Shown piece after piece: positions 1-64,000 of a DNA stretch of 64,000 bases. Position 1 is the stretch's first letter. Each line of letters starts with the position of its first letter. A model generated the notes under the pieces. It was not told where the DNA came from, made no database searches, and worked only from the letters and a program-made list of their open reading frames with translations. This stretch comes from Hyaloscypha bicolor E (Eukaryota; Ascomycota; Leotiomycetes; Helotiales; Hyaloscyphaceae). The DNA is taken from positions 126,573 through 190,572 of the forward strand of contig NW_020194519.1 of NCBI RefSeq assembly GCF_002865645.1, given 5' to 3'. The translations under genes were made by a program, and so were the position numbers.

Positions 1-81
1 TTCAATTTCAAATGCCAGCCACTCCATTCCTGTGACTACATTGATCGTATGTGTCCCATGATAGAAATAAGTATTGTTAGG

Positions 82-200
82 TATCATGCATCAATTTTCC
101 CTTTCTTGTGCATCGCATAGGGCTAGTAAGCTTGCCGCTTTCTTGCTCAGGCGCTAATCATCCTCGGCTCCCCCTCGGCTCAGTCGCCTCGCCTGAGTAA
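82..200. repeat. Dispersed repeat, copy A
   Basis: About 120 bp closely resembling 6410-6526 in the same orientation. Shared words include GGGYTAGTAAGCTTGCCGCT and GCCTGAGTAA. It abuts the broken end of the FunK1-like fragment and probably truncated it. No terminal inverted repeats or duplicated target site were seen, so the element class is unknown. Confidence 0.6.
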
Positions 201-549
201 ATTGAGAATTGGCTTGGCCTCCAAAGGGATCCTCACATCTCGTGTGATGATGCATTGATGTACAGTACTTACTGTTGCCATCACGCTTGATGAACATGTT
301 TAAACCCAAATCTGCATCGGACATTATCGCATAGCTGGCAAGGATCTTGACAAATCGCTCCGGCTCTTTGTGAATATCGAACTTCTTGGAGTTATACAGT
401 CCAGATCGGTCGAATACCCAGAGCCGCATTATGTTCTTACAGATCATAAACCCAGGCACGAATCACCGCTCAGGTTGGCTTCCAAACACTTCGCGTGTAT
501 ACCCTGCCAACTGCACCAGTGTTTTTGCAGATCGATCCTCATCAGACTG
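201..549 (-). pseudogene. FunK1-type fungal kinase-like gene, inner fragment
   Basis: Read on the minus strand, this encodes a stretch typical of the region preceding the kinase core of fungal FunK1-type proteins, with words such as TLVQLAGYTREVFGSQPER, RLWVFDRSGLYNS and FDIHKEPERFVKILASYA. An in-frame TGA at 463-465 follows SQPER, where an Arg codon (CGA to TGA) would be expected. After DGNSKY the similarity ends near a GTAAGT, and the dispersed repeat 82-200 begins. The kinase core itself is not visible. The piece starts where the fragment at 4786-5404 stops, so the two are probably halves of one gene. Family recognition is from memory of conserved words. Confidence 0.6.
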
Positions 550-1211
550 CTTTATATGGGTGCGTAGTGCTATTGTAGTGGCTTAGGCCTAAAGAAGTCT
601 AGTCATCTGCATGTGCACGTGCCGAATACATGAGCACCAGTCCGTAATAATATGGTTGACGGGAATGTGGGTGCGAAAGAGGGTTTCAAAAAATCACCGA
701 CACCTTCCCCTCCAGTTCTGCCATGCTACACAAAGAAGTTTATGGGAATAATGTTGCTGATTTTGATTTTTGGTTGGTCAAAATAACCTCCGCTTCACAA
801 GGGACTGTCGATAATATCTTGAAACCTCGTTTGGCACAGAAGGTACAATGTCATCCACCAACGTTTCAGAGTGGTTTAACCGGATGGTGAAACAAAGTTG
901 ATGTACAAAGGTATACCCGCCTTCCTAATACAGCGCATACTCGGTTTCAAGGAAAAGGGGTAGCCTATCAAAATCCCAATTTTGGGGAGGTATTGTACAG
1001 AGGCTAGGTTCTGCTCACCCGTTAGCAATAAGCTCATATTCGCATCGTCAGATAAGAACCAGGATGCCCACTTTAGAAGATGGCTCAGATTTTGAATTCG
1101 TATACAATCAAGCTGATTATTTTTCACCCCCCAACACAATCCCTACACCCATCTTGACCGATTCTCGCCTTCAGAAGTAACTATAATCACTTGTGCGTCG
1201 CACAGAATACC

Positions 1212-4200
1212 ATGGCCAAAGGAGACAGCGCATCGGAGCGCATGCAAGAGGACCAGCAGTTGATGCAGAGGCTCGGGATCTACCCCGTTTATAAAGATGA
1301 AGCTTTTCCAGTACATCTTTCCCACACGTTTGAGCAAGTCAAAGAATCTAGAAGATTCGAGTACTTGACCTATACGACGGATGCTTCTTGGGAATCTCCG
1401 CATCATTTGGTTTGGCGAAAAGAGACGAAATGCCGTGCGAAAAGGATTGCAGATACCGCTGCAAAGCTCAAAGAGGAGACAGTGAACGAGATGGAATGGC
1501 GACTCCGCATAGAGGAGCTGGTGTTGTTTCGGTTCAGGGTCGAGAGCGAGTGGTAAGGTAAACTCCACTCTCGCATCTTTAAGTTCTAACCCGTTCAGCC
1601 CGGATTGTTCCTCCGAGACTCGTCCTAGAAGACGGTGGAGATCGGACGTAGAGGCGATAATCAGAGGCCCCAGCCTAATCGCCAAAAATCTGGAGGATAG
1701 ACGAAGAAATCGGGAACCATGTATATGTGGTCCAGAGGCAAGAGAAATGAGCTTGTAGGTCGCAGCTATACCCTGATATCTTTGTAAGATCTTACCGCTA
1801 ATCCATTTTCGTGTGAAGAGACGGTGTCAAGCTAAATACGATCTTTTCGAGCCGAGCAGACGAAATGATTCTTTATGTTTCATCGAAAACAGAACAAGAA
1901 AAATTTCCTGAAAGGTCGAAGCTGCGTAAGAGGCGACCAGATCGAATCCTAGGGTTCCAGCACACTGATCAATTCGATCACCGACTCGATGAAATTGCTT
2001 ACAAGTTGCAAGACGAGGCCGGAATCAAAACCATCCGGGAAATGGTTGAGACTACCGTTGCAAAGCACAAGAACAAACTCCTTCTGTTCCCGTTTTTAGT
2101 CATCGAGGCTAAAGCGGAGGATGGAGAAGGACCACACGCTTGTGACATTCAGACGGCTTTCCCAATCTGGAAGATGCTCAAGATACAAGAAGAGCTTCAG
2201 GATAAGACCGGAAAGAGTCTAAATTATGGAGGTCCCTTGTTATGGTACATTTCGTACCAGGGAACAAACTGGGAAGTATCTGGCTGCTATACTGCGGAAA
2301 GAAACGGGAAACCGTCCTATGTAAGTTAAATAGATCAGCCACTTGTGTACCTTATCGCTAATTAATACTAGCATATTCGAAATCTTTGGCATGGTCACGT
2401 GAATGAAGATGACGGGGCTCTGCAAATCCTCCTAATAATTGATTTCATCTTTGATTGGGCTCGCGATGTTTACAGGCCCGCGATCATCAGCCAGTTGAGA
2501 ACTCTTTCGGGTCATCAAGAGGATACCTTGAGTGCACTGGCCGACAATGACATCTGCTCATTAGCAGGAGACGAGCGGACGAATCAAATTGAGAAGTGGA
2601 GAGGCTCTATTCAATATCCTGTTCAGACCAACACAGAGGACGACCGTAATATTGAAGCATGGGGTTCGCTCGATTCTAAACTCGGCCCCGGACTCGGGGT
2701 TTTCCGGCCTGCGTGGATCATTGAATCAGTCTTCCAATGCCTTTATGTGACTAAACACAACGTCAAGGACTTGCTGAACTCTATTCCAAAGGGACGTACG
2801 CCGAATTCATTGGCGACCAAAGCCGAAAGCTCTTTGTTCCAAAACCATGTTCTTATCTCGGAAGATGTACTCAGCACTATGGAAGAGATTTGGACTCACA
2901 AAGCTAGACGGCAGGAAACCCACGGCATTTCGGAAGAAGAGAAGCTTTTCGCCACAATCATATACCATACCGAGATTTCCAGCACCTGGGAGCCGCGAAG
3001 ATGTATAAGCTGTGCTGTATTTGACAGAGAGGCTCTTGATGAGCTTCGGTCTTTTACAAAACGGAAGGGCCGCAGAGCTGCTCTTCTTAATGCAAAGGAA
3101 TTCAGCAGAGAGAATGCGGTGAATTTGCTGCATGGCCTACAGCGCTTGAATATCGAAGCCAGTCTAGCAGCAGCGATTGCTTGCAGGAGACAGCACCTTC
3201 GCGAAATAGCGGTGACTCCTTCCTCGAAACAATGTCCAACCTTTGAATTCGTTGATACACACTCCGTTGATACATGTCAACCAGTGGTCCTTGCTGAGTG
3301 TGAATTGATATCCCCGATATATGAGTGGAGGAAGATTGCCAGCAGTCCTAAAGAGCCGGCAGACTCATACCTTCGCTTCTCACGACACTCCAATTCTCTA
3401 GAAGATACACTCGCGGTTCCGACTGTCTCATCTTATTTCTTGGATTCTGCGCCTTCAAAGAACGAGAAATACATTTTGGTCCATCAGAACAGAGGAGATA
3501 GGAGGTGGATCAGCAACTGTCTTTGTTTGTACCAAATCAAACCTACGGAAGGGCCACCGAGTAAGAAAGAGCTTGCGAAAGCTCTGTGGAGAGCATGCAA
3601 AGACGATATTGTGCATTCCCTGGGAGGCTACAATAATTGGAAGGCACTGCAGAAACTCAAACCAGCAACGCCTGGAGAGCCTCAAAAAGCATGGAATATC
3701 GCAGGAAAATGGCTGGAGGAACTACAACCACTTCTTCCAGAAACAGACAATATCGAGGCTTCAGGTCCAGCAATTAGGCCCGTGGATACGCTTGTGGGTG
3801 GGGACCGTCACAGCTCCAACCCAGCAAACCCCAAAACTTCCACTTCATCATTTCAGGCATTGCCTGCAATCTGCACCTCTAGCGATGCTGTAAACCAAAC
3901 AAACATTGCATTACCAGATTCTGCAGTTTCGGAGATACCTAGCTCAGGACTTGAGGAGGATGACGATGCAGAGTTGACGGCTACACTCCACAAGTCGGTT
4001 CTCACATACTTCGCGGAGAAAGGTGCCGAGAATCCGCACAATGCTTCTGAAGAACCAATGGTCCAGAAAATACAAGGAAATGATTCATTTGATGTTGGTC
4101 AACTGGCACTTGCGATTGCCGGGAAGACACAGCCAGAACACAATCCGCACACAGAGCCTAAACACTTCCTGTCTGCTGCCAATACCAACGCACAAGCGAA

Positions 4201-4441
4201 AGTTGACAAACAGGGTCAGGCATCAAGCACATTGCCGTCACCCTCCAGCTCTCCATCTTGGAGGTCTGGCGCCCCCTCGCCAGTTGATAGCGAAGTTACA
4301 ACGCCACCAATGAGCGTGGCTGTGCCCTATACTTCCCCGTATTTACTCAACGCATCGACTGGCAGCTCCAAGCGACCGCTAGAACTCGAAGAAGACGAGA
4401 ATCCAGCTCCGGTACATGAGAAGAAAGCGAGGTGTCATTGA
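1212..4441 (+). CDS. PD-(D/E)XK nuclease-like fungal protein, about 1022 aa
   Basis: A four-exon model joins exactly in frame: 1212-1552, 1599-1754, 1819-2320, 2372-4441, with introns of 46, 64 and 51 nt. The start is ATG 1212 in a good context (ACCATGG); the reading frame extends upstream to a TTG at 1191, which is not a start. Residues about 206-370 hold words of a fungal family with a restriction-nuclease-like core: PDRILGFQ, then FPFLVIEAKAED (the E-x-K of the active-site pattern), a QTAF helix, LWHGHV and IDFIFDWARDVYR. The C-terminal third is Ser/Pro-rich, probably disordered, and ends in a basic KKARCH tail. The fold suggests a DNA-related role, but activity and substrate are unknown. 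The gene sits between two halves of a minus-strand FunK1-like pseudogene, which suggests it arrived by insertion or is nested. Confidence 0.75.
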
Positions 4442-4785
4442 CGTAATCAGGTTCAAGTTGATCGAGAGACTGTTTGGAGCAAGAGGGAGCAGAACGTCAA
4501 GTGTTAGAAATCAAAGAGGGAGAGCAAGGAGTGTGAGTGTCTATGTAAAACAATAACTATACTGTTAGGAGAAATAGAGTAAACGTTCGCATGAAAGCTC
4601 GAACTTTTGAGTTCGGCATTCTGCAGAGATCAGGAAAATGTTGTCGAAGACAGAGGGCTTGCTTGAATTCTGCCTCGGCAGACCTTGAAGAGAAGGATCG
4701 TCTCGTATCACTTGCTATTCTTTTGTAAGTAATGTGAGATCGAGATCAGATCAAATCTCCATTCAAAATACAGCAATTTACAATA

Positions 4786-5404
4786 AACTTACAACATTCG
4801 GATTTCGGACCAACTGGATTCTGTTTGTGTTCTCCAATGACAAGTACATTGGGCCAGTCGTGCTCGCCGTCTGGTAAGGCAGCGTCGGCGGGGGTGAGGC
4901 AAATATCAAGCTTGTGATCAGCCTCCGAGCCTCCAACATATTATTCGCTGATGTGTAGTATCTGCGGCGAAATCTGCTGAGAACACTGTCCTGGAACTTC
5001 ATGAACAACTCAAAAAATCAAAAAAAGACTTTGAATTGAGGGTTCTGGCAACCCGCTCCAGTGACCTTCTGTAAAATGGGCTCTCGACTCTTCGTAGATT
5101 TCGTTCGCGTTGTTTATCCAAGACTTTCCTTCGAAGGATCGCTCGTAGAAGCCACCAGTATAATTGACGCGGCCTGTGAGTTCCTCAAGTATCCGTTGAC
5201 GTGTGTCTGCTTAATCCTCTCTGAGAAGCTGAGCTGGATTGAAGGCGTGTCGAAAACGGCTTTCTCGACGGCGGCCGGTGGTATTAATTGTTTCGGGCTG
5301 GTGAGTGCGACAAGGCCGAACACGGCACGCCATATCTCCACGTCAGGTGCGTTGTTGACAACCAGTTCCACTAGACTGAAACTCGACGGCAAAAGCACTG
5401 GGCT
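4786..5404 (-). pseudogene. FunK1-type fungal kinase-like gene, N-terminal fragment
   Basis: Minus-strand reading gives FunK1-type N-terminal words: EIWRAVFGLVA, EKAVFDTPS and QTHVNGYLRN. Further on come FMKFQDSVLSRFRRRYYTSA and, after a frame change, GSEADHKLDICLTPADAALP and VLVIGEHKQNPVGPKSEC. At least one frameshift (near the YYTSANN word) and a degraded middle make it non-functional. It ends at a GTAAGT-like site near 4790, exactly before the part found at 201-549. The plus-strand open frame 5061-5408 is its antisense shadow. Confidence 0.55.
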
Positions 5405-5635
5405 GTAGTAGTAGATACATTAGTAGATACTTTGGTATCTAAGATATATTGCATCTATCGGCTCTGCTTGCTCGTGCTCAAACGGCCCTGCTCGACTCGC
5501 TCAAACATCCATCATCGTCGCTGCTAGACTGGGGATCGCCATCACTTGAATCGTCATCCTCACCCATACTTGACAGTTCGACTTTCTCTGATATAGGAGC
5601 CCCAACGTCAATGAAGCAATGACAGCTTCTCCAGT

Positions 5636-5824
5636 TCAACCACAATCGGCCTCTGTACGGGATCGATTTTTGAATTTTGTCGAACAGCGCGCCAGGATGG
5701 GCCGTTCACTCCGGCTAGGGAGGACAGCAAAGACGTATTCCCACGAATGGCCTTCGTTCCACATCTGGAGTAGCTTTATATCCTCTTCTTCTGTCCATGG
5801 AATCTTGCTCTTTCTTGGCTTCAA
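5636..5824 (-). pseudogene. SANT/Myb-like domain fragment
   Basis: A 62-codon minus-strand frame without an ATG reads PWTEEEDIKLLQMWNEGHSW, then VLPSRSE and STKFKNR. This is the tryptophan-spaced helix pattern of fungal Myb/SANT DNA-binding repeats, often found at the C-terminus of such proteins. A stop codon lies directly upstream in frame, so only one domain survives. It is probably a relic, but a terminal exon of an unseen gene cannot be excluded. Confidence 0.4.
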
Positions 5825-6224
5825 CGGTGGTTAATGTATCTTGGAATGTGCGACAGCGTCGTGATTAATGTCTAATACTGCAGGATTAATCGGGAAAGTG
5901 TTCCGAAATCGACGGCAGTTTAAACTCAAGATTATACGTTGTATTATCCCTGATACTGGTGCGTTTGAGGAAGCCTTGGAAAGGCTATTCCTGATACTTA
6001 GCAACTGATACCGCTTCCGATGCCGTAAACGGACTCCAAGAAGTCCGTGAAGCACAATGCTGCTCGTCGATTCGTGTTGAACTAGCTAAGTAATAAAGCT
6101 AGGGTCACGTGCTTGCGATGTAAACCAAGTAAAACGTACTGAATTGACCGCTGTTCTACAGTGGTAAGTAGCCCGTATATATAGCCCTGAACCCCCTAAA
6201 TCACTTGCACTAAACCCCTATGCC

Positions 6225-6292
6225 AGCTGAACCGATTCCGGCTATATAGGGCATTCCAGCTATACAGGGTATTCCAGCGATACAAAGTAATG
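6225..6292. repeat. Short minisatellite, unit about 17-18 bp
   Basis: About three tandem copies of a unit like GCATTCCAGCTATACAGG. The same unit, as GCATTCAGCTATGCAGG, is amplified again at 9592-9690. Confidence 0.6.
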
Positions 6293-6348
6293 TATACGGG
6301 CACCTGCTACCGCTTGCTGATTTCGGTTAGTGTGGCCTCCATCGACAC

Positions 6349-6382
6349 CCCAAATCGACACCGCGGGGGGGGGTGTCGTTTT
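6349..6382. other. GC-rich hairpin-forming inverted repeat
   Basis: CGACACC and GGTGTCG arms flank a CGCGGGGGGG core, which could form a tight stem-loop or G-rich structure. It lies just upstream of dispersed repeat copy B and may belong to the same relic. Confidence 0.4.
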
Positions 6383-6409
6383 ACTTTTTCCCCCTGTAGG
6401 GTGTATCAG

Positions 6410-6526
6410 TATTATGAATCAATTTACTCTTTCTTGTGCTTCAAATAGGGTTAGTAAGCTTGCCGCTCTTGCTCAAGCGCTAATTGCCCTCGGCTCGCCG
6501 TTAGCTCAGTCAACTTGCCTGAGTAA
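6410..6526. repeat. Dispersed repeat, copy B
   Basis: Direct-orientation partner of 82-200, diverged by scattered substitutions and a short deletion (TTTCTTGCTC versus CTTGCTC). The open frame 6330-6560 across it is not considered coding. Confidence 0.6.
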
Positions 6527-7001
6527 CCTGGGCATCCTAACTCGTAAGCAACTCACCTGAGCAAGATTTACTATATGTCACATGTGTCGACTTCTCGTTT
6601 TTAGCCAATTACACTCTATCTGACCTCTATTCTCTCATACCGATTTTATCAAGTTTTGACGACAATACTGAAGGAACCCAAAGTTTTCTATTAATAAGAA
6701 AATACGTAGTATTTTGCCACCAGTATATATTATATTATTATATATACCCCTAAAGAGAATACTGCTCTTCCCTCTATAAATTCCTTCCTATTCCGTATTT
6801 GTCTTGATCTAAATACCTCTCTTCTTTAATCTCATCATTTGATCGACTTCCTAAATCGCTCTACACGATTCCTTTTTTATTTTGTCTCGTCTCTACTACT
6901 CAGTATAAGTTACTCTTTCGGTATCCTTAATACCAAAAAAGGAGTTACTAGAGGAGCTCTTCGCACGATCCCGCCGGAATTTGCAAAGCTCTCGTCGTAA
7001 T

Positions 7002-7505
7002 ATGTCAGGATTGGAGGTGGTGAGCGATATCGCGGGCACTATCACTCTGTCAAATTCAGCCGAAAGGTGCTCTCTCGAGCCGCTGAAGTTCGAGCAAACG
7101 GGAAAGATGTCGGGAAGCTTTCTTATGCATTAACGACTTGCGCTGTTACGCCTCAACTCAAACAATTGTCTTGTTGATCAGTAATATGCTCCAATTTCAT
7201 CTTTAGTGAACAATTAGACGCTGTTTACGACTGAGATGGGCTGCCACCGATAAACCACGCGGTCAAGAAAACTCAAGAGCGCGGAGGTCGATGACGGGAC
7301 TTGCAAGTCATTGACCCCGATACATCGAGATGTTGAATGCACGTTGAAGGAACTAAAAGCAATCCGGAAATTTTTTACTCTGATCGAGGGCGCGTCAAAA
7401 TGGGAGGTTTTCTGGAAGTCTCATATCATGAGCGCACCTTTGAAGAGCATGTGCCAAGAGCAAAGCCTGTTTGGCCACCAGCGCTGCTCATATTTCCCCA
7501 TTTAG
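7002..7505 (+). pseudogene. NLR N-terminal (SesA-like) domain remnant
   Basis: An ATG at 7002 opens MSGLEVVSDIAGTITLSNSA, much like the conserved start of the fungal NLR N-terminal domain called SesA, but the frame stops at 7131-7133. A later frame (about 7283-7505) gives KSAEVDDGTCKSLTP and ECTLKELKAIRKFF, resembling the later helices of that domain. No NACHT P-loop follows. I infer a truncated, frame-broken NLR gene. The upstream 6600-7000 is T/C-rich and promoter-like. Similarity is by eye only. Confidence 0.35.
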
Positions 7506-7575
7506 ACCGCCCAACACCAAAGGTCATTAGTCGGCTCCCGGAATTTACATTTTTCTAGTGGTGGACGTCGTATTC

Positions 7576-8483
7576 TCACTGACTAAGCGGCTTCTCTTTG
7601 TTCTTGGTCCAGACCTTATGCACCGCCAAGATAGCAAGTACCACGCTCGCAAATCCGCCTAGAGCCCCTCCGATAGCAGCGGCCGTGTTGACCCCGCTTG
7701 GAACCGTTGAAGCAGGTGATGAGGTGGATTGAGGTGACGTAGATGGCGTAATATACTCCACAGTAATTGTTGACAGGACTGGCAATGCAACAGATCCGCG
7801 AGTTGTTTGACCAGAGGATTCTAGAGGGCCGGTCGACTGAGGGGTGATGGCCGCGGCTCCAGCGACGAGATACCCGATGCTTGTGGTGCCTTCCCAGGAC
7901 TCGCATCCAAACATTGTGTATGTCTCTGAGCTGTCGGCGATGAGTTTGGCTGTATGGCAGTATGGGAACGTGGATGGACTGTTGAAAATGTTCAGTACGT
8001 TATCACACTAGATTTAGGGCCGGCACATGGAGTGAAAGGACAGACCAGTGTAATGTTTCGTAGGGAGGGCTCACAGTGAGCGCTGTATAATCAGAGCAAG
8101 TTGTTGCATATACATAGCTACTGCCGCTGACTCCACAGTATGCAAGTCCGAAGGTCGAGATCGACCTGTACAAACATGTAGCAGGCGCATAGCATCCAAG
8201 TGGATCTCCTAAAACACTTGTTAGTTGCGTTCATAACAATCAGTGGAGACAAGTTATTACCATTAGCAAAAGACCATTCGGTGCAAAAATTTGTGGTGTC
8301 TTGTCGCTTGAGTTCTGGCGCTGCAGTGACTTCTGCTTCCTCAACATAATGCAAGCGGGCCGGGACGGTTATCGCATCCTCAGAATATGTAGGAGTCGAT
8401 GATGAGGCAATAGTAAATGGGCTTATAGAAACAGTAAACAAGAGATGTATTGAAAGTGCTCGAATGACCACATTCCTTGGCAT
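7576..8483 (-). CDS. Secreted-type single-pass membrane protein, 262 aa
   Basis: The three-exon minus model 8483-8261, 8208-8046, 7978-7576 keeps frame exactly (789 nt with stop). The start at 8483 gives MPRNVVIRALSIHLLFTVSI, a convincing signal peptide; an upstream in-frame start at 8597 would bury it. The ectodomain has scattered Cys (C-x-E-W, GCYAPATC, YCGVSG, TTCSDY, YCH, FGCESW), then a Ser/Thr/Pro-rich stalk. One hydrophobic helix follows (AAAIGGALGGFASVVLAILA) with a short basic tail. This is the layout of fungal cell-surface proteins with a wall-spanning stalk, but no family was recognised. Intron 1 (52 nt) is clear. Intron 2 (7979-8045) uses a weak GTCTGT donor and was chosen for frame, length and a branch-like TACTGAAC. 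Confidence 0.65.
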
Positions 8484-8699
8484 GTTGCTGATTACTCGTG
8501 CTGGTGGGGAAACAATCGCGCGTACAAATAAGCAGCTGGGAAATGGAACAGAAAAGAGGGGTACGAGACAACGAGAATGGGATGCTGTCCTTATCAAGCC
8601 GTTATGGCTGGTTGACTTGGCGTAAATCTCGAAAGATGATTGAACAGGGCTCCTGCAGAGAAATATTGAGTCTCAGCCCTCTACCTTAAACGGGAAAAT

Positions 8700-9591
8700 G
8701 TAAACGACCCCCCGGTTGTCGATTAGGGGCCAGACTAACCCAAAGAAAGGCGCTCGGATAGCAATACCAAAAATTTAGCTTTTAAGAAATTAATATAATT
8801 TAATGATTAAAGGCCTGATTTAGGCTTATTAAATAGTAAAATATTTATATAATAGTATAATTAGTAATAAGTCTTCAAATTCAAGAAGTTAGGAAAGTCG
8901 ATATCAAGGCATAGTAGAAGAACTAGAAGGAAAGCGAACAAAGAAAAAGCCACTCTTACACTTGGGATGCGGGGCTCTTACTAATTAAGGCTCACCCGAA
9001 ACCAAACGGGGCAACCCCCCGCTCCCCCGCTGAGGGCTCGGCTCAGGCTCGACTCGGGCATGGCGGGCATGCTCACCCTCAGCACAGGTTAAAGCAGCAG
9101 CTGCTCACGTCCGGGGACTAAAACGTAACCAGCAAATGAAAATATTAATCCTGAATAGAGGTATTCAGGCTAGGAAGAACGACATGCTATTATGGAACAA
9201 ACTGGATCCCCATTTCTCCCAGAAGAGTAGATGGCATTGAAGATCTGAGGAGCGTTTGCTCTTGTATTATCGATATTAAGGCGATGGTTTTCTGTATTTT
9301 CTAGCAGTGAGAATACAGGTGCTTAAGGCTGAGGAGGCACCGAATAACTAGCAGTATCAAAGTTGATACCGAGAGGATGAAACGCAGCGACAGTTTCAGC
9401 ACGTGGAGATATTCACTCTGAATCTTGTTTGGTTATTGGCCGCACAGTTGTGATGTGACGTGAGTGGAGTTTAGATTTCAAAGATTTGTCAATGCTAACA
9501 ACTCCTCAGACTTCCTATCGTAGCGGCTCGCTACCCGTTCGTACCTTCCACTGGTTACTGTTGGAAATTGGTGCCTAAGGCTACCAGTGGC
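8700..9591. other. Gene-free stretch with A+T-rich and repeat debris
   Basis: No gene seen. 8760-8880 is a short A+T-rich, RIP-like patch. 8995-9110 is GC-rich and CT/CG-biased. The rest is of ordinary composition without a sustained frame. Confidence 0.5.
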
Positions 9592-9690
9592 AATTCAGCT
9601 ATGCAGGGGCATTCAGCTATACAAGGGCATTCAGCTGTGCAGGGGTGTTTAGCTATGCAGGGCATTCAGCTAAACATGGGTTTTTAGTGG
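9592..9690. repeat. Minisatellite, unit about 18 bp, five copies
   Basis: Tandem units of the form GCATTCAGCTATGCAGG with small substitutions. It is related to the array at 6225-6292. Confidence 0.75.
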
Positions 9691-9807
9691 CAATAGGGGC
9701 CATTTGGACATGTATAAGTATAGGCCTTAGATCACTGCAAAATGGACAGTCGTCTGAGAACCATTGCACGTGATGTTTGCTTTGAATTCTCAACAGTTAC
9801 CACTGGC

Positions 9808-10258
9808 GGTTCGCAAAAGCAGTTTGGCCACCCGAGCGATTTGGCCACACCAAAATTGGTGTTCCTCGCTAAATTCTACGAAGGCCGACGGCATTAAAAA
9901 TCGTCTAAATTGCTAAGCGAGAGCCTTGAAAATCATTCCCCCCCATTCAAAAATTCGCGAAAAACGTCCCTATAATTTTAAAGTCACCAAAATACAAATG
10001 AAGGATACTTGAGCTTCTTTTCTATCCTATCAAGCTCGAACTAAAGCATACGAATGTGGTGGCGTTGTGACGCACAATTTTCAAAACTATAACATATTAG
10101 TGTTCCTTGCACTAGCGAATATGGACGATTTTGAATGCCGTCGGCCTTCGTATGGCACGGCCCAGCTAGCGCAGCCAGCTCAAAGTACCTCCAATACAAA
10201 TTTACTATGTAAAATACTTAGCCAAATCGCTCGAGTGGCCAAATCGCTTTTACGAACC
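9808..10258. mobile_element. Foldback/MITE-like element with long terminal inverted repeats
   Basis: The left arm begins GGTTCGCAAAAGC and contains GAGCGATTTGGCCA. The right arm is its inverted partner and ends GCTTTTACGAACC. A second matched segment further in (TACGAAGGCCGACGGCATT at about 9877-9895 against its inverse at about 10137-10155) shows that each arm exceeds 100 bp. The centre (about 9935-10100) is unpaired and non-coding. A target duplication was not identified, so the superfamily is unknown. Confidence 0.6.
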
Positions 10259-10513
10259 CCCTCTATATAAGGGGAGGTACGAATAAGTAGGTACTTTGAA
10301 AATTCGTACTTGGTTTGATATCCTGAAGCTTCTTATTGGCCTCGCTAAGCCTCCCCTGCTATAGTTAACCAGTCCTATAATGCCCTCGTATAACTTTGAA
10401 GAAGTAGCATGACTCATCGGGTGGTAGATATCACGGGCCAGGCCTTTGTGCAAAGAAAACTGGTGGTTTTGATACAAGAAGAAATAACTAAGGAGAGAAA
10501 AAGAGAGTCTTGC

Positions 10514-10718
10514 TGTGACGGCTGGCGTAAGGGCATGATCTGCCAAGGACAGGATATCGGAAACAGGCACAAAACGAAGCTAAGCCGGAATTACTTGGGC
10601 GGAATAATACTAAAGATCGAGGCATCCTCCCTACTTTATTCTATAGCTTAGTATTTTCTAATATATAAGATTCTTTAAACTTTGAGCCTTTAACTATTAT
10701 ATTAATCCTGCTATTATA
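10514..10718 (+). repeat. 5' LTR of Gypsy-1 (205 bp)
   Basis: Starts TGTGACGG and ends TGCTATTATA, the RIP-altered form of CGCCGTCACA. The outer part is almost unmutated; the inner end is heavily C-to-T changed. Confidence 0.9.
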
Positions 10719-11299
10719 TAATACTAAGCTTACTTAACTTGGTCTATAGAAATAATATAATACTATTAGTAAAGAACTCGTATTTATTCTTAGAAAGCAA
10801 AGACAAAATACTACTTTTAATATTTAATAACCTCCTTAAACTATAAAGAACTAGAGAGCTTAGCTAGAAATATAATATTTTCTATAATCTAGTTAATCTC
10901 GAAGTCTGGCCCTTAACTAGAATAAATAATACTTCTTTTCTAGTAATTAGTTCTCTATTAATATAAAAGAAGAAAGATACTATTTTCTATAATCTAGTTA
11001 ATTTTAGAGTTTAGCCTTTAACTAGAGTAAATAATATTTCCTTAATACTAATAAAAGTAAAAGAACTAGTTCTCTTTTCTAATATAGGAAGAATTAGTTA
11101 TAGTTTACTAATTTAAAATAAGAAAAGATAATAGTTAGTTTTAGTCTATTAACTTAAAACTAAATAAGATAATAATTAGTTATAATTTACTAATATTAAA
11201 TAAGAAAAACTTACTTAGTATTTATTTTTATAGCTAATACTTCTTTTAAAGCTATTATAAATAATTTAGAACCAAGTACTATTATTATAAGTATATTAG

Positions 11300-12600
11300 A
11301 TAAAAGGCCCTAATATAATAAAATAGAGAAGCTAGACTTTAATATTATAAACTTATATTACTAGGAAAGCTATTATAATACTATTTTAGAAAAAGATATT
11401 AAGAAATAGCTAGCTAATTTAAAACTTAAAACTAGTATAAATATCTCAAAGATAAATAAAGCCTAATAAAAATTACTTATATAAGATAATCTTATTAATA
11501 AATACTATATTATAGCTAATAAATAAGTAAAATATTACTAGAAATTTCACTTATATATTAATTAACTTACTAAAAAAATTAATAAGCTAAAGGCAATTAC
11601 TAATTAACTTTATATAAGAAAGAGATTAATATAAGAAAAGGCTATAAAATAAAGATTTAAATAGGCAGATATCTAGAAATATTATAGATCTTTATTAGAA
11701 AAACTATATAATAACTAATATTAAATTTTCTTTTTATTCTTAGTTTATAGTAATTAATTATAGCTTATTAGAATTAAGAATTCTATTTTATTTATAAATA
11801 AAAATAATTACTAGATTAATAACTAGATATTTAATATAAGAAATAAACTAATATAGAACTTTTCTAAATTTAATAGCAAATTACTAAAAATTACTTATAT
11901 AATATAACTAGTTACTAGAAATATTTATAACTTTATTTATAATTAACTAGAACCTGAATTAGTTAGATAGATCTTAATTATTAAATAGATTTTTAAGACT
12001 TTTTAGTAAGCTTATAATAAAAGTAAAGAAATATATTAGTATCTAAAATAAAGAAATAAGCTATTTTTAGTATTCTAGATAAAGTTTATTTATTTAATAA
12101 TAAAACTAGGGAAATTACTAGATAATTAATATAATAATTTAATAAATAAAATAAATCTCGAATTATTTAAAAGCTTAAATAATAAAAAGTTTAATATATT
12201 TAGAAATCTGGCTAAATAATATATAAAATAAGAGAATAGGCTTTTCTTAATTAAGAATTAATAATTTTAGAAGAAATAACTAATAGAAACCATTTATTAC
12301 TAAATATTATCCCGAGCTAAAAAGCCTACTAGAAATTAAGAAGCTATTATAATTCTATATTTAGTAAATTAACTATAATAGCTAGTATTTTTATAGCTAA
12401 AAAAGGTAATTTACTGAGAATTTAAAAAGAAATTAGACTAGCCCGAGAATTTCTATTATTATATTTATAGAAAGCCTAAATATATAAATAAAGCCTATTC
12501 TAATACTAATAAGATTATATTTATTAAAAAGAATTATTTAGAAAAAACTAATTATTTAGAGGTAAGTAATAAAAATACTAATTTTTATTTATTATCTAAT
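11300..12600 (+). pseudogene. Decayed gag of Gypsy-1 with erased zinc knuckle
   Basis: A stop-riddled gag region. At 12457-12498 one frame has the spacing Y-x2-Y-x4-Y-x4-Y. This is the C-x2-C-x4-H-x4-C zinc knuckle with every ligand codon shifted to Tyr, as expected from G-to-A changes in TGY and C-to-T changes in CAY. Confidence 0.6.
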
Positions 12601-13599
12601 AAGAAATATAATATTAATAAGTTAGGAAAAGTCTAGCTCTAGATATAAAAATAGCTCTTCTAAAATAAAAGCTCTATTAAGAACTTATAGATCTTACTTA
12701 ACTAATTAATAAAAACTAGCTTCTTATTAAATATAGAATATACTAGAAAAATAAAACTATAACTTTCTAGTATTTAATAAATACTAAAGTAAATATATAT
12801 ATATTCTAATTAACTAAATATATATTTATTCTTTAATAAAAGTATTATAAATACCTTTATATAAACTTAAAACTCCTGTTTTCTTATAAGATTTTAGTAA
12901 ATAATCTAGTAAAACTATTTAATATATAATTATAATAAATCTAGATATTAATTAATATTTTTAAACTTAATAATATCTGCTTACTATTAATTTTAGTTCT
13001 TATAATATAATTTTAAGAAGAAAATAGCTTATAAAATATAATATCTTACTAGATTATTAACGGAACTAGCTTTATTAACTAGAAAATTACGAGATAAATT
13101 AGCTAAATCTTACTCAGAAAACTTAATATTTTAATAAGAAGTATTAAAAAGATAAATATCTGAAAGATATTCTAGCTAGAATTCTAAAAGAAATTAGTAA
13201 AATAAGACTAGAGAAATAAAAGAATATATTTCTTATTTCTTTATAAAACCTTTTTACTAGAAAAGCCAAATATTAGGCAAGAAAAAAAGAGCTAGATCTT
13301 AATATTCTCGAAATAGGCAAGTTACTAGGCTATTTTCTCTATTTTATTAAAATAGTTATCTTCTAATTAAATACTAGAGATTCTAATAACTTGGTCGGAT
13401 TAATTACTATTAATAAAATTAATTATATATTTAAGAAATAGAATTATAAACTAAAGAAATATCTATTATTATCTATAATAATTAAATAACTAATATTATA
13501 GTTTACTAAATATTATATTTAAACTAGTAACTTTATATATTTTCTAGATATAAATAAACTAGATACTTTTAGTAATATTTTATTTTTTAATTCTAAAGA

Positions 13600-15960
13600 A
13601 CTTTAAAAACTTTAGGTATCTCTCCCTATATAGCTATATAATATAGCTAGGGCATTTTTTAAGAAAGTAGTAAATAAGCTTTCTTAGTCTTAATTTTTTA
13701 ACTATAAGCTTTATTTTAATAAACTAGATTCCTTAATAAAAATAAGCTTTTATAAACTCTAAAAAATAAGAAAGTATTTTATTAAGAACCTAAAAAAAAG
13801 CTTTATTAAATTATCTAAATTCTTTTTTTTATTACTTGTTTTATTTATTAAAAAGAAAAATAGTAATTTATAATTTTATATTAATTATTAATAGCTAAAT
13901 ATTATAATAAAAAAGAATTACTATTTCTTATTATTTATTACCGAGATATTTAACTAATTAGCTAAATTATTAATATTTACTAAGTTAAATATTTAATATA
14001 CTTTTAATTAAATTTGTATAAAACTAGCTTCTATAATATAAATAGCTTTTAGAATAAGATATAAATTCTATAAACTAGTAATTCTATTATTTGAATTCTA
14101 TAATAGTTTAGTAACTTTTTAATAATATATTAATATTATTCTAATAAACTATTTAAATGATTTTTATTTAGTCTATATTAATAATATATTTATTTTCTCT
14201 AAAAATAAAAAGAAGTATTAATAATATATTAGAATAGTCTTATAAAAACTTTAGAATACCGGATTATAAATTAATATTTATAAATATAAATTTAAAGTTT
14301 CTAAGATAATATTCTTAGGATTTATTATTTCGAATTAAGATATATAAATAGATTTTACTAAAATATCTATTATTTAAAACTAATATTAACCTATAATAAA
14401 AAAATATATAGTTATTTTTAGGCTTTTATAACTTTTATTATAGGTTTATCTAAGCCTATAAATATATTTCCTATTTCCTGAATTATCTAACTAAAAAGAA
14501 TATTTTATTAAAGTTTATACTTAATAAAATCTAGCTAGATGCCTTTAATTAGCTTAATAAATTACTTTTCTTTATTCTAATACTTCTTTATTTTAAATAT
14601 AACCGAAAAACCCGCCTAAAAACTAATTATTTAAATCTAGTTATTACAAATATACTTTCTTAAAAAAGCCCAGAAAATAAATAATAATATCCGGTTATAT
14701 TTTATTTTAAAGCTTTTTAAGAAGCTAAAAGCTATTACGAAATTCATAATAAGAAACTTCTTACTATTATCTAAGGATTTCAGAAATAATAAATAGAACT
14801 AATTAGCTTATCTAATTTTCTAATTATTATTAATTATAAAGCTCTCGAGTATTTTAATATTAAGAAACTTTTAAATAAATAATAAATCTAATAAATGAGT
14901 TTTTTATTATAGTTCTATTACTAGATTATTTATTAGCTAAATAAGAATAATACTATTACTAATATCTTATCTCGAAAAGATAAGCTTATACTAATTCAGA
15001 AATAGGCTAAGAAAGCTAAAAGAACTAGACTAGTTATCTTACTAGACCTAATTCTCGCTTTTATTAAGGTAAAAAATATTATTCCTGCTTTTATTAAAAT
15101 AAAAAGAATAAATAAGCTATTAGTTATAGTTAAAGTTCTATAAACTAATTAGATAAATCTAGCTCTTAAGAATAAATAAAGCCAAGCCCGAGAAAATATA
15201 GATTTATAAAAGATATTAGATAGCTATTTACTTTATAATAAAAAACTTATTATACTAGATAAATATAATAATCTATAAACTAGACTTCTATAATAAATCT
15301 ATAATATAATAACTATTATATATTCTAGTTAAAATAAAACAAAAATTCTAGTTCGGAAATTCTATTAGTAATCTATTTTCTTAGTAAATATTAACTACTT
15401 TATAATAAACTATTACGAATATTAAAGGTCTTATAAGCCAAGAAATAAAATATTAGGCCTATTATATTTCTTATTAGTTCTTTTAAGAATATAAAATAAT
15501 TTATTTATAGACTTCTATATTTATTATAATTAATTAATTAAATAATATATTAGCTTACTAATAACTAAGAATACTATAGCTAGAACTATTATTAGCCTAT
15601 TTTATTATTATATCTAGTAATTCCGAGGTTCTTTTTTTACTATTATTAATAACTAAATTTTTTAGTTTATTTCGGACTTTATAAATAAACTATTAAAATT
15701 AACTAGAACTAAGCTAAAGCTTTTAATTACGAAATATACCTAAACTAATAAATAAACGGAAATTATTAACTAGATTATTAATACTCGACTTTACTTCTTT
15801 ATTAATTATTTCTAGAATAACTAAATAGATTTCATTCTAGTATTTAATATTATAAATACTACCTGCCTATATAAGTTAACTAGCTTATCTCTTTTAATAA
15901 TTAATTATAAATATAAATCCAGACTAAATTTTAATTAGATATTACTAATAATAAAGTTTA
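13600..15960 (+). pseudogene. Decayed pol (RT-RNaseH-integrase) of Gypsy-1
   Basis: Reverse transcriptase words survive in order: FYINY, IFTKLNI, DFYLVYINNIFIFS (the YxDD box as YINN at 14174-14185) and IFLGFIIS. Integrase follows at about 15490-15960 with FIDFYI, RTIISLFYYYI, ISDFINKLLKLT and a TNKTEIIN-like segment interrupted by stops. This order is diagnostic of Ty3/Gypsy. Both YxDD aspartates are now Asn, so the copy is catalytically dead apart from the stops. Confidence 0.8.
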
Positions 15961-18572
15961 AAATACTAAGAAAAAAACTTAATTAAGAAAAAGTATAATA
16001 ATAGACTAAGAGAATTAATACTACTATTAATTATATCTAAGAATATATAATAGTAGCTTAGAAGTATTAAGCTAAGTAAGCTAATAAAAAGCAGCGAGAA
16101 CTAAACTTTAGTTTAGAAAATATAGTCTATATAATTAAAAAATATATAAAAAACAAACTATTTATCTAATAAATTAGATTATTTTCTTACTAGACTATTT
16201 AAAATTAATAAAATAATAGGCTATTTATACTAATTAGATCTTTTCTTATTTTATAGAATTTGGCTAATCTTTTATATAAATAAACTTTATAAGAATTCTA
16301 TTAACCTATTACCTAACTAAACTAATAAAAAGCCTAGTTTTACTAAAGTTAATAGTAAACTCAAATAAGAAATCAAGAAAATCCTCTCTTCTAAAGTATT
16401 TTATAGTAAGCTTTACTATAAGATTAAATAAAAGAGATAAAATATAAATAATAAATAATACCTTATATTAAATTTTAAGAACTTAATATTTAAATTATAT
16501 AAATTTTATAAGTAGAACTCTAATAAAATAGAACCTCTTATTTAGCTAAATAAATAAATTTAATATACTAAAGAAAATAAGTTTAATAAAAATTATCTAG
16601 ATAATAATAAACCTTAATAATAAGGCCTTTATAACTAGAAAAAAAAAAAGAAAAATCTAGATATTTCTCGGGTTTTATCTAAATTCTAGTATATTTCTTT
16701 TATTTTACTATATTAATATTTATTTTCTTTTCTAGAAATCTAGGCAAAATACTTTCTTTTACTATACTAAATTATACTTTATTATTTAGGCAAATTATAA
16801 AAAATAAAAAAGTAAATTCTTAAAGCTAAGCTATAAATAAATACTTGCCTATATTAGTTTAAATTATTATTAAAAATTAAAGAAAACCTTTCTAACTATT
16901 TTAATTTTTATAACCTTAATTATTTATATTATTATTATTATTTTAATAGAACTATTAATAAAGACAAAATAAATAAGAAATTCTAGTAATATATTATTTA
17001 TAACTAGACTAAATAAGGCTATTTACTATATTCTAAATAACTTAAGTAATAATAGTAATATTTCAAGTTTAATAGCTATAATTATTATTAATATAATTAT
17101 TAGCTAAACTACTTTTATAAACGAAAATAGTAATTCTCTTATCTAAAAATAAATTAATATATAAAATATAGCCCGTATTATTCTTAAGAATATATCTAAA
17201 ATTATTATAGAGAATATCTTAGTAAAATATTTTAAGAATAATAAAATAGAGGTTTTAGTTACTAGTAATAATAAATCTAATAGTTTAATAAGTAAAATAA
17301 ATAATACTAATAAGAAATATCTTATTAATCTTATTAAGCCAGATACTAAGAAAATTAACAAAAATAAGGCTAGTATATTTAAGAAATATAAAATATTAGA
17401 TTATAATAAGAATTCCAATAATAAAAAGACTAAAAATAATAAAAATTCTAGTAATAAAGAAGACTTTAACCCTAATAAAAATAACTAAACTAGTATTGTA
17501 ATAGGTACACGTAATGGCGTATAGACAGGTGTCAGATATTATAGATCTAGTTTCTTATTTTAGGTAAAGCTTGCGATCGGAATTATACGGGCAATCGGAA
17601 TTATACGGATCACATGGGATCGTATTTCCTAGTTAAGTAAAGTGCTTCGCAGGCTTGGCTAAGCACTAGGGAACATATAGGGAGATGCTCCTAGCTTTGG
17701 AAAGGAGCATTAATTAGTCTTTTATTAGAATCGATTCTTGGAATCAGTTACACTTGCAAGCGTCACTCTGCAGCTTACTTACCTTAACTACTTATATATT
17801 ACCCTACTATTACGTGCCTTACAAGTATTAAAATACCTATTATAACTAAAAAATATATAATACCAAGTAATAGTTATTATATAAAATACTAGTCTAAAAC
17901 TAAAAGCTAGTAAATAATTCTAAAAACTAAAGCAGAGAATTAATATCTTATAAATATTAATAAATTAGTATATAATACTATTCGGAAAGTCGGAAAACCC
18001 TTTAGAAGTTCCTATAAGAATAAAATTATAAAGCTTAAAGCCCGGAAATTTAATAATAAAGTAGCTAAAGTATTTGGCCTTAATATATAAGTCTCTAAAA
18101 TAAATAAATAACTTAAGAATATATATATTAAACTCGAAAAGGCCTAGAAATTAATTAAATAGCTTAAAAGCGGCCTAACTAAATCAAATATTATTATTTT
18201 AACTAATAAAAAAGGCAAGCAAGCTATTATATTAAAGCCTGCCCTAATAAATAAATTTAATCTACTATTTCTATTTAAAAACTGCCTAATAATAATAGTT
18301 TTAATATTAGCTATAGCCTATATAGTACTTCTAGACTATATTATTAATATAGATAAAAGTATAATATAAATAATAAATACTAAGAACTAGCCGGAATATA
18401 CTAGGAACTAGGTTATTTTAGTAGAGTTAAGACTATACTTTAATTATAAATAAGCTATAGGAATTAGATAAAATAGAATTAATAGCTATTATTTCCTCTT
18501 TTTCTTTTCTATATTATAGCTAAATAATTCCCTAAATAAGGGTATTTAGACTTCTCTTTAGGAAGGGGGTAA
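15960..18572 (+). other. Unexplained 3' region of Gypsy-1 after integrase
   Basis: About 2.3 kb (excluding the nested solo LTR) lies between integrase and the 3' LTR. One frame is Lys/Asn-rich (about 17150-17480). A part after 17950 reads KVGKPFRSSYKNKIIKLKAR, then KPALINKFNLLF. A chromodomain might lie within 16.5-16.7 kb but cannot be proven through the RIP damage. Possibly an extra ORF. Confidence 0.4.
17497..17823. mobile_element. Young solo LTR nested in Gypsy-1 (327 bp)
   Basis: A normal-composition island in A+T-rich DNA, starting TGTAATAGGTACACGTAAT and ending ATTACGTGCCTTACA (inverted ends). It is flanked on both sides by a perfect 5-bp duplication AGTAT (17492-17496 and 17824-17828). 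It contains two copies of ATCGGAATTATACGG and no coding frame. It lacks the RIP decay of its host, so it inserted later or escaped RIP. A solo LTR is the simplest reading; a short TIR element is less likely given TG...CA and the 5-bp TSD. Confidence 0.85.
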
Positions 18573-18777
18573 TATAATAGCTGGTATAAGGGCATAATCT
18601 ACTAAAGACAGGATATCGGAAATAGGCACAAAACGAAGCTAAGCCGGAATTACTTGGGCGGAATAATACTAAAGGTCGAGGCATCCTCCCTACTTTGTTT
18701 CATAGCTTAGTATTTTCCAATACATGAGATTCTTTGAACTTTGAGCCTTTGACCATTGCATTGATCCCGCCGTCACA
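18573..18777 (+). repeat. 3' LTR of Gypsy-1 (205 bp)
   Basis: Starts TATAATAG (RIP form of TGTGACGG) and ends CCGTCACA. Decay is heavy at the inner start and nearly absent at the outer end, mirroring the 5' LTR. Confidence 0.9.
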
Positions 18778-18967
18778 CTCGCTCTCGCGCAAGCTAAATA
18801 CACACGGGCCACGCGCCCCCGTAGCCACAGCAACGAAGGTCACATGACCGAGTCACATGACCGAGTCCAAACCACGGGTCCAACCCGTTACAGTAGATAA
18901 CTCTCTACTCTAATATTCATCCACCTTTTGGGGCTAGTTTAACAAATAAAAAGAATACATAGCCATC

Positions 18968-19033
18968 TCTTCCTTCCTCCACCTCCTCCACCTCCTCCTC
19001 CTCCTCCTCCTCTTCTTCTTCTTCTTCTTCTTT
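18968..19033. repeat. CCT/CTT microsatellite
   Basis: A run of CCT triplets (with CCA interruptions) passing into CTT triplets. Pyrimidine-only on the plus strand. Confidence 0.9.
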
Positions 19034-21978
19034 AATAATGAATACCTAGGGCTACTGAGGCCCATAACTAGCCAGATGACAAACCTCGAAGATTGAAAAT
19101 CGAAAATCGAAAATCGCCCGAGGTAAATACTACTATCTTATAGTTTAAGATTTAATTATATATATACTCACATCTATATAGAGCAGAAACTATTTATATA
19201 ATATATGTATTGCAAAATCTTAAGATTTTTTCCGATTTATTTCATTTCGATGAGCCACTATCTCGCTTTTGCGTTGTGGCTACTGCTGCTCTCTCCTTCC
19301 TCTCGTGGGCTAATTGCGCTTCACAGGCACTTCGATGTAGATAGTGGTCGCTATTGTTCTATTTTCTTCTTTTTCTCGCACGAGTTGGCTTCTGTCCCCC
19401 AGCTGCAGTCGACGGCTTCGTTGGCTTCGCAGGCTAGAGATGACCTCAAGCTTTCCGCGGATTGTCTCGGTCTTGCATTCGCTCTCGTTGCGGCTCCAAC
19501 ACGAAACTCCTGTAAATAGCCTTCACTTGGCGATTCAGACCCGCAATAGACTAACGGAGGGCAGGGCCGAAAAGCATCTCAGGGCTAGCGAAAACCGATA
19601 ACAATCTGGCAGTTGCCATAAACGTGATTCTCTCCTTTTAGGTTAGCTCAGCTGCAGAGGCACATAAACCCTCCGCCGAACCGCACTTCTTGTACTTTAG
19701 ACATCTCAATCTACATCAACTTCACCCTCATATTTTGAAGCCTAATTACATGCTAAACACTGCTTTGTCCATGCAATTGTCACGGTCTTAGCTAGCCCAT
19801 GACAGCATCGACCCCATAGTTTCGAACAGCATGACAGTTTTCAAGGACTCCTCTTTCAGGCAAGAGCCAAGGAGGCCCCTTTAATGCATAACTTGTTCTA
19901 ATCATAGAGAGGTGATGTTACAGCTGCTGAAGAGGGGGGGGATATTAGACACGTTCGCAGTGAATGCCCTCGATGCGATGAACGGCGGTAACAATGCCGT
20001 GGCACTGCAGCATTTCCGGGCACCACCAATGGCCACAATACGAATGCCGTTACTCAATCTCTCTCAGCTGGAGCTGCGGTCGTACCCATGACGCGCAACT
20101 CAGCGGATCTGGAGAATCTGTCCTACCAGGCGCTGATTGCGTTGAATATCCCACAACCATAATCACTAAACTCGAATTCTGACCATGGCTGGAACTACCA
20201 TTTTACCATGTTGTTCCACTTGACTTTCATGAACAACAAAAAGCGAACAAGGCCAGGACCGCAGATGGACTCGACCAAGTCGACAGCAGCACTCGCTGTA
20301 ACAGCTACGACCCTTTTGACCATTCCAATAACGACTCAGCCAGCCTCTCCGCCTTCGTCTGCTTACACGACGAGGTTTCTTACTAGTTGCTCATGGAACA
20401 TGATATTGCCCCATAACAGCTATATCAATTCACTAGAGTACTTGCACAATCGTTCCCATTACACTACCATCTAAACTCAAGAGCCTTAACAAGAAGTCTT
20501 ACGGCAGGATTACAAAAAGGTATTGGTCGGAAGGCATGTCTATTCTTCCTCGCTGCATGGCCTCAAGGGTGAACTGGCTGACAACCACAGCCCCGGAGCA
20601 GCATTCGCAGCTCACGGGAACAACGGCTGGGGTTGGCCAGATCTCACCAATGAAGATACGCTGCTTTATATAACAACCGAGGGTATGGCGACGCTGGGTC
20701 TGTCTCCAGTTCCAATTTATTCTGCCCATGAAGCTTGGACAAATCTGACTTCAGATGACAACAGGTGAATCAATTCCAGTTTCAAACCAAAGAGGAACAA
20801 CTCGTGAAACAAGCAAGTGTGGTACCGGAAAAGGCAATAGTTGCAATAGGGTGATCTTACTGCTGTAAGAGCGAGACGGTGCCGTCGCTCAACTAATAAA
20901 AGCAACTGGGCTCCGGGTGCGAACTGCCCCTGCAATTCATGATGATCATGGAGTTTGATGTGGAATTAAGGGGATGAGATAGAGGATAGACAGGACGGCT
21001 TTTGAAATAATGGTAATGTAGGGAGTACGTAAGTCAAGCAAAGATACTGGAAATAACCCTGAATTGGACGCATGAGAACTGTAATGATGAATATGCGTGT
21101 GGAAATTGAGAAATTGGGAAATTGATCTTGTGGCACGTGTAGTTCGACCGAAGTCCTGAGATAACTAGAGGTTCAAGTGATAAACTTTGACTCGAAACCG
21201 AGGAATGCGCAGATATTAATCGGGAACCTGAGGACTAAAGGACATTGAGCGAGGGATCTTCATTTCGCCCCTATTTTACCGAGGATGGGGATTCTACTGT
21301 AGCGAATATAGCCTGGGCTTTAACTTGGCCTCGCTTGATGAAACAGCGCACCCGCTACTTACTCACTGGTAATTTACGTTACTGAATCGACACGGAATGA
21401 ATTTCATCTCCGCATTCCCATCGCCGGGCAGTCTCCGTGGCTTTCCTAAATTTGCTGTCGCTTGGCTTGAGAATGAGACCATCGCCAACCTGGCTCACTT
21501 GAGCGATTCAGCGACAAATGCAATATATCGAATGATCCGAATGTCAGAAGAAATAGGGAACATGCTCGGGAGACAGAGATCGGCCGCAAACCAGATCACC
21601 CCTGCATCTCCCGCGACTTCCTGAAAGACAGGGCCAGGGCTTGAAGGGGCATGGCCAGTGGCACACGTTGTTATCGCAATCTCTCATAAATCTCAACCGA
21701 CATGGTTGCCCCACGCCGCACCGGCGACATGCTCACCTTACCCGACCTCCCACCATCCCCCTTAATTCCATTCTTGGGCGTACCCAACTCATTCCGCACA
21801 CCGTCTCCGCAGTCGTGGCCCGCGATATCAACCCAATGATTTCCGCCCAGCGACAGCCCAAGAGCACATCGAAAACACGGTTCCGTTGTGGCGCTTGAAG
21901 CAAAGCCACATATGATCGGATCAAGATTGGAATGAGACCGGCGGACTGATTTGTCTAGCTGTGATGTGATGTGCCAGA
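19034..21978. other. Gene-poor stretch with broken coding-like pieces
   Basis: No gene model could be supported. Several frames of 60-100 codons with near-gene composition occur (19205-19519, 19994-20474, 20523-20768, 21397-21624) but do not join through plausible introns, and no family was recognised. One frame near 20030-20150 reads LSAGAAVVPMTRNSADLENL, then LSYQALIALNIPQP before a stop, so a decayed gene is possible. Confidence 0.35.
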
Positions 21979-24409
21979 ATGCGTGACGGCAATAAAGAAG
22001 AGATCGTGCCTCCCTCGGACACGCCCTCTTCTCACCATGATGCTCAGGCAAGTGAGAGTCAGAGGGAAAGCGAAGGAAGTAGGGACGAACGGGTAGTCGA
22101 GTATCTGCGCCAGCGACTCGCGACCGTTGTGGCTGCCGGACTCCAACCAAAGACGGAACCTCCCGATGTCAGCGTGATTGAGCGCTCACATTTCTCAATG
22201 GATCTTGACGACGAGAGCGGGCTGGAGGATTGGAGTGGTGATGGAGGGAGTGAGCATAGCGGTGGTATGGGGCCCGAAGCAGCGTACCCCAACCTCCTCG
22301 CTGTGCCACGGGAGGACGACGAGCTCGATCCGGCGTGGATCATTGATCGGTACTGCAGTTGGCAGGAAGAGGATGTAGAGGACGCGATGATGGACGAGGG
22401 GGAGAGCAGTGAAGTTAACCGTCTTTTGAGTGAGGAGTGGAGGGACTGGAACGCGGGGAGAGAACGAGAAATTGGGATCGGCGAGGCTTCTGGCCGAGGA
22501 AGGCACTTTGGTGCGGATGAGAATTCGAAAGGTCGGTAGATCGTAATGGAATCAGGTGCATGTGATACAGTAGAGAGAATTTAGCTGATCATGTCTAGAC
22601 TCTCTCACCATGAAGCGCCTTGCGAGAATCGCGAAGACAATGCCGGTTTTCACGCTGCCGCGCCTTTCGAGGAGTCCTTCTCCATCACCGTCTGGCGCAT
22701 CTCCACGATCAGAGTCGATGCACGGTAGGATGTCCTCATCAAACACTCTCGTCGAGGCCTCCTCTCCTGCTACCCCGCCGATTCTAAGTCCCAGTCCCGG
22801 CATCCTCAGCCCTCGGATGATGAGTGGACGGGCAGACATGGAGCTACCAATTTTGGCCCTCGACCTGGTTCACGACAGCAGTTTTCACGCCACCACAGCT
22901 TTCCTCCTCGGTCCAGATTTTGGATGCGATGTTCTCAAAATGGCCAAGAGATTCCACCAAGGTCAAATATCAGTAAGAGAAAACACCAATGGCATCACGT
23001 CTCTTCCTCCAAGCCCTCGGCCCGATGGCTCGATCCTGCGTCCCATAAGCACCAACGAGGATCATGTCCTCAAGATTCTGGAGACCTTGGATATGTCATG
23101 GAAGGTCTTTAGATCAAAAGCAGCTGTCCAGAAATATCTCAACACCAGTGTACCCGCAGACGAGCCTTGGGATTTCGGCATCTGTTTTGATCGCGGGAAT
23201 GGGACGCAACATTGCGTGGTCATGCATGCTCGAGGGATAAAGAGGACGTACACGGACCATTTGATTGTGCGTGAAGGAGTACCAGCCGGTAACGACGTGT
23301 TGGCGTCTGGATGCAAGCATTTATTTTGGTGGTGTCGACCACATCCGCAATGGAAAGAAGCGAATTTGGAACTCCGAGCGAGGGCAAAGAATCTGGAGGA
23401 GCATTACGAGGAGGCTAAGAAGCGACTCGAACAGTTCAAAGAGAGGAAGGCTGGATGGATGAGGGTTGCATTACAGCAAAGTTACACGCAGTTACTGCTC
23501 GATCTTCCCGAGCGCAATCGAACGACAGGAAAATTCAGCATCCATTCCATGAACACCGTTCTCCAGCTTGCTGAGATCTCAGAACTCTTGGAATTTATGT
23601 CGGAAGCGGATGATTGGAATGCAGAACTGGTCAGGCGGCGAGCGAAACGGCTGGGGCGCGAGTCAATACATACTTGCCATGCCAGATACCGGCATTCACA
23701 GCTTCTCTACAATATGAAGGAGTATGATCGAGCTAGAGATGTTTCCAGGGAGAATTTGACCATTCTCAAGGATTTCGACAACACGTATCCATTGGTGGCA
23801 AAGCAGAACATTCTTGAGTGTGCGATCGCGATGAAGCGGAAGCGTATCGATCAGGCTTTGGAAGTGGTGGAACATCTATGGTCGATTGAGACGAATCACC
23901 CTGGAGATCTGAAGACGAAGGAGATGGCGCTTGAGATCCTCTATGCCGCACACTCGTACAAGCGCGAGTATGCTGAGGCGGAAGGTTATAAACGGAAGCA
24001 AATCGAGATGTACGAGGGCGGATATGGAAAGCATAGACAAAAAGGCCAGTGTTATTACTACCTAGCCGTATGCTTACGGAGACAAGAGAAGTTTCTCGAG
24101 GGTGTGGAAGCTTCGAAGAAGGCAATTTCGACATACAAGGAATGCCTGGGAGCTGCAGACGAAGATATATTTGACGCCACTCAACTCCTTGGTAACTGTC
24201 TCTTTGATCTGAAAGAATGGAACAAGGCAAGATTCTATATCGATAAAGCCGTGAAGGGATATACCGTCGCTCTGGGATCGAAGGCAGACAAGACCGAGAA
24301 GGCGAGAGAGACTTTGAGAGTCTTGGAGAAGAATGCGCGGATTAAGCAGGGCCTTGCTGAGAGATTGGCGCAACAAGCAGAGAAGAATAAAAGGATGAGG
24401 AAATTCTGA
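21979..24409 (+). CDS. TPR-repeat protein with disordered acidic N-terminus, about 787 aa
   Basis: Two long frames (21979-22531 and 22599-24409) join in frame across a 67-nt intron, 22532-22598, with a GTCGGT donor (weak), a GCTGATC branch-like site and a CTAG acceptor. If the intron is not used, the second frame can start at ATG 22610 (599 aa), which is the main alternative. Residues 1-185 are Ser/Glu/Asp-rich and probably disordered, and a Ser/Pro-rich stretch follows. A globular part starts near MELPILALDLVHDSSFHATT. A coiled segment (RARAKNLEEHYEEAKKRLEQ) leads into helical pairs typical of tetratricopeptide repeats, such as YRHSQLLYNMKEYDRARDVS, CYYYLAVCLRRQEKFLEGVE and LLGNCLFDLKEWNKARFYID. 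TPRs bind proteins; the partner is unknown. Confidence 0.75.
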
Positions 24410-24749
24410 GACTATAAAATCAATAAAACTCTTCAAAAACAAAAGAAAGGGGAGTGGATGTTGAAGTTCTTGGCGTCTGACGCCTTGGCAGTCGGAGCGC
24501 CGAAGCTTCGCCTCCAAATACTTTATCGCGACGGGCGAGCTCCATCCTCTCCAACCGTCACAATCGACAGCCTCACAAGGACGAGTAACATCCTCCGGCG
24601 CCAAAATGATATCGGCGTACAATTGGGGGCTCGGCACATTCAATCGAGTCATGAAGACATCATTTCGGCGTTCAATCGATGCGCCGCGGTGGGCAAGCTG
24701 GAAAATGCCCCACTGTTGATAACAGTGACACTTCACCGTTGAAAATGTT

Positions 24750-24755
24750 TATATA
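24750..24755 (+). promoter_or_regulatory. Possible TATA box of the amidase gene
   Basis: TATATA about 63 nt upstream of ATG 24818, within TTTATATAGC. Position and sequence fit a fungal core promoter; not proven. Confidence 0.35.
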
Positions 24756-24817
24756 GCAGGCCTCGCTCTTCCCGTGGCTTCTTCTAACCAATATCGATCA
24801 CATAGACATTTGCCAAC

Positions 24818-26581
24818 ATGTCTGTCAGCGTTTTGGGCGCAGCTCAGTACGTTCTGCTTCCGCCTCAAGCCCCAACCTGGAGACTAACGCCTCCACAGAC
24901 AAGACTCCATAGTCACTACCCAAGATGTAGCCACTCTCGCAACGAAATCCGGGATCACAATCCCGCCCTCCGAACTCAAAGACTGGTCCGCCCTACTCTC
25001 CGGCCTCAACCACTGCGCGAAAGAAATCCTCACTCTGGAAGACTACGGGCCAACAGTCGACCTCTCCGTCTATCCACGAACAAACATCCACCGACCTGTC
25101 GGACCTACAGATACAGATCACGGCGGATGGGCATGGAAGTGCGATGTGCGGAGCACGAACCCGAAGAGTGATGAGCTGGCTGGACGAACAATTGCGATCA
25201 AGGACAATATTGCCGTCGCGGGCGTGAAGTGTACGAATGGGACGGGAGGCAAGGTTGGAGAATGGGTGCCGAAGGTGGATGCTACACTTGTCACGAGGTT
25301 GTTAGATGCTGGTGGGATTATCAAGGGAAAGGCTGCTTGTGAGAATAACTGCTTTGGTGCTGTGAGGTATGATACCCACCCAAATACCGTCTCTCAGTTT
25401 GCCGGAGCGTTTGCTAAACGTCTGTTCTCCTCAGCGACACCTCAGTGACAGGCCCCGTTCACAACTCCTACGCACACGCCTACTCAACAGGTGGCTCCTC
25501 CTCTGGCTCGGCCCGCCTCCTTGCCTCTGGTGCTGTAGACCTCGCAATCGGCGCAGACCAAGGCGGCTCGATCCGACTCCCGTCCGCGAACTGTGGTGTT
25601 GTTGGCTTGAAACCAACATGGGGACTCGTCCCCTATACCGGCTGCATATCCCTCGAAGCTACAATCGACCATGCAGGCCCCATGGCAAGAGCTGTTCAAG
25701 ACTGCGCTACACTGCTCGAGGTAATAGCTGGTAGTGACGGGATCGACGATCGTCAGCCTTTGAATTGGCCACATGGGAAAATCAAGTTCGGACAAGAAGT
25801 GCGGAAACATGTTGAAGGCGGAGGAGACCTGCCCTTGAAAGGGACGAAAGTTGGGATCCTAAAGGAAGGTTTCGAAGACCCGATGACCGACCCCAATGTC
25901 GCAGCCGCCTCACGAGCCGCAATCGCCAAGCTGGCCGAACTCGGTGCGGAGGTGAAGGAGATCTCGATCCCGCTGCACAGAGACAGCGGCATGATCTGGA
26001 TGGTCGCCCTGCCCATGGCGGGCACAACCCAAGGTCTGCTCTCCAATCCAGCGGGAAGAAAACAACTCCTGTACCCTGACCGCTGTGAGCTCGTTGGCTC
26101 GCAGCTATCGCAAGAAGCGTTCGATGCCCTTGGGCCCGGCGGGCAGAACATTTACTTGCGTGGTCTATTCTTGCAGGAGAAGTTCGGCAGCCCGTTACAC
26201 GCGCGCTGTACCAATCTCCTTCGCAAGCTGAACGATGAATACGAGGCTGCGTTCAAAGAGGTCGATGCCCTGGTAATGCCGACGATCGTATTCCCGCCTG
26301 TCAAGATTGAAGAGGGTGGTGGCAAAGGTCTGGGACCGCTGAAGATGCTAAGCAGGACGATTGGCGCGACGTATAATACCGCTACGTTTAATAGTACGGG
26401 ACACCCTGGGCTGAGTCTCCCGGTGGGGTTCGTGCCGGCGAGGGATGATGGGAACGTGTGGTTGCCGACTGGGCTCCAGATTGTGGGGAGGAAGTGGGAG
26501 GATTTGACATGTCTTAAGGTGGCAGGAAGTTGGGAGAGGAGGAATGATTGGAAGGGGTTGAGGTATGGCAAGGGTGCTTAG
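24818..26581 (+). CDS. Amidase-signature family hydrolase, 547 aa
   Basis: Three exons, 24818-24846, 24899-25366 and 25435-26581, join in frame; the introns are 52 and 68 nt with GT-AG ends. The family hydrolyses amide bonds with a Ser-cisSer-Lys triad, and the parts are visible: Lys111 in IAIKDNIAV, the Ser/Gly loop GGSSSGSA at 185-192 (cis-Ser), and nucleophile Ser211 in GADQGGSIRLPSA followed by GVVGLKPTWG. Length (about 550 residues) is normal for fungal amidases. No signal peptide is present, so it is probably cytosolic. The natural substrate cannot be told. It is convergent with the minus-strand fusion gene that follows, about 395 bp between stop codons. Confidence 0.92.
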
Positions 26582-26975
26582 AAATGTGCGCCCCTAGACT
26601 CGAATATAGATAGATAGATTGAGTTGAATGAAACAGAAAACTCGATTGATTTGAACTACATTGTTAAGAATAGATAGATCGGTGATCTCGAAACATGTGC
26701 CGGAAAAAATTACAATGAATGTAGGAGGCTCCTTTCCCGCAGGAGCCAGGAGTTAAGAATTTGAGCAAAGTAAACCAAAGCAAAGTACCGCGACGCCCCC
26801 ACCATTTATATCCGTAGATAAAAATAGCCGCATCCCATGCTCCCCATATATCCATGCTTCCTTCCTTGGTATATCCCATGCATACCTCCCATGAAACGCA
26901 TCCCATCAAATCAATCAACCGCCGGAAAAGTCGTATATGCAGCGAAAAGCATGCCCCAGCTCAGAATCCACCACC

Positions 26976-29900
26976 TCAAACGGTCTTCTTCCCCTCCTTC
27001 TTTCCCCCAGACATCTCCAAGTTCTTCCAATCCCTCCAATCATTCTTCCAATCCGGCTCCTTCCACCTCCACCCCTCGCCCCTACACACGCGATCCACCT
27101 CACTCCTCACCATCGGGAACACGTCTTTATAACTCTCCCTCCCCATCCAGCAATCCAGATGTCCGTAGCCGCGCACGACCTCCCTGCTATAGCCCTCGGT
27201 CCCGAACGCATCCCTGAGGATCCCGTACGTCTTCTCCGTCGCTTCGGGGGTGAGGACCTTGTTGTCGGAGCCCGAGAAGAGGAAGATGGGGATGCCCTTT
27301 AGGCGGCGGAGGTTGGAGGGGCCGGTGAGGGGCGTGAATAGGGGGCCGTTGCAAGTTACGGTGCCGCGGTAGCCTTGCTGCATCAGCGTGTGCAGGAGCG
27401 TCATGTTGACGCCGCCGAAGAAGCGGTTTATCTGTCTGTGGGTTGCCTGGTTTAGGTTTCTGTGGTTCCAGAGTCTGTTCCCGTTAGCACCGCCATCCCC
27501 TCGTGGAGGGGGAGGGGGGTTAGAACTTACCGCCCGAAAACCAGAGAGCAGCGATGACAGGATACGTTGTTGCAGATTTCTTCCCTAGAGTCAGGATAAA
27601 AGCGCAGGATCTGATTGACCAGTTGTTGGAAGTACGAATCATCTCGTGTTGAGGAGCAGGAGAACCACGAGCCGCCGAACATGGCGTAGAGTTTGTCGAA
27701 TGGGATGGGGCCTGCGAGGACTTTGGCCATGTTTAATGTTGACCAGATGGGATGGCAGAAGACTTGCGAGCAGGAGATTCCTTTCACCCACTCCGCTGGA
27801 ATGGTTCCATCGAGAAGACCGCAAGAATAGGCGACCGAGCCCATGCAGTGAGCGATCGTGTAGACGGGGTCCGGACCATGCTCTTGGCGGATCCATTCAT
27901 AGCATGCTTTTATGTCGAGACGAGCATCGTACGTCGTCCAGTTGTTTTCAGCAACCATGAGCTGGCAGATCCGATGCACGGTAACGAAAACCCTATACCC
28001 GGCCCTGGTAAAGTAATTGATAGCGTTAACCTCGATCGTCGGCAGCGCAAAGATCTGCTGGTCCACACTTGCACCAGGAATCATAAATAAATTCTTCGTT
28101 TCAATGCCCGGAGCACGGGGCTCCCAGACATGGAGAAGGGTCTGCACGCCGTCGATGGCGACGATCTTGATTGTTTGGTCCGGGGAGGTGTCATTTATGT
28201 AGCCCGAGTAGGTGACGGAGGGGTATTGCTGCCAGGTGAAGGGGGCGAGGAACAGGGCGGCGGAATGCCGGGCAAAGAAACTCATGAAGGACATTGTGGA
28301 GCTCACTTTTGCCCATAGATTCTTGCCAGACGGATTGAGAGTCAAGATCTCAGACAAAAAGTCAGAGGGACGGATGTGCAGCATGCCTCTTCCGAGGACC
28401 TTGCCCGTTCGCGTTTCTGAGATTGTGACGTAGAGGGTTGAGGCTGCGGTCCAGAAACGGATGGGGCCGAGGGCGACAGAGGAATTGACGACTTTGTATC
28501 CGTGGAAGTGGTAGTCGATCCCTTCGGTAGATGTCATATCGAAGTCATAGGTTAGGTTGCGGGTCCCTGGTGCTTGTTGGTCGATGCTGAAGAGGTGGAA
28601 GTCGCCGCGCTGCACCATGAATGGACTCCCTTTGAGGCCGGCGCAGGTGAAGGTTCCTGTTAGCATGGCTCGGTGGTCGGCGCGATTGACTATCGTATGT
28701 GTATCCCATGCTTTGACGCTCAAGAAGAATCGAGCTTCTTCGCACAGACCGCGAGCTGTCCTCGCTGCGGTTTGGTAATCTTCGATTTTGTCGCCTTCGA
28801 GACCTTTTCCAACGTGAATGTATCCCGACATGACTTCCGAGAATCCGAAACCATTGGCTTTGGCAGCCCTCGTGGCTTTGACCAAGTCTGTAGCGTCGTT
28901 GACCTTGTTGGAGTTCCTTCGTTGTATTGCTTTCTTGCCGCCAACGATTTGGTATGGTTCAGCGAAGAGATCCAAGACCTCGTTCTTCGTCTTCAGATCG
29001 ATCTCTTCAAGGATTCTGTATTTGGCAGCATACTCAACGGACCGTTCAGCAAGCGCCGTGATGGTTGCGAAGGGATTGACTCCAAGGGCTGTTGGGATGA
29101 CCGCTCCGTCCGTGACAATCAGGCCATGGTGTGTTTCTTCACCGCGACCAGTGAAGACTTCTCCATAATGATTCGTGACACCGTGCTCTCCCGTTCCGTC
29201 TCTACTCATGCAGGCACCTCCAATTGGATGAACAGTAATTTCTTGCTGGCCCAATGCTGCATAGAAAGGACTGTTGACAAAAGTACCACCAACGGCTTGA
29301 GTGGCGCGCTTCAACACATCATTGAGATACTCGACGTGCCCACTCCGTCCAACGCCAAGGAACTCCAGAACAATCTTGTCATCCTTGAGAGTTAAGCTTG
29401 CTTGATTGGAGTCATGGCTCATGATGAGATAGGTCTGAGTCCTCTCAATACTGCCTTTGGAGAAATACGGTCCAAGAAAACGGCTACCTTGCTGAGCTAA
29501 CACATGCTTGACCTTTTCAACCAAGCCCTCACCCTGTGGAACCTGATTGCCCGGCATCATTTCCAACATTGTTTGGAACAACGGGGCGAGTGCTTTAGGA
29601 ACGGCACCTTCCTCAATGACGAACCCATCAAGAGGATTATCTTGATCGCGACAATCTATCACGCCCGTGATCGTTGGCCCAACCGGCTTGTATGGAGAAG
29701 GGTATTGGCGTCCAATGGCATTGACTTCGGTGTCAGTGTTGTACCCAAAAGCCAAGATATCGCCGTTTCCACTCATGTGAAGACCAACTTTGTCGCTCAT
29801 TGTAAGACCAAGTTTCTTGCTTCGCAGCAGGATCTCAGTCGTGCCGATACTTCCAGCTCCAAGGAAGACGCATTCCCTTGCATGAACCCACATCAGGTCT

Positions 29901-32436
29901 TCGTAGAGGTTGTCTCTGAAAGCACTGCGCTCGCTCCCATGCCACGCGAAGAAGACCAGGTAGCCTTCGACCTTCGGATCGGGATGCTTCTTGATATATC
30001 TCACTTCGCACTGGCAGAACATTTCTGCTCCCCAGTTCCAAGCATCAGCAAGATAGTTGACAAGTGTGCTAGACTTGCTTCCATCGTTGACTCCCGTGCT
30101 GTCCATGCCAGTCAGAGCAGACGGATACATCTCAACTCCAGTACTGTTTGGCCCACCCTTGAATCGAGTCGTCTGAGGCACACGCTTGAATTTCTCTTTC
30201 CACCCAAGAGCTGCAGCTTGCCTCTCGAGCATGGCCAACTTTGGTAGTTCCGGCCAGTCCTTGGGATACTCTTCAGGCTCGAGGACATTAGATGCGCGCT
30301 TGTAATAATCCTCCAGCTCTTTCACTCCGTTTTCGCGGATCTCTTTCGGCCAACACGGCAGCCTCATCGTCCCATCATCTGCTTCGAGGAAGACATTCGC
30401 GTTCAGCAAGCTGGTTCCACCGAGTCCGTTGCCGACGAATGCATTCTGTCCCCTGCCACAGATGAGATGATAGAGACCAGTTGGGTCACCAGCTTCCACC
30501 ATTGCGCCTGTGAGGAATCCAGGAGCAAAGTCGCCTGAGACGTGGAGCTGCTTCACAGCGTCCACGAACCCACTTGGGTATTCTCCAGGCCACCTCTCTT
30601 TGCCTCTCTCAAGTAGACAAACAGATTGGCCAGCTCTAGCCATGCGGCTGGCTGCAACACTACCACCATATCCAGACCCGATCACGACACAGTCGTACTC
30701 GTTCCTGAGCAATTCAACAGGTTTCGAGATTCGAGGGAATTCTTTAGTGCTTGGATCATCAGTGTAAGATCTGATCTTAGCGTGAGCTTTCGATTGTGGG
30801 CCGTCGGCTTCAGTGGTGTGGGGACCGAAAGCTGGTATTTCATGGGACTGGTCCACAGGCACGGTACGGGCGTGCCGGAGTCCAGTCGTAAATGTATATT
30901 CATCGATACTGCCATCGACTCGGAAGTGGGAAGAGTTGCCCTTGTTTAGCGGTAGTCTTGATTCCTTGGTGCCATTGAGGTTGATAACCTGAGCTTGATT
31001 CCTGAAGCGAACTTCTGAAGCCGTGGAAGTTCCACTGGTGCCATTGGTAAGGTTGTGTGGTTGAGGTGTGACGGCACGTACGCCATCTGTAATCTGGTTT
31101 GGATGATCCCAGAGATGGTGGTCAGGTGCCGGACTTGGGAGATCCTTCGGTATGGAATTTGGCACGAGGTTCAGAACTTCATTGAATGAAGTGATCGGCC
31201 CAAGACAAATGATTGCAGGATCCTTTGGCATGTAGAGTGACATGCAGATTGGAACTGACACGATTAGGAGGGATGAATAGCTGTGGAATCCGGCTTCAAT
31301 CTTGACTTCTGCCACCGATTCTGGAATACAGCTGAGCCATCTCAGAAAGAGGTCTGAAGAGAGATCTCCAACCTTGAAATCCTCTTTTAGACGAATTGCA
31401 AATGCAATACGCGGTGTATCTCCTCGAGTAGACGAGGTATGGAACGCTCCGTTGGCATTTGCGGGGTTCGGGTGTAATGTAGAAGGGGTATCCGCCTGAT
31501 GAGCTGACAGTTGGATACTCCGAGGTAGGTACGGATCCTCCTGTGTCAATTGCAAACAAGCAGGTACAGCCTCTTCTTGTCCTGTTTCGGCCATTCGACT
31601 TTGAACGCGGCAGTAGATGTTGTGGAAAAGGTTTCCAACCGAGAAATACGGCAATTTGCTCAACTCTCGGAACTCGGTCTCCAGCTCACGGGTGAAGGAA
31701 TATGCTTCGAGGTGGCTCACCACAGATCTATAGGCAGATGCCGCAATGAGCTCTGTTACCCCATTACCTTGGTTGTTGTTTGCCGTCCCTACGTAAGGAC
31801 AGTCCAAGAGGATGAGAACGTCACTTCGTGCAGCCTCCAAAGACTTTTGAATGCCACTCCAATGGACGGGGTATCCGGATTTCTCGGTCTTGCGACCACT
31901 GCTATACATTAGCTCCGGCACAAAAATTGAGAGAAGGTAGATGCAAAAGGATCAACGAACCTCGTCAAAGCCAAGTTCTTGTTCTTGATAAGTTGAGTCT
32001 GTCCAGCATAAAATACAATCTTCAGATCATCGTCACTATCACCACCTAATCTGACGAAATCCAATATCTTCTGAGTCGTCGTAGCCTGGCTGCCTTCTGA
32101 AGGGATCATCCAAGATTCGACATCAAAATGATAAACGTCCTTGAAGACACTAGACAATCTCGAGATTCCAGACACCGCTGAACCTTCCACGCCCCAGCTC
32201 AGCATCAGCACATAAACCTTCGAGTATTGTAGTCGACCATCACTCGGGAATATCGCCTTTGCCGCAGCATTCAGGCCTTCGCCGAACTTTTGCAAGCCTA
32301 TCTGCGCTTGCCATCTCTCGAATTCTTCCAGACTCGGTGGTGTAGTATTTCGGCTTGGGTATTCCTGCTCGGATTCACTCGCAATGCCTTCGCCTTCATC
32401 GGCGGTGGCTACCTCGGTTTCATGAGCATCTGTCAT
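26976..32436 (-). CDS. Caspase-like / GMC oxidoreductase / alpha-beta hydrolase fusion, 1781 aa
   Basis: The minus-strand exons 32436-31961, 31901-27531 and 27474-26976 join in frame (5346 nt); the introns are 59 and 56 nt. Residues about 70-400 resemble the fungal caspase-like (C14-type fold) proteins: KIVFYAGQ, VLILLDCPYVG, GVTELIAAS and RIAFAIRLKEDFKVGDLSSD. The usual His is Gln in YAGQ (143-146), and the D-x-C site is DCP (192-194), so it looks inactive. Residues about 560-1150 are a GMC flavoenzyme: FAD motif VVIGSGYGG (567-572 is GSGYGG), catalytic-His word VHPIGGACMS (about 1050), and NPFATIT. This resembles the cholesterol-oxidase-like branch. Residues about 1390-1781 form an alpha/beta hydrolase with nucleophile elbow AHCMGS, i.e. 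Cys1511 in place of Ser, and a late GYGHLDCW. One 4.4-kb exon spans all three parts, so the fusion is in the DNA, not an artefact of gene joining. The substrate is unknown. Confidence 0.85.
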
Positions 32437-35013
32437 CGTCTCTCACCTCCGTGCCCACCTCAGGTAGACTTCAGGCAAAAACGTCGCCTCTCCGTGCCCG
32501 GAAATTCAGTGCGACACCAAATAAGATGTGAGGGATGACGTTATCGAGACAGTCGAGGTGCGGTCTTCGAACGTGTCGCAGGTGCGACTTTGATGGTGGG
32601 GTAGTGATACTTTGTCGTTTGAGTGTCAGTCGAAGGAGCCTTACATGGAGGAAGTGAGTGATTTATTTCAGGAAGAAAGCGCTGACGCTTGGAGAAGTTC
32701 ACAGCCTCGTCAACCACGAGGAGGGCCGAGGTGGTGCCCGACCAAAAATGCAGCTGTAGGGGCGGGATCAACGGCGCCAAGCCAGAGACAGTATATTTAT
32801 CGCGGCTGAACAGAACTTCGCAGATAGCAGGGGACTAGATCGCGCGAAGAAAAGATTGACCTGGAACAGAACCTGAAAGGAAGCAATGCTGACGAAGATG
32901 ACATTCAAATGAGCCAACCATCGGGGTGAACCCATTTAAAAGTCAAGGCCCCAGGGCTGATGAATTCGGAGCTGACAGCTGGATCTGGCCAATGCGACTC
33001 ACTGAAGCCCATGTCTCTGGCCCTCGAAAGAGGTGGTGATGGACGCCAGCATCGGGGGGGCAGCTCGTGAATTGACCACTCACGGCGCGGGATGGTGGGG
33101 AATGCAGGACTTGGGATCCAGCCCGGGATGACATCGTCCCAGTGGACACTTGGCTGGGATCCCGGTGAGCAAGTCGAAACGGGGGGGGGTTATTTCAGCC
33201 GCGCTGAAGAAAAAGAGAGTGCCTCGGTGGAGAGTGTGTGGTTGGGGGAGAGGGGGACGACCACTGGGCCGTGGTATTGAAGGATTCTGAACCTCCGGCC
33301 ACTGGTGTTTATCTTCTTTCTCTTCAGCCTGCGTATCTGCTACAGTACCACCGTACGCAGTGGGCATGTCCTGCCATGTGATAACCACCAGCCATCACTG
33401 TATTGCGCACCAGTCAGGGCCACTGACGGACTTGCTTTTGTACGCAGTCAAAGCCGAGCCGTGCGGGACCTGCCCTGCAGCGGTCAGCTCGTCCGGAAGA
33501 CGGCGGAAAGGCGGAAAGGCGGAAAGGCGCTGGGAGCGGGCCACTGAGTCTGAGTGAGTGGTTGCACTGGTTGGCATGGCGTGGTCGCCGTGGTGATATG
33601 CAGCTACAGTACGGACGTACGTTGTACTAGTAAGTTGCTTCATGAATCATGTCGCTGTGCGTGTCCGGTTGGGTGAGTGGGTGGGCGAGTGGGCTGGTGG
33701 GCTGGTGGGCTGGTGGGCTGGTGGCGTCTTCATCTGTGCTCGTTCTGTACGACGGCGTCCCCGTTAGGGCCAGGACGGCCACGACCAGCCGGGGCCTCGT
33801 ACAGGAACATAAAGGTGGCCCGATCCCTCTCGGGGAGGTAAGCCGGGAGGTACCTGAAGACTTCGAAAATCAATCGATCTCTTCCATCACCCGGTCGCAT
33901 CGGCGAGCATCAGACGAAACAACAGCCAAGAAGAGGTTGAGAGCCGGAAGGAAGAGTTGGGAGGAAGAAAGATGTGGTCCAGAGAAATGGTTTGACTGCT
34001 GCTAGCTAGCGCAGTCACGCCTCATAAGCCTCGAGGCTTGGTTCTCACCCGCGACAGGTTGACAACAAATTCCCCTCTGTTCTCACCAGCTCCGTCTCTT
34101 CCTTTTCCCGGTCAGCACTCAATGTCAACTGCACGTGGGGCACTTCTCAGGGTGTACTCCGTAGGAGTCTTTCTTCCCGTATTCCTCTCCGTGTTATCTG
34201 TTCTGAACCTCCTCGCGGACATCTGAAGCTGGCTTCAAGTGTTGTATGCAACGATGTTCGCGGGCGAAAGTTCGAGGAAAGCAAGGTGCTTGATCCAGGA
34301 TTCCGGATGGATTTACGCTTGCAGGAGCACTTCTCTTCGAGTCAAATAAGAATAGATTTGTTGAAGTGAAGGGTGAAGGGTCACGCTGCATGGCGATCTG
34401 CCGGGCGGCTTCCCGAATGGCTACACAACTCTAAGCACACCCCGACTTCGCAATCCTCTATCTGCATCCCACACTTGAGCGAGCTCATTCTTCCCTTCGA
34501 GAACATGGGACAAGAGCAGCAATTGCCGAAACGGGCGTCACACTCTGGCTGTGCCTCAGACAAGCTTATATCACGTGTACTCCACCCGACACGTTCCAGA
34601 AGCCATGATTGGGGGCCATTTCCTCATGCCCCTGGCTATCTTTTCTTGCCTTCTTTTTGCGAACTGCAACAAATCTTTGCTCTCGGCCCTTTCTTCCCAA
34701 TCTGGGACCATTTCTATGCCCTGCGGGAGCTATGATGGAGGGCGGCCCGAAAGTTTAAACAGACCAGAGTTAAAGTCATGGCATCCAGCACCGAGAATCA
34801 TGCCTATTGCTTATTTCATCCGAACTCTAAAGATCACTTCCAATGAGGGTGCCAGCTACTCCAGGCACCAGCCAAATCCCTGGAAGTCATATGACGTTAC
34901 CCCTTCGAGGCTCCAAAAGACTCATCGCATATGGCAACTCCATCTTTTATATTATCAACCTGTCTGCCGCCTACCCCGAAAATACCCTCTCCAGGCTCGG
35001 CCTCTCCTCACTC
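32437..35013. other. Intergenic region, no gene seen
   Basis: About 2.6 kb between divergent genes. It holds a GC-rich zone (33040-33300), runs of G at 33051-33059 and 33181-33190, and the 9-bp tandem repeat at 33690. Several open frames occur on both strands, none with a recognisable protein or supporting splice structure. The long frame opening at 34551 is only the upstream extension of the gene starting at 35067. Confidence 0.5.
33690..33724. repeat. 9-bp tandem repeat, GGGCTGGTG
   Basis: About four head-to-tail copies of GGGCTGGTG in a G/T-rich stretch. Confidence 0.85.
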
Positions 35014-35023
35014 ACTCACTCAC

Positions 35024-35063
<40 letters not shown>
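35014..35063. repeat. CTCA/CT microsatellite next to a start codon
   Basis: CTCA repeats pass into an uninterrupted CT run ending three bases before ATG 35067, so it lies in the presumed 5' leader. Length variation could alter translation or transcription. Confidence 0.9.
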
Positions 35064-35066
<3 letters not shown>

Positions 35067-35861
35067 ATGGTCGAGTCACTCCGCATCACCGAGCCTCGTC
35101 TCCTAACCGACATCACAGCCAAACTTGCGACCCTCAACCTCTCAGCACCTGAACCACCACCAACGACACTCGTTCTGCTCCAACCCCTCGCCAACGCCGC
35201 CACACTCGCCGCATGCCTCCCCACTTCCCGCTCAACTTCCACCCCAAACCTCCAATACCTCGACATCCAGCCACTCAGCCTAGCATGGCGACAGGCCGTC
35301 ATCAAAGCCCCGCCGATGCGGGATCTTGTATTTGATCTCCGTCTCCCTCTTCTAACCGCAACCTCTGCATCTTCTGCATCAACCACCTCGGGCGACGGGT
35401 TTCGAGGAGTCCCCAGAGTCCCAAGAGTTCAAAGAGTACAAGGAGTGCAAGCCCTCCCTCTTCCAAGCTCAACCCCTACATCTTCCCCCGAAACCACCTC
35501 CACCTCCGGGGTTCAAGGCGGACTCCAAAAACTCTATTGGGTCACGGCGGTCCCGCGCGAAGGCGGCCTTGCGGTCCCCACGAGAGATGTGATGACGCTT
35601 ATTGTCACGATTGCGACGGGAATCAGGATGAGGGTGGGGGGCGACGTGAGGTTCGGGCTTGTGTTTGATGGGAGGGAGGGGGTGACGGGACGGGCGATGA
35701 AGTTGTTGAAGAAGCAGCTGGGGGCGTTGGAGAAGGAGTACAAGAAAGGTGGTCAGGGGACGGCGGAAGAGGGTGAGGGTGAAAGTGGGGAGCATTATTG
35801 TATGGAGTTGCGGATTGAGAGTCTTGAGGCTTTGTGCGCCCTAGAAGGAGAGAGAGGATAA
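35067..35861 (+). CDS. Hypothetical fungal protein, 264 aa
   Basis: The start is ATG 35067 (AAAATGG context), just after the CT microsatellite. The same frame is open upstream to 34551, but that part translates the microsatellite as Ser-Leu repeats and looks like leader. The product has a Leu/Ala/Thr-rich N-terminal half with a low-complexity Ser/Thr segment (about 85-150). A more structured part follows (LYWVTAVPREGGLAVPTRDV, then TLIVTIATGIRMRVGGDVRF), then a Lys-rich helix and an acidic Glu/Gly stretch. No signal peptide or membrane segment. I do not recognise the family. Confidence 0.55.
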   Translation: MVESLRITEPRLLTDITAKLATLNLSAPEPPPTTLVLLQPLANAATLAACLPTSRSTSTPNLQYLDIQPLSLAWRQAVIKAPPMRDLVFDLRLPLLTATSASSASTTSGDGFRGVPRVPRVQRVQGVQALPLPSSTPTSSPETTSTSGVQGGLQKLYWVTAVPREGGLAVPTRDVMTLIVTIATGIRMRVGGDVRFGLVFDGREGVTGRAMKLLKKQLGALEKEYKKGGQGTAEEGEGESGEHYCMELRIESLEALCALEGERG

Positions 35862-36839
35862 GGACAAGAAGATGGCGGAAAAGGGTGAGGGAGAAAGAGG
35901 CGTGGATGATGAGGGGCTATGTATCGTGGGGAATACGGCGGAGGGACATAAACACAGAGTAAGTCAGCGTGCCCAGAGCGTGGTCTGCCAGCCCTATGAA
36001 AGTCTAACGTTATTTTGGCGTCTCATTATATACTCAAAGCAACAAGTCCCAGTTCAATGACAATAAACCATCTCAAGCACAGCCCAACCCTGTCTCCAGC
36101 ATTTCTAGGCATATACAGCACATATGTACTATTCGCTCCAGTCGGTGAAGCCACCGACACCGCCCCGTTGCCAAAAACTGTGGAAGTGGGGGTTCAAGGA
36201 CGGTTTGCGCTTGGCCGATCGTGGTACCGTTGATGACTGTGACGATTTCTGTGGAAATATCGGTGGTGGTGCCAATACTCGTCCTTGTGGGGACGAGAAT
36301 AAAGGTGTGTTTATTTTGGCCGCCTGTTTCATCCCTGCTCTTCCCGCTTATCGCACGCTTGAGGACAAGAAGGGCCTTTACCGCTGTATCTTGTACTTTA
36401 CGTCCTTAATTCAAGTGCTTCAAACACTATTCACTGGTCGCTTTTGTTGTTGCACTATACATAACTCTTGAGAGCGACAGTGAATTTATTGTCTAATGCG
36501 TCATACCTGTACCATAAAACCGGCAGTACAATTAAAACAGGCAAGTGCTGGAACTTCTGTGCCGAGTAAACTGCAGACAAAGACCTACGCACCAAGGGAA
36601 CTTCTTTGTGAAAGAGACCTCCTTTGTGCGATGAATTCTCGAGATCGTTGTTCTGCTTATCAAAGAAGTCTTCCTGAACAATGGCCTTGTACATGCTACA
36701 CCACAACCCCGTGGAGTTGAATTGGGCTTCCTCTGGCTAGCATATAGCTTTACCGCTCCAGCGCCCAGATTTACCAATACAATTTCGATCAACTCCAGGG
36801 ATCCCTATATAGGTGTTGTTAGTTGGAACGAGTTCTACA

Positions 36840-38297
36840 ATGCAACACCAACACCACCAATCATATCCAGTGACGGGACCTAACCACGCCGCTGCCGTCC
36901 CAAGACCCGCACTCCGCCGTGTCAAGGGATCGAATGCTCTCCATGCTACAATCTCAATTCCTCATGAGATAGCGAGTTCATCTGCAAGTAGTGTGCCGGC
37001 ACCCGAACCAGCTCGGATGAACAAATCACCTTCCCAGGTGCAGGTAGCCGAACCCACCCAGCAAGCTATTACCGCATCCGATCCACGACAGATATGCATG
37101 TCTCCAGTCGAGGAAGGTCAGTCCCCCTCATATAAAATGGAGGACATGGAATCCAAAGAAACCCAAGAGAGCTGTCAGCACCTCCCACCCAACCTCTCAT
37201 CCATCTCATCTGTGCTCAGCATCCCCTCTCCCACTCCCTCGCCATCTCCATCCTCTTTTGGGCAAAAGACGCCAAGTGAGAATCACCAAGCCTTAGACCT
37301 CGGCGGCCTCGCGGTCCCAATCACCCCTCCCGCGCGGCCACGCGGCTTGGATGTCGTGCGCAGTGTGAGCATGCCTGATGTGTGGAACAGGCAAAGAGTA
37401 AAAAGGTCTTGCATCTTCCGCTTTCGAGGTGAGCAGGTAAGGAGGAATAGGCTTTCAAAGCGGATGCCTGGGGATCTGTCGAAGGAGGTGGAAGTGGAGC
37501 GTGCTCTTGTGCCAGCTAACGCCGTATGTGAGGTTCTCCAGAGAAGGGTTGATGGGCTGGAGCAGAGGATTGTAGAGCTGAGAGCGGAGTTCCAGGAGGA
37601 GAAAAAGATGAAGGTGAGTGAGGATAGGAAAGGAGGGAGTTATAGGGACCATCGGATAGAGGAAGGTAAGGAGGTTGGGGTTCTAAGAGTGGAGTTGGTG
37701 GAGCAACGTGGAGTGCAAATGCAGTTGCAAGGGAGCTCAGCGAGTGCTGAACTTGAGCAGGGCCCGGGTTCTCAGAAGAGCTCTATGATGGGAAAGGTAG
37801 GCAGCACTTTGGCGTTGGAGCATGGTGTCCATACGCAAGATCCGAGCAGGCATAACCAAGAGTATGGATGTCTATCGTCGATTCTCCATGAACAAGAACT
37901 TGCAGGTTCTTTCCCAGAAATGCCTGGCCGACAAAGCTCCTCCCATCCTCGGGAAAGTGTCGGGAGTGCAGAATTCATCCATGAGCTGCCTGCAACGCCT
38001 TCATATGAACTCCTTGTCCGTCCAATTAAAGAGCATGAGGGGACAGCGGAATCAGTGCAGCTAATCCTGACTTACGGGCTCGAGTCTGAGATACCTTACC
38101 AATTGTCGGATGTGGATTGTGCATTTCTTGGGCTCCCTGAGCTGTTCGCATGGACTGATGTTGACGAACAAGACGCCAAACCCTGTGCTGCGGAACTCGA
38201 GGCTGGTCCATCTTTCCATGGAGCTGATAAGTTTAGGGAAAAGGGTTGGGAGACATCAATGTCTGCTCCCTGGGCACATATTCACATGAATCCATGA
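36840..38297 (+). CDS. Hypothetical protein with central coiled coil, 485 aa
   Basis: A single open frame from ATG 36840; the frame extends nine codons upstream only to a GTG. The N-terminal 190 residues are Ser/Pro-rich and disordered-looking, with a PTPSPSPSSFG run. A basic segment (RQRVKRSCIFRFRGEQVRRN) leads to a heptad-like helix (VLQRRVDGLEQRIVELRAEF, then QEEKK) that should form a coiled coil at about residues 240-270. The C-terminal part is acidic. The basic patch before a coiled coil could be DNA-binding, but it is not a recognisable bZIP. A TATATA element lies about 30 nt upstream of the start. Function unknown. Confidence 0.55.
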   Translation: MQHQHHQSYPVTGPNHAAAVPRPALRRVKGSNALHATISIPHEIASSSASSVPAPEPARMNKSPSQVQVAEPTQQAITASDPRQICMSPVEEGQSPSYKMEDMESKETQESCQHLPPNLSSISSVLSIPSPTPSPSPSSFGQKTPSENHQALDLGGLAVPITPPARPRGLDVVRSVSMPDVWNRQRVKRSCIFRFRGEQVRRNRLSKRMPGDLSKEVEVERALVPANAVCEVLQRRVDGLEQRIVELRAEFQEEKKMKVSEDRKGGSYRDHRIEEGKEVGVLRVELVEQRGVQMQLQGSSASAELEQGPGSQKSSMMGKVGSTLALEHGVHTQDPSRHNQEYGCLSSILHEQELAGSFPEMPGRQSSSHPRESVGSAEFIHELPATPSYELLVRPIKEHEGTAESVQLILTYGLESEIPYQLSDVDCAFLGLPELFAWTDVDEQDAKPCAAELEAGPSFHGADKFREKGWETSMSAPWAHIHMNP

Positions 38298-38643
38298 TAG
38301 TTTGAGAAGATTGTGGAAGAAGAATTTCGTGTGAGCCTCTGAGACTGCGGTCAATCTTGCCCGTGCGAGCTTGAAGAGTTCGAACTCAGATGCAACCGAT
38401 GATTTGATATCAACTGGAATCCCTGAGGCGAAGTGTCAAGCTTGCAACTCGGCGCAAGGTGAGTTTCGTTTCACTTCGCATCAGCTGTTAGAATATATCG
38501 CGTACCATATTCTATGGCATTCAAGCAATTTTCTAAGAATGATGTTCAACTCGTCTTATATAAAGCGTAAAATAGATCTTTTTCGTTCCCTCTATCATAT
38601 ATTAGTTCTTCCTTCTCCAAAGTTAGAGTAGCCTTTTCCATTT

Positions 38644-39395
38644 TCATAGTGAAAGCCAAGTTATCGAGCGTGGAGTCTCATATCTTCTCGGGGGGTCCCC
38701 ATACCTGGAGTGCCAAATACTCCGTAATCCAACCACTGCGTCTATCAACAGAACCTCCTTCGCCCTCGTTAAAAGTCTGTTCAAATCCTTAACAACCCCC
38801 TGTCGGCGATTCCACAAATCCCCCAAATACCTAATCAACTCCCTACCCTTTTGAATGGGAATATTCTCTCACAAGGCTCGACCCGGCAGCGAAACCCTTT
38901 CCTCCACTGCAAACAGCAGCAATCCAAAGCATGATGATGGGTCTCTTTCAGTCTCCAGGGGAAACTGCTTTGTGCAGACGTCCACACATCGCTTCCAGGG
39001 TTCCCATTGAAGGCCTTCGGGCACCGAGATGATATCGATTGCTGGATTCCACCACACGTCTCTCTGCCCCTTTTGATTTTCAACAGCGAACTTTTTATAC
39101 CAGTATACTGCCATCGATTCTCGGGACTCCTTGCAGACGTTGAGTAGAGAAGGCGTGATAAGGTCGTCTTGGGAATGGCAGTGCGTTATAATAAGGTGGA
39201 GCTGGTCTCTCGGGGGTCTCCATCGTGAAATGTGTGCGTTGAGAAAGATCAATGGTAATGTTTTACTAGCAGGCATAGAGACCGAAACGGTAGAGGGCAC
39301 ACCTTAACGTCAAGATGCGGAGTTGTATGGCTTGTTGCCAAATCTGGTGGGAAGGCGGGGCAGAGGGAAGATATGGGAGAAGACATGGCTTTCTC
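38644..39395 (-). pseudogene. 2EXR-domain protein gene, broken
   Basis: Minus-strand frames give the order seen in fungal 2EXR proteins. First FPLPRLPT, then in a shifted frame QIWQQAIQLRILTLR, then in a third frame LLNVCKESRESMAVYWYKKF, VWWNPAIDIISVPEG and LPGRAL. After a TGA at 38869-38871 the same frame continues as ENIPIQKGRELIRYLGDLWN and runs to 38644. So there are at least one frameshift, or an unrecognised intron, near the N-terminus and one nonsense codon (probably CGA to TGA). These proteins are abundant and of unknown function in fungi. The gene is divergent from the NLR-like gene, with about 0.5 kb between. Confidence 0.5.
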
Positions 39396-39924
39396 CTAAA
39401 GAGGGATGAGTTCTAAGACTGTAGAAGTTGCTTGTAGTGAGGAAGATAGGAGGCTACATTGGCCTGACGTGAGGCGCCTTGCAGGCCAGGTAGGTTCGGC
39501 TTGCGAACCACAGCTGCACTTTAGATCATCAAAGATCATCAAGCTGCAACCACACATCGTAAGTTTCGAAGATAGCTAACAACTTAAGAGTTTATCTTCT
39601 CGCCATTCCCTTACAAGCAGCATTCTAACATGAAAACCTCTTTTGGACCGAAATCACGTGATGCGTATGCTGATGCCTGAACCCCAGGTGGATTCTCGCG
39701 CCTCATTCCTGCACGCTGGATGCCTGTTCATCTAGGCGGCAGCATGTGCCGCCAATACCGAAAATTTTTGGCATACCTCTCTTCTACCTCACGATCTCGT
39801 GTCCCACTCTCTCAAACCTCTTGCAGACTTCGAATGTGTGCTTAGCAACTACACCAGCTACGCCGACCTTCACGCTCTCCTATATTCCTGACCATTCAAC
39901 ATCCACGGTTCTCAGCATCAAGCC
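39396..39924. other. Intergenic region and probable NLR-like gene promoter
   Basis: No gene seen. A direct repeat of AGATCATCAA lies near 39525-39540. The stretch just before 39925 is C/T-rich, as is usual for fungal leaders. Confidence 0.4.
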
Positions 39925-42900
39925 ATGCCTTCCTCTGAGTCCGACGAGTTTGAAATAATCAACGAGCTCGAAGCCAGCCTCTCGCCAGAAGAGCTTGCGA
40001 AAGTCCAAGAATGGCTTCAATCTACGGACTACGAAGCCCAGTCGAGCGAATTCCATCGCCACCTATCCTCTCAAGCTCCTGGGACTGGTCTTTGGATCTG
40101 CGAGACCTCAAAGTACCAACAGTGGCAGGAGTCGAGTGAGCATGGAAGCTTGTGGATCAAAGGAGTTCCTGGTGCTGGGAAGTCAGTGACTGCAGCCTCG
40201 ATGATCCAGCATCTGCAGAAGACCGAAGGTGTTCCGGTGTTGTATTTCTTCTTTCGCTATATCCTATCAGCCAACAGACGTCCCCGAAGTTTGGTTCGAG
40301 ATTTCCTGGCACAACTACTTCCCTTCAGTATTCGTCTCCAAGCAACCCTGCAACCACTGATTGGTAACCCGCTGGACGACTTTTCCGATGAGATATTGTG
40401 GGAGTATCTATTGACAGGACTATCTTCCGTTGACAAGGCCTACTGTATCCTCGATGCACTGGATGAGATGGAGTTACTTCCCAAAGATAGCTTTCTCGTT
40501 CGACTCAATAACCTAGCCACCTTTCGGCCAAAGGCTGTGAAGCTTTTGATGACGAGCAGACCAAAGCAGTACCTGCAAAGCAGCTTGAGAGACACCTCGA
40601 TTGTTCATATCAGCCTTGAAGATGATCTGGTGGGGCAGGATATTGCCCTATTCTTGTCATATCGCATCAACGGACTGCTTCCAGGGGATGACAAACAAGA
40701 ATTGCGAAAGTCTCTCGTTTCTGCTATTTCGGAACGATCTAACGGTCTTTTCCTTTATGCACGACTTCTGCTTGATCAGATCATTCCTAATCTGGGATCA
40801 AAGCAACTAGATGTCGAGAAATTGGTAGAGAGCCTCCCCGTCGATTTGGAGGAGATGTATAACAGCATGCTCTTTCAGCAGGCTGCCTCTCTCAGAATCG
40901 ACATTCAGATCCAGGTCTTCCTTCTCGAACTAGCCACGCACTCATCCCGGGCCCTGCGACTGAATGAGATGGCAAGTGTACTTGCTTCTGCTTTTCCAGC
41001 TTCAATGATGCCAGACGCCCCAAAGGCCATCGCCAGATCCGCATGTGCACCGCTTCTCGAAATCCTGGAAGATGAAACTGTTTCGGTCATCCACCACTCA
41101 TTCACAGAATTCCTGTTGAACCACGATCGAATCAAAAATAGATTTCACAACAACACTCCACGATTTCCCGTACTCAACCCAGACCAAGCCCACAAAAAGC
41201 TGTCAGTCATCTGCATAGACTACCTTGGAGCTGGTGGTCTCAGAGTACATGCCGATGATGGAGTCTCACAATCCAGTACAGCGGTAGACTCTCCCAAGTA
41301 TCGCGACCCCTTTGGTGACGAAGGTCAGGAGACTGATGGGTATAATTACCAAGAGTCAAAGCTACGATATCCCTTTCTAGAATACGCAGTTGGTAACTGG
41401 GCTTTCCACGCTAGCAAATACGACTTCGAAGACGACAAATTTTACACATCGATGGCAAACTTCCTGGATCCTGACAGCTTGGATTTCAAGAAATGGCTGA
41501 AGCTCGAATGGATGAAAGGAGTGGAGTCTTCAAAAATTGAAGCTCCGACTCCGCTGCATGTAGCCGCGTTCGCTGGTCTAACGATGTATGCCAAAAAGCT
41601 GCTCGAAGAAAAGGTGCCGGTTGATGCTCGCGATGCCGAAGATCGCACGCCTTTACACTGGGCCTGCGCACGAGGCCATACCTCAATGGCATCACTTCTG
41701 CTCAAGAATGGTGCAAGCGCTGATCCAGAAGATATTCGAGGTGTAAAACCAATCCACGAGGCAGCGAGGAGGAACCATGCCGCAATTGTGACTGTGTTGC
41801 TTGAGGCTGGTGTCCATCCACTCACTCCAAAGACAAAGGAGAACATCAAACGACACTTGAATTGCGGAGATGTCTCAACCAAAGGAGAAACCGCTGTGGA
41901 ATATGCATGGCTTCAGGGGCATACGGATACGATAGCCGCTATGCTGCCATTTCTCACACCTGAAACCTTGGAGGAATTGTTCTGCCAGTGCTGCCGTTAT
42001 GGAAAGTTTGAGGCGGTACGAGCTATTCTCAAGGCCACTGACGTGTCACCCAACTCAAAATACAGTGGCGCCACGGCGCTGTATCTTGCATGCCGGGCTC
42101 AGAGTGTCGGGATTGTGGAGCTCCTTCTAGCCAAAGGAGCCGATGTGCATCAGACTTCGGAATGGAAGATCACGAATAGAAACGCGTGTGGCGCACGAGT
42201 TAGTCAGGAGCCTTTGAGCCTGCCTATTCACGGTGTAGTGATGGGCTGGGGGAGAACAAACAACATTGCTTGTCAACAAATCTTACGTCTGCTGCTCAAT
42301 GCCGGGGCAGATATTGAAGCTAAAGATACCTATGGAGACACGACCATACATTTTCTATTTAAAGATCGCAACCGTCTCGGGGCCGATCTTGTTGTCGTCA
42401 GCGGCATTTTACAGGCTGGGGCAAATGTGTTGGCAGTCGACGAAGAAGGCGATTCGGTGCTTCATCGATGTCTTCAAAGGACAAAAGACGTCAAAATGCT
42501 AAAACTTCTCTTCGAATATGGTGCACGTGCAGATGTTCTTGGCAAGGGTGGAAACACTCTTCTGCATATAGCAATGAGAAGATATTCATCCACGGTAGAT
42601 GTTATCAATCTTCTTTTGGATATGGGGGCACGTTGTGACGTGAAGAATAACGCCGGCATCACGGCAATAGAATACGCCGCGGAAAGGCAGGGGTGCAACC
42701 TGGAAACATTCACATCATTCCTTCGGTCCTGTGCTGATGCAGAAACGATCAAACGCTGCACGTGGAAATTGTCCACGTGGATGGATAAACAAGATACACC
42801 CGGGTATATTCGCGTGCTCCAAAAGTTTGGTGTGTCGTTGGAAGATCGTGATAGCATTGGAGCGACTGTCTTGCTGAGAAGTGCGAAGTCTAAGGAGCTC

Positions 42901-45900
42901 TTTTCTGCTTTCATTGAATGTGGCGCGGATCTGAAGGTCGTTGACTCCAAAGGCAGAGGGGTTCTTCATTATTACACCTCCAGTAGTCCCTACGGTGAAC
43001 CTCATGAATGCCTTCAGAGACTGGAAGAAATGGTAGACATGGGCTTGGATCCAATGCAAGTAAGTGTTGCAAAGCCTCGGTTGCCCAAGGAGACCTCCAA
43101 GGCAATGCTAACTTGACTCTAGGTCGATTATGAAGGAAATAATTTGCTGCATCTGCGTGCAAAGATCTATAAAGGTGATGAGGTCGACGACTTGTTCATT
43201 CAGAAACTCCTCGACTACGGGATTTCGGTCAAGTCAAAGAACAATGAAGGCATGACTCCGCTTCATGTCCATCTTAACAATTGGGATGCCAGTATTTCGA
43301 CGAACGCTGTCCGAAAACGACTTGATGAGCGTTTCCATGAGCGCCATGAAATACCTTTACTAAATTTGTTTCGGAGGTAAACTTCACTCATTGCCCCAGA
43401 TCAGCCCTCAAATTTGAATAATGAATCTAATTTTGACGAAGGAACAAAAAATCCGTCGATATCAATGAAGCTGATTCGGATGGAGTCACTGTGTTCCATT
43501 TAGCTGCGTTACGTTCCGAAACCCGGATGTATTATTTGCTCGGGGAAGGTGCAGATCCAACCTTGTTGACCAAAAAGGGGCGAAACGGTCTTCATCTGGC
43601 TTGTCGAGCTCGTCAAAGCAACGTCATCGGATATCTTTGTCAAGTGAGTCGTCTTATCCGTACCCTATCATCTCCCCACAGATCCCCATCATACTCTCCA
43701 ACCTGAAATCATCCTCTCCATACTCACACTTTAAACACAGCAATCCCAGCTAACTATCTTTGATTATAGTCATACCCGATATTGCTTAACCAACAAGACG
43801 AATACGGGAGAACTCCTCTTCATGACGCTTGCACATCAGGCCAACCAGACTCAGTTCGGCTGCTTCTCAACGCCGGCGCAGATATCACCATCACCGACAG
43901 GAATAAGAGAACACCTCTTCACGCTTGCGCTGAATTTCCCAACGAGCAGAGGTTGTGGGAACTATTGATGCATCCAAATGACACATCTGGTCAGGTTCTT
44001 CATGATCGGTTCAGACCAGCAACCCAAACACCACTCGCCTGGGACGACTCGTACGCTTTGAGACCACAGGGTGGTGACGAGGCTATGAATAAGAAGTATC
44101 TTAGCATTGGCCTCGTTGTCAAACAACTCCTTTCGGCTGGGAGCGATGTCATGGCTGACGACTCTCATCTTCAAACCCCCTTGGACCTCGCTCTCCAGTT
44201 TGACTGTCAGGGGATGATCCAGGCCCTCGAATTTGCCGCTCCGCTTCTCAGTAAAAAACATTACCTGAAGCCCGAGGATCGAAGGCTTTCAACTCTTCTA
44301 GCTCTGAAGGGTTTAAATGTTTCACCTTTGTCAAAAATGGACCTCATAGATCCATTGCGTGATTATATCTTCCGGAACCTTTCGACATGTCTGCCCTTCC
44401 TTACGTTCGACGATATTGAGTGGATAGCAAAGAATCGTGGTAACATTATAGGATTTGACGAGGCGAAACCTATTCAGTCCTCAGAGCAATCCTTGTTGCA
44501 CATTACTGTCTCGAACGGTCTCACCCAGCTGGTTGAGAGTTTTGGTGCCCTGGCTTGTTTTAACGATGACCCCAAGATTGTCATGGAGCGGATTCATGAG
44601 CAATTATCTACAGATACAAAATACAGCCCAGAAGTCGAAAATTTAACACCGATACTCCATGTAGCTTGCGCCAGAGAGTTGCCAAACATGGAAATTGTCG
44701 AGGTGCTCGTTGCCAAATGTGGTGTTGATGTCAACGCGCGCACCTTGGCTAGACCCCAGAGATGGGCAAAGATAGCCGAGTGCGTCGAAGGAGGGACTGC
44801 TCTGCACGTTCTCGCAAAAGCACGGTACAACTGGCAACTCGAGGCAATCAATTACCTTCTCCAGGGGGGAGCAAAGATTGACGCAGTTGACGAGAAAGGG
44901 GAGACACCACTTCACATAGCCTGCACAGGAACAACCTTTGCAGCTATGAATTGCCAAGACGATGTGTACGGATACTGGAGAATTGAAGTGGTCAAAATAC
45001 TTCTCCAATCAGGAGCCGACGTCAATATCCTTGACAAGGACGGCCTTTCCTGTCTTCACAAAGCCAGCTCATCCCCTCAGATCATGAGAATCCTCCTGGA
45101 ACATGGTGCAGATCTAACTGCCGGGAAGCTCTCGCCAGTTTTCTCAGCAATCCAAATCCAATGCCTCGAAACGCTTACCATTCTGCTCGACGCTGGTGTG
45201 AGCCCCAACATTGTAGATCCCAATACCGACGGTGAGGGCTTCCAACTCCACTACAAAGCCAAAAACGTCGCACGTACTGCGCTTTTCTACGCGTCGTTTC
45301 CCAATCTGCACAACCAAAGAGACGAGCATTCATCTCCATTGGTGAAACTACTAATCGAGCGAGGAGCAGACATCTACGCTGCATTGAATGGGAAACAAAC
45401 TCTCTTACACTACGTCTCTGAAAACGCAGATTTCGAAATTGTTTCTGCATTCCTCGACTGCGCGTCTAAGGTCAACATTGACTTCAACACTCGAGACTCG
45501 CTTGGGCGGACAGTTCTCATAGCTGCGTGTGAATGGATGGAATGTCTCCCAGGTTACCAACACAAACTCCGGTCCCCAAAAGAAACAGCTCCCTTCCTCC
45601 GAACTCTTGATTTTGGTGCCGATCCACGGATAGTTGACAACGAAGGCCGAAATGCGCTGCACCACCTCCTCGATAACCCTGGAATGGAAGAAGACGCTAT
45701 CATTCAATTCCTCGCCCACGAGTCAGCCAACGAGTTACTGCATCGCAAAGATGGAGACGGCTTCACGCCTCTGAACTGTGCTCTACGTTTCCTTCGCCCA
45801 GCAGTGGTTGAGGTCATGATAACAATGGGTGTAAACTTACTGAGCGCCGATCCAACGGGTGCCACAGCTCTTCACCGTATAGCTGAGCAGTGTCTTCGTT

Positions 45901-46403
45901 ACCGATCTCCTTGCAGAAGAAACAACTTCGTTCGAGACCACCAGCCTGAGTACTATACCGGTGCACTCGCCCTGTGGAAGAAGTTCCTCTCTCTGGGAGG
46001 GTCCATCAACGTGCGGGACAACAAGGGAGCACCACCACTGTTCTATTTCCTGTCATCTGCGGAGCGCGACCAGTACGATGCGCCTGAAGACTGGTGCTGC
46101 CATCTACAGTACTTCACTACTTATTTCCATGAAGATGTGACCAAGGTTCTAGACTTTGGTGCGAAGAACATGAATGGAGAGAATGCTTTGCATGTTATTG
46201 CGAGGAGGGGGAAGGAGAAGGTCTATAGGAAGCACGGGCAGGATCATGATCATGTCCCAACGCATGATAAGGAGTTGTATCAGTTTTTTATGAGGAAGGG
46301 GTTGAATCCTTTGGAAGAGGATGGGAATGGAAGGAGTAGTCTGGATGTTGCAGCCGCTTGCGAGCAGAAGGGTATTCTGGAGTTGTTTCAGTATGGGAAA
46401 TAA
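39925..46403 (+). CDS. NACHT-ankyrin NLR-like protein, 2074 aa
   Basis: The exons 39925-43059, 43123-43376, 43442-43643 and 43770-46403 join exactly in frame; the introns are 63, 65 and 126 nt. The N-terminus has no recognisable effector domain and leads quickly to the NACHT ATPase: Walker A GVPGAGKS (80-87) preceded by SLWIKG, Walker B YCILDALDEM (Asp177, Asp180, Glu181), LLMTSRPK as sensor 1, and the HHSFTEFLL word that closes fungal NACHT modules. From about residue 530 to the end there are some twenty or more ankyrin repeats, with words such as TPLHWACARGHTSMASLLLK, TPLHDACTSGQPDSVRLLLN and NALHVIARRGK. This is the architecture of fungal STAND/NLR sensors, in which the repeats bind a trigger and NACHT oligomerises. 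No premature stops, so probably functional. Its 3' end lies only about 150 bp from the RIP-decayed block. Confidence 0.88.
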
Positions 46404-47041
46404 TTCCCTTGGGGGTTGTGTCAGGGGTTTTTTCCGGCGGGTTATGAGATTGGTTGTGCTCACGAGACGATTAGGTTCTTAGCAATGCTTACATATTAGA
46501 TGGATGGTGTATTCAAGAAGACAGCGGGGTACTCTGTATAGAGTGGAGACGTATTTTTTATAAGAGACTATGTACTCTTTTATTTTAAGAAGGTACTAAA
46601 TATAATATATATAATATAAGTATAGAAAGCTATTATAATTGGCTAAGTAGTCGATTAGTTAATACTAATTTCTTAAATAAGACTTATATTCCTTAAGCTC
46701 CTTAATACTTCTCAAGTTATAACTATTTAAAAACTAAAGAATTATTTTTAAAACGTTTTTTAAAAGGCAATATAAAGCAGCCCTAAAGTATTACTCTTAA
46801 ACTAGATATTTAGAAATAATATAAGACTTATAAGCGTAATATATTATTATATAATATAGGCAATTATATAAAAATATAACAGGGCTTATAATAAGCCTCT
46901 TTAAATAAATAATAATAATAATATAAAATTCTTTTTTTCTATTATACTTTTTAATTAAAAAAGTATATTAATTAGTTAGAAAAGTAAGCTAGCTCCTAGT
47001 ATATATACTTTTTTCTTATTAAAAAAGAAGCCTTATATAAG
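46404..47041. other. Border into the A+T-rich block, non-coding
   Basis: Ordinary composition stops at about 46550; beyond it the DNA is A+T-rich RIP debris. It may include the 3' end of the Copia element (minus strand), but LTR ends could not be defined. Confidence 0.4.
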
Positions 47042-47523
47042 AAGTAAAAAAAAATCTTTTATATTTTTATATTTTTATATTTTATTTATTATTTTTATTT
47101 TCTTAAATATTCTTTTTATATTTTTTTTTCTCTTTATCTTTTTTTGAAATTATATTCTTATTTTAATTTTATTACTTTTTTTCTTCTTCTTTTTCTCTTA
47201 AATTTCTTTTTTTTCTTTTTCTTTTTTTTTTTATATTTATTATTATTTCTTTTTTGTTTTATTTTATTTTTTTATTTACTATTTTTTTCTCTTTCTTTTA
47301 TAATTCTCTTTTTAAAATTTTATTTTTTTTAATTTTTCTTTTTATTCTTTTATTTCTAATTTATTTTTTTTTACTTTTATTTTTAATACTTTTCTCTTAT
47401 TTCTTTTTACTAAAATCTCTTTTATCTTTTATAAATTTTTCTTTTTTTATATTCTTTTATCTTTTTAATTCTATTTCTTTTTTAACTTTTTTTTTCTTTT
47501 ATTTTTTTATATTTTTTTAATAA
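47042..47523. repeat. Extreme T-rich, almost G-free tract
   Basis: About 480 bp with only two G on the plus strand, composed of T, A and scattered C. The frames through it (poly-Phe/Leu) are low-complexity and not genes. It is probably an old pyrimidine microsatellite changed by RIP. Confidence 0.7.
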
Positions 47524-48889
47524 GTTTATTTATAGATATATTATTTATTTAAAGATATATAACTTAAAAGATACTTTTATTATATTTTTAATATAATTAT
47601 ATATTCTAGATATTAATATAATAGAACTTTATAATAATTCTTTTATTTTTTCTAATAATTAGTTAAATAGTTTATTTATTATTATAGAATATAATTCAGA
47701 ACTCTCTAAAATCTAAATATGAATCCCTAAATAGCCTTTAAAGAGCTATAGTCTCTTTTATTATATAAGTAATTTTATATATTTCTAATTTAGTTAAAGA
47801 AATAATTATAGTATTTTATTAAATAGCTTTCTATAATATTAAACTTTTAAATAAGAGATTATATATTTATAGTTTAATTATTATATATTTAGGTTATTTA
47901 TATATAAAATATTAGATATAATTTATACTTATATTTTCCTATATTTCCTATTATATTAAATTACTAAAAACCGGGTTCTAAATAAGTATTATAAAGCCTA
48001 ATCTATAGCTATAAAGTATTTTAAAACAAGGTTTATTAAAAACTAAAAGAGTACTCAAATAATAAAAGTTATATCTAGTCTAATTATAATTATAATATAA
48101 AATAGTAATTTAATTTTCTCCTAATATATCTAATTTAATACAAATAAGCTTAATTATTATATTTCTAAAAATTAATTTCAGATAATAGAATACTAGAATA
48201 CTTTCTATTTATTATTCTAAACTTTTTAATAATTTTCTTAATATAAATACTATAAACTAGCTAAAGCTTTTTAGTTTTCTAATTCCTAATTATATAAATT
48301 CCTAGAAACTATTTTATATCTCATATATTATAAAGCTTATAAATTCTCTTAATCTAAATAATAATTAATTAAATATATATTTTATTATTTTTATAATAAA
48401 GTATTTAGAAGTTATTTATATAAAAAATAATAAAGATTTATAATCTATATTTATATAAATATAGAACTTTTTATTAAATATAGAGAGTCTAATTTTCTTA
48501 AGAATATTTATCTAATATTTATACTATAGAATAGAAAAGTCTTATAGTCTATATAGAACTCGATTTATTTCTATTATATAGCCTAATATTTTAAAACCGT
48601 CTAGTAGCTTATATATTACTATAAGTTTATTAGAATCTTTTTTTTATATTAATAAATATATTTATAATATTAAATTATTTTATTTCTAGATTAAAATAAG
48701 TTATAATTATATTAGTTATTTAAAAAGACCTTATTATAAATATAGTAATATATATAAATAGAAGTAATATCTCTTTTTAGAAATCTTTATAAACTACTAG
48801 CCTTAAATAATACTAAATAATATATTTATTAAAATTAATTTTATATATAAATATCTATTTTAAAGAAATTAGAGATATATTTACTTTAT
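47524..48889 (-). mobile_element. Copia (Ty1) element, RT/RNaseH part (segment 1 of 3)
   Basis: The minus strand reads, through many stops, the end of a Copia reverse transcriptase: ITYFNLEIK, INIFINIK, FLGIYIIRN and TKKL. RNase H follows, with a RYNFYYLSTLLVFNK-like segment and GFIFRF. The RT is cut at 48885-48889 by Gypsy-2 and resumes at 55872. Heavily RIPed and inactive. Confidence 0.65.
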
Positions 48890-49163
48890 TATTATAATTC
48901 CTAGATACCCGGTATCTGAGATGCCTCGCCAGATGCCAGATGTCTCCTAAGCGCATATAATACAGCCGCCTTACTAGGGAAGTATACTTGGAATATACTA
49001 GAGATATTTAGAAGGCTAAGCCCTTTTGGGACTAGTATATTATAAGGTATATATACTCTCTCGCAGCCTCCTATATTCTAGTTTTCTCTTCTTTAGCTTT
49101 GAATTGTCTTTATAAGAGACTTTCTATCTTACTTTCTAAGCTCTAAATACCGTATCTATAATA
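48890..49163 (+). repeat. 5' LTR of Gypsy-2 (274 bp)
   Basis: Starts TATTATAATTCC and ends CCGTATCTATAATA; the ends fit TGTTA...TAACA changed by RIP. The sequence matches 55598-55871 with mostly C/T and G/A differences, including the shared word ACCCGGTATCTGAGATGCCT. Confidence 0.9.
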
Positions 49164-50825
49164 GTATTTAAAGCTTACTTTCTTTAATCCTATAGAGGAT
49201 TTCAAATAAACTAATTCAGAACTATTAGTAATATAGGTACTACTAAGATAACGGAATCTCAGAAATACAAGTAATAAACTCCAGAATAATAAAAGCAAAA
49301 AGCTTTAGAATTCTTAGAGAAATCAGGTATTTATATCTTTATAAATATATACTAGTAGTATATTAGAAACCCCCTTCCTGAAAACCCGAAAATCGAAGAA
49401 CCTCAAATAAAGGCTATTCTTTAATCAAGTTCTAGAGTAATAGGTATATATAGGCTAGTAACCTGACTATTACCCTCAAGCCCTATCCTATAACCTTATA
49501 GGCCCTATATATATACCGGTAATAAGACTACCAGGAAGAATATAATAGAGGAAAAGTATAATAGGTTAATTTCCCAGAATACTATATAACTAGAAACTAT
49601 ATTAACTTTTACTAAGGCTTCTAGTAAAACTCCTACTAGTTTAAATTATTTTATTAGTGGCCCTTCCCGAACCGAATATTCTATTAGTATTTCTGGAGAA
49701 TTTATAGACAAGTTTATAGAAATAGAATTCTTTACTTTTATTATAAAGCTCCTAGAGACTAATAATTATATTACTGCCAGAGAGTTATATAAATAGGCCA
49801 AGGAATCTAGTACCTTACTTTTAGATATTAATATTATTATAAAGAGCTATTAGGAGAATATCTAAAAAGCTATTTTATATAAGAATACCTATAATTATAA
49901 TAAAGCTATTCTCGAGAATATTAAGCTCTATAATATTAAGCTCGAGAATAAAGTCAAATATTATATAGTTATAGCAAATCGGCTTATAATAGCTCTAACT
50001 ACTTCTGCTCTAGCTACTCTAAACCTTTCTTAAAAGAATTCCGAACTATCTCTCGCTTATTTCCGTTTAGAATCCCCTATATCTTATATTTCCTTTAGAA
50101 ATACTAGAGTTACTAAGCTTCCAGATCTAATTCTCTTTACTAGAGATTATATTATCTTTAATAACTAGCTAGTTCAGATTAAAAATAAGTTATAAGGAAA
50201 TACTAATTTATATTTCTTAGAAAATCTCAAGATTATTTATATTTCTAGTAAACTTACTAGTAATATTCTTGCCCTAACTAATTCTTATATAAATAAAGAT
50301 AGTTCGAATTAGTACTATTAGTTCTTAAAGTTATACTCTTATCTAAAGAAGCTATATTCTAATTCTAATAAGATATAGAATACTTGCCATAACTTTAGTA
50401 AGCTTTAAATATACTTTAGTTAGGTATTTTAGGAGTTCTATATTCTTTTCTTATAATTATTTATAAAAGGTAATATTAGTCTTTAAGATATTAAATATAA
50501 ACTAAATAAGAAGCTCTTATTAAAGCTTCAGGAATTAGTATATATATATTATAATAATTCTTTTATTAATACTACTTGCTTTACTTAGTATTATACTACT
50601 AATAATTAGTAAATTAAGGCTATATATAAGAAAACTAAAGAATATAAGAAGGCAAGAGCTATTCTAGCCAAGTTTACTTCTAATACTATATTCCCGTATA
50701 TTTCTAAGAAGTATATTTCTAGAAAGAAGCCCAAAGAGCCTATATTAATTACTTTTATTAAATATATATCTTCTTATAAATATAAATAATATCTTATAAA
50801 GACTAAGGATCTCTCGACTATTAAG

Positions 50826-50867
50826 TACTTTAACTATAATAAGTTTGGCTACTATACTAGATACTAT
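50826..50867 (+). pseudogene. Zinc knuckle of Gypsy-2 gag, all ligands lost
   Basis: The frame reads YFNYNKFGYYTRYY: a C-x2-C-x4-H-x4-C knuckle with every Cys and the His replaced by Tyr. Gag extends from about 49300 to here. Confidence 0.65.
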
Positions 50868-51099
50868 TCGGTTCTATATAATAAGGAAATTAAGATAAAT
50901 CTTTCTAGAATTAAACCGGGCTTAGTTTCTATTTTACCGGAATATACTATTCTAGTAAAGTATTTAGAGAATTCGAGCTCTAATTCTAATATAGAACCGG
51001 GAAATAAGTACCCCTAAAGAAAGTCTCTACTTTAGGGGCTTATAGTATAGATTTAGTAAAGATTAACTTAACTTATTTAATAAGAGAGAATATTCTTAT

Positions 51100-54000
51100 A
51101 ATACTTTATATTATTAGTATAAATAAATTAGGAATTAAGTTTTCTTTTCTTATTAATACTAGAGCTAATAGTTATACTTTTATTAATATAAAGCTTATTT
51201 AGCTTATAAAGTAATTCTTAGAAATGAAACTATAACCTCTTTCCTTATTCTATATTATATATAGTTTTAATAGAAAGCTAGCTAAATCTACTAAGAAATA
51301 TATAGAAGTCTTATTTCTAATTAATAAATAAAATATTAATATATCTATAATTATCCTAAATCTTAGAGATTATAATATTATTCTTAGTAGAAAATAAATA
51401 ATATATATTAATATTCTAGTTAATTATAGAAGATATAGGCTTATATAACTAAAGAACAAGCCTAAATCTATATAATTCGGTTATATTATTAATACTTTAT
51501 AATAATAGCTAGAGAAGTAATCTAATAAGAAGTATTAAAAGAATACTAATTAATAAGATTCTATTATAAGCTATTTCTAGAAATCTTTTATTCTAAGATA
51601 GTCTTTTTTCTTTTAAACTAATTAGAGAGAATTATATAAAACTATAGAAAAGAAGCTTTTATAGCCTAAATAAGATATAATATCTAAGTAAAAGCTAAAA
51701 AAGCAGAAAGAGGTCCTTAATAAGAAATAAATATTAGATCTAGCTATTTTTATTTTTATAATATTTAATTATATAGCTAAGAGAGAAAATAATATTATTA
51801 GTTAAATCTCTATTTATAAGATTAATAAAAAGCTTAAAGCTCGAAAAAAAAAAGCTATTCCTGGCCCAGAGAATTAATAACTAAAAGAAATAGAGCTTTA
51901 GTAGCTATAGAGGATATTATTTTCGGAACTTAAGAAATATGCCTTTATTTTTTCTAAGAAAAAATCTAATATCTTTTCTTTCTATAAACTATATAATTAT
52001 AAGATTTAGATTAAAGGCCTAAAGAGAACCGAGAGTATTAGATATTAACTTCTCTAGTAATAATTTACTTAAAAGCTTCTAGAAATTAAGTATTTCTTAA
52101 AAAATAATCTGGCTAAAGGTTTTATTAAAGCTAGTTAGGCTTCTTTTACTTTACTAGTTCTTTTTATAAAAAAAGTAAATAGAGGTTTATACTTCTATAT
52201 TAATTTCCGCTATTTAAATAATATTATCCGGAAGAATTAATATTTCTTTTTACTTATTAATAATATTTTAAATTAATTATCTAAGGCTAAGATTTATATT
52301 AAATTAGATATCTACTAAACTTTCTATTATATAGCTATAAACCCGGACTTTTAAGAGGTAATAATATTCTATATCTACTATAAAGTATATAAATATAATA
52401 TTCTTTAGAAAAGCCTTATAAATAGCCCGGCTATATATTAATATTATATAAATAATATATTTTTTAAGTATTTAGATAACTTTTATATAATATATCTTAA
52501 TAATATTCTTATATATTTAGAGAATTTAGTAAAGTATAAATAATATATATAAAAAATACTAGACTATTTATATCTATTAGTTTACTAGGAATGCATGGCA
52601 CTATTATATAGGTATAGAAGTACTATTTATATAAGGTTAGTAAAGTTGTTATTTAGAAGTAAGGATTATAGTATTATAGTATTAATATATAATCCCTAAA
52701 TCTACTAAGCCTAAAGGAGTCTAGTCTACTAGTTGAGTTACTAATAGGATGCGAGGTTATATAACCATATCCCGTATCCTATATCCTATTACCTATATCC
52801 CGTATCCCGTATCCCGTAATTATATATATAACTCCTAAAGAAATAGCTATACTAATAATATCTTACTAGTCTCTAAATAAATATTAAGAAATCGGAATTT
52901 AAAGTTATATATATAAAGTATTTAGGCTTTATTATCTTTATATCTAGTATTAAAATAAATTCTAATAAAATTAAAGTAATATATAACTAGTAATTTCCCA
53001 AGATAATTAAGGATATATAATTCTTTTTTAGTTTCTATAACTTTTATAAATATTTTATTAAAGAATATAAACGAATTACTAGATCTTTTATCTTACTTAT
53101 AAAAAAGAAGGTTTTTTTTAAATAGTTCGAATAATATTAAGAGGCTTTTACTTGCTTAAAAAAAGCTATAATTTTTATTCTAGTTCTATAATACTATAAT
53201 TCGAATCTATCTATAATAATAGAAATAAATATATCTAAAGAAATAATTACTAGCCTACTTTTTTAATAAGACCTAAAAATAGGCCTTTAGTATTTTATAG
53301 TTTATTTTTCCAAAACTATACTTCTAGTAAAACTTAATTATAATATATATAATAAGGAAATACTTATTATAGTATAAGTACTAGAGGAATAGAAAGCTAA
53401 GCTAAAGGGCCTTTAAGATATTTCCTTTAAAGTTTATTCTAATTACTATATTTTAGAATATTTTATAATTACTAAGAAGCTTTTTTCTTAATAAGCTAAA
53501 TAGGCTAAGCTTTTATTCTACTATTATTTTAAGCTTATATATTATTCTAGAAAATTAAATAAATAAGTAAATACTTTATTATAAAGATAAGATAAAATAA
53601 ATACTTAAAGCCAGATTAAGAAAAAGCTATAAATCCAAATACTTCTTCCTAAAAATAAGATTAATCTAGAAATTATTTATAACTTATAGCTTATAGTAAT
53701 ACTTTATAAAGTCGGCTTACTTAATCCGGAATTCGGCTCTAAAAACTAAATATATACTAAGGACTTTCTAGAAGAAAATATCTTTATTAGAGATATAATT
53801 TCCCTAAAAAAAAAGGTATTTTCTTAGAAGCTTTACTAGTAAACTCTGCTTTAGTAGCTCTTATAAAAGTATTATTAGAAGCTTTTACCGAATATAGTAG
53901 TTTATAACTTATAAATAAGATCCTATAAAATAATTATATATTACCGGATCTAGAAAAGCTATATATAATAGCCTAAACTAAAAGTAATATCTAGATATTA

Positions 54001-54900
54001 TAAGACGGCCTTTTTTTATACTATAGAAAACTCTATATTATAGAGAATAAAATAACTCCCGGATTACTTTTATAGATTATCTTAATTTATATATAATAAA
54101 CCTCTTTCTAGATATCCTAAATATATAAAGCTTTATTAGCTATTAAAGAAGTAATATTACTAGCTATTTATAGGCAAGGATATTAATTAATACTATAGTA
54201 ATTATTATACTTATAAGAGATTATATATACCTAGAAATAAAAAGCCTAATTTACTTTATTTCCTTCTAGTTCCTAATTATTTCTAGTAATATATTACTAT
54301 AAACTTTAAGGGCTATCTAGAAAGTAAATTAGGTTATAATATAGTTATTATATTCGTAAATTACTTATTTAAGTATCTAATTATAATTCTAGTATAAGAT
54401 ATAATTATAGCTAAATAACTAGTACCTTTATTTTTATTTTATATAATATACTAAATAGGCATTTCAGAAATAATTATATTAGATTAAGAACTCTAATTTA
54501 TATCCGATTTTTAGAGCGAATTCTATATAAGAATTAGTATAAAGCTTAAACTTTTTATAACTAATTATTTCTAAATAGATAAATAAATAGAAATTATTAA
54601 TTAGTACTTTAATTAGAGATTATACTTATATATTAACTATTACTAGAATAACTAGAATAAATGAATTACTATAATTAATTATTAATAAGCCTTTCTTTAA
54701 TATAAAACTATTAGCTAGTCTCTATTTATAACTAAAAAGGGCTATAAGCCTTATATTTCTCTAAACTAGAACTTTCCTATTAAAACTAACTTACCCAAGA
54801 AAAAGCTAAATAGAAATAAAGCTAAAGTATTAGTAAATTAATTATATAAATTATAATAACTTGCCTAAGGCTATATAAAATAAGTATAGGAATAATATAT
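51100..54900 (+). pseudogene. Decayed pol of Gypsy-2
   Basis: In order: a protease word FSFLINTRANSYTFIN near 51137 (active-site Asp now Asn), then RT words FIKAS, KAKIYIKLDIY and YLNNILIYLEN (YxDD as YLNN at 52493-52504). After the solo-LTR interruption come INIKKSEFKV and YLGFII, RNase H, and integrase at about 54250-54800 (ISDF, KLKLFITNYF). A possible chromodomain-like tail lies near 55200. The arrangement is Gypsy. Confidence 0.75.
52575..52857 (-). mobile_element. Solo LTR inside the Gypsy-2 RT (283 bp)
   Basis: Inverted copy of the 224-bp LTR found at 58023-58246 and 60365-60588. It begins TATTAG (from TATCGG) and is flanked by a perfect ATATC duplication (52570-52574, 52858-52862). 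It is longer than its relatives because of a short tandem array of ATCCCGT-like units at about 52766-52818. Removing it restores the RT word order. Confidence 0.8.
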
Positions 54901-55597
54901 AGTATAAGCTAATAAGTATTACTATCTAATTAATTTTAAAGTCGGGAATAAAGTATAAGTTACTATAAAGTACTAGAAATCCAATTATTTGAGCCGAAAG
55001 CTAGGGAACTAAATAGAGGGCCTATTTGAGATTCTAGAATAATATAGCTACTTATTTCTCCTAAAACTGCCAGAAATTATAAAGATATATCTAGTTTTTT
55101 ATATAAAGAAGCTATAAAAAGATTTCTAGAATTCTTTATTAGATTAAGTAAACCCGGAACTACTTCTATTAATATTAGAGAATAGTAAATAAAAGTATAG
55201 TATTAAATAAGTTATTATAGTCAAGCTAGTAAAAAATAGGCTAAAGTATAAAATTTAGTAAGTTAGTTAGAATAAAGATCTAGTATAGTATCTAGCTTTA
55301 GTACTAAGTAATAGCCCCCTGGTTTTATAAAGTTTCTATAATAATAATATTAATATATTAGGACTTCTATAAAACCTATAATACTAGCTAGATTATATAA
55401 AAAATAATACTTGCCTAGAACTATATAGATATAATAATAAATTCTTCTAGGTTATATAGTAAAGACACCGGTCTTTTATATATAATATTTATATCCGAGA
55501 TACTAGTTTTACTTTAGGAGAAAGCATAATATGAAATTAGATAGATTAATGGCTTTTATAAAGCTCGGGGACAAGCTTATTATAAAGAGGAAGGTAA

Positions 55598-55871
55598 TAT
55601 TATAATTCCCAGATACCCGGTATCTGAGATGCCTCGCCAGATATTAGATGCCTCCTAGGCATACGTAATGTGGCTGCCTCGCTAGAGAAGTATACTTGGA
55701 ATATACTAAAGATATTTAGAAAGCTAAGCCCCTTCGGAACTAGTATACTATAGGGTGCATATATTCTCTCGCAGCCTCCTATATTCTAATTTTCTCTTCC
55801 TTAGCTTTGAATCGTTTTTATAAGAGACCTTCTACCTTGCTTTCTAAGCCCTAAATACCGTACCCGTAATA
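55598..55871 (+). repeat. 3' LTR of Gypsy-2 (274 bp)
   Basis: Same length as the 5' LTR and less decayed over much of its length (for example CCGTACCCGTAATA at the end). Confidence 0.9.
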
Positions 55872-58022
55872 TTTATTACTAGAAATAATTTTTTAGTAAT
55901 TTTAAGTTTTAAAGTTATTAATTTCTAATTTAATATCTGATTTAAAATATTTCTTAGCTAGGTATTTCTTTAGATTATTTTATATCTTTAGAGCCTTTAG
56001 AAAATTATTAATATGAATTTTTCTTATTATTATATTATTTGAAGCTTTCTATTCTAGATATATTTTTTAAATAAATTATTATTATAATTATAATATAAAT
56101 AGTTTTATAATCGAATTTCTTTTTATAATTCTCTAGCTAATAAAACTAAAAAGACCCTAAAAGAAACTTTAAATGATTAATCTAATTCAATTTATTTATT
56201 ATTTATAGTAATATATTTATTATAATAATTATATTATTACTAGCTTTATCTAAATCTCTATTCTAATTATTTCCTTTATATAAATATATTTAAATTAGTC
56301 TATTTCCAGTTTTAATAATTATCTTTTTTATCTATTTTCTTTTTAGTTTTATTATTTAATCTTTTATTTTAGCTAAACTATTTACTTTTTCTATAGAAAA
56401 TTCTTTTATTTCTATTAAACTATTTACTTATTTTATAAATAAGCTTCCTGCTTTATTTATAAAAGCTATTAATAGATCTTATTATTAGTTCTAAAAAGAT
56501 TCTTTTCTGCTTTTATTAGTTTAATATATTTCTTTCTATAATATTAAACCTTTTTAAAAGCTTAATACCTTTATTTCTATTACTTCTAGGTATTAGTATA
56601 CTTTCTAGTTCTAGAATACTTTATAGAATTATAAATTCTATTTCTAATAAGGCTATAAAACTTCCTATTTCCGAATTATAATCTATTAGTATATTTATAA
56701 ACTCTTTTAATTATTAGTTTATTTATTTATTATTCTTTAGTTTAGGTTTATTTTCTATTTATTTTAATAAGCTATTATATTATAATTTCTTATTATTAAA
56801 GATTAATTTAGTATCCTGAATTTTATTTTCTAGAAATGGTTCTATTATATCTTTTATAATCTTTATATTATAGTTTTTAATATATTTATAATTCTTTTTA
56901 TAATAAATATTCTTATTAAATATAGGAATCTAGATTTTATAAATATTAGATATAATATATCTAATTAAATATCTAATATATTTATATAATATAACTTCAA
57001 ATATTTTCTTATTTCGTTTTATTTTATAATTCTTAATTATTAGATATATTCTGGAATTATATATATAGATTCTATTTTAATTAGGTCTAAGATTAATCAT
57101 TATTTATATTATAAGCTTTAGATTATACTAATAGAAATAATTATAGAACTATAAATTAAATACTTTATTTAGTATTTTCTAGTTATTTATATATAAGAAG
57201 CTCTAATTATATAAATAAATTATAGCTATAAAACTTTCCGGCTATAGCCTTTTAGATAAATCAGCTATTAAATATATTATAATAGCTTTATTTATAATTT
57301 TCGATCTTATTTATTTAGTATTACTATTTGGCTTATATATATATAAAAGAAAAAGCTTAATTTTAATATCTTTTTCTGTTATCTAGATCTAATAAACTAA
57401 TATTTCTTAAATTAGAATAATTACTTTTTTCTAATTATATTTAATATAAATAATTAAAAGATTATATTATTTATATATTTATTATTTATTATTTAAAATT
57501 TCTAATTATATTAAATACTAGTAAATTCTTTTTATTTAATAGAAGATATCTAAAAAGCTTTTTATTAAATTCGGTTTTAATTATTAGAAACTAGCTCGAA
57601 CTATTATAGCTATTTAAATAATTAAATAAGTCTTATAAAATTCTCTAAAGTAATTAAATAAACGTTTTTTTAATTAGCCTATATAAGATTACTTATCTAA
57701 TATATATCTAAATATAAAATTTATATATAATTCTTATTAATCTATTAATTTTTATATTATATATATAATTAATAAGCTTTTATAAAGCTTTATAGACTAA
57801 ATATTCTATTTTTATATATTATTTTTCTTTTAAATTATTTCTCGGCTTGAGATATTTCCTTAATTTTTTATACTAAATTCTAATTAAATATTTATATATT
57901 AGAAATACAAGTATATTACTAGTATTAATAAGAATTTCAAATAAAATATTAGAATAAATAAAAAATAGCTTATATTTAAGGAAAACTAAATTAAACCTAT
58001 ATTTTAATTATATTAATATTAT
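55872..58022 (-). mobile_element. Copia element, integrase and start of RT (segment 2 of 3)
   Basis: The minus strand carries Copia integrase-like words (DLFNYLNSYNSSSFLIIKT with stops) at about 57000-57700. The beginning of the RT (FLKAL, EINNF) is next to 55877, and it continues across Gypsy-2 into 48889 (LRLVVYKDF, ITYFNLEIK). Near 58000 the word FNLVFLKYKL resembles the Copia pre-integrase NLVSLG motif. Order and strand agree with segments 1 and 3. Confidence 0.6.
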
Positions 58023-58246
58023 TATTGGAATAGCTATATTGCGAATTTCCTGGATTATATAACCTCGTATTATATGCGTAATTCAACCAGTAGACTAGTC
58101 CCTATTAGGCTTAGCAGATTTAGGGATCGCATATTAATACTATAATACTGCAATCCTTACTTCTGAATAATAATAACTTTACTAACCTTATATAAATAGT
58201 ATTTCACGACTATATAACAGTGCCATATATTACTAGTGAACCGATA
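58023..58246 (+). repeat. LTR 1 of non-autonomous element (224 bp)
   Basis: Nearly the same as 60365-60588, differing mostly by C/T and G/A changes. A third, inverted copy is at 52575-52857. Confidence 0.85.
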
Positions 58247-58323
58247 CTAATTAGTTTGTATTCAGATTAGAACAAGACCTGTTTTGTATATATAGATTAG
58301 AGAATAGAATCTTTTAAGCTAAA

Positions 58324-58530
58324 AAAGCATCCGGTGGCCTATAGCAAAATTGAACTAGTCTATGTCAAAAGGGGAACTACCTGTTAACTCCATAAAGCAT
58401 CCGGTAGCCTAAGGGAGAAAACAGCTAGCTCTTGCCAAGGACCGATAACCACTTCATTAAAGGAGGGAATTACTCGTCAACTTCACAAAGCATCCGGTAG
58501 CCTAAGGGAGAAGACTCTAGTTCTTGCCAA
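58324..58530. repeat. Three spaced copies of an AAAGCATCCGGTAGCC motif
   Basis: Copies start at 58324, 58394 and 58487. The last two share the longer word AAAGCATCCGGTAGCCTAAG and a downstream CTCTTGCCAA-like word, so a unit of about 70-93 bp was duplicated. Confidence 0.7.
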
Positions 58531-58544
58531 TTAATAAGCGGTTA

Positions 58545-58918
58545 CAGGCTTGGCAATGATACCAGAATTTTAGTATCGATACCTTATCGCTAAATTTCCC
58601 CGAATATTTAGGGGCCGCTAGCCTATAAATTTAGCGATAAACTGCCTAAAATTTAGGGACTGCACGCTAAAAAATTAGCGATAAGCTTATTGGGATTGCA
58701 AAAACTCATGAAATCATAATTTTAATAAATATTAATATTTTTGTTAAAAATTTCCTTATTTTATATATTTATTTAAACTAAACTATTAGCATTCTTACTG
58801 CTTACAGATTTTTAATTTTTTATTCGTATAAAATAATAGCAAATATGAATAATTAAATAATAATTAAAATATGGGGCAAGTATCGATACGTATCGATACG
58901 GTATTTTTGCCAAGCCTG
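58545..58918. mobile_element. hAT-like MITE (374 bp)
   Basis: Terminal inverted repeats CAGGCTTGGCAA...TTGCCAAGCCTG are flanked by 8-bp duplications AGCGGTTA (58537-58544) and AGCGGTCA (58919-58926). Eight-bp duplications and CAGG ends are typical of hAT elements. The interior is A+T-rich, with TATCGATACG repeats near the right end and internal palindromes around TTAGCGATAA. There is no transposase, so it is non-autonomous. Confidence 0.8.
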
Positions 58919-59069
58919 AGCGGTCAGCCATTTGACCATCTTTTACGTCAATATCGCTCTTTCGCCGAGTACCCTCTGCGAACCACCAGAGCAACTGTCC
59001 AATCGCTCCTTTGCATCCTTTGCGAACCACTAGAGCAATCCCTCAATTGCTCCTTCGTAAGGCCAAATA

Positions 59070-59111
59070 CCCTCTGGAACTCTACCCTCTGGAACTCTAC
59101 CCTCTGGAATA
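59070..59111. repeat. 15-bp tandem repeat, CCCTCTGGAACTCTA
   Basis: Two full copies and a partial third, inside an open frame (58871-59359) that is not thought to be a gene because it also translates the MITE end. Confidence 0.85.
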
Positions 59112-59490
59112 CCCTTGAAGCACTTCAATTTCACCTTCAAGTTAGACCCCTCGAGCTTCAGAACCTCCTTCAGAACCTTCAAACCCTCGGAATCGCAATA
59201 TTTCACTTTCTAAATTTCTCGTTACGGACGAAATATTTACAAACCTTTCCACGAACCACCCATTCTACAAACTACTCCTTCCACGAACTACCCCACCTTC
59301 GAACCCCTCCTGCTTCGAACCATATACATATTAGGAGGGGGCTTAGTACTAGAGGTTAAGTATGAACTGGGATATATGGAATCAGTAATATGGGAAGGAG
59401 CAGATTCAGAAGTAAAGAAGTGCAATTGACCTAAGAACTACTACAGATAGTAAGATCCAAGCGTATACGAGTACTAAGCTATACGAGTAT

Positions 59491-59757
59491 ATGGAATGCA
59501 ATCGCAATGGCTATGGCTACAATACCTGGTTCTTTTTTTACGAGGATTTCAGTTACTTTACAGCTAAGGACTTCAATCGGCTTAGACAGTACCACCTAAA
59601 GGAGCTCAGGAAACAACTAAAGGAGGAATACCGTCCACTATTAACGGATAATGACGAATATGAGCGCTTCCTGGCTAGATTCGAAGCTCTTCCGATCAAA
59701 GCACCTGCAATCGAAGCTCTTCCAATTAAAGCTTTGCCAGTAGAAACCAACGAATAA
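59491..59757 (+). CDS. Small ORF inside the non-autonomous element, 88 aa, doubtful
   Basis: ATG-initiated frame with a charged helical middle (RLRQYHLKELRKQLKEEYRP) and a C-terminal repeat EALPIKA. The reading frame is open despite the surrounding decay, but no family was recognised and coding is unproven. Confidence 0.25.
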   Translation: MECNRNGYGYNTWFFFYEDFSYFTAKDFNRLRQYHLKELRKQLKEEYRPLLTDNDEYERFLARFEALPIKAPAIEALPIKALPVETNE

Positions 59758-60364
59758 GTGGAAACCAACAAACCAGTGGAAACCAACGAATTAGCTATTC
59801 CAGTGGAAATTAACGAATGCAACTAACTGGCTATTCCTTCCGCGAATGCCACCGAACCGTTAATGGGAACCTCTACAGTCGATTACTGCTTTACCGGAAG
59901 CTCTGTTCCGAAATCTCAATCGACTACTGCCCTCGTTTCACCTCAATCGATCCCTCTTACCAGTGGCTGTCTAGCTTATACCCTCACTTTACCTCCTTTA
60001 CCTCTTCGTTCGATCCCTGGTACCGGATTTGAATAATTCCACACCTTTTAACGAACCAATGGGAGCGTTATACTTACCTATACCTCCGCTGGATTCGAAT
60101 TCCAAGCTTTATAACGTACAGGAGTAGGTTGAACGCGAATAGGCATACTGGGAATAGAAGGAATGGGCATACTATAAATGGGGATACTGGGAATAGATAT
60201 ACTAGTGGGAAATGGATATACCGGTGGGAAATGGGTATATTGGATAGGAATATTGGACGGGAGGAATGGATTATTAGATGGGAGGTTTGGGGCTAGGCCA
60301 AATTAGGAGATTAGTATGCAATAGGAGAAAGATATTGTTTTTGGCGTTTTTAGAGAGGTTCCAG

Positions 60365-60588
60365 TATTGGAATAGCTATACTGCGAATTTCCTAGGTCAT
60401 ATAACCTCGCATTACATGCGTGACTCAACTAGTAGACTAGTCCCTATCAGGCTTAGCAGATTTAGAGATCGCATATTAATACTATAATACTGCGATCCTT
60501 ACTTCTGAATAATAATAACTTTACTAATCTTACGCAAATAGTATTTCACGACTATGTAATAGTGCCATGCATTACTAGTAAACCGATA
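60365..60588 (+). repeat. LTR 2 of non-autonomous element (224 bp)
   Basis: Starts TATTGGAATAGCTATACTGC and ends GTAAACCGATA, matching LTR 1 in length and sequence. Confidence 0.85.
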
Positions 60589-62300
60589 ATTATATTTTCT
60601 TTATAATTTTCTAGTTTAATTATAAGATTATATTTATAATACTAAGCTTTTTTTTTACTAGATAAGCTTCGGAAATAATATTTATATAGAACTCTTTAAT
60701 AATTATAATATTATAAAGAATTAGATCTTTAGTATATAGTTCTATAAATCTATTAATTATATTTTTAATTATATAAATAATATATCTAATAATTAGAAAA
60801 CTAGTTATTTCTATTTTTATATAATTATTAATTTTTATCTTAATAAAAATACTAGAATTAATTAGATTCTTACTATTAATCAGATATATAATATTATAGT
60901 TATCTAATAAAATATTTTAAGAAAATAGATATTTTAATAAATTAAATATTATATAGATTTCCTAATCTGGGTTCTAGATTATAAATATAGGATTTACTAG
61001 AATAGTATTAAAATTTCTAGAAAATTAGGTTCCGGATATTTTAGGCTTTTTTTTTTTAAAAAAAAACTAGTACCAGATATTAGTTTCTTTATAGCTCATT
61101 TATTAGTAATTTTTATATTATATTTCTCTTTTAGCTAAGGTTTTAGATATTTAATTAAAAGCCTTTTCCGGATTTTTCTAATCTATTTCTTATTAGATTT
61201 AAATTTTATTTAAGTCTTATTTAATTTAGTAATTATAATTTCTATAATAATATAACTAAATAAATCCTATTAGTATTTAAAGTTCTTAGTATTCTTATAA
61301 GAATACTTATAGTATTTATATTTATTTAAATCGGGTTTATTATCTAATCTTTTACCAGATTAATTCCCGAATATAATAAAGATTATAGAAGCTTTCAAAT
61401 ATTTAGTATTCTAATTTTCTAAATAATTTAATTAAATACCTGGCTATATTATTCGAATATAAAAATTAGAAGCTCTAGTTTATCTTTTCTATATAGATTA
61501 TTAAACTATTTTATTATTTAGATTAGTATAAACTTTTCCTAGAAAGCTATTAAGAATTTAATTACTATTAAAGTATTTTTAATTTTAGTAATTTTAAAAG
61601 CTTTAATATAATTAAATACTCTTTTCTAATTAGTAAACTATTACTTTAGGCTTATTTCTCTTTTATTTACTTATAATAGAATCGAGCTATATACTTTCTA
61701 AATAATAGTAATTTATACTATATTTATAAAACCGTGTTTTATTAATAAAGCCTTAAGAATCTTATAAATAGAATTCTATTTATTCTTTTTAAATCCTAAA
61801 ATAAAGTTTATAAAGATCTCTATATTAACTATTTAATAAAGCTATTATTTAATTATATAATAGTATACTAGCTTATTTATCTAGTCTAGTTTCTTGATTT
61901 TATAATTCTATAAAAATACTAAATAGTAATCTCTAATATTCCCGAATATTATAGGCTAAAGAAATACTAGTTTTAATTCTTTTTTAATTATAAATTAAAT
62001 AAATTAATCTTATTCCAGATATTATTATTACTAGCTACTTTATAGAAAGTATTAAACTAATTCGCCTAGAAATTGTAGTTTTTTAAAATAATAATCTTAA
62101 TTATAGCTTCTAATATAATTATAATTAAGCTTATAGAAATAATAGAAACTATAGAAATAGTTTCTATTAATTAGTTAATAATAGAAATATAAATTAAAAT
62201 ATAATTTTTAAAGAAATAAATTAAATAAAGTTTTAAAGACTTTTTATAATATATTAATTAAGAAGCTTATTAATATAAGGCCGGGCTTATAACTAATATA
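60589..62300 (-). mobile_element. Copia element, gag/protease part (segment 3 of 3)
   Basis: A minus-strand, stop-riddled frame includes KPDLNKYKYYKYSYKNTKNF near 61330, which fits a gag zinc-knuckle area with Cys-to-Tyr changes. Possible protease sequence follows toward 60900. Position and strand are those expected for the 5' part of the Copia whose integrase and RT lie at lower coordinates. The outer end and LTR are not defined. Confidence 0.45.
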
Positions 62301-62864
62301 TATAAAGATTATAAAATAGAGAGTTATATTAAATAATAAAAGAATTAATTAAACTAGCTAGAAAAGAGCTTAAATAAAATATAAAGCTTTAGAAAATAAG
62401 TATATAGATCCTAACTAAATAAAGTAATTATACTAGTTCTAATTTAGTAATTCTTACTATAATAAACTTTTATTAATTAGTTTAATACTGTTATATTTAT
62501 TAATATTAGGCTCTAATATTATTTATTTTATATTATAACTAAATAAAACTAGACTATTAATATTAATTTAAATAATTTATATTTATAAATTTTTTATAAA
62601 TAATATAAATATATTTCTTAAACTATATTATATTACGTTTTATTAATTCGTTTATTCTTATTTACTAATATATAAAATACTTATATTATTTATATTATTT
62701 TAATTTGTTTTTATTAAATATATTAATAAAACTATTTATATATTTTCATTTATTTTCATTTAATTTTTAAATATTTATTTCTTAATATTATTATAATTAT
62801 AGAAACTAATATTTCGGCTTTTATTTTATTTTTATTTTTATATTAATATTAATATATTATTATT

Positions 62865-62930
62865 AATATAAATATATTATTCTTAATATAAATATATTAT
62901 TCTTAATATAAATATATTATTATTAATATA
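62865..62930. repeat. 20-bp tandem repeat, AATATAAATATATTATTCTT
   Basis: About three consecutive copies, the last altered to TATT. Confidence 0.85.
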
Positions 62931-63564
62931 TTTTACTTTCAAAATTTCTAATTAAATAATATACTATTATATTAGTATTTAATTTAATATTAAAATAGAA
63001 CTTTATTCTTATTATTTTTGTTAATTTTATTATTAATAATTCTAGTTATAATATTAAATTTTAATAATTTTAAAATATTATTAATATTTTCTATTTTTTT
63101 TCTAAATATTTAATTAAAAACAAAACAGTTATTAAATAATATTATATTATTATTTTAATTATTAAACTTTATTTAGTTATTATTCTAATTACTTTTTATT
63201 ACTATTTTATTATTTTCGAACTATAATATTTTCTTTTATTTCTTTTTCTCAAATTCTAAACTTAAATCTTAATTTGTATTATCTTTAATATTAATAATTA
63301 TTTTAGTAACTTTTTTATTTCTAAATCTAATTATACTAGTTTCTTTTATTCTTTTATTCTTATTTACTATTTAATACAATTATTAATAATCTTAAAACTT
63401 TAATTATAATTAAACTTTTTTTAAATAATCTATTATTTTTTATTTTTTATTAATAATTAAAAAATTAAAAAATTCTAATTCTAATTAAATATATTTATAT
63501 ATTATTTTATTCGTTTATAATTATATAATTTTATATTATTATTAAATCCTAATATTAATTTATA

Positions 63565-63721
63565 TTAATTATTATATTTTAATTAAAAGCTTTATCTTTT
63601 ATTATATATTAATTTTATAAATATATAATTTTTAATTAATTAATGTAATAATTTTTAATTAACTTTTATAAAATTAATATATAATAAAAGATAAAGCTTT
63701 TAATTAAAATATAATAATTAA
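63565..63721. repeat. Perfect 56-bp inverted repeat (157-bp palindrome)
   Basis: Arms 63565-63620 and 63666-63721 are exact inverse copies (each contains AAAAGCTTTATCTTTTATTA or its inverse), separated by 45 bp. It could form a cruciform, or be a MITE with lost duplications. Confidence 0.85.
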
Positions 63722-64000
63722 ATTTATTTATAATTCGCTTTTTTTATTATAAGCTAATTAGAACTTTAATTAATACTTTTATTTTTACTATTTTATTTTT
63801 TAATATATAATTATTAATATAGCTATTTTTTGGGGAATTATATAAATAGTTATAAAATATAATTATATAATCTTATATTTTATAAATAATTTAATTAGTA
63901 AACTAGATTTTATTATACTTAATAAATTTGGGAATTATATATTATTACTAAATTAATATTACTTAATTAGTATTTATAAATTAGAAAAAAACCTAGCTAA

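What the first reader, a model, noticed from the sequence alone, without database searches (positions are those of the whole stretch)
26976..32436. Single gene fuses a dead caspase-like module, a GMC flavoenzyme and an alpha/beta hydrolase
One 4.4-kb exon runs without a stop from a caspase-like part, through a GMC oxidoreductase, into a hydrolase. The caspase-like part has YAGQ instead of YAGH and DCP instead of D-x-C, so the catalytic dyad appears lost. From family knowledge, GMC+hydrolase proteins related to cholesterol oxidase exist in fungi, and caspase-like-fold proteins usually stand alone or join NLR-type domains. A caspase-like head on a redox/hydrolase enzyme is unusual and might make it a sensor-coupled enzyme.
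Basis: partly seen in the sequence, partly recalled or inferred. Interest (0 to 1): 0.75.

Follow-up and report, generated by a model that had tools for sequence, protein, structure and literature searches.

The report
Caspase-headed cholesterol-oxidase-like enzyme, protease dead
In one order of fungi, a widespread two-part metabolic enzyme has gained a caspase-like protein on its front end, and that caspase part seems to have lost its cutting site several times while keeping its shape, which suggests it now serves as a docking or control part rather than as a protease.

The parts
31961..32436 (-). exon 1 (acidic N-terminus and first part of caspase-like head, incl. YAGQ)
   Evidence: aligns with the start of P0002, P0003 and P0008
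27531..31901 (-). exon 2, 4371 nt without stop: rest of head, linker, GMC, middle region, first part of hydrolase
26976..27474 (-). exon 3: end of hydrolase with the acid and histidine motifs, and stop
31478..32325 (-). caspase-like fold, residues 38-300 (interrupted by intron 1)
31999..32001 (-). Q146, column of the catalytic His (YAGH)
   Evidence: alignment of 32 fused and 46 unfused heads
31796..31798 (-). P194, column of the catalytic Cys (D-x-C)
31166..31426 (-). C-terminal alpha/beta module of the head, residues 318-404, shared with unfused head relatives
30818..31165 (-). variable linker, residues 405-520; the junction lies between about 405 and 442
   Evidence: most head relatives end at 399-417, standalone GMC proteins start aligning at 442 or later; mean identity 0.40
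30698..30817 (-). conserved N-terminal extension of the GMC protein (SHxI..FGPH...KIRxYxDDP...FPRISKPVEL), also in standalone forms
28958..30697 (-). GMC oxidoreductase (cholesterol-oxidase-like), residues 561-1140; GSGYGG at 567, HPIGG at 1050, GVNPF at 1099
28208..28957 (-). middle region, residues 1141-1390, strands and some helices; fold unassigned
   Evidence: AF2 model of moderate confidence; mean identity 0.77
26976..28207 (-). alpha/beta hydrolase, residues 1391-1781 (interrupted by intron 2); elbow AHCMG with Cys at 1511, SGSDN 1683, GYGHLD 1718

Best explanation
The gene encodes a two-enzyme protein, a flavo-oxidase of the cholesterol-oxidase type plus an ester hydrolase with a likely cysteine nucleophile, onto which an ancestral helotialean fungus joined a caspase-like head from a family whose other members carry HET or NLR-type partners. 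The joined head was first an intact protease fold. Its active site was then disabled separately in several lineages while its shape was kept. In the window's fungus it most likely works as a pseudoprotease: a dimerising or docking domain that positions or regulates the enzyme part, as c-FLIP works without catalysis. Shown by computation: single frame, conserved junction, caspase fold of an orthologous head, one clade of fused heads, repeated loss concentrated on the dyad and some other columns, enzyme motifs kept. Inferred: substrate class, H2O2 production, intracellular location (no signal peptide seen by eye; no predictor was run), and the docking or regulatory role.
Against: No test of binding, dimerisation or regulation. 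The head evolves fast (mean identity 0.50 vs 0.84 for GMC), and six no-head proteins fall inside the 44-row group that holds the fused ones (P0044, P0057-59, P0063, P0060), so it may be dispensable. Three of the most-lost columns (33, 45, 274) have no evident link with the active site, and columns such as 224 and 274 are lost more often than the dyad. Intact proteins are what a protein database lists, so intact frames are weak evidence of constraint. No RNA and no dN/dS. The fold was predicted for an ortholog 53% identical to the window head.
Confidence: 0.6

Rival explanations
1. The head is a decaying passenger: it was joined by chance, had no benefit, and persists only because the gene's promoter and start codon now lie in front of it.
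For: Fast evolution and many different dyad residues; some related proteins have no head; lost columns include some without evident link to the active site.
Against: Half of the 82 columns conserved in unfused heads are kept at 90% or more in fused heads, although overall identity of the caspase-like part is only 0.50; losses are uneven, with both dyad columns among the five most lost.
Confidence: 0.2
2. The head is, or was until recently, a self-cleaving protease that released the enzyme on a signal; dead versions such as the window's are uncleaved or rely on an active paralog in trans.
For: Intact dyads in P0004 and P0008, and Cys kept in P0015, P0021, P0025, P0026 and P0030; a variable linker between head and enzyme; at least 20 paralogous head loci in the same genome, nearly all with kept dyads in the 20 read.
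Against: The window's own dyad is lost; 14 of 19 readable fused heads lack both residues; no conserved cleavage motif was searched for.
Confidence: 0.12
3. Two neighbouring genes (head; GMC-hydrolase) with an internal promoter, merged only by reading the open frame.
For: Some public models are split: head models P0139 and P0140 end at residue 395; P0039-P0041 start at 383; Amylocarpus has P0140 and P0048 on a contig of the same length (26737) with locus tags 388004 and 388006.
Against: 11 named species have single models across the junction; long, apparently unspliced metagenome frames (P0001-P0003, P0005, P0012, P0018) cross it; only about 25-40 residues separate the domains; P0048's first Met falls inside a linker stretch that P0017 reads through, so the splits look like annotation cuts.
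Confidence: 0.05

Closest known systems
Fungal 'cholesterol oxidase' (GMC + alpha/beta hydrolase, mostly 1270-1430 aa), e.g. Colletotrichum, Botrytis, Xylaria
   Same: Same core over 97-100% of its length at about 60-75% identity among the full-length proteins listed, same N-terminal extension motif in most of those aligned, same HPxGG motif and mostly the same Cys elbow
   Different: No caspase-like head in the public models (upstream DNA not checked)
Fungal caspase-like head family (Peptidase_C14-type) joined to HET, NPHP3_N/WD40, methyltransferase or zinc-cluster domains
   Same: Same head, both sub-modules; in several copies the match breaks near residue 158, where the window has intron 1
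   Different: Those heads keep the H/C dyad almost always; partners differ
Pseudo-orthocaspases of bacteria (PMC6426788, abstract and passages seen)
   Same: Caspase-type p20 fold with the His-Cys dyad replaced, presumed non-proteolytic
   Different: There most often Tyr-Ser; here many different residues, on a flavoenzyme-hydrolase
c-FLIP-L (named in a passage of PMC6426788; otherwise recalled)
   Same: Inactive caspase domain working by dimerisation, not cutting
   Different: Partner of caspase-8 in humans; no enzyme part (recalled)
CHAT-protease NLRs controlling fungal gasdermins (passages of PMC10197012 and PMC12881547)
   Same: Caspase-related module built into a larger fungal protein
   Different: CHAT is described as its own family; acts by proteolysis; no GMC or hydrolase mentioned in the passages

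Membership tests
Caspase / Peptidase_C14 fold | Caspase alpha/beta fold | tested here: met
Active caspase-type protease (C14) | Catalytic His and Cys | tested here: not met
   Q146 and P194 in the window
GMC oxidoreductase, cholesterol-oxidase-like | FAD-binding GxGxxG and GMC N and C domains | tested here: met
   GSGYGG at 567; PF00732 28.6 vs 23 bits and PF05199 34.2 vs 24.6
GMC oxidoreductase, cholesterol-oxidase-like | Active-site His and Asn motifs (recalled from cholesterol oxidase) | tested here: met
   HPIGG 1050 and GVNPF 1099 in the window; HPxGG in 133 of 133 and the NP motif in 121 of 133 core proteins; matched by motif, not by superposition
Cholesterol oxidase | Oxidises sterol with O2 | not testable with these tools
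   no assay; the name rests on homology
Alpha/beta hydrolase | Hydrolase fold with nucleophile elbow and acid/His | tested here: inconclusive
   Motifs AHCMG (Cys) 1509, SGSDN 1683, GYGHLD 1718 in the window and Foldseek hits to brefeldin A esterase and S9 peptidases favour it; but Abhydrolase_1 is below its cut-off (14.3 vs 25.8 bits), the model lacks exon 3 and is of moderate quality, and the acid pattern was found in only 32 of 133 core proteins
Fungal NLR / HET allorecognition proteins | NACHT/NB-ARC or HET domain plus repeats | tested here: not met
   no such domain in residues 1-551 or in the exon 2 product; only the head is shared with them

The most novel reading that the evidence does not exclude
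Helotialean fungi wired an oxidase-hydrolase into their HET/NLR-type cell-death network by fusing it to a caspase-like head, and then repeatedly turned that head from a protease into a non-catalytic receptor or gate, so that signals from active caspase-like HET or NLR proteins control production of an oxidised lipid or H2O2.
Probability: 0.15. Interest if true: 0.8.

Novelty: new variant of a known kind. Interest (0 to 1): 0.55.

Why it matters
It looks like a single-origin domain fusion followed by several independent losses of one catalytic site, with intact members still alive: a natural series for asking what a caspase fold does once it no longer cuts, and whether metabolic enzymes feed into fungal self/non-self cell death. 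It also shows that some public 'cholesterol oxidase' records in Helotiales hide a caspase-like half.

Tried and rejected
Two-gene explanation: considered and judged unlikely. Pfam on the window's own head: nothing at E<=1, and the own-genome Peptidase_C14 search did not list the window, which fits its erosion; the homology shows only through relatives. P0138 was labelled unfused in the head tree but spans head to GMC, so it belongs with the fused set. The fold of the middle region stayed unclear (pTM 0.42); its Foldseek list is dominated by S9 peptidases with large rmsd and is used only as a hint of an alpha/beta hydrolase. Codon-position GC did not set the linker apart and is not used as evidence; a 116-codon frame free of stops has a chance of about 0.008 by base composition. 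A motif count used a wrong offset and was redone. Literature: ten searches; no listed title concerns a caspase-GMC fusion. Three listed papers hold both 'caspase' and 'GMC oxidoreductase' and were not opened. The library holds only open-licence papers; I saw passages of four papers and no whole text. Genus Hyaloscypha is suggested by the 89-90% match to H. variabilis and by recall of a genome size; the species was not established. That Colletotrichum, Xylaria and the like are Sordariomycetes is recalled, not looked up.

Rows left out: trees used 66 of 131 core sequences that passed coverage. The dyad tables used 32 fused and 46 unfused heads, leaving out P0019, P0020 and P0029 (not put into the alignment), P0138, and P0183-P0185 (distant). 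In the loss-only count P0048 was given the dyad of P0140, on the view that they are one gene. Of 2658 core hits only 120 were listed. Own-genome dyads were read in the 20 stretches fetched, not in all of the 61 matching pieces; in L053 and L055 D-x-C is shifted by one column and was read by eye. One of the two unfused exceptions, P0159, may be a misread gene model. The AU test named its group after the tree was seen.

Full report
What is there. The gene lies on the minus strand at 32436-26976 with three exons and two short introns, giving 1781 aa. Exon 2 (4371 nt) runs without a stop from the second half of the head into the hydrolase. The genome holding the window has 82.0 Mb in 76 contigs; the closest records are a metagenome protein at 98% (P0001) and Hyaloscypha variabilis (P0038, 89-90% over the core).

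Domains. GMC_oxred_N and _C exceed their cut-offs and cholesterol oxidases are the best solved relatives. The hydrolase part has an elbow with Cys (AHCMG), and GYGHLD near the C-terminus. The elbow pattern was found in 112 of 133 core proteins, and all but one of these have Cys; the 21 without the pattern include fragments that end before it, which were not counted apart. A model of moderate confidence, without exon 3, agrees with an alpha/beta hydrolase preceded by a region rich in strands.

The fusion is real and conserved. Thirteen full-length proteins of 1759-1820 aa carry head, linker and core; eleven are from named fungi: Phialocephala, Oculimacula, Cadophora gregata, Venustampulla, Rhynchosporium, Halenospora, Drepanopeziza, two Lachnellula, Hymenoscyphus, Diplocarpon. 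Eight of these eleven were looked up and all eight are Helotiales. Most head relatives stop aligning at 399-417 and standalone cores begin at 442 or later, so the seam is at about 405-442. Public models that look split (P0039-P0041, P0139, P0140/P0048) cut inside regions that others read through. No RNA evidence was available.

Origin. On a core tree of 66 rows the 32 fused rows and five cut models sit in one 44-row group (support 86), with Botrytis, Coleophoma, Phlyctema and Bisporella proteins without head (by their models) outside it and Sordariomycetes as outgroup. Seven no-head rows fall inside that group: P0048, which is probably a cut model; P0060, a long branch; and five others (P0044, P0057, P0058, P0059, P0063). 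A single clade of fused rows is not rejected (AU p 0.36), which does not prove it. On a tree of 78 heads the fused heads form one clade (100*), next to a group with the HET-joined P0142 (support 81). So one acquisition of the head is the simplest account; loss of the head in some lines is possible. The window's genome shows no other close copy of the core: apart from the gene's own exons the only match is a 40-residue piece at E 1e-5.

Death of the protease. Where both positions can be read, 2 of 19 fused heads have H and C, 14 have neither, 3 have one; among 20 unfused heads 18 have both. Column counts: H 4 of 19 vs 19 of 20, C 7 of 31 vs 43 of 44. Replacements are diverse (Q, N, D, S, A, K for H; P, G, A, N, T, R for C). 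Counting losses only, on the core tree, gives 6 for H and 7 for C; parsimony with regain allowed gives 4 and 5; the tree is a quick one with open forks. Of 82 columns conserved at 90% or more in unfused heads, the fused keep a median of 90%. The five most lost are 224, 274, 86, 146 (H) and 194 (C); 87, 117, 214, 220-223, 33 and 45 follow at under 40% kept. That 86, 87, 117, 214 and 220-224 line the active site is inferred from their place in sequence, not measured on coordinates; 33, 45 and 274 have no evident link. The pattern fits loss of catalysis with the fold kept better than even decay, but does not exclude decay. Mean pairwise identity among the window and the 13 full-length relatives is 0.50 in the caspase-like part, 0.65 in the second module, 0.40 in the linker, 0.84 in GMC, 0.77 in the middle and 0.79 in the hydrolase.

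Family background. The genome has at least 20 further head loci (61 matching pieces including the gene itself). In the 20 fetched, 19 keep H and 20 keep D-x-C. Open frames holding part of a head continue into HET (L043), NPHP3_N, winged helix and WD40 (L053), methyltransferase (L046), a Zn2Cys6 cluster (L051) and a ubiquitin-like domain (L055); several others scanned gave no clear partner. Reviews on fungal cell death describe CHAT caspase-like modules in NLRs; the passages shown to me did not speak of this C14-type head, and a paper on fungal NLR effectors has no occurrence of 'caspase' in its main text.

How it may work. Most likely the head is a pseudoprotease used for dimerisation or docking, on an enzyme that frees and oxidises a lipid-type alcohol. 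Precedents are pseudo-orthocaspases and c-FLIP (passages). Regulation, substrate and location are inferences. Novelty: a new arrangement of known parts, with repeated loss of the protease site; no title in my ten searches concerned it.

Noticed in passing
window 39892-43113 (+) and 43770-46400 (+): NLR-type frame with NPHP3_N/NACHT and ankyrin repeats, followed by a frame of ankyrin repeats, about 7.5 kb from the start of the fusion gene.
   Followed up: no
window 25418-26578 (+): Amidase (PF01425) frame running towards the fusion gene; the two stops lie about 0.4 kb apart.
   Followed up: no
L053 1926-6632 (+): Caspase-like head joined to NPHP3_N, winged helix and WD40 repeats: an NLR-like protein with this C14-type head.
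   Followed up: partly
L046 1465-3813 (+): Caspase-like head in one frame with a methyltransferase domain, dyad kept.
   Followed up: no
window 27845-27847 (-): The hydrolase elbow has Cys instead of Ser, as in nearly all core proteins in which the motif was found.
   Followed up: partly
P0031 (Cudoniella acicularis): Model with 382 residues before the head, then head, linker and only the start of GMC: probably a cut or broken model of the fused gene, dyad D/G.
   Followed up: no
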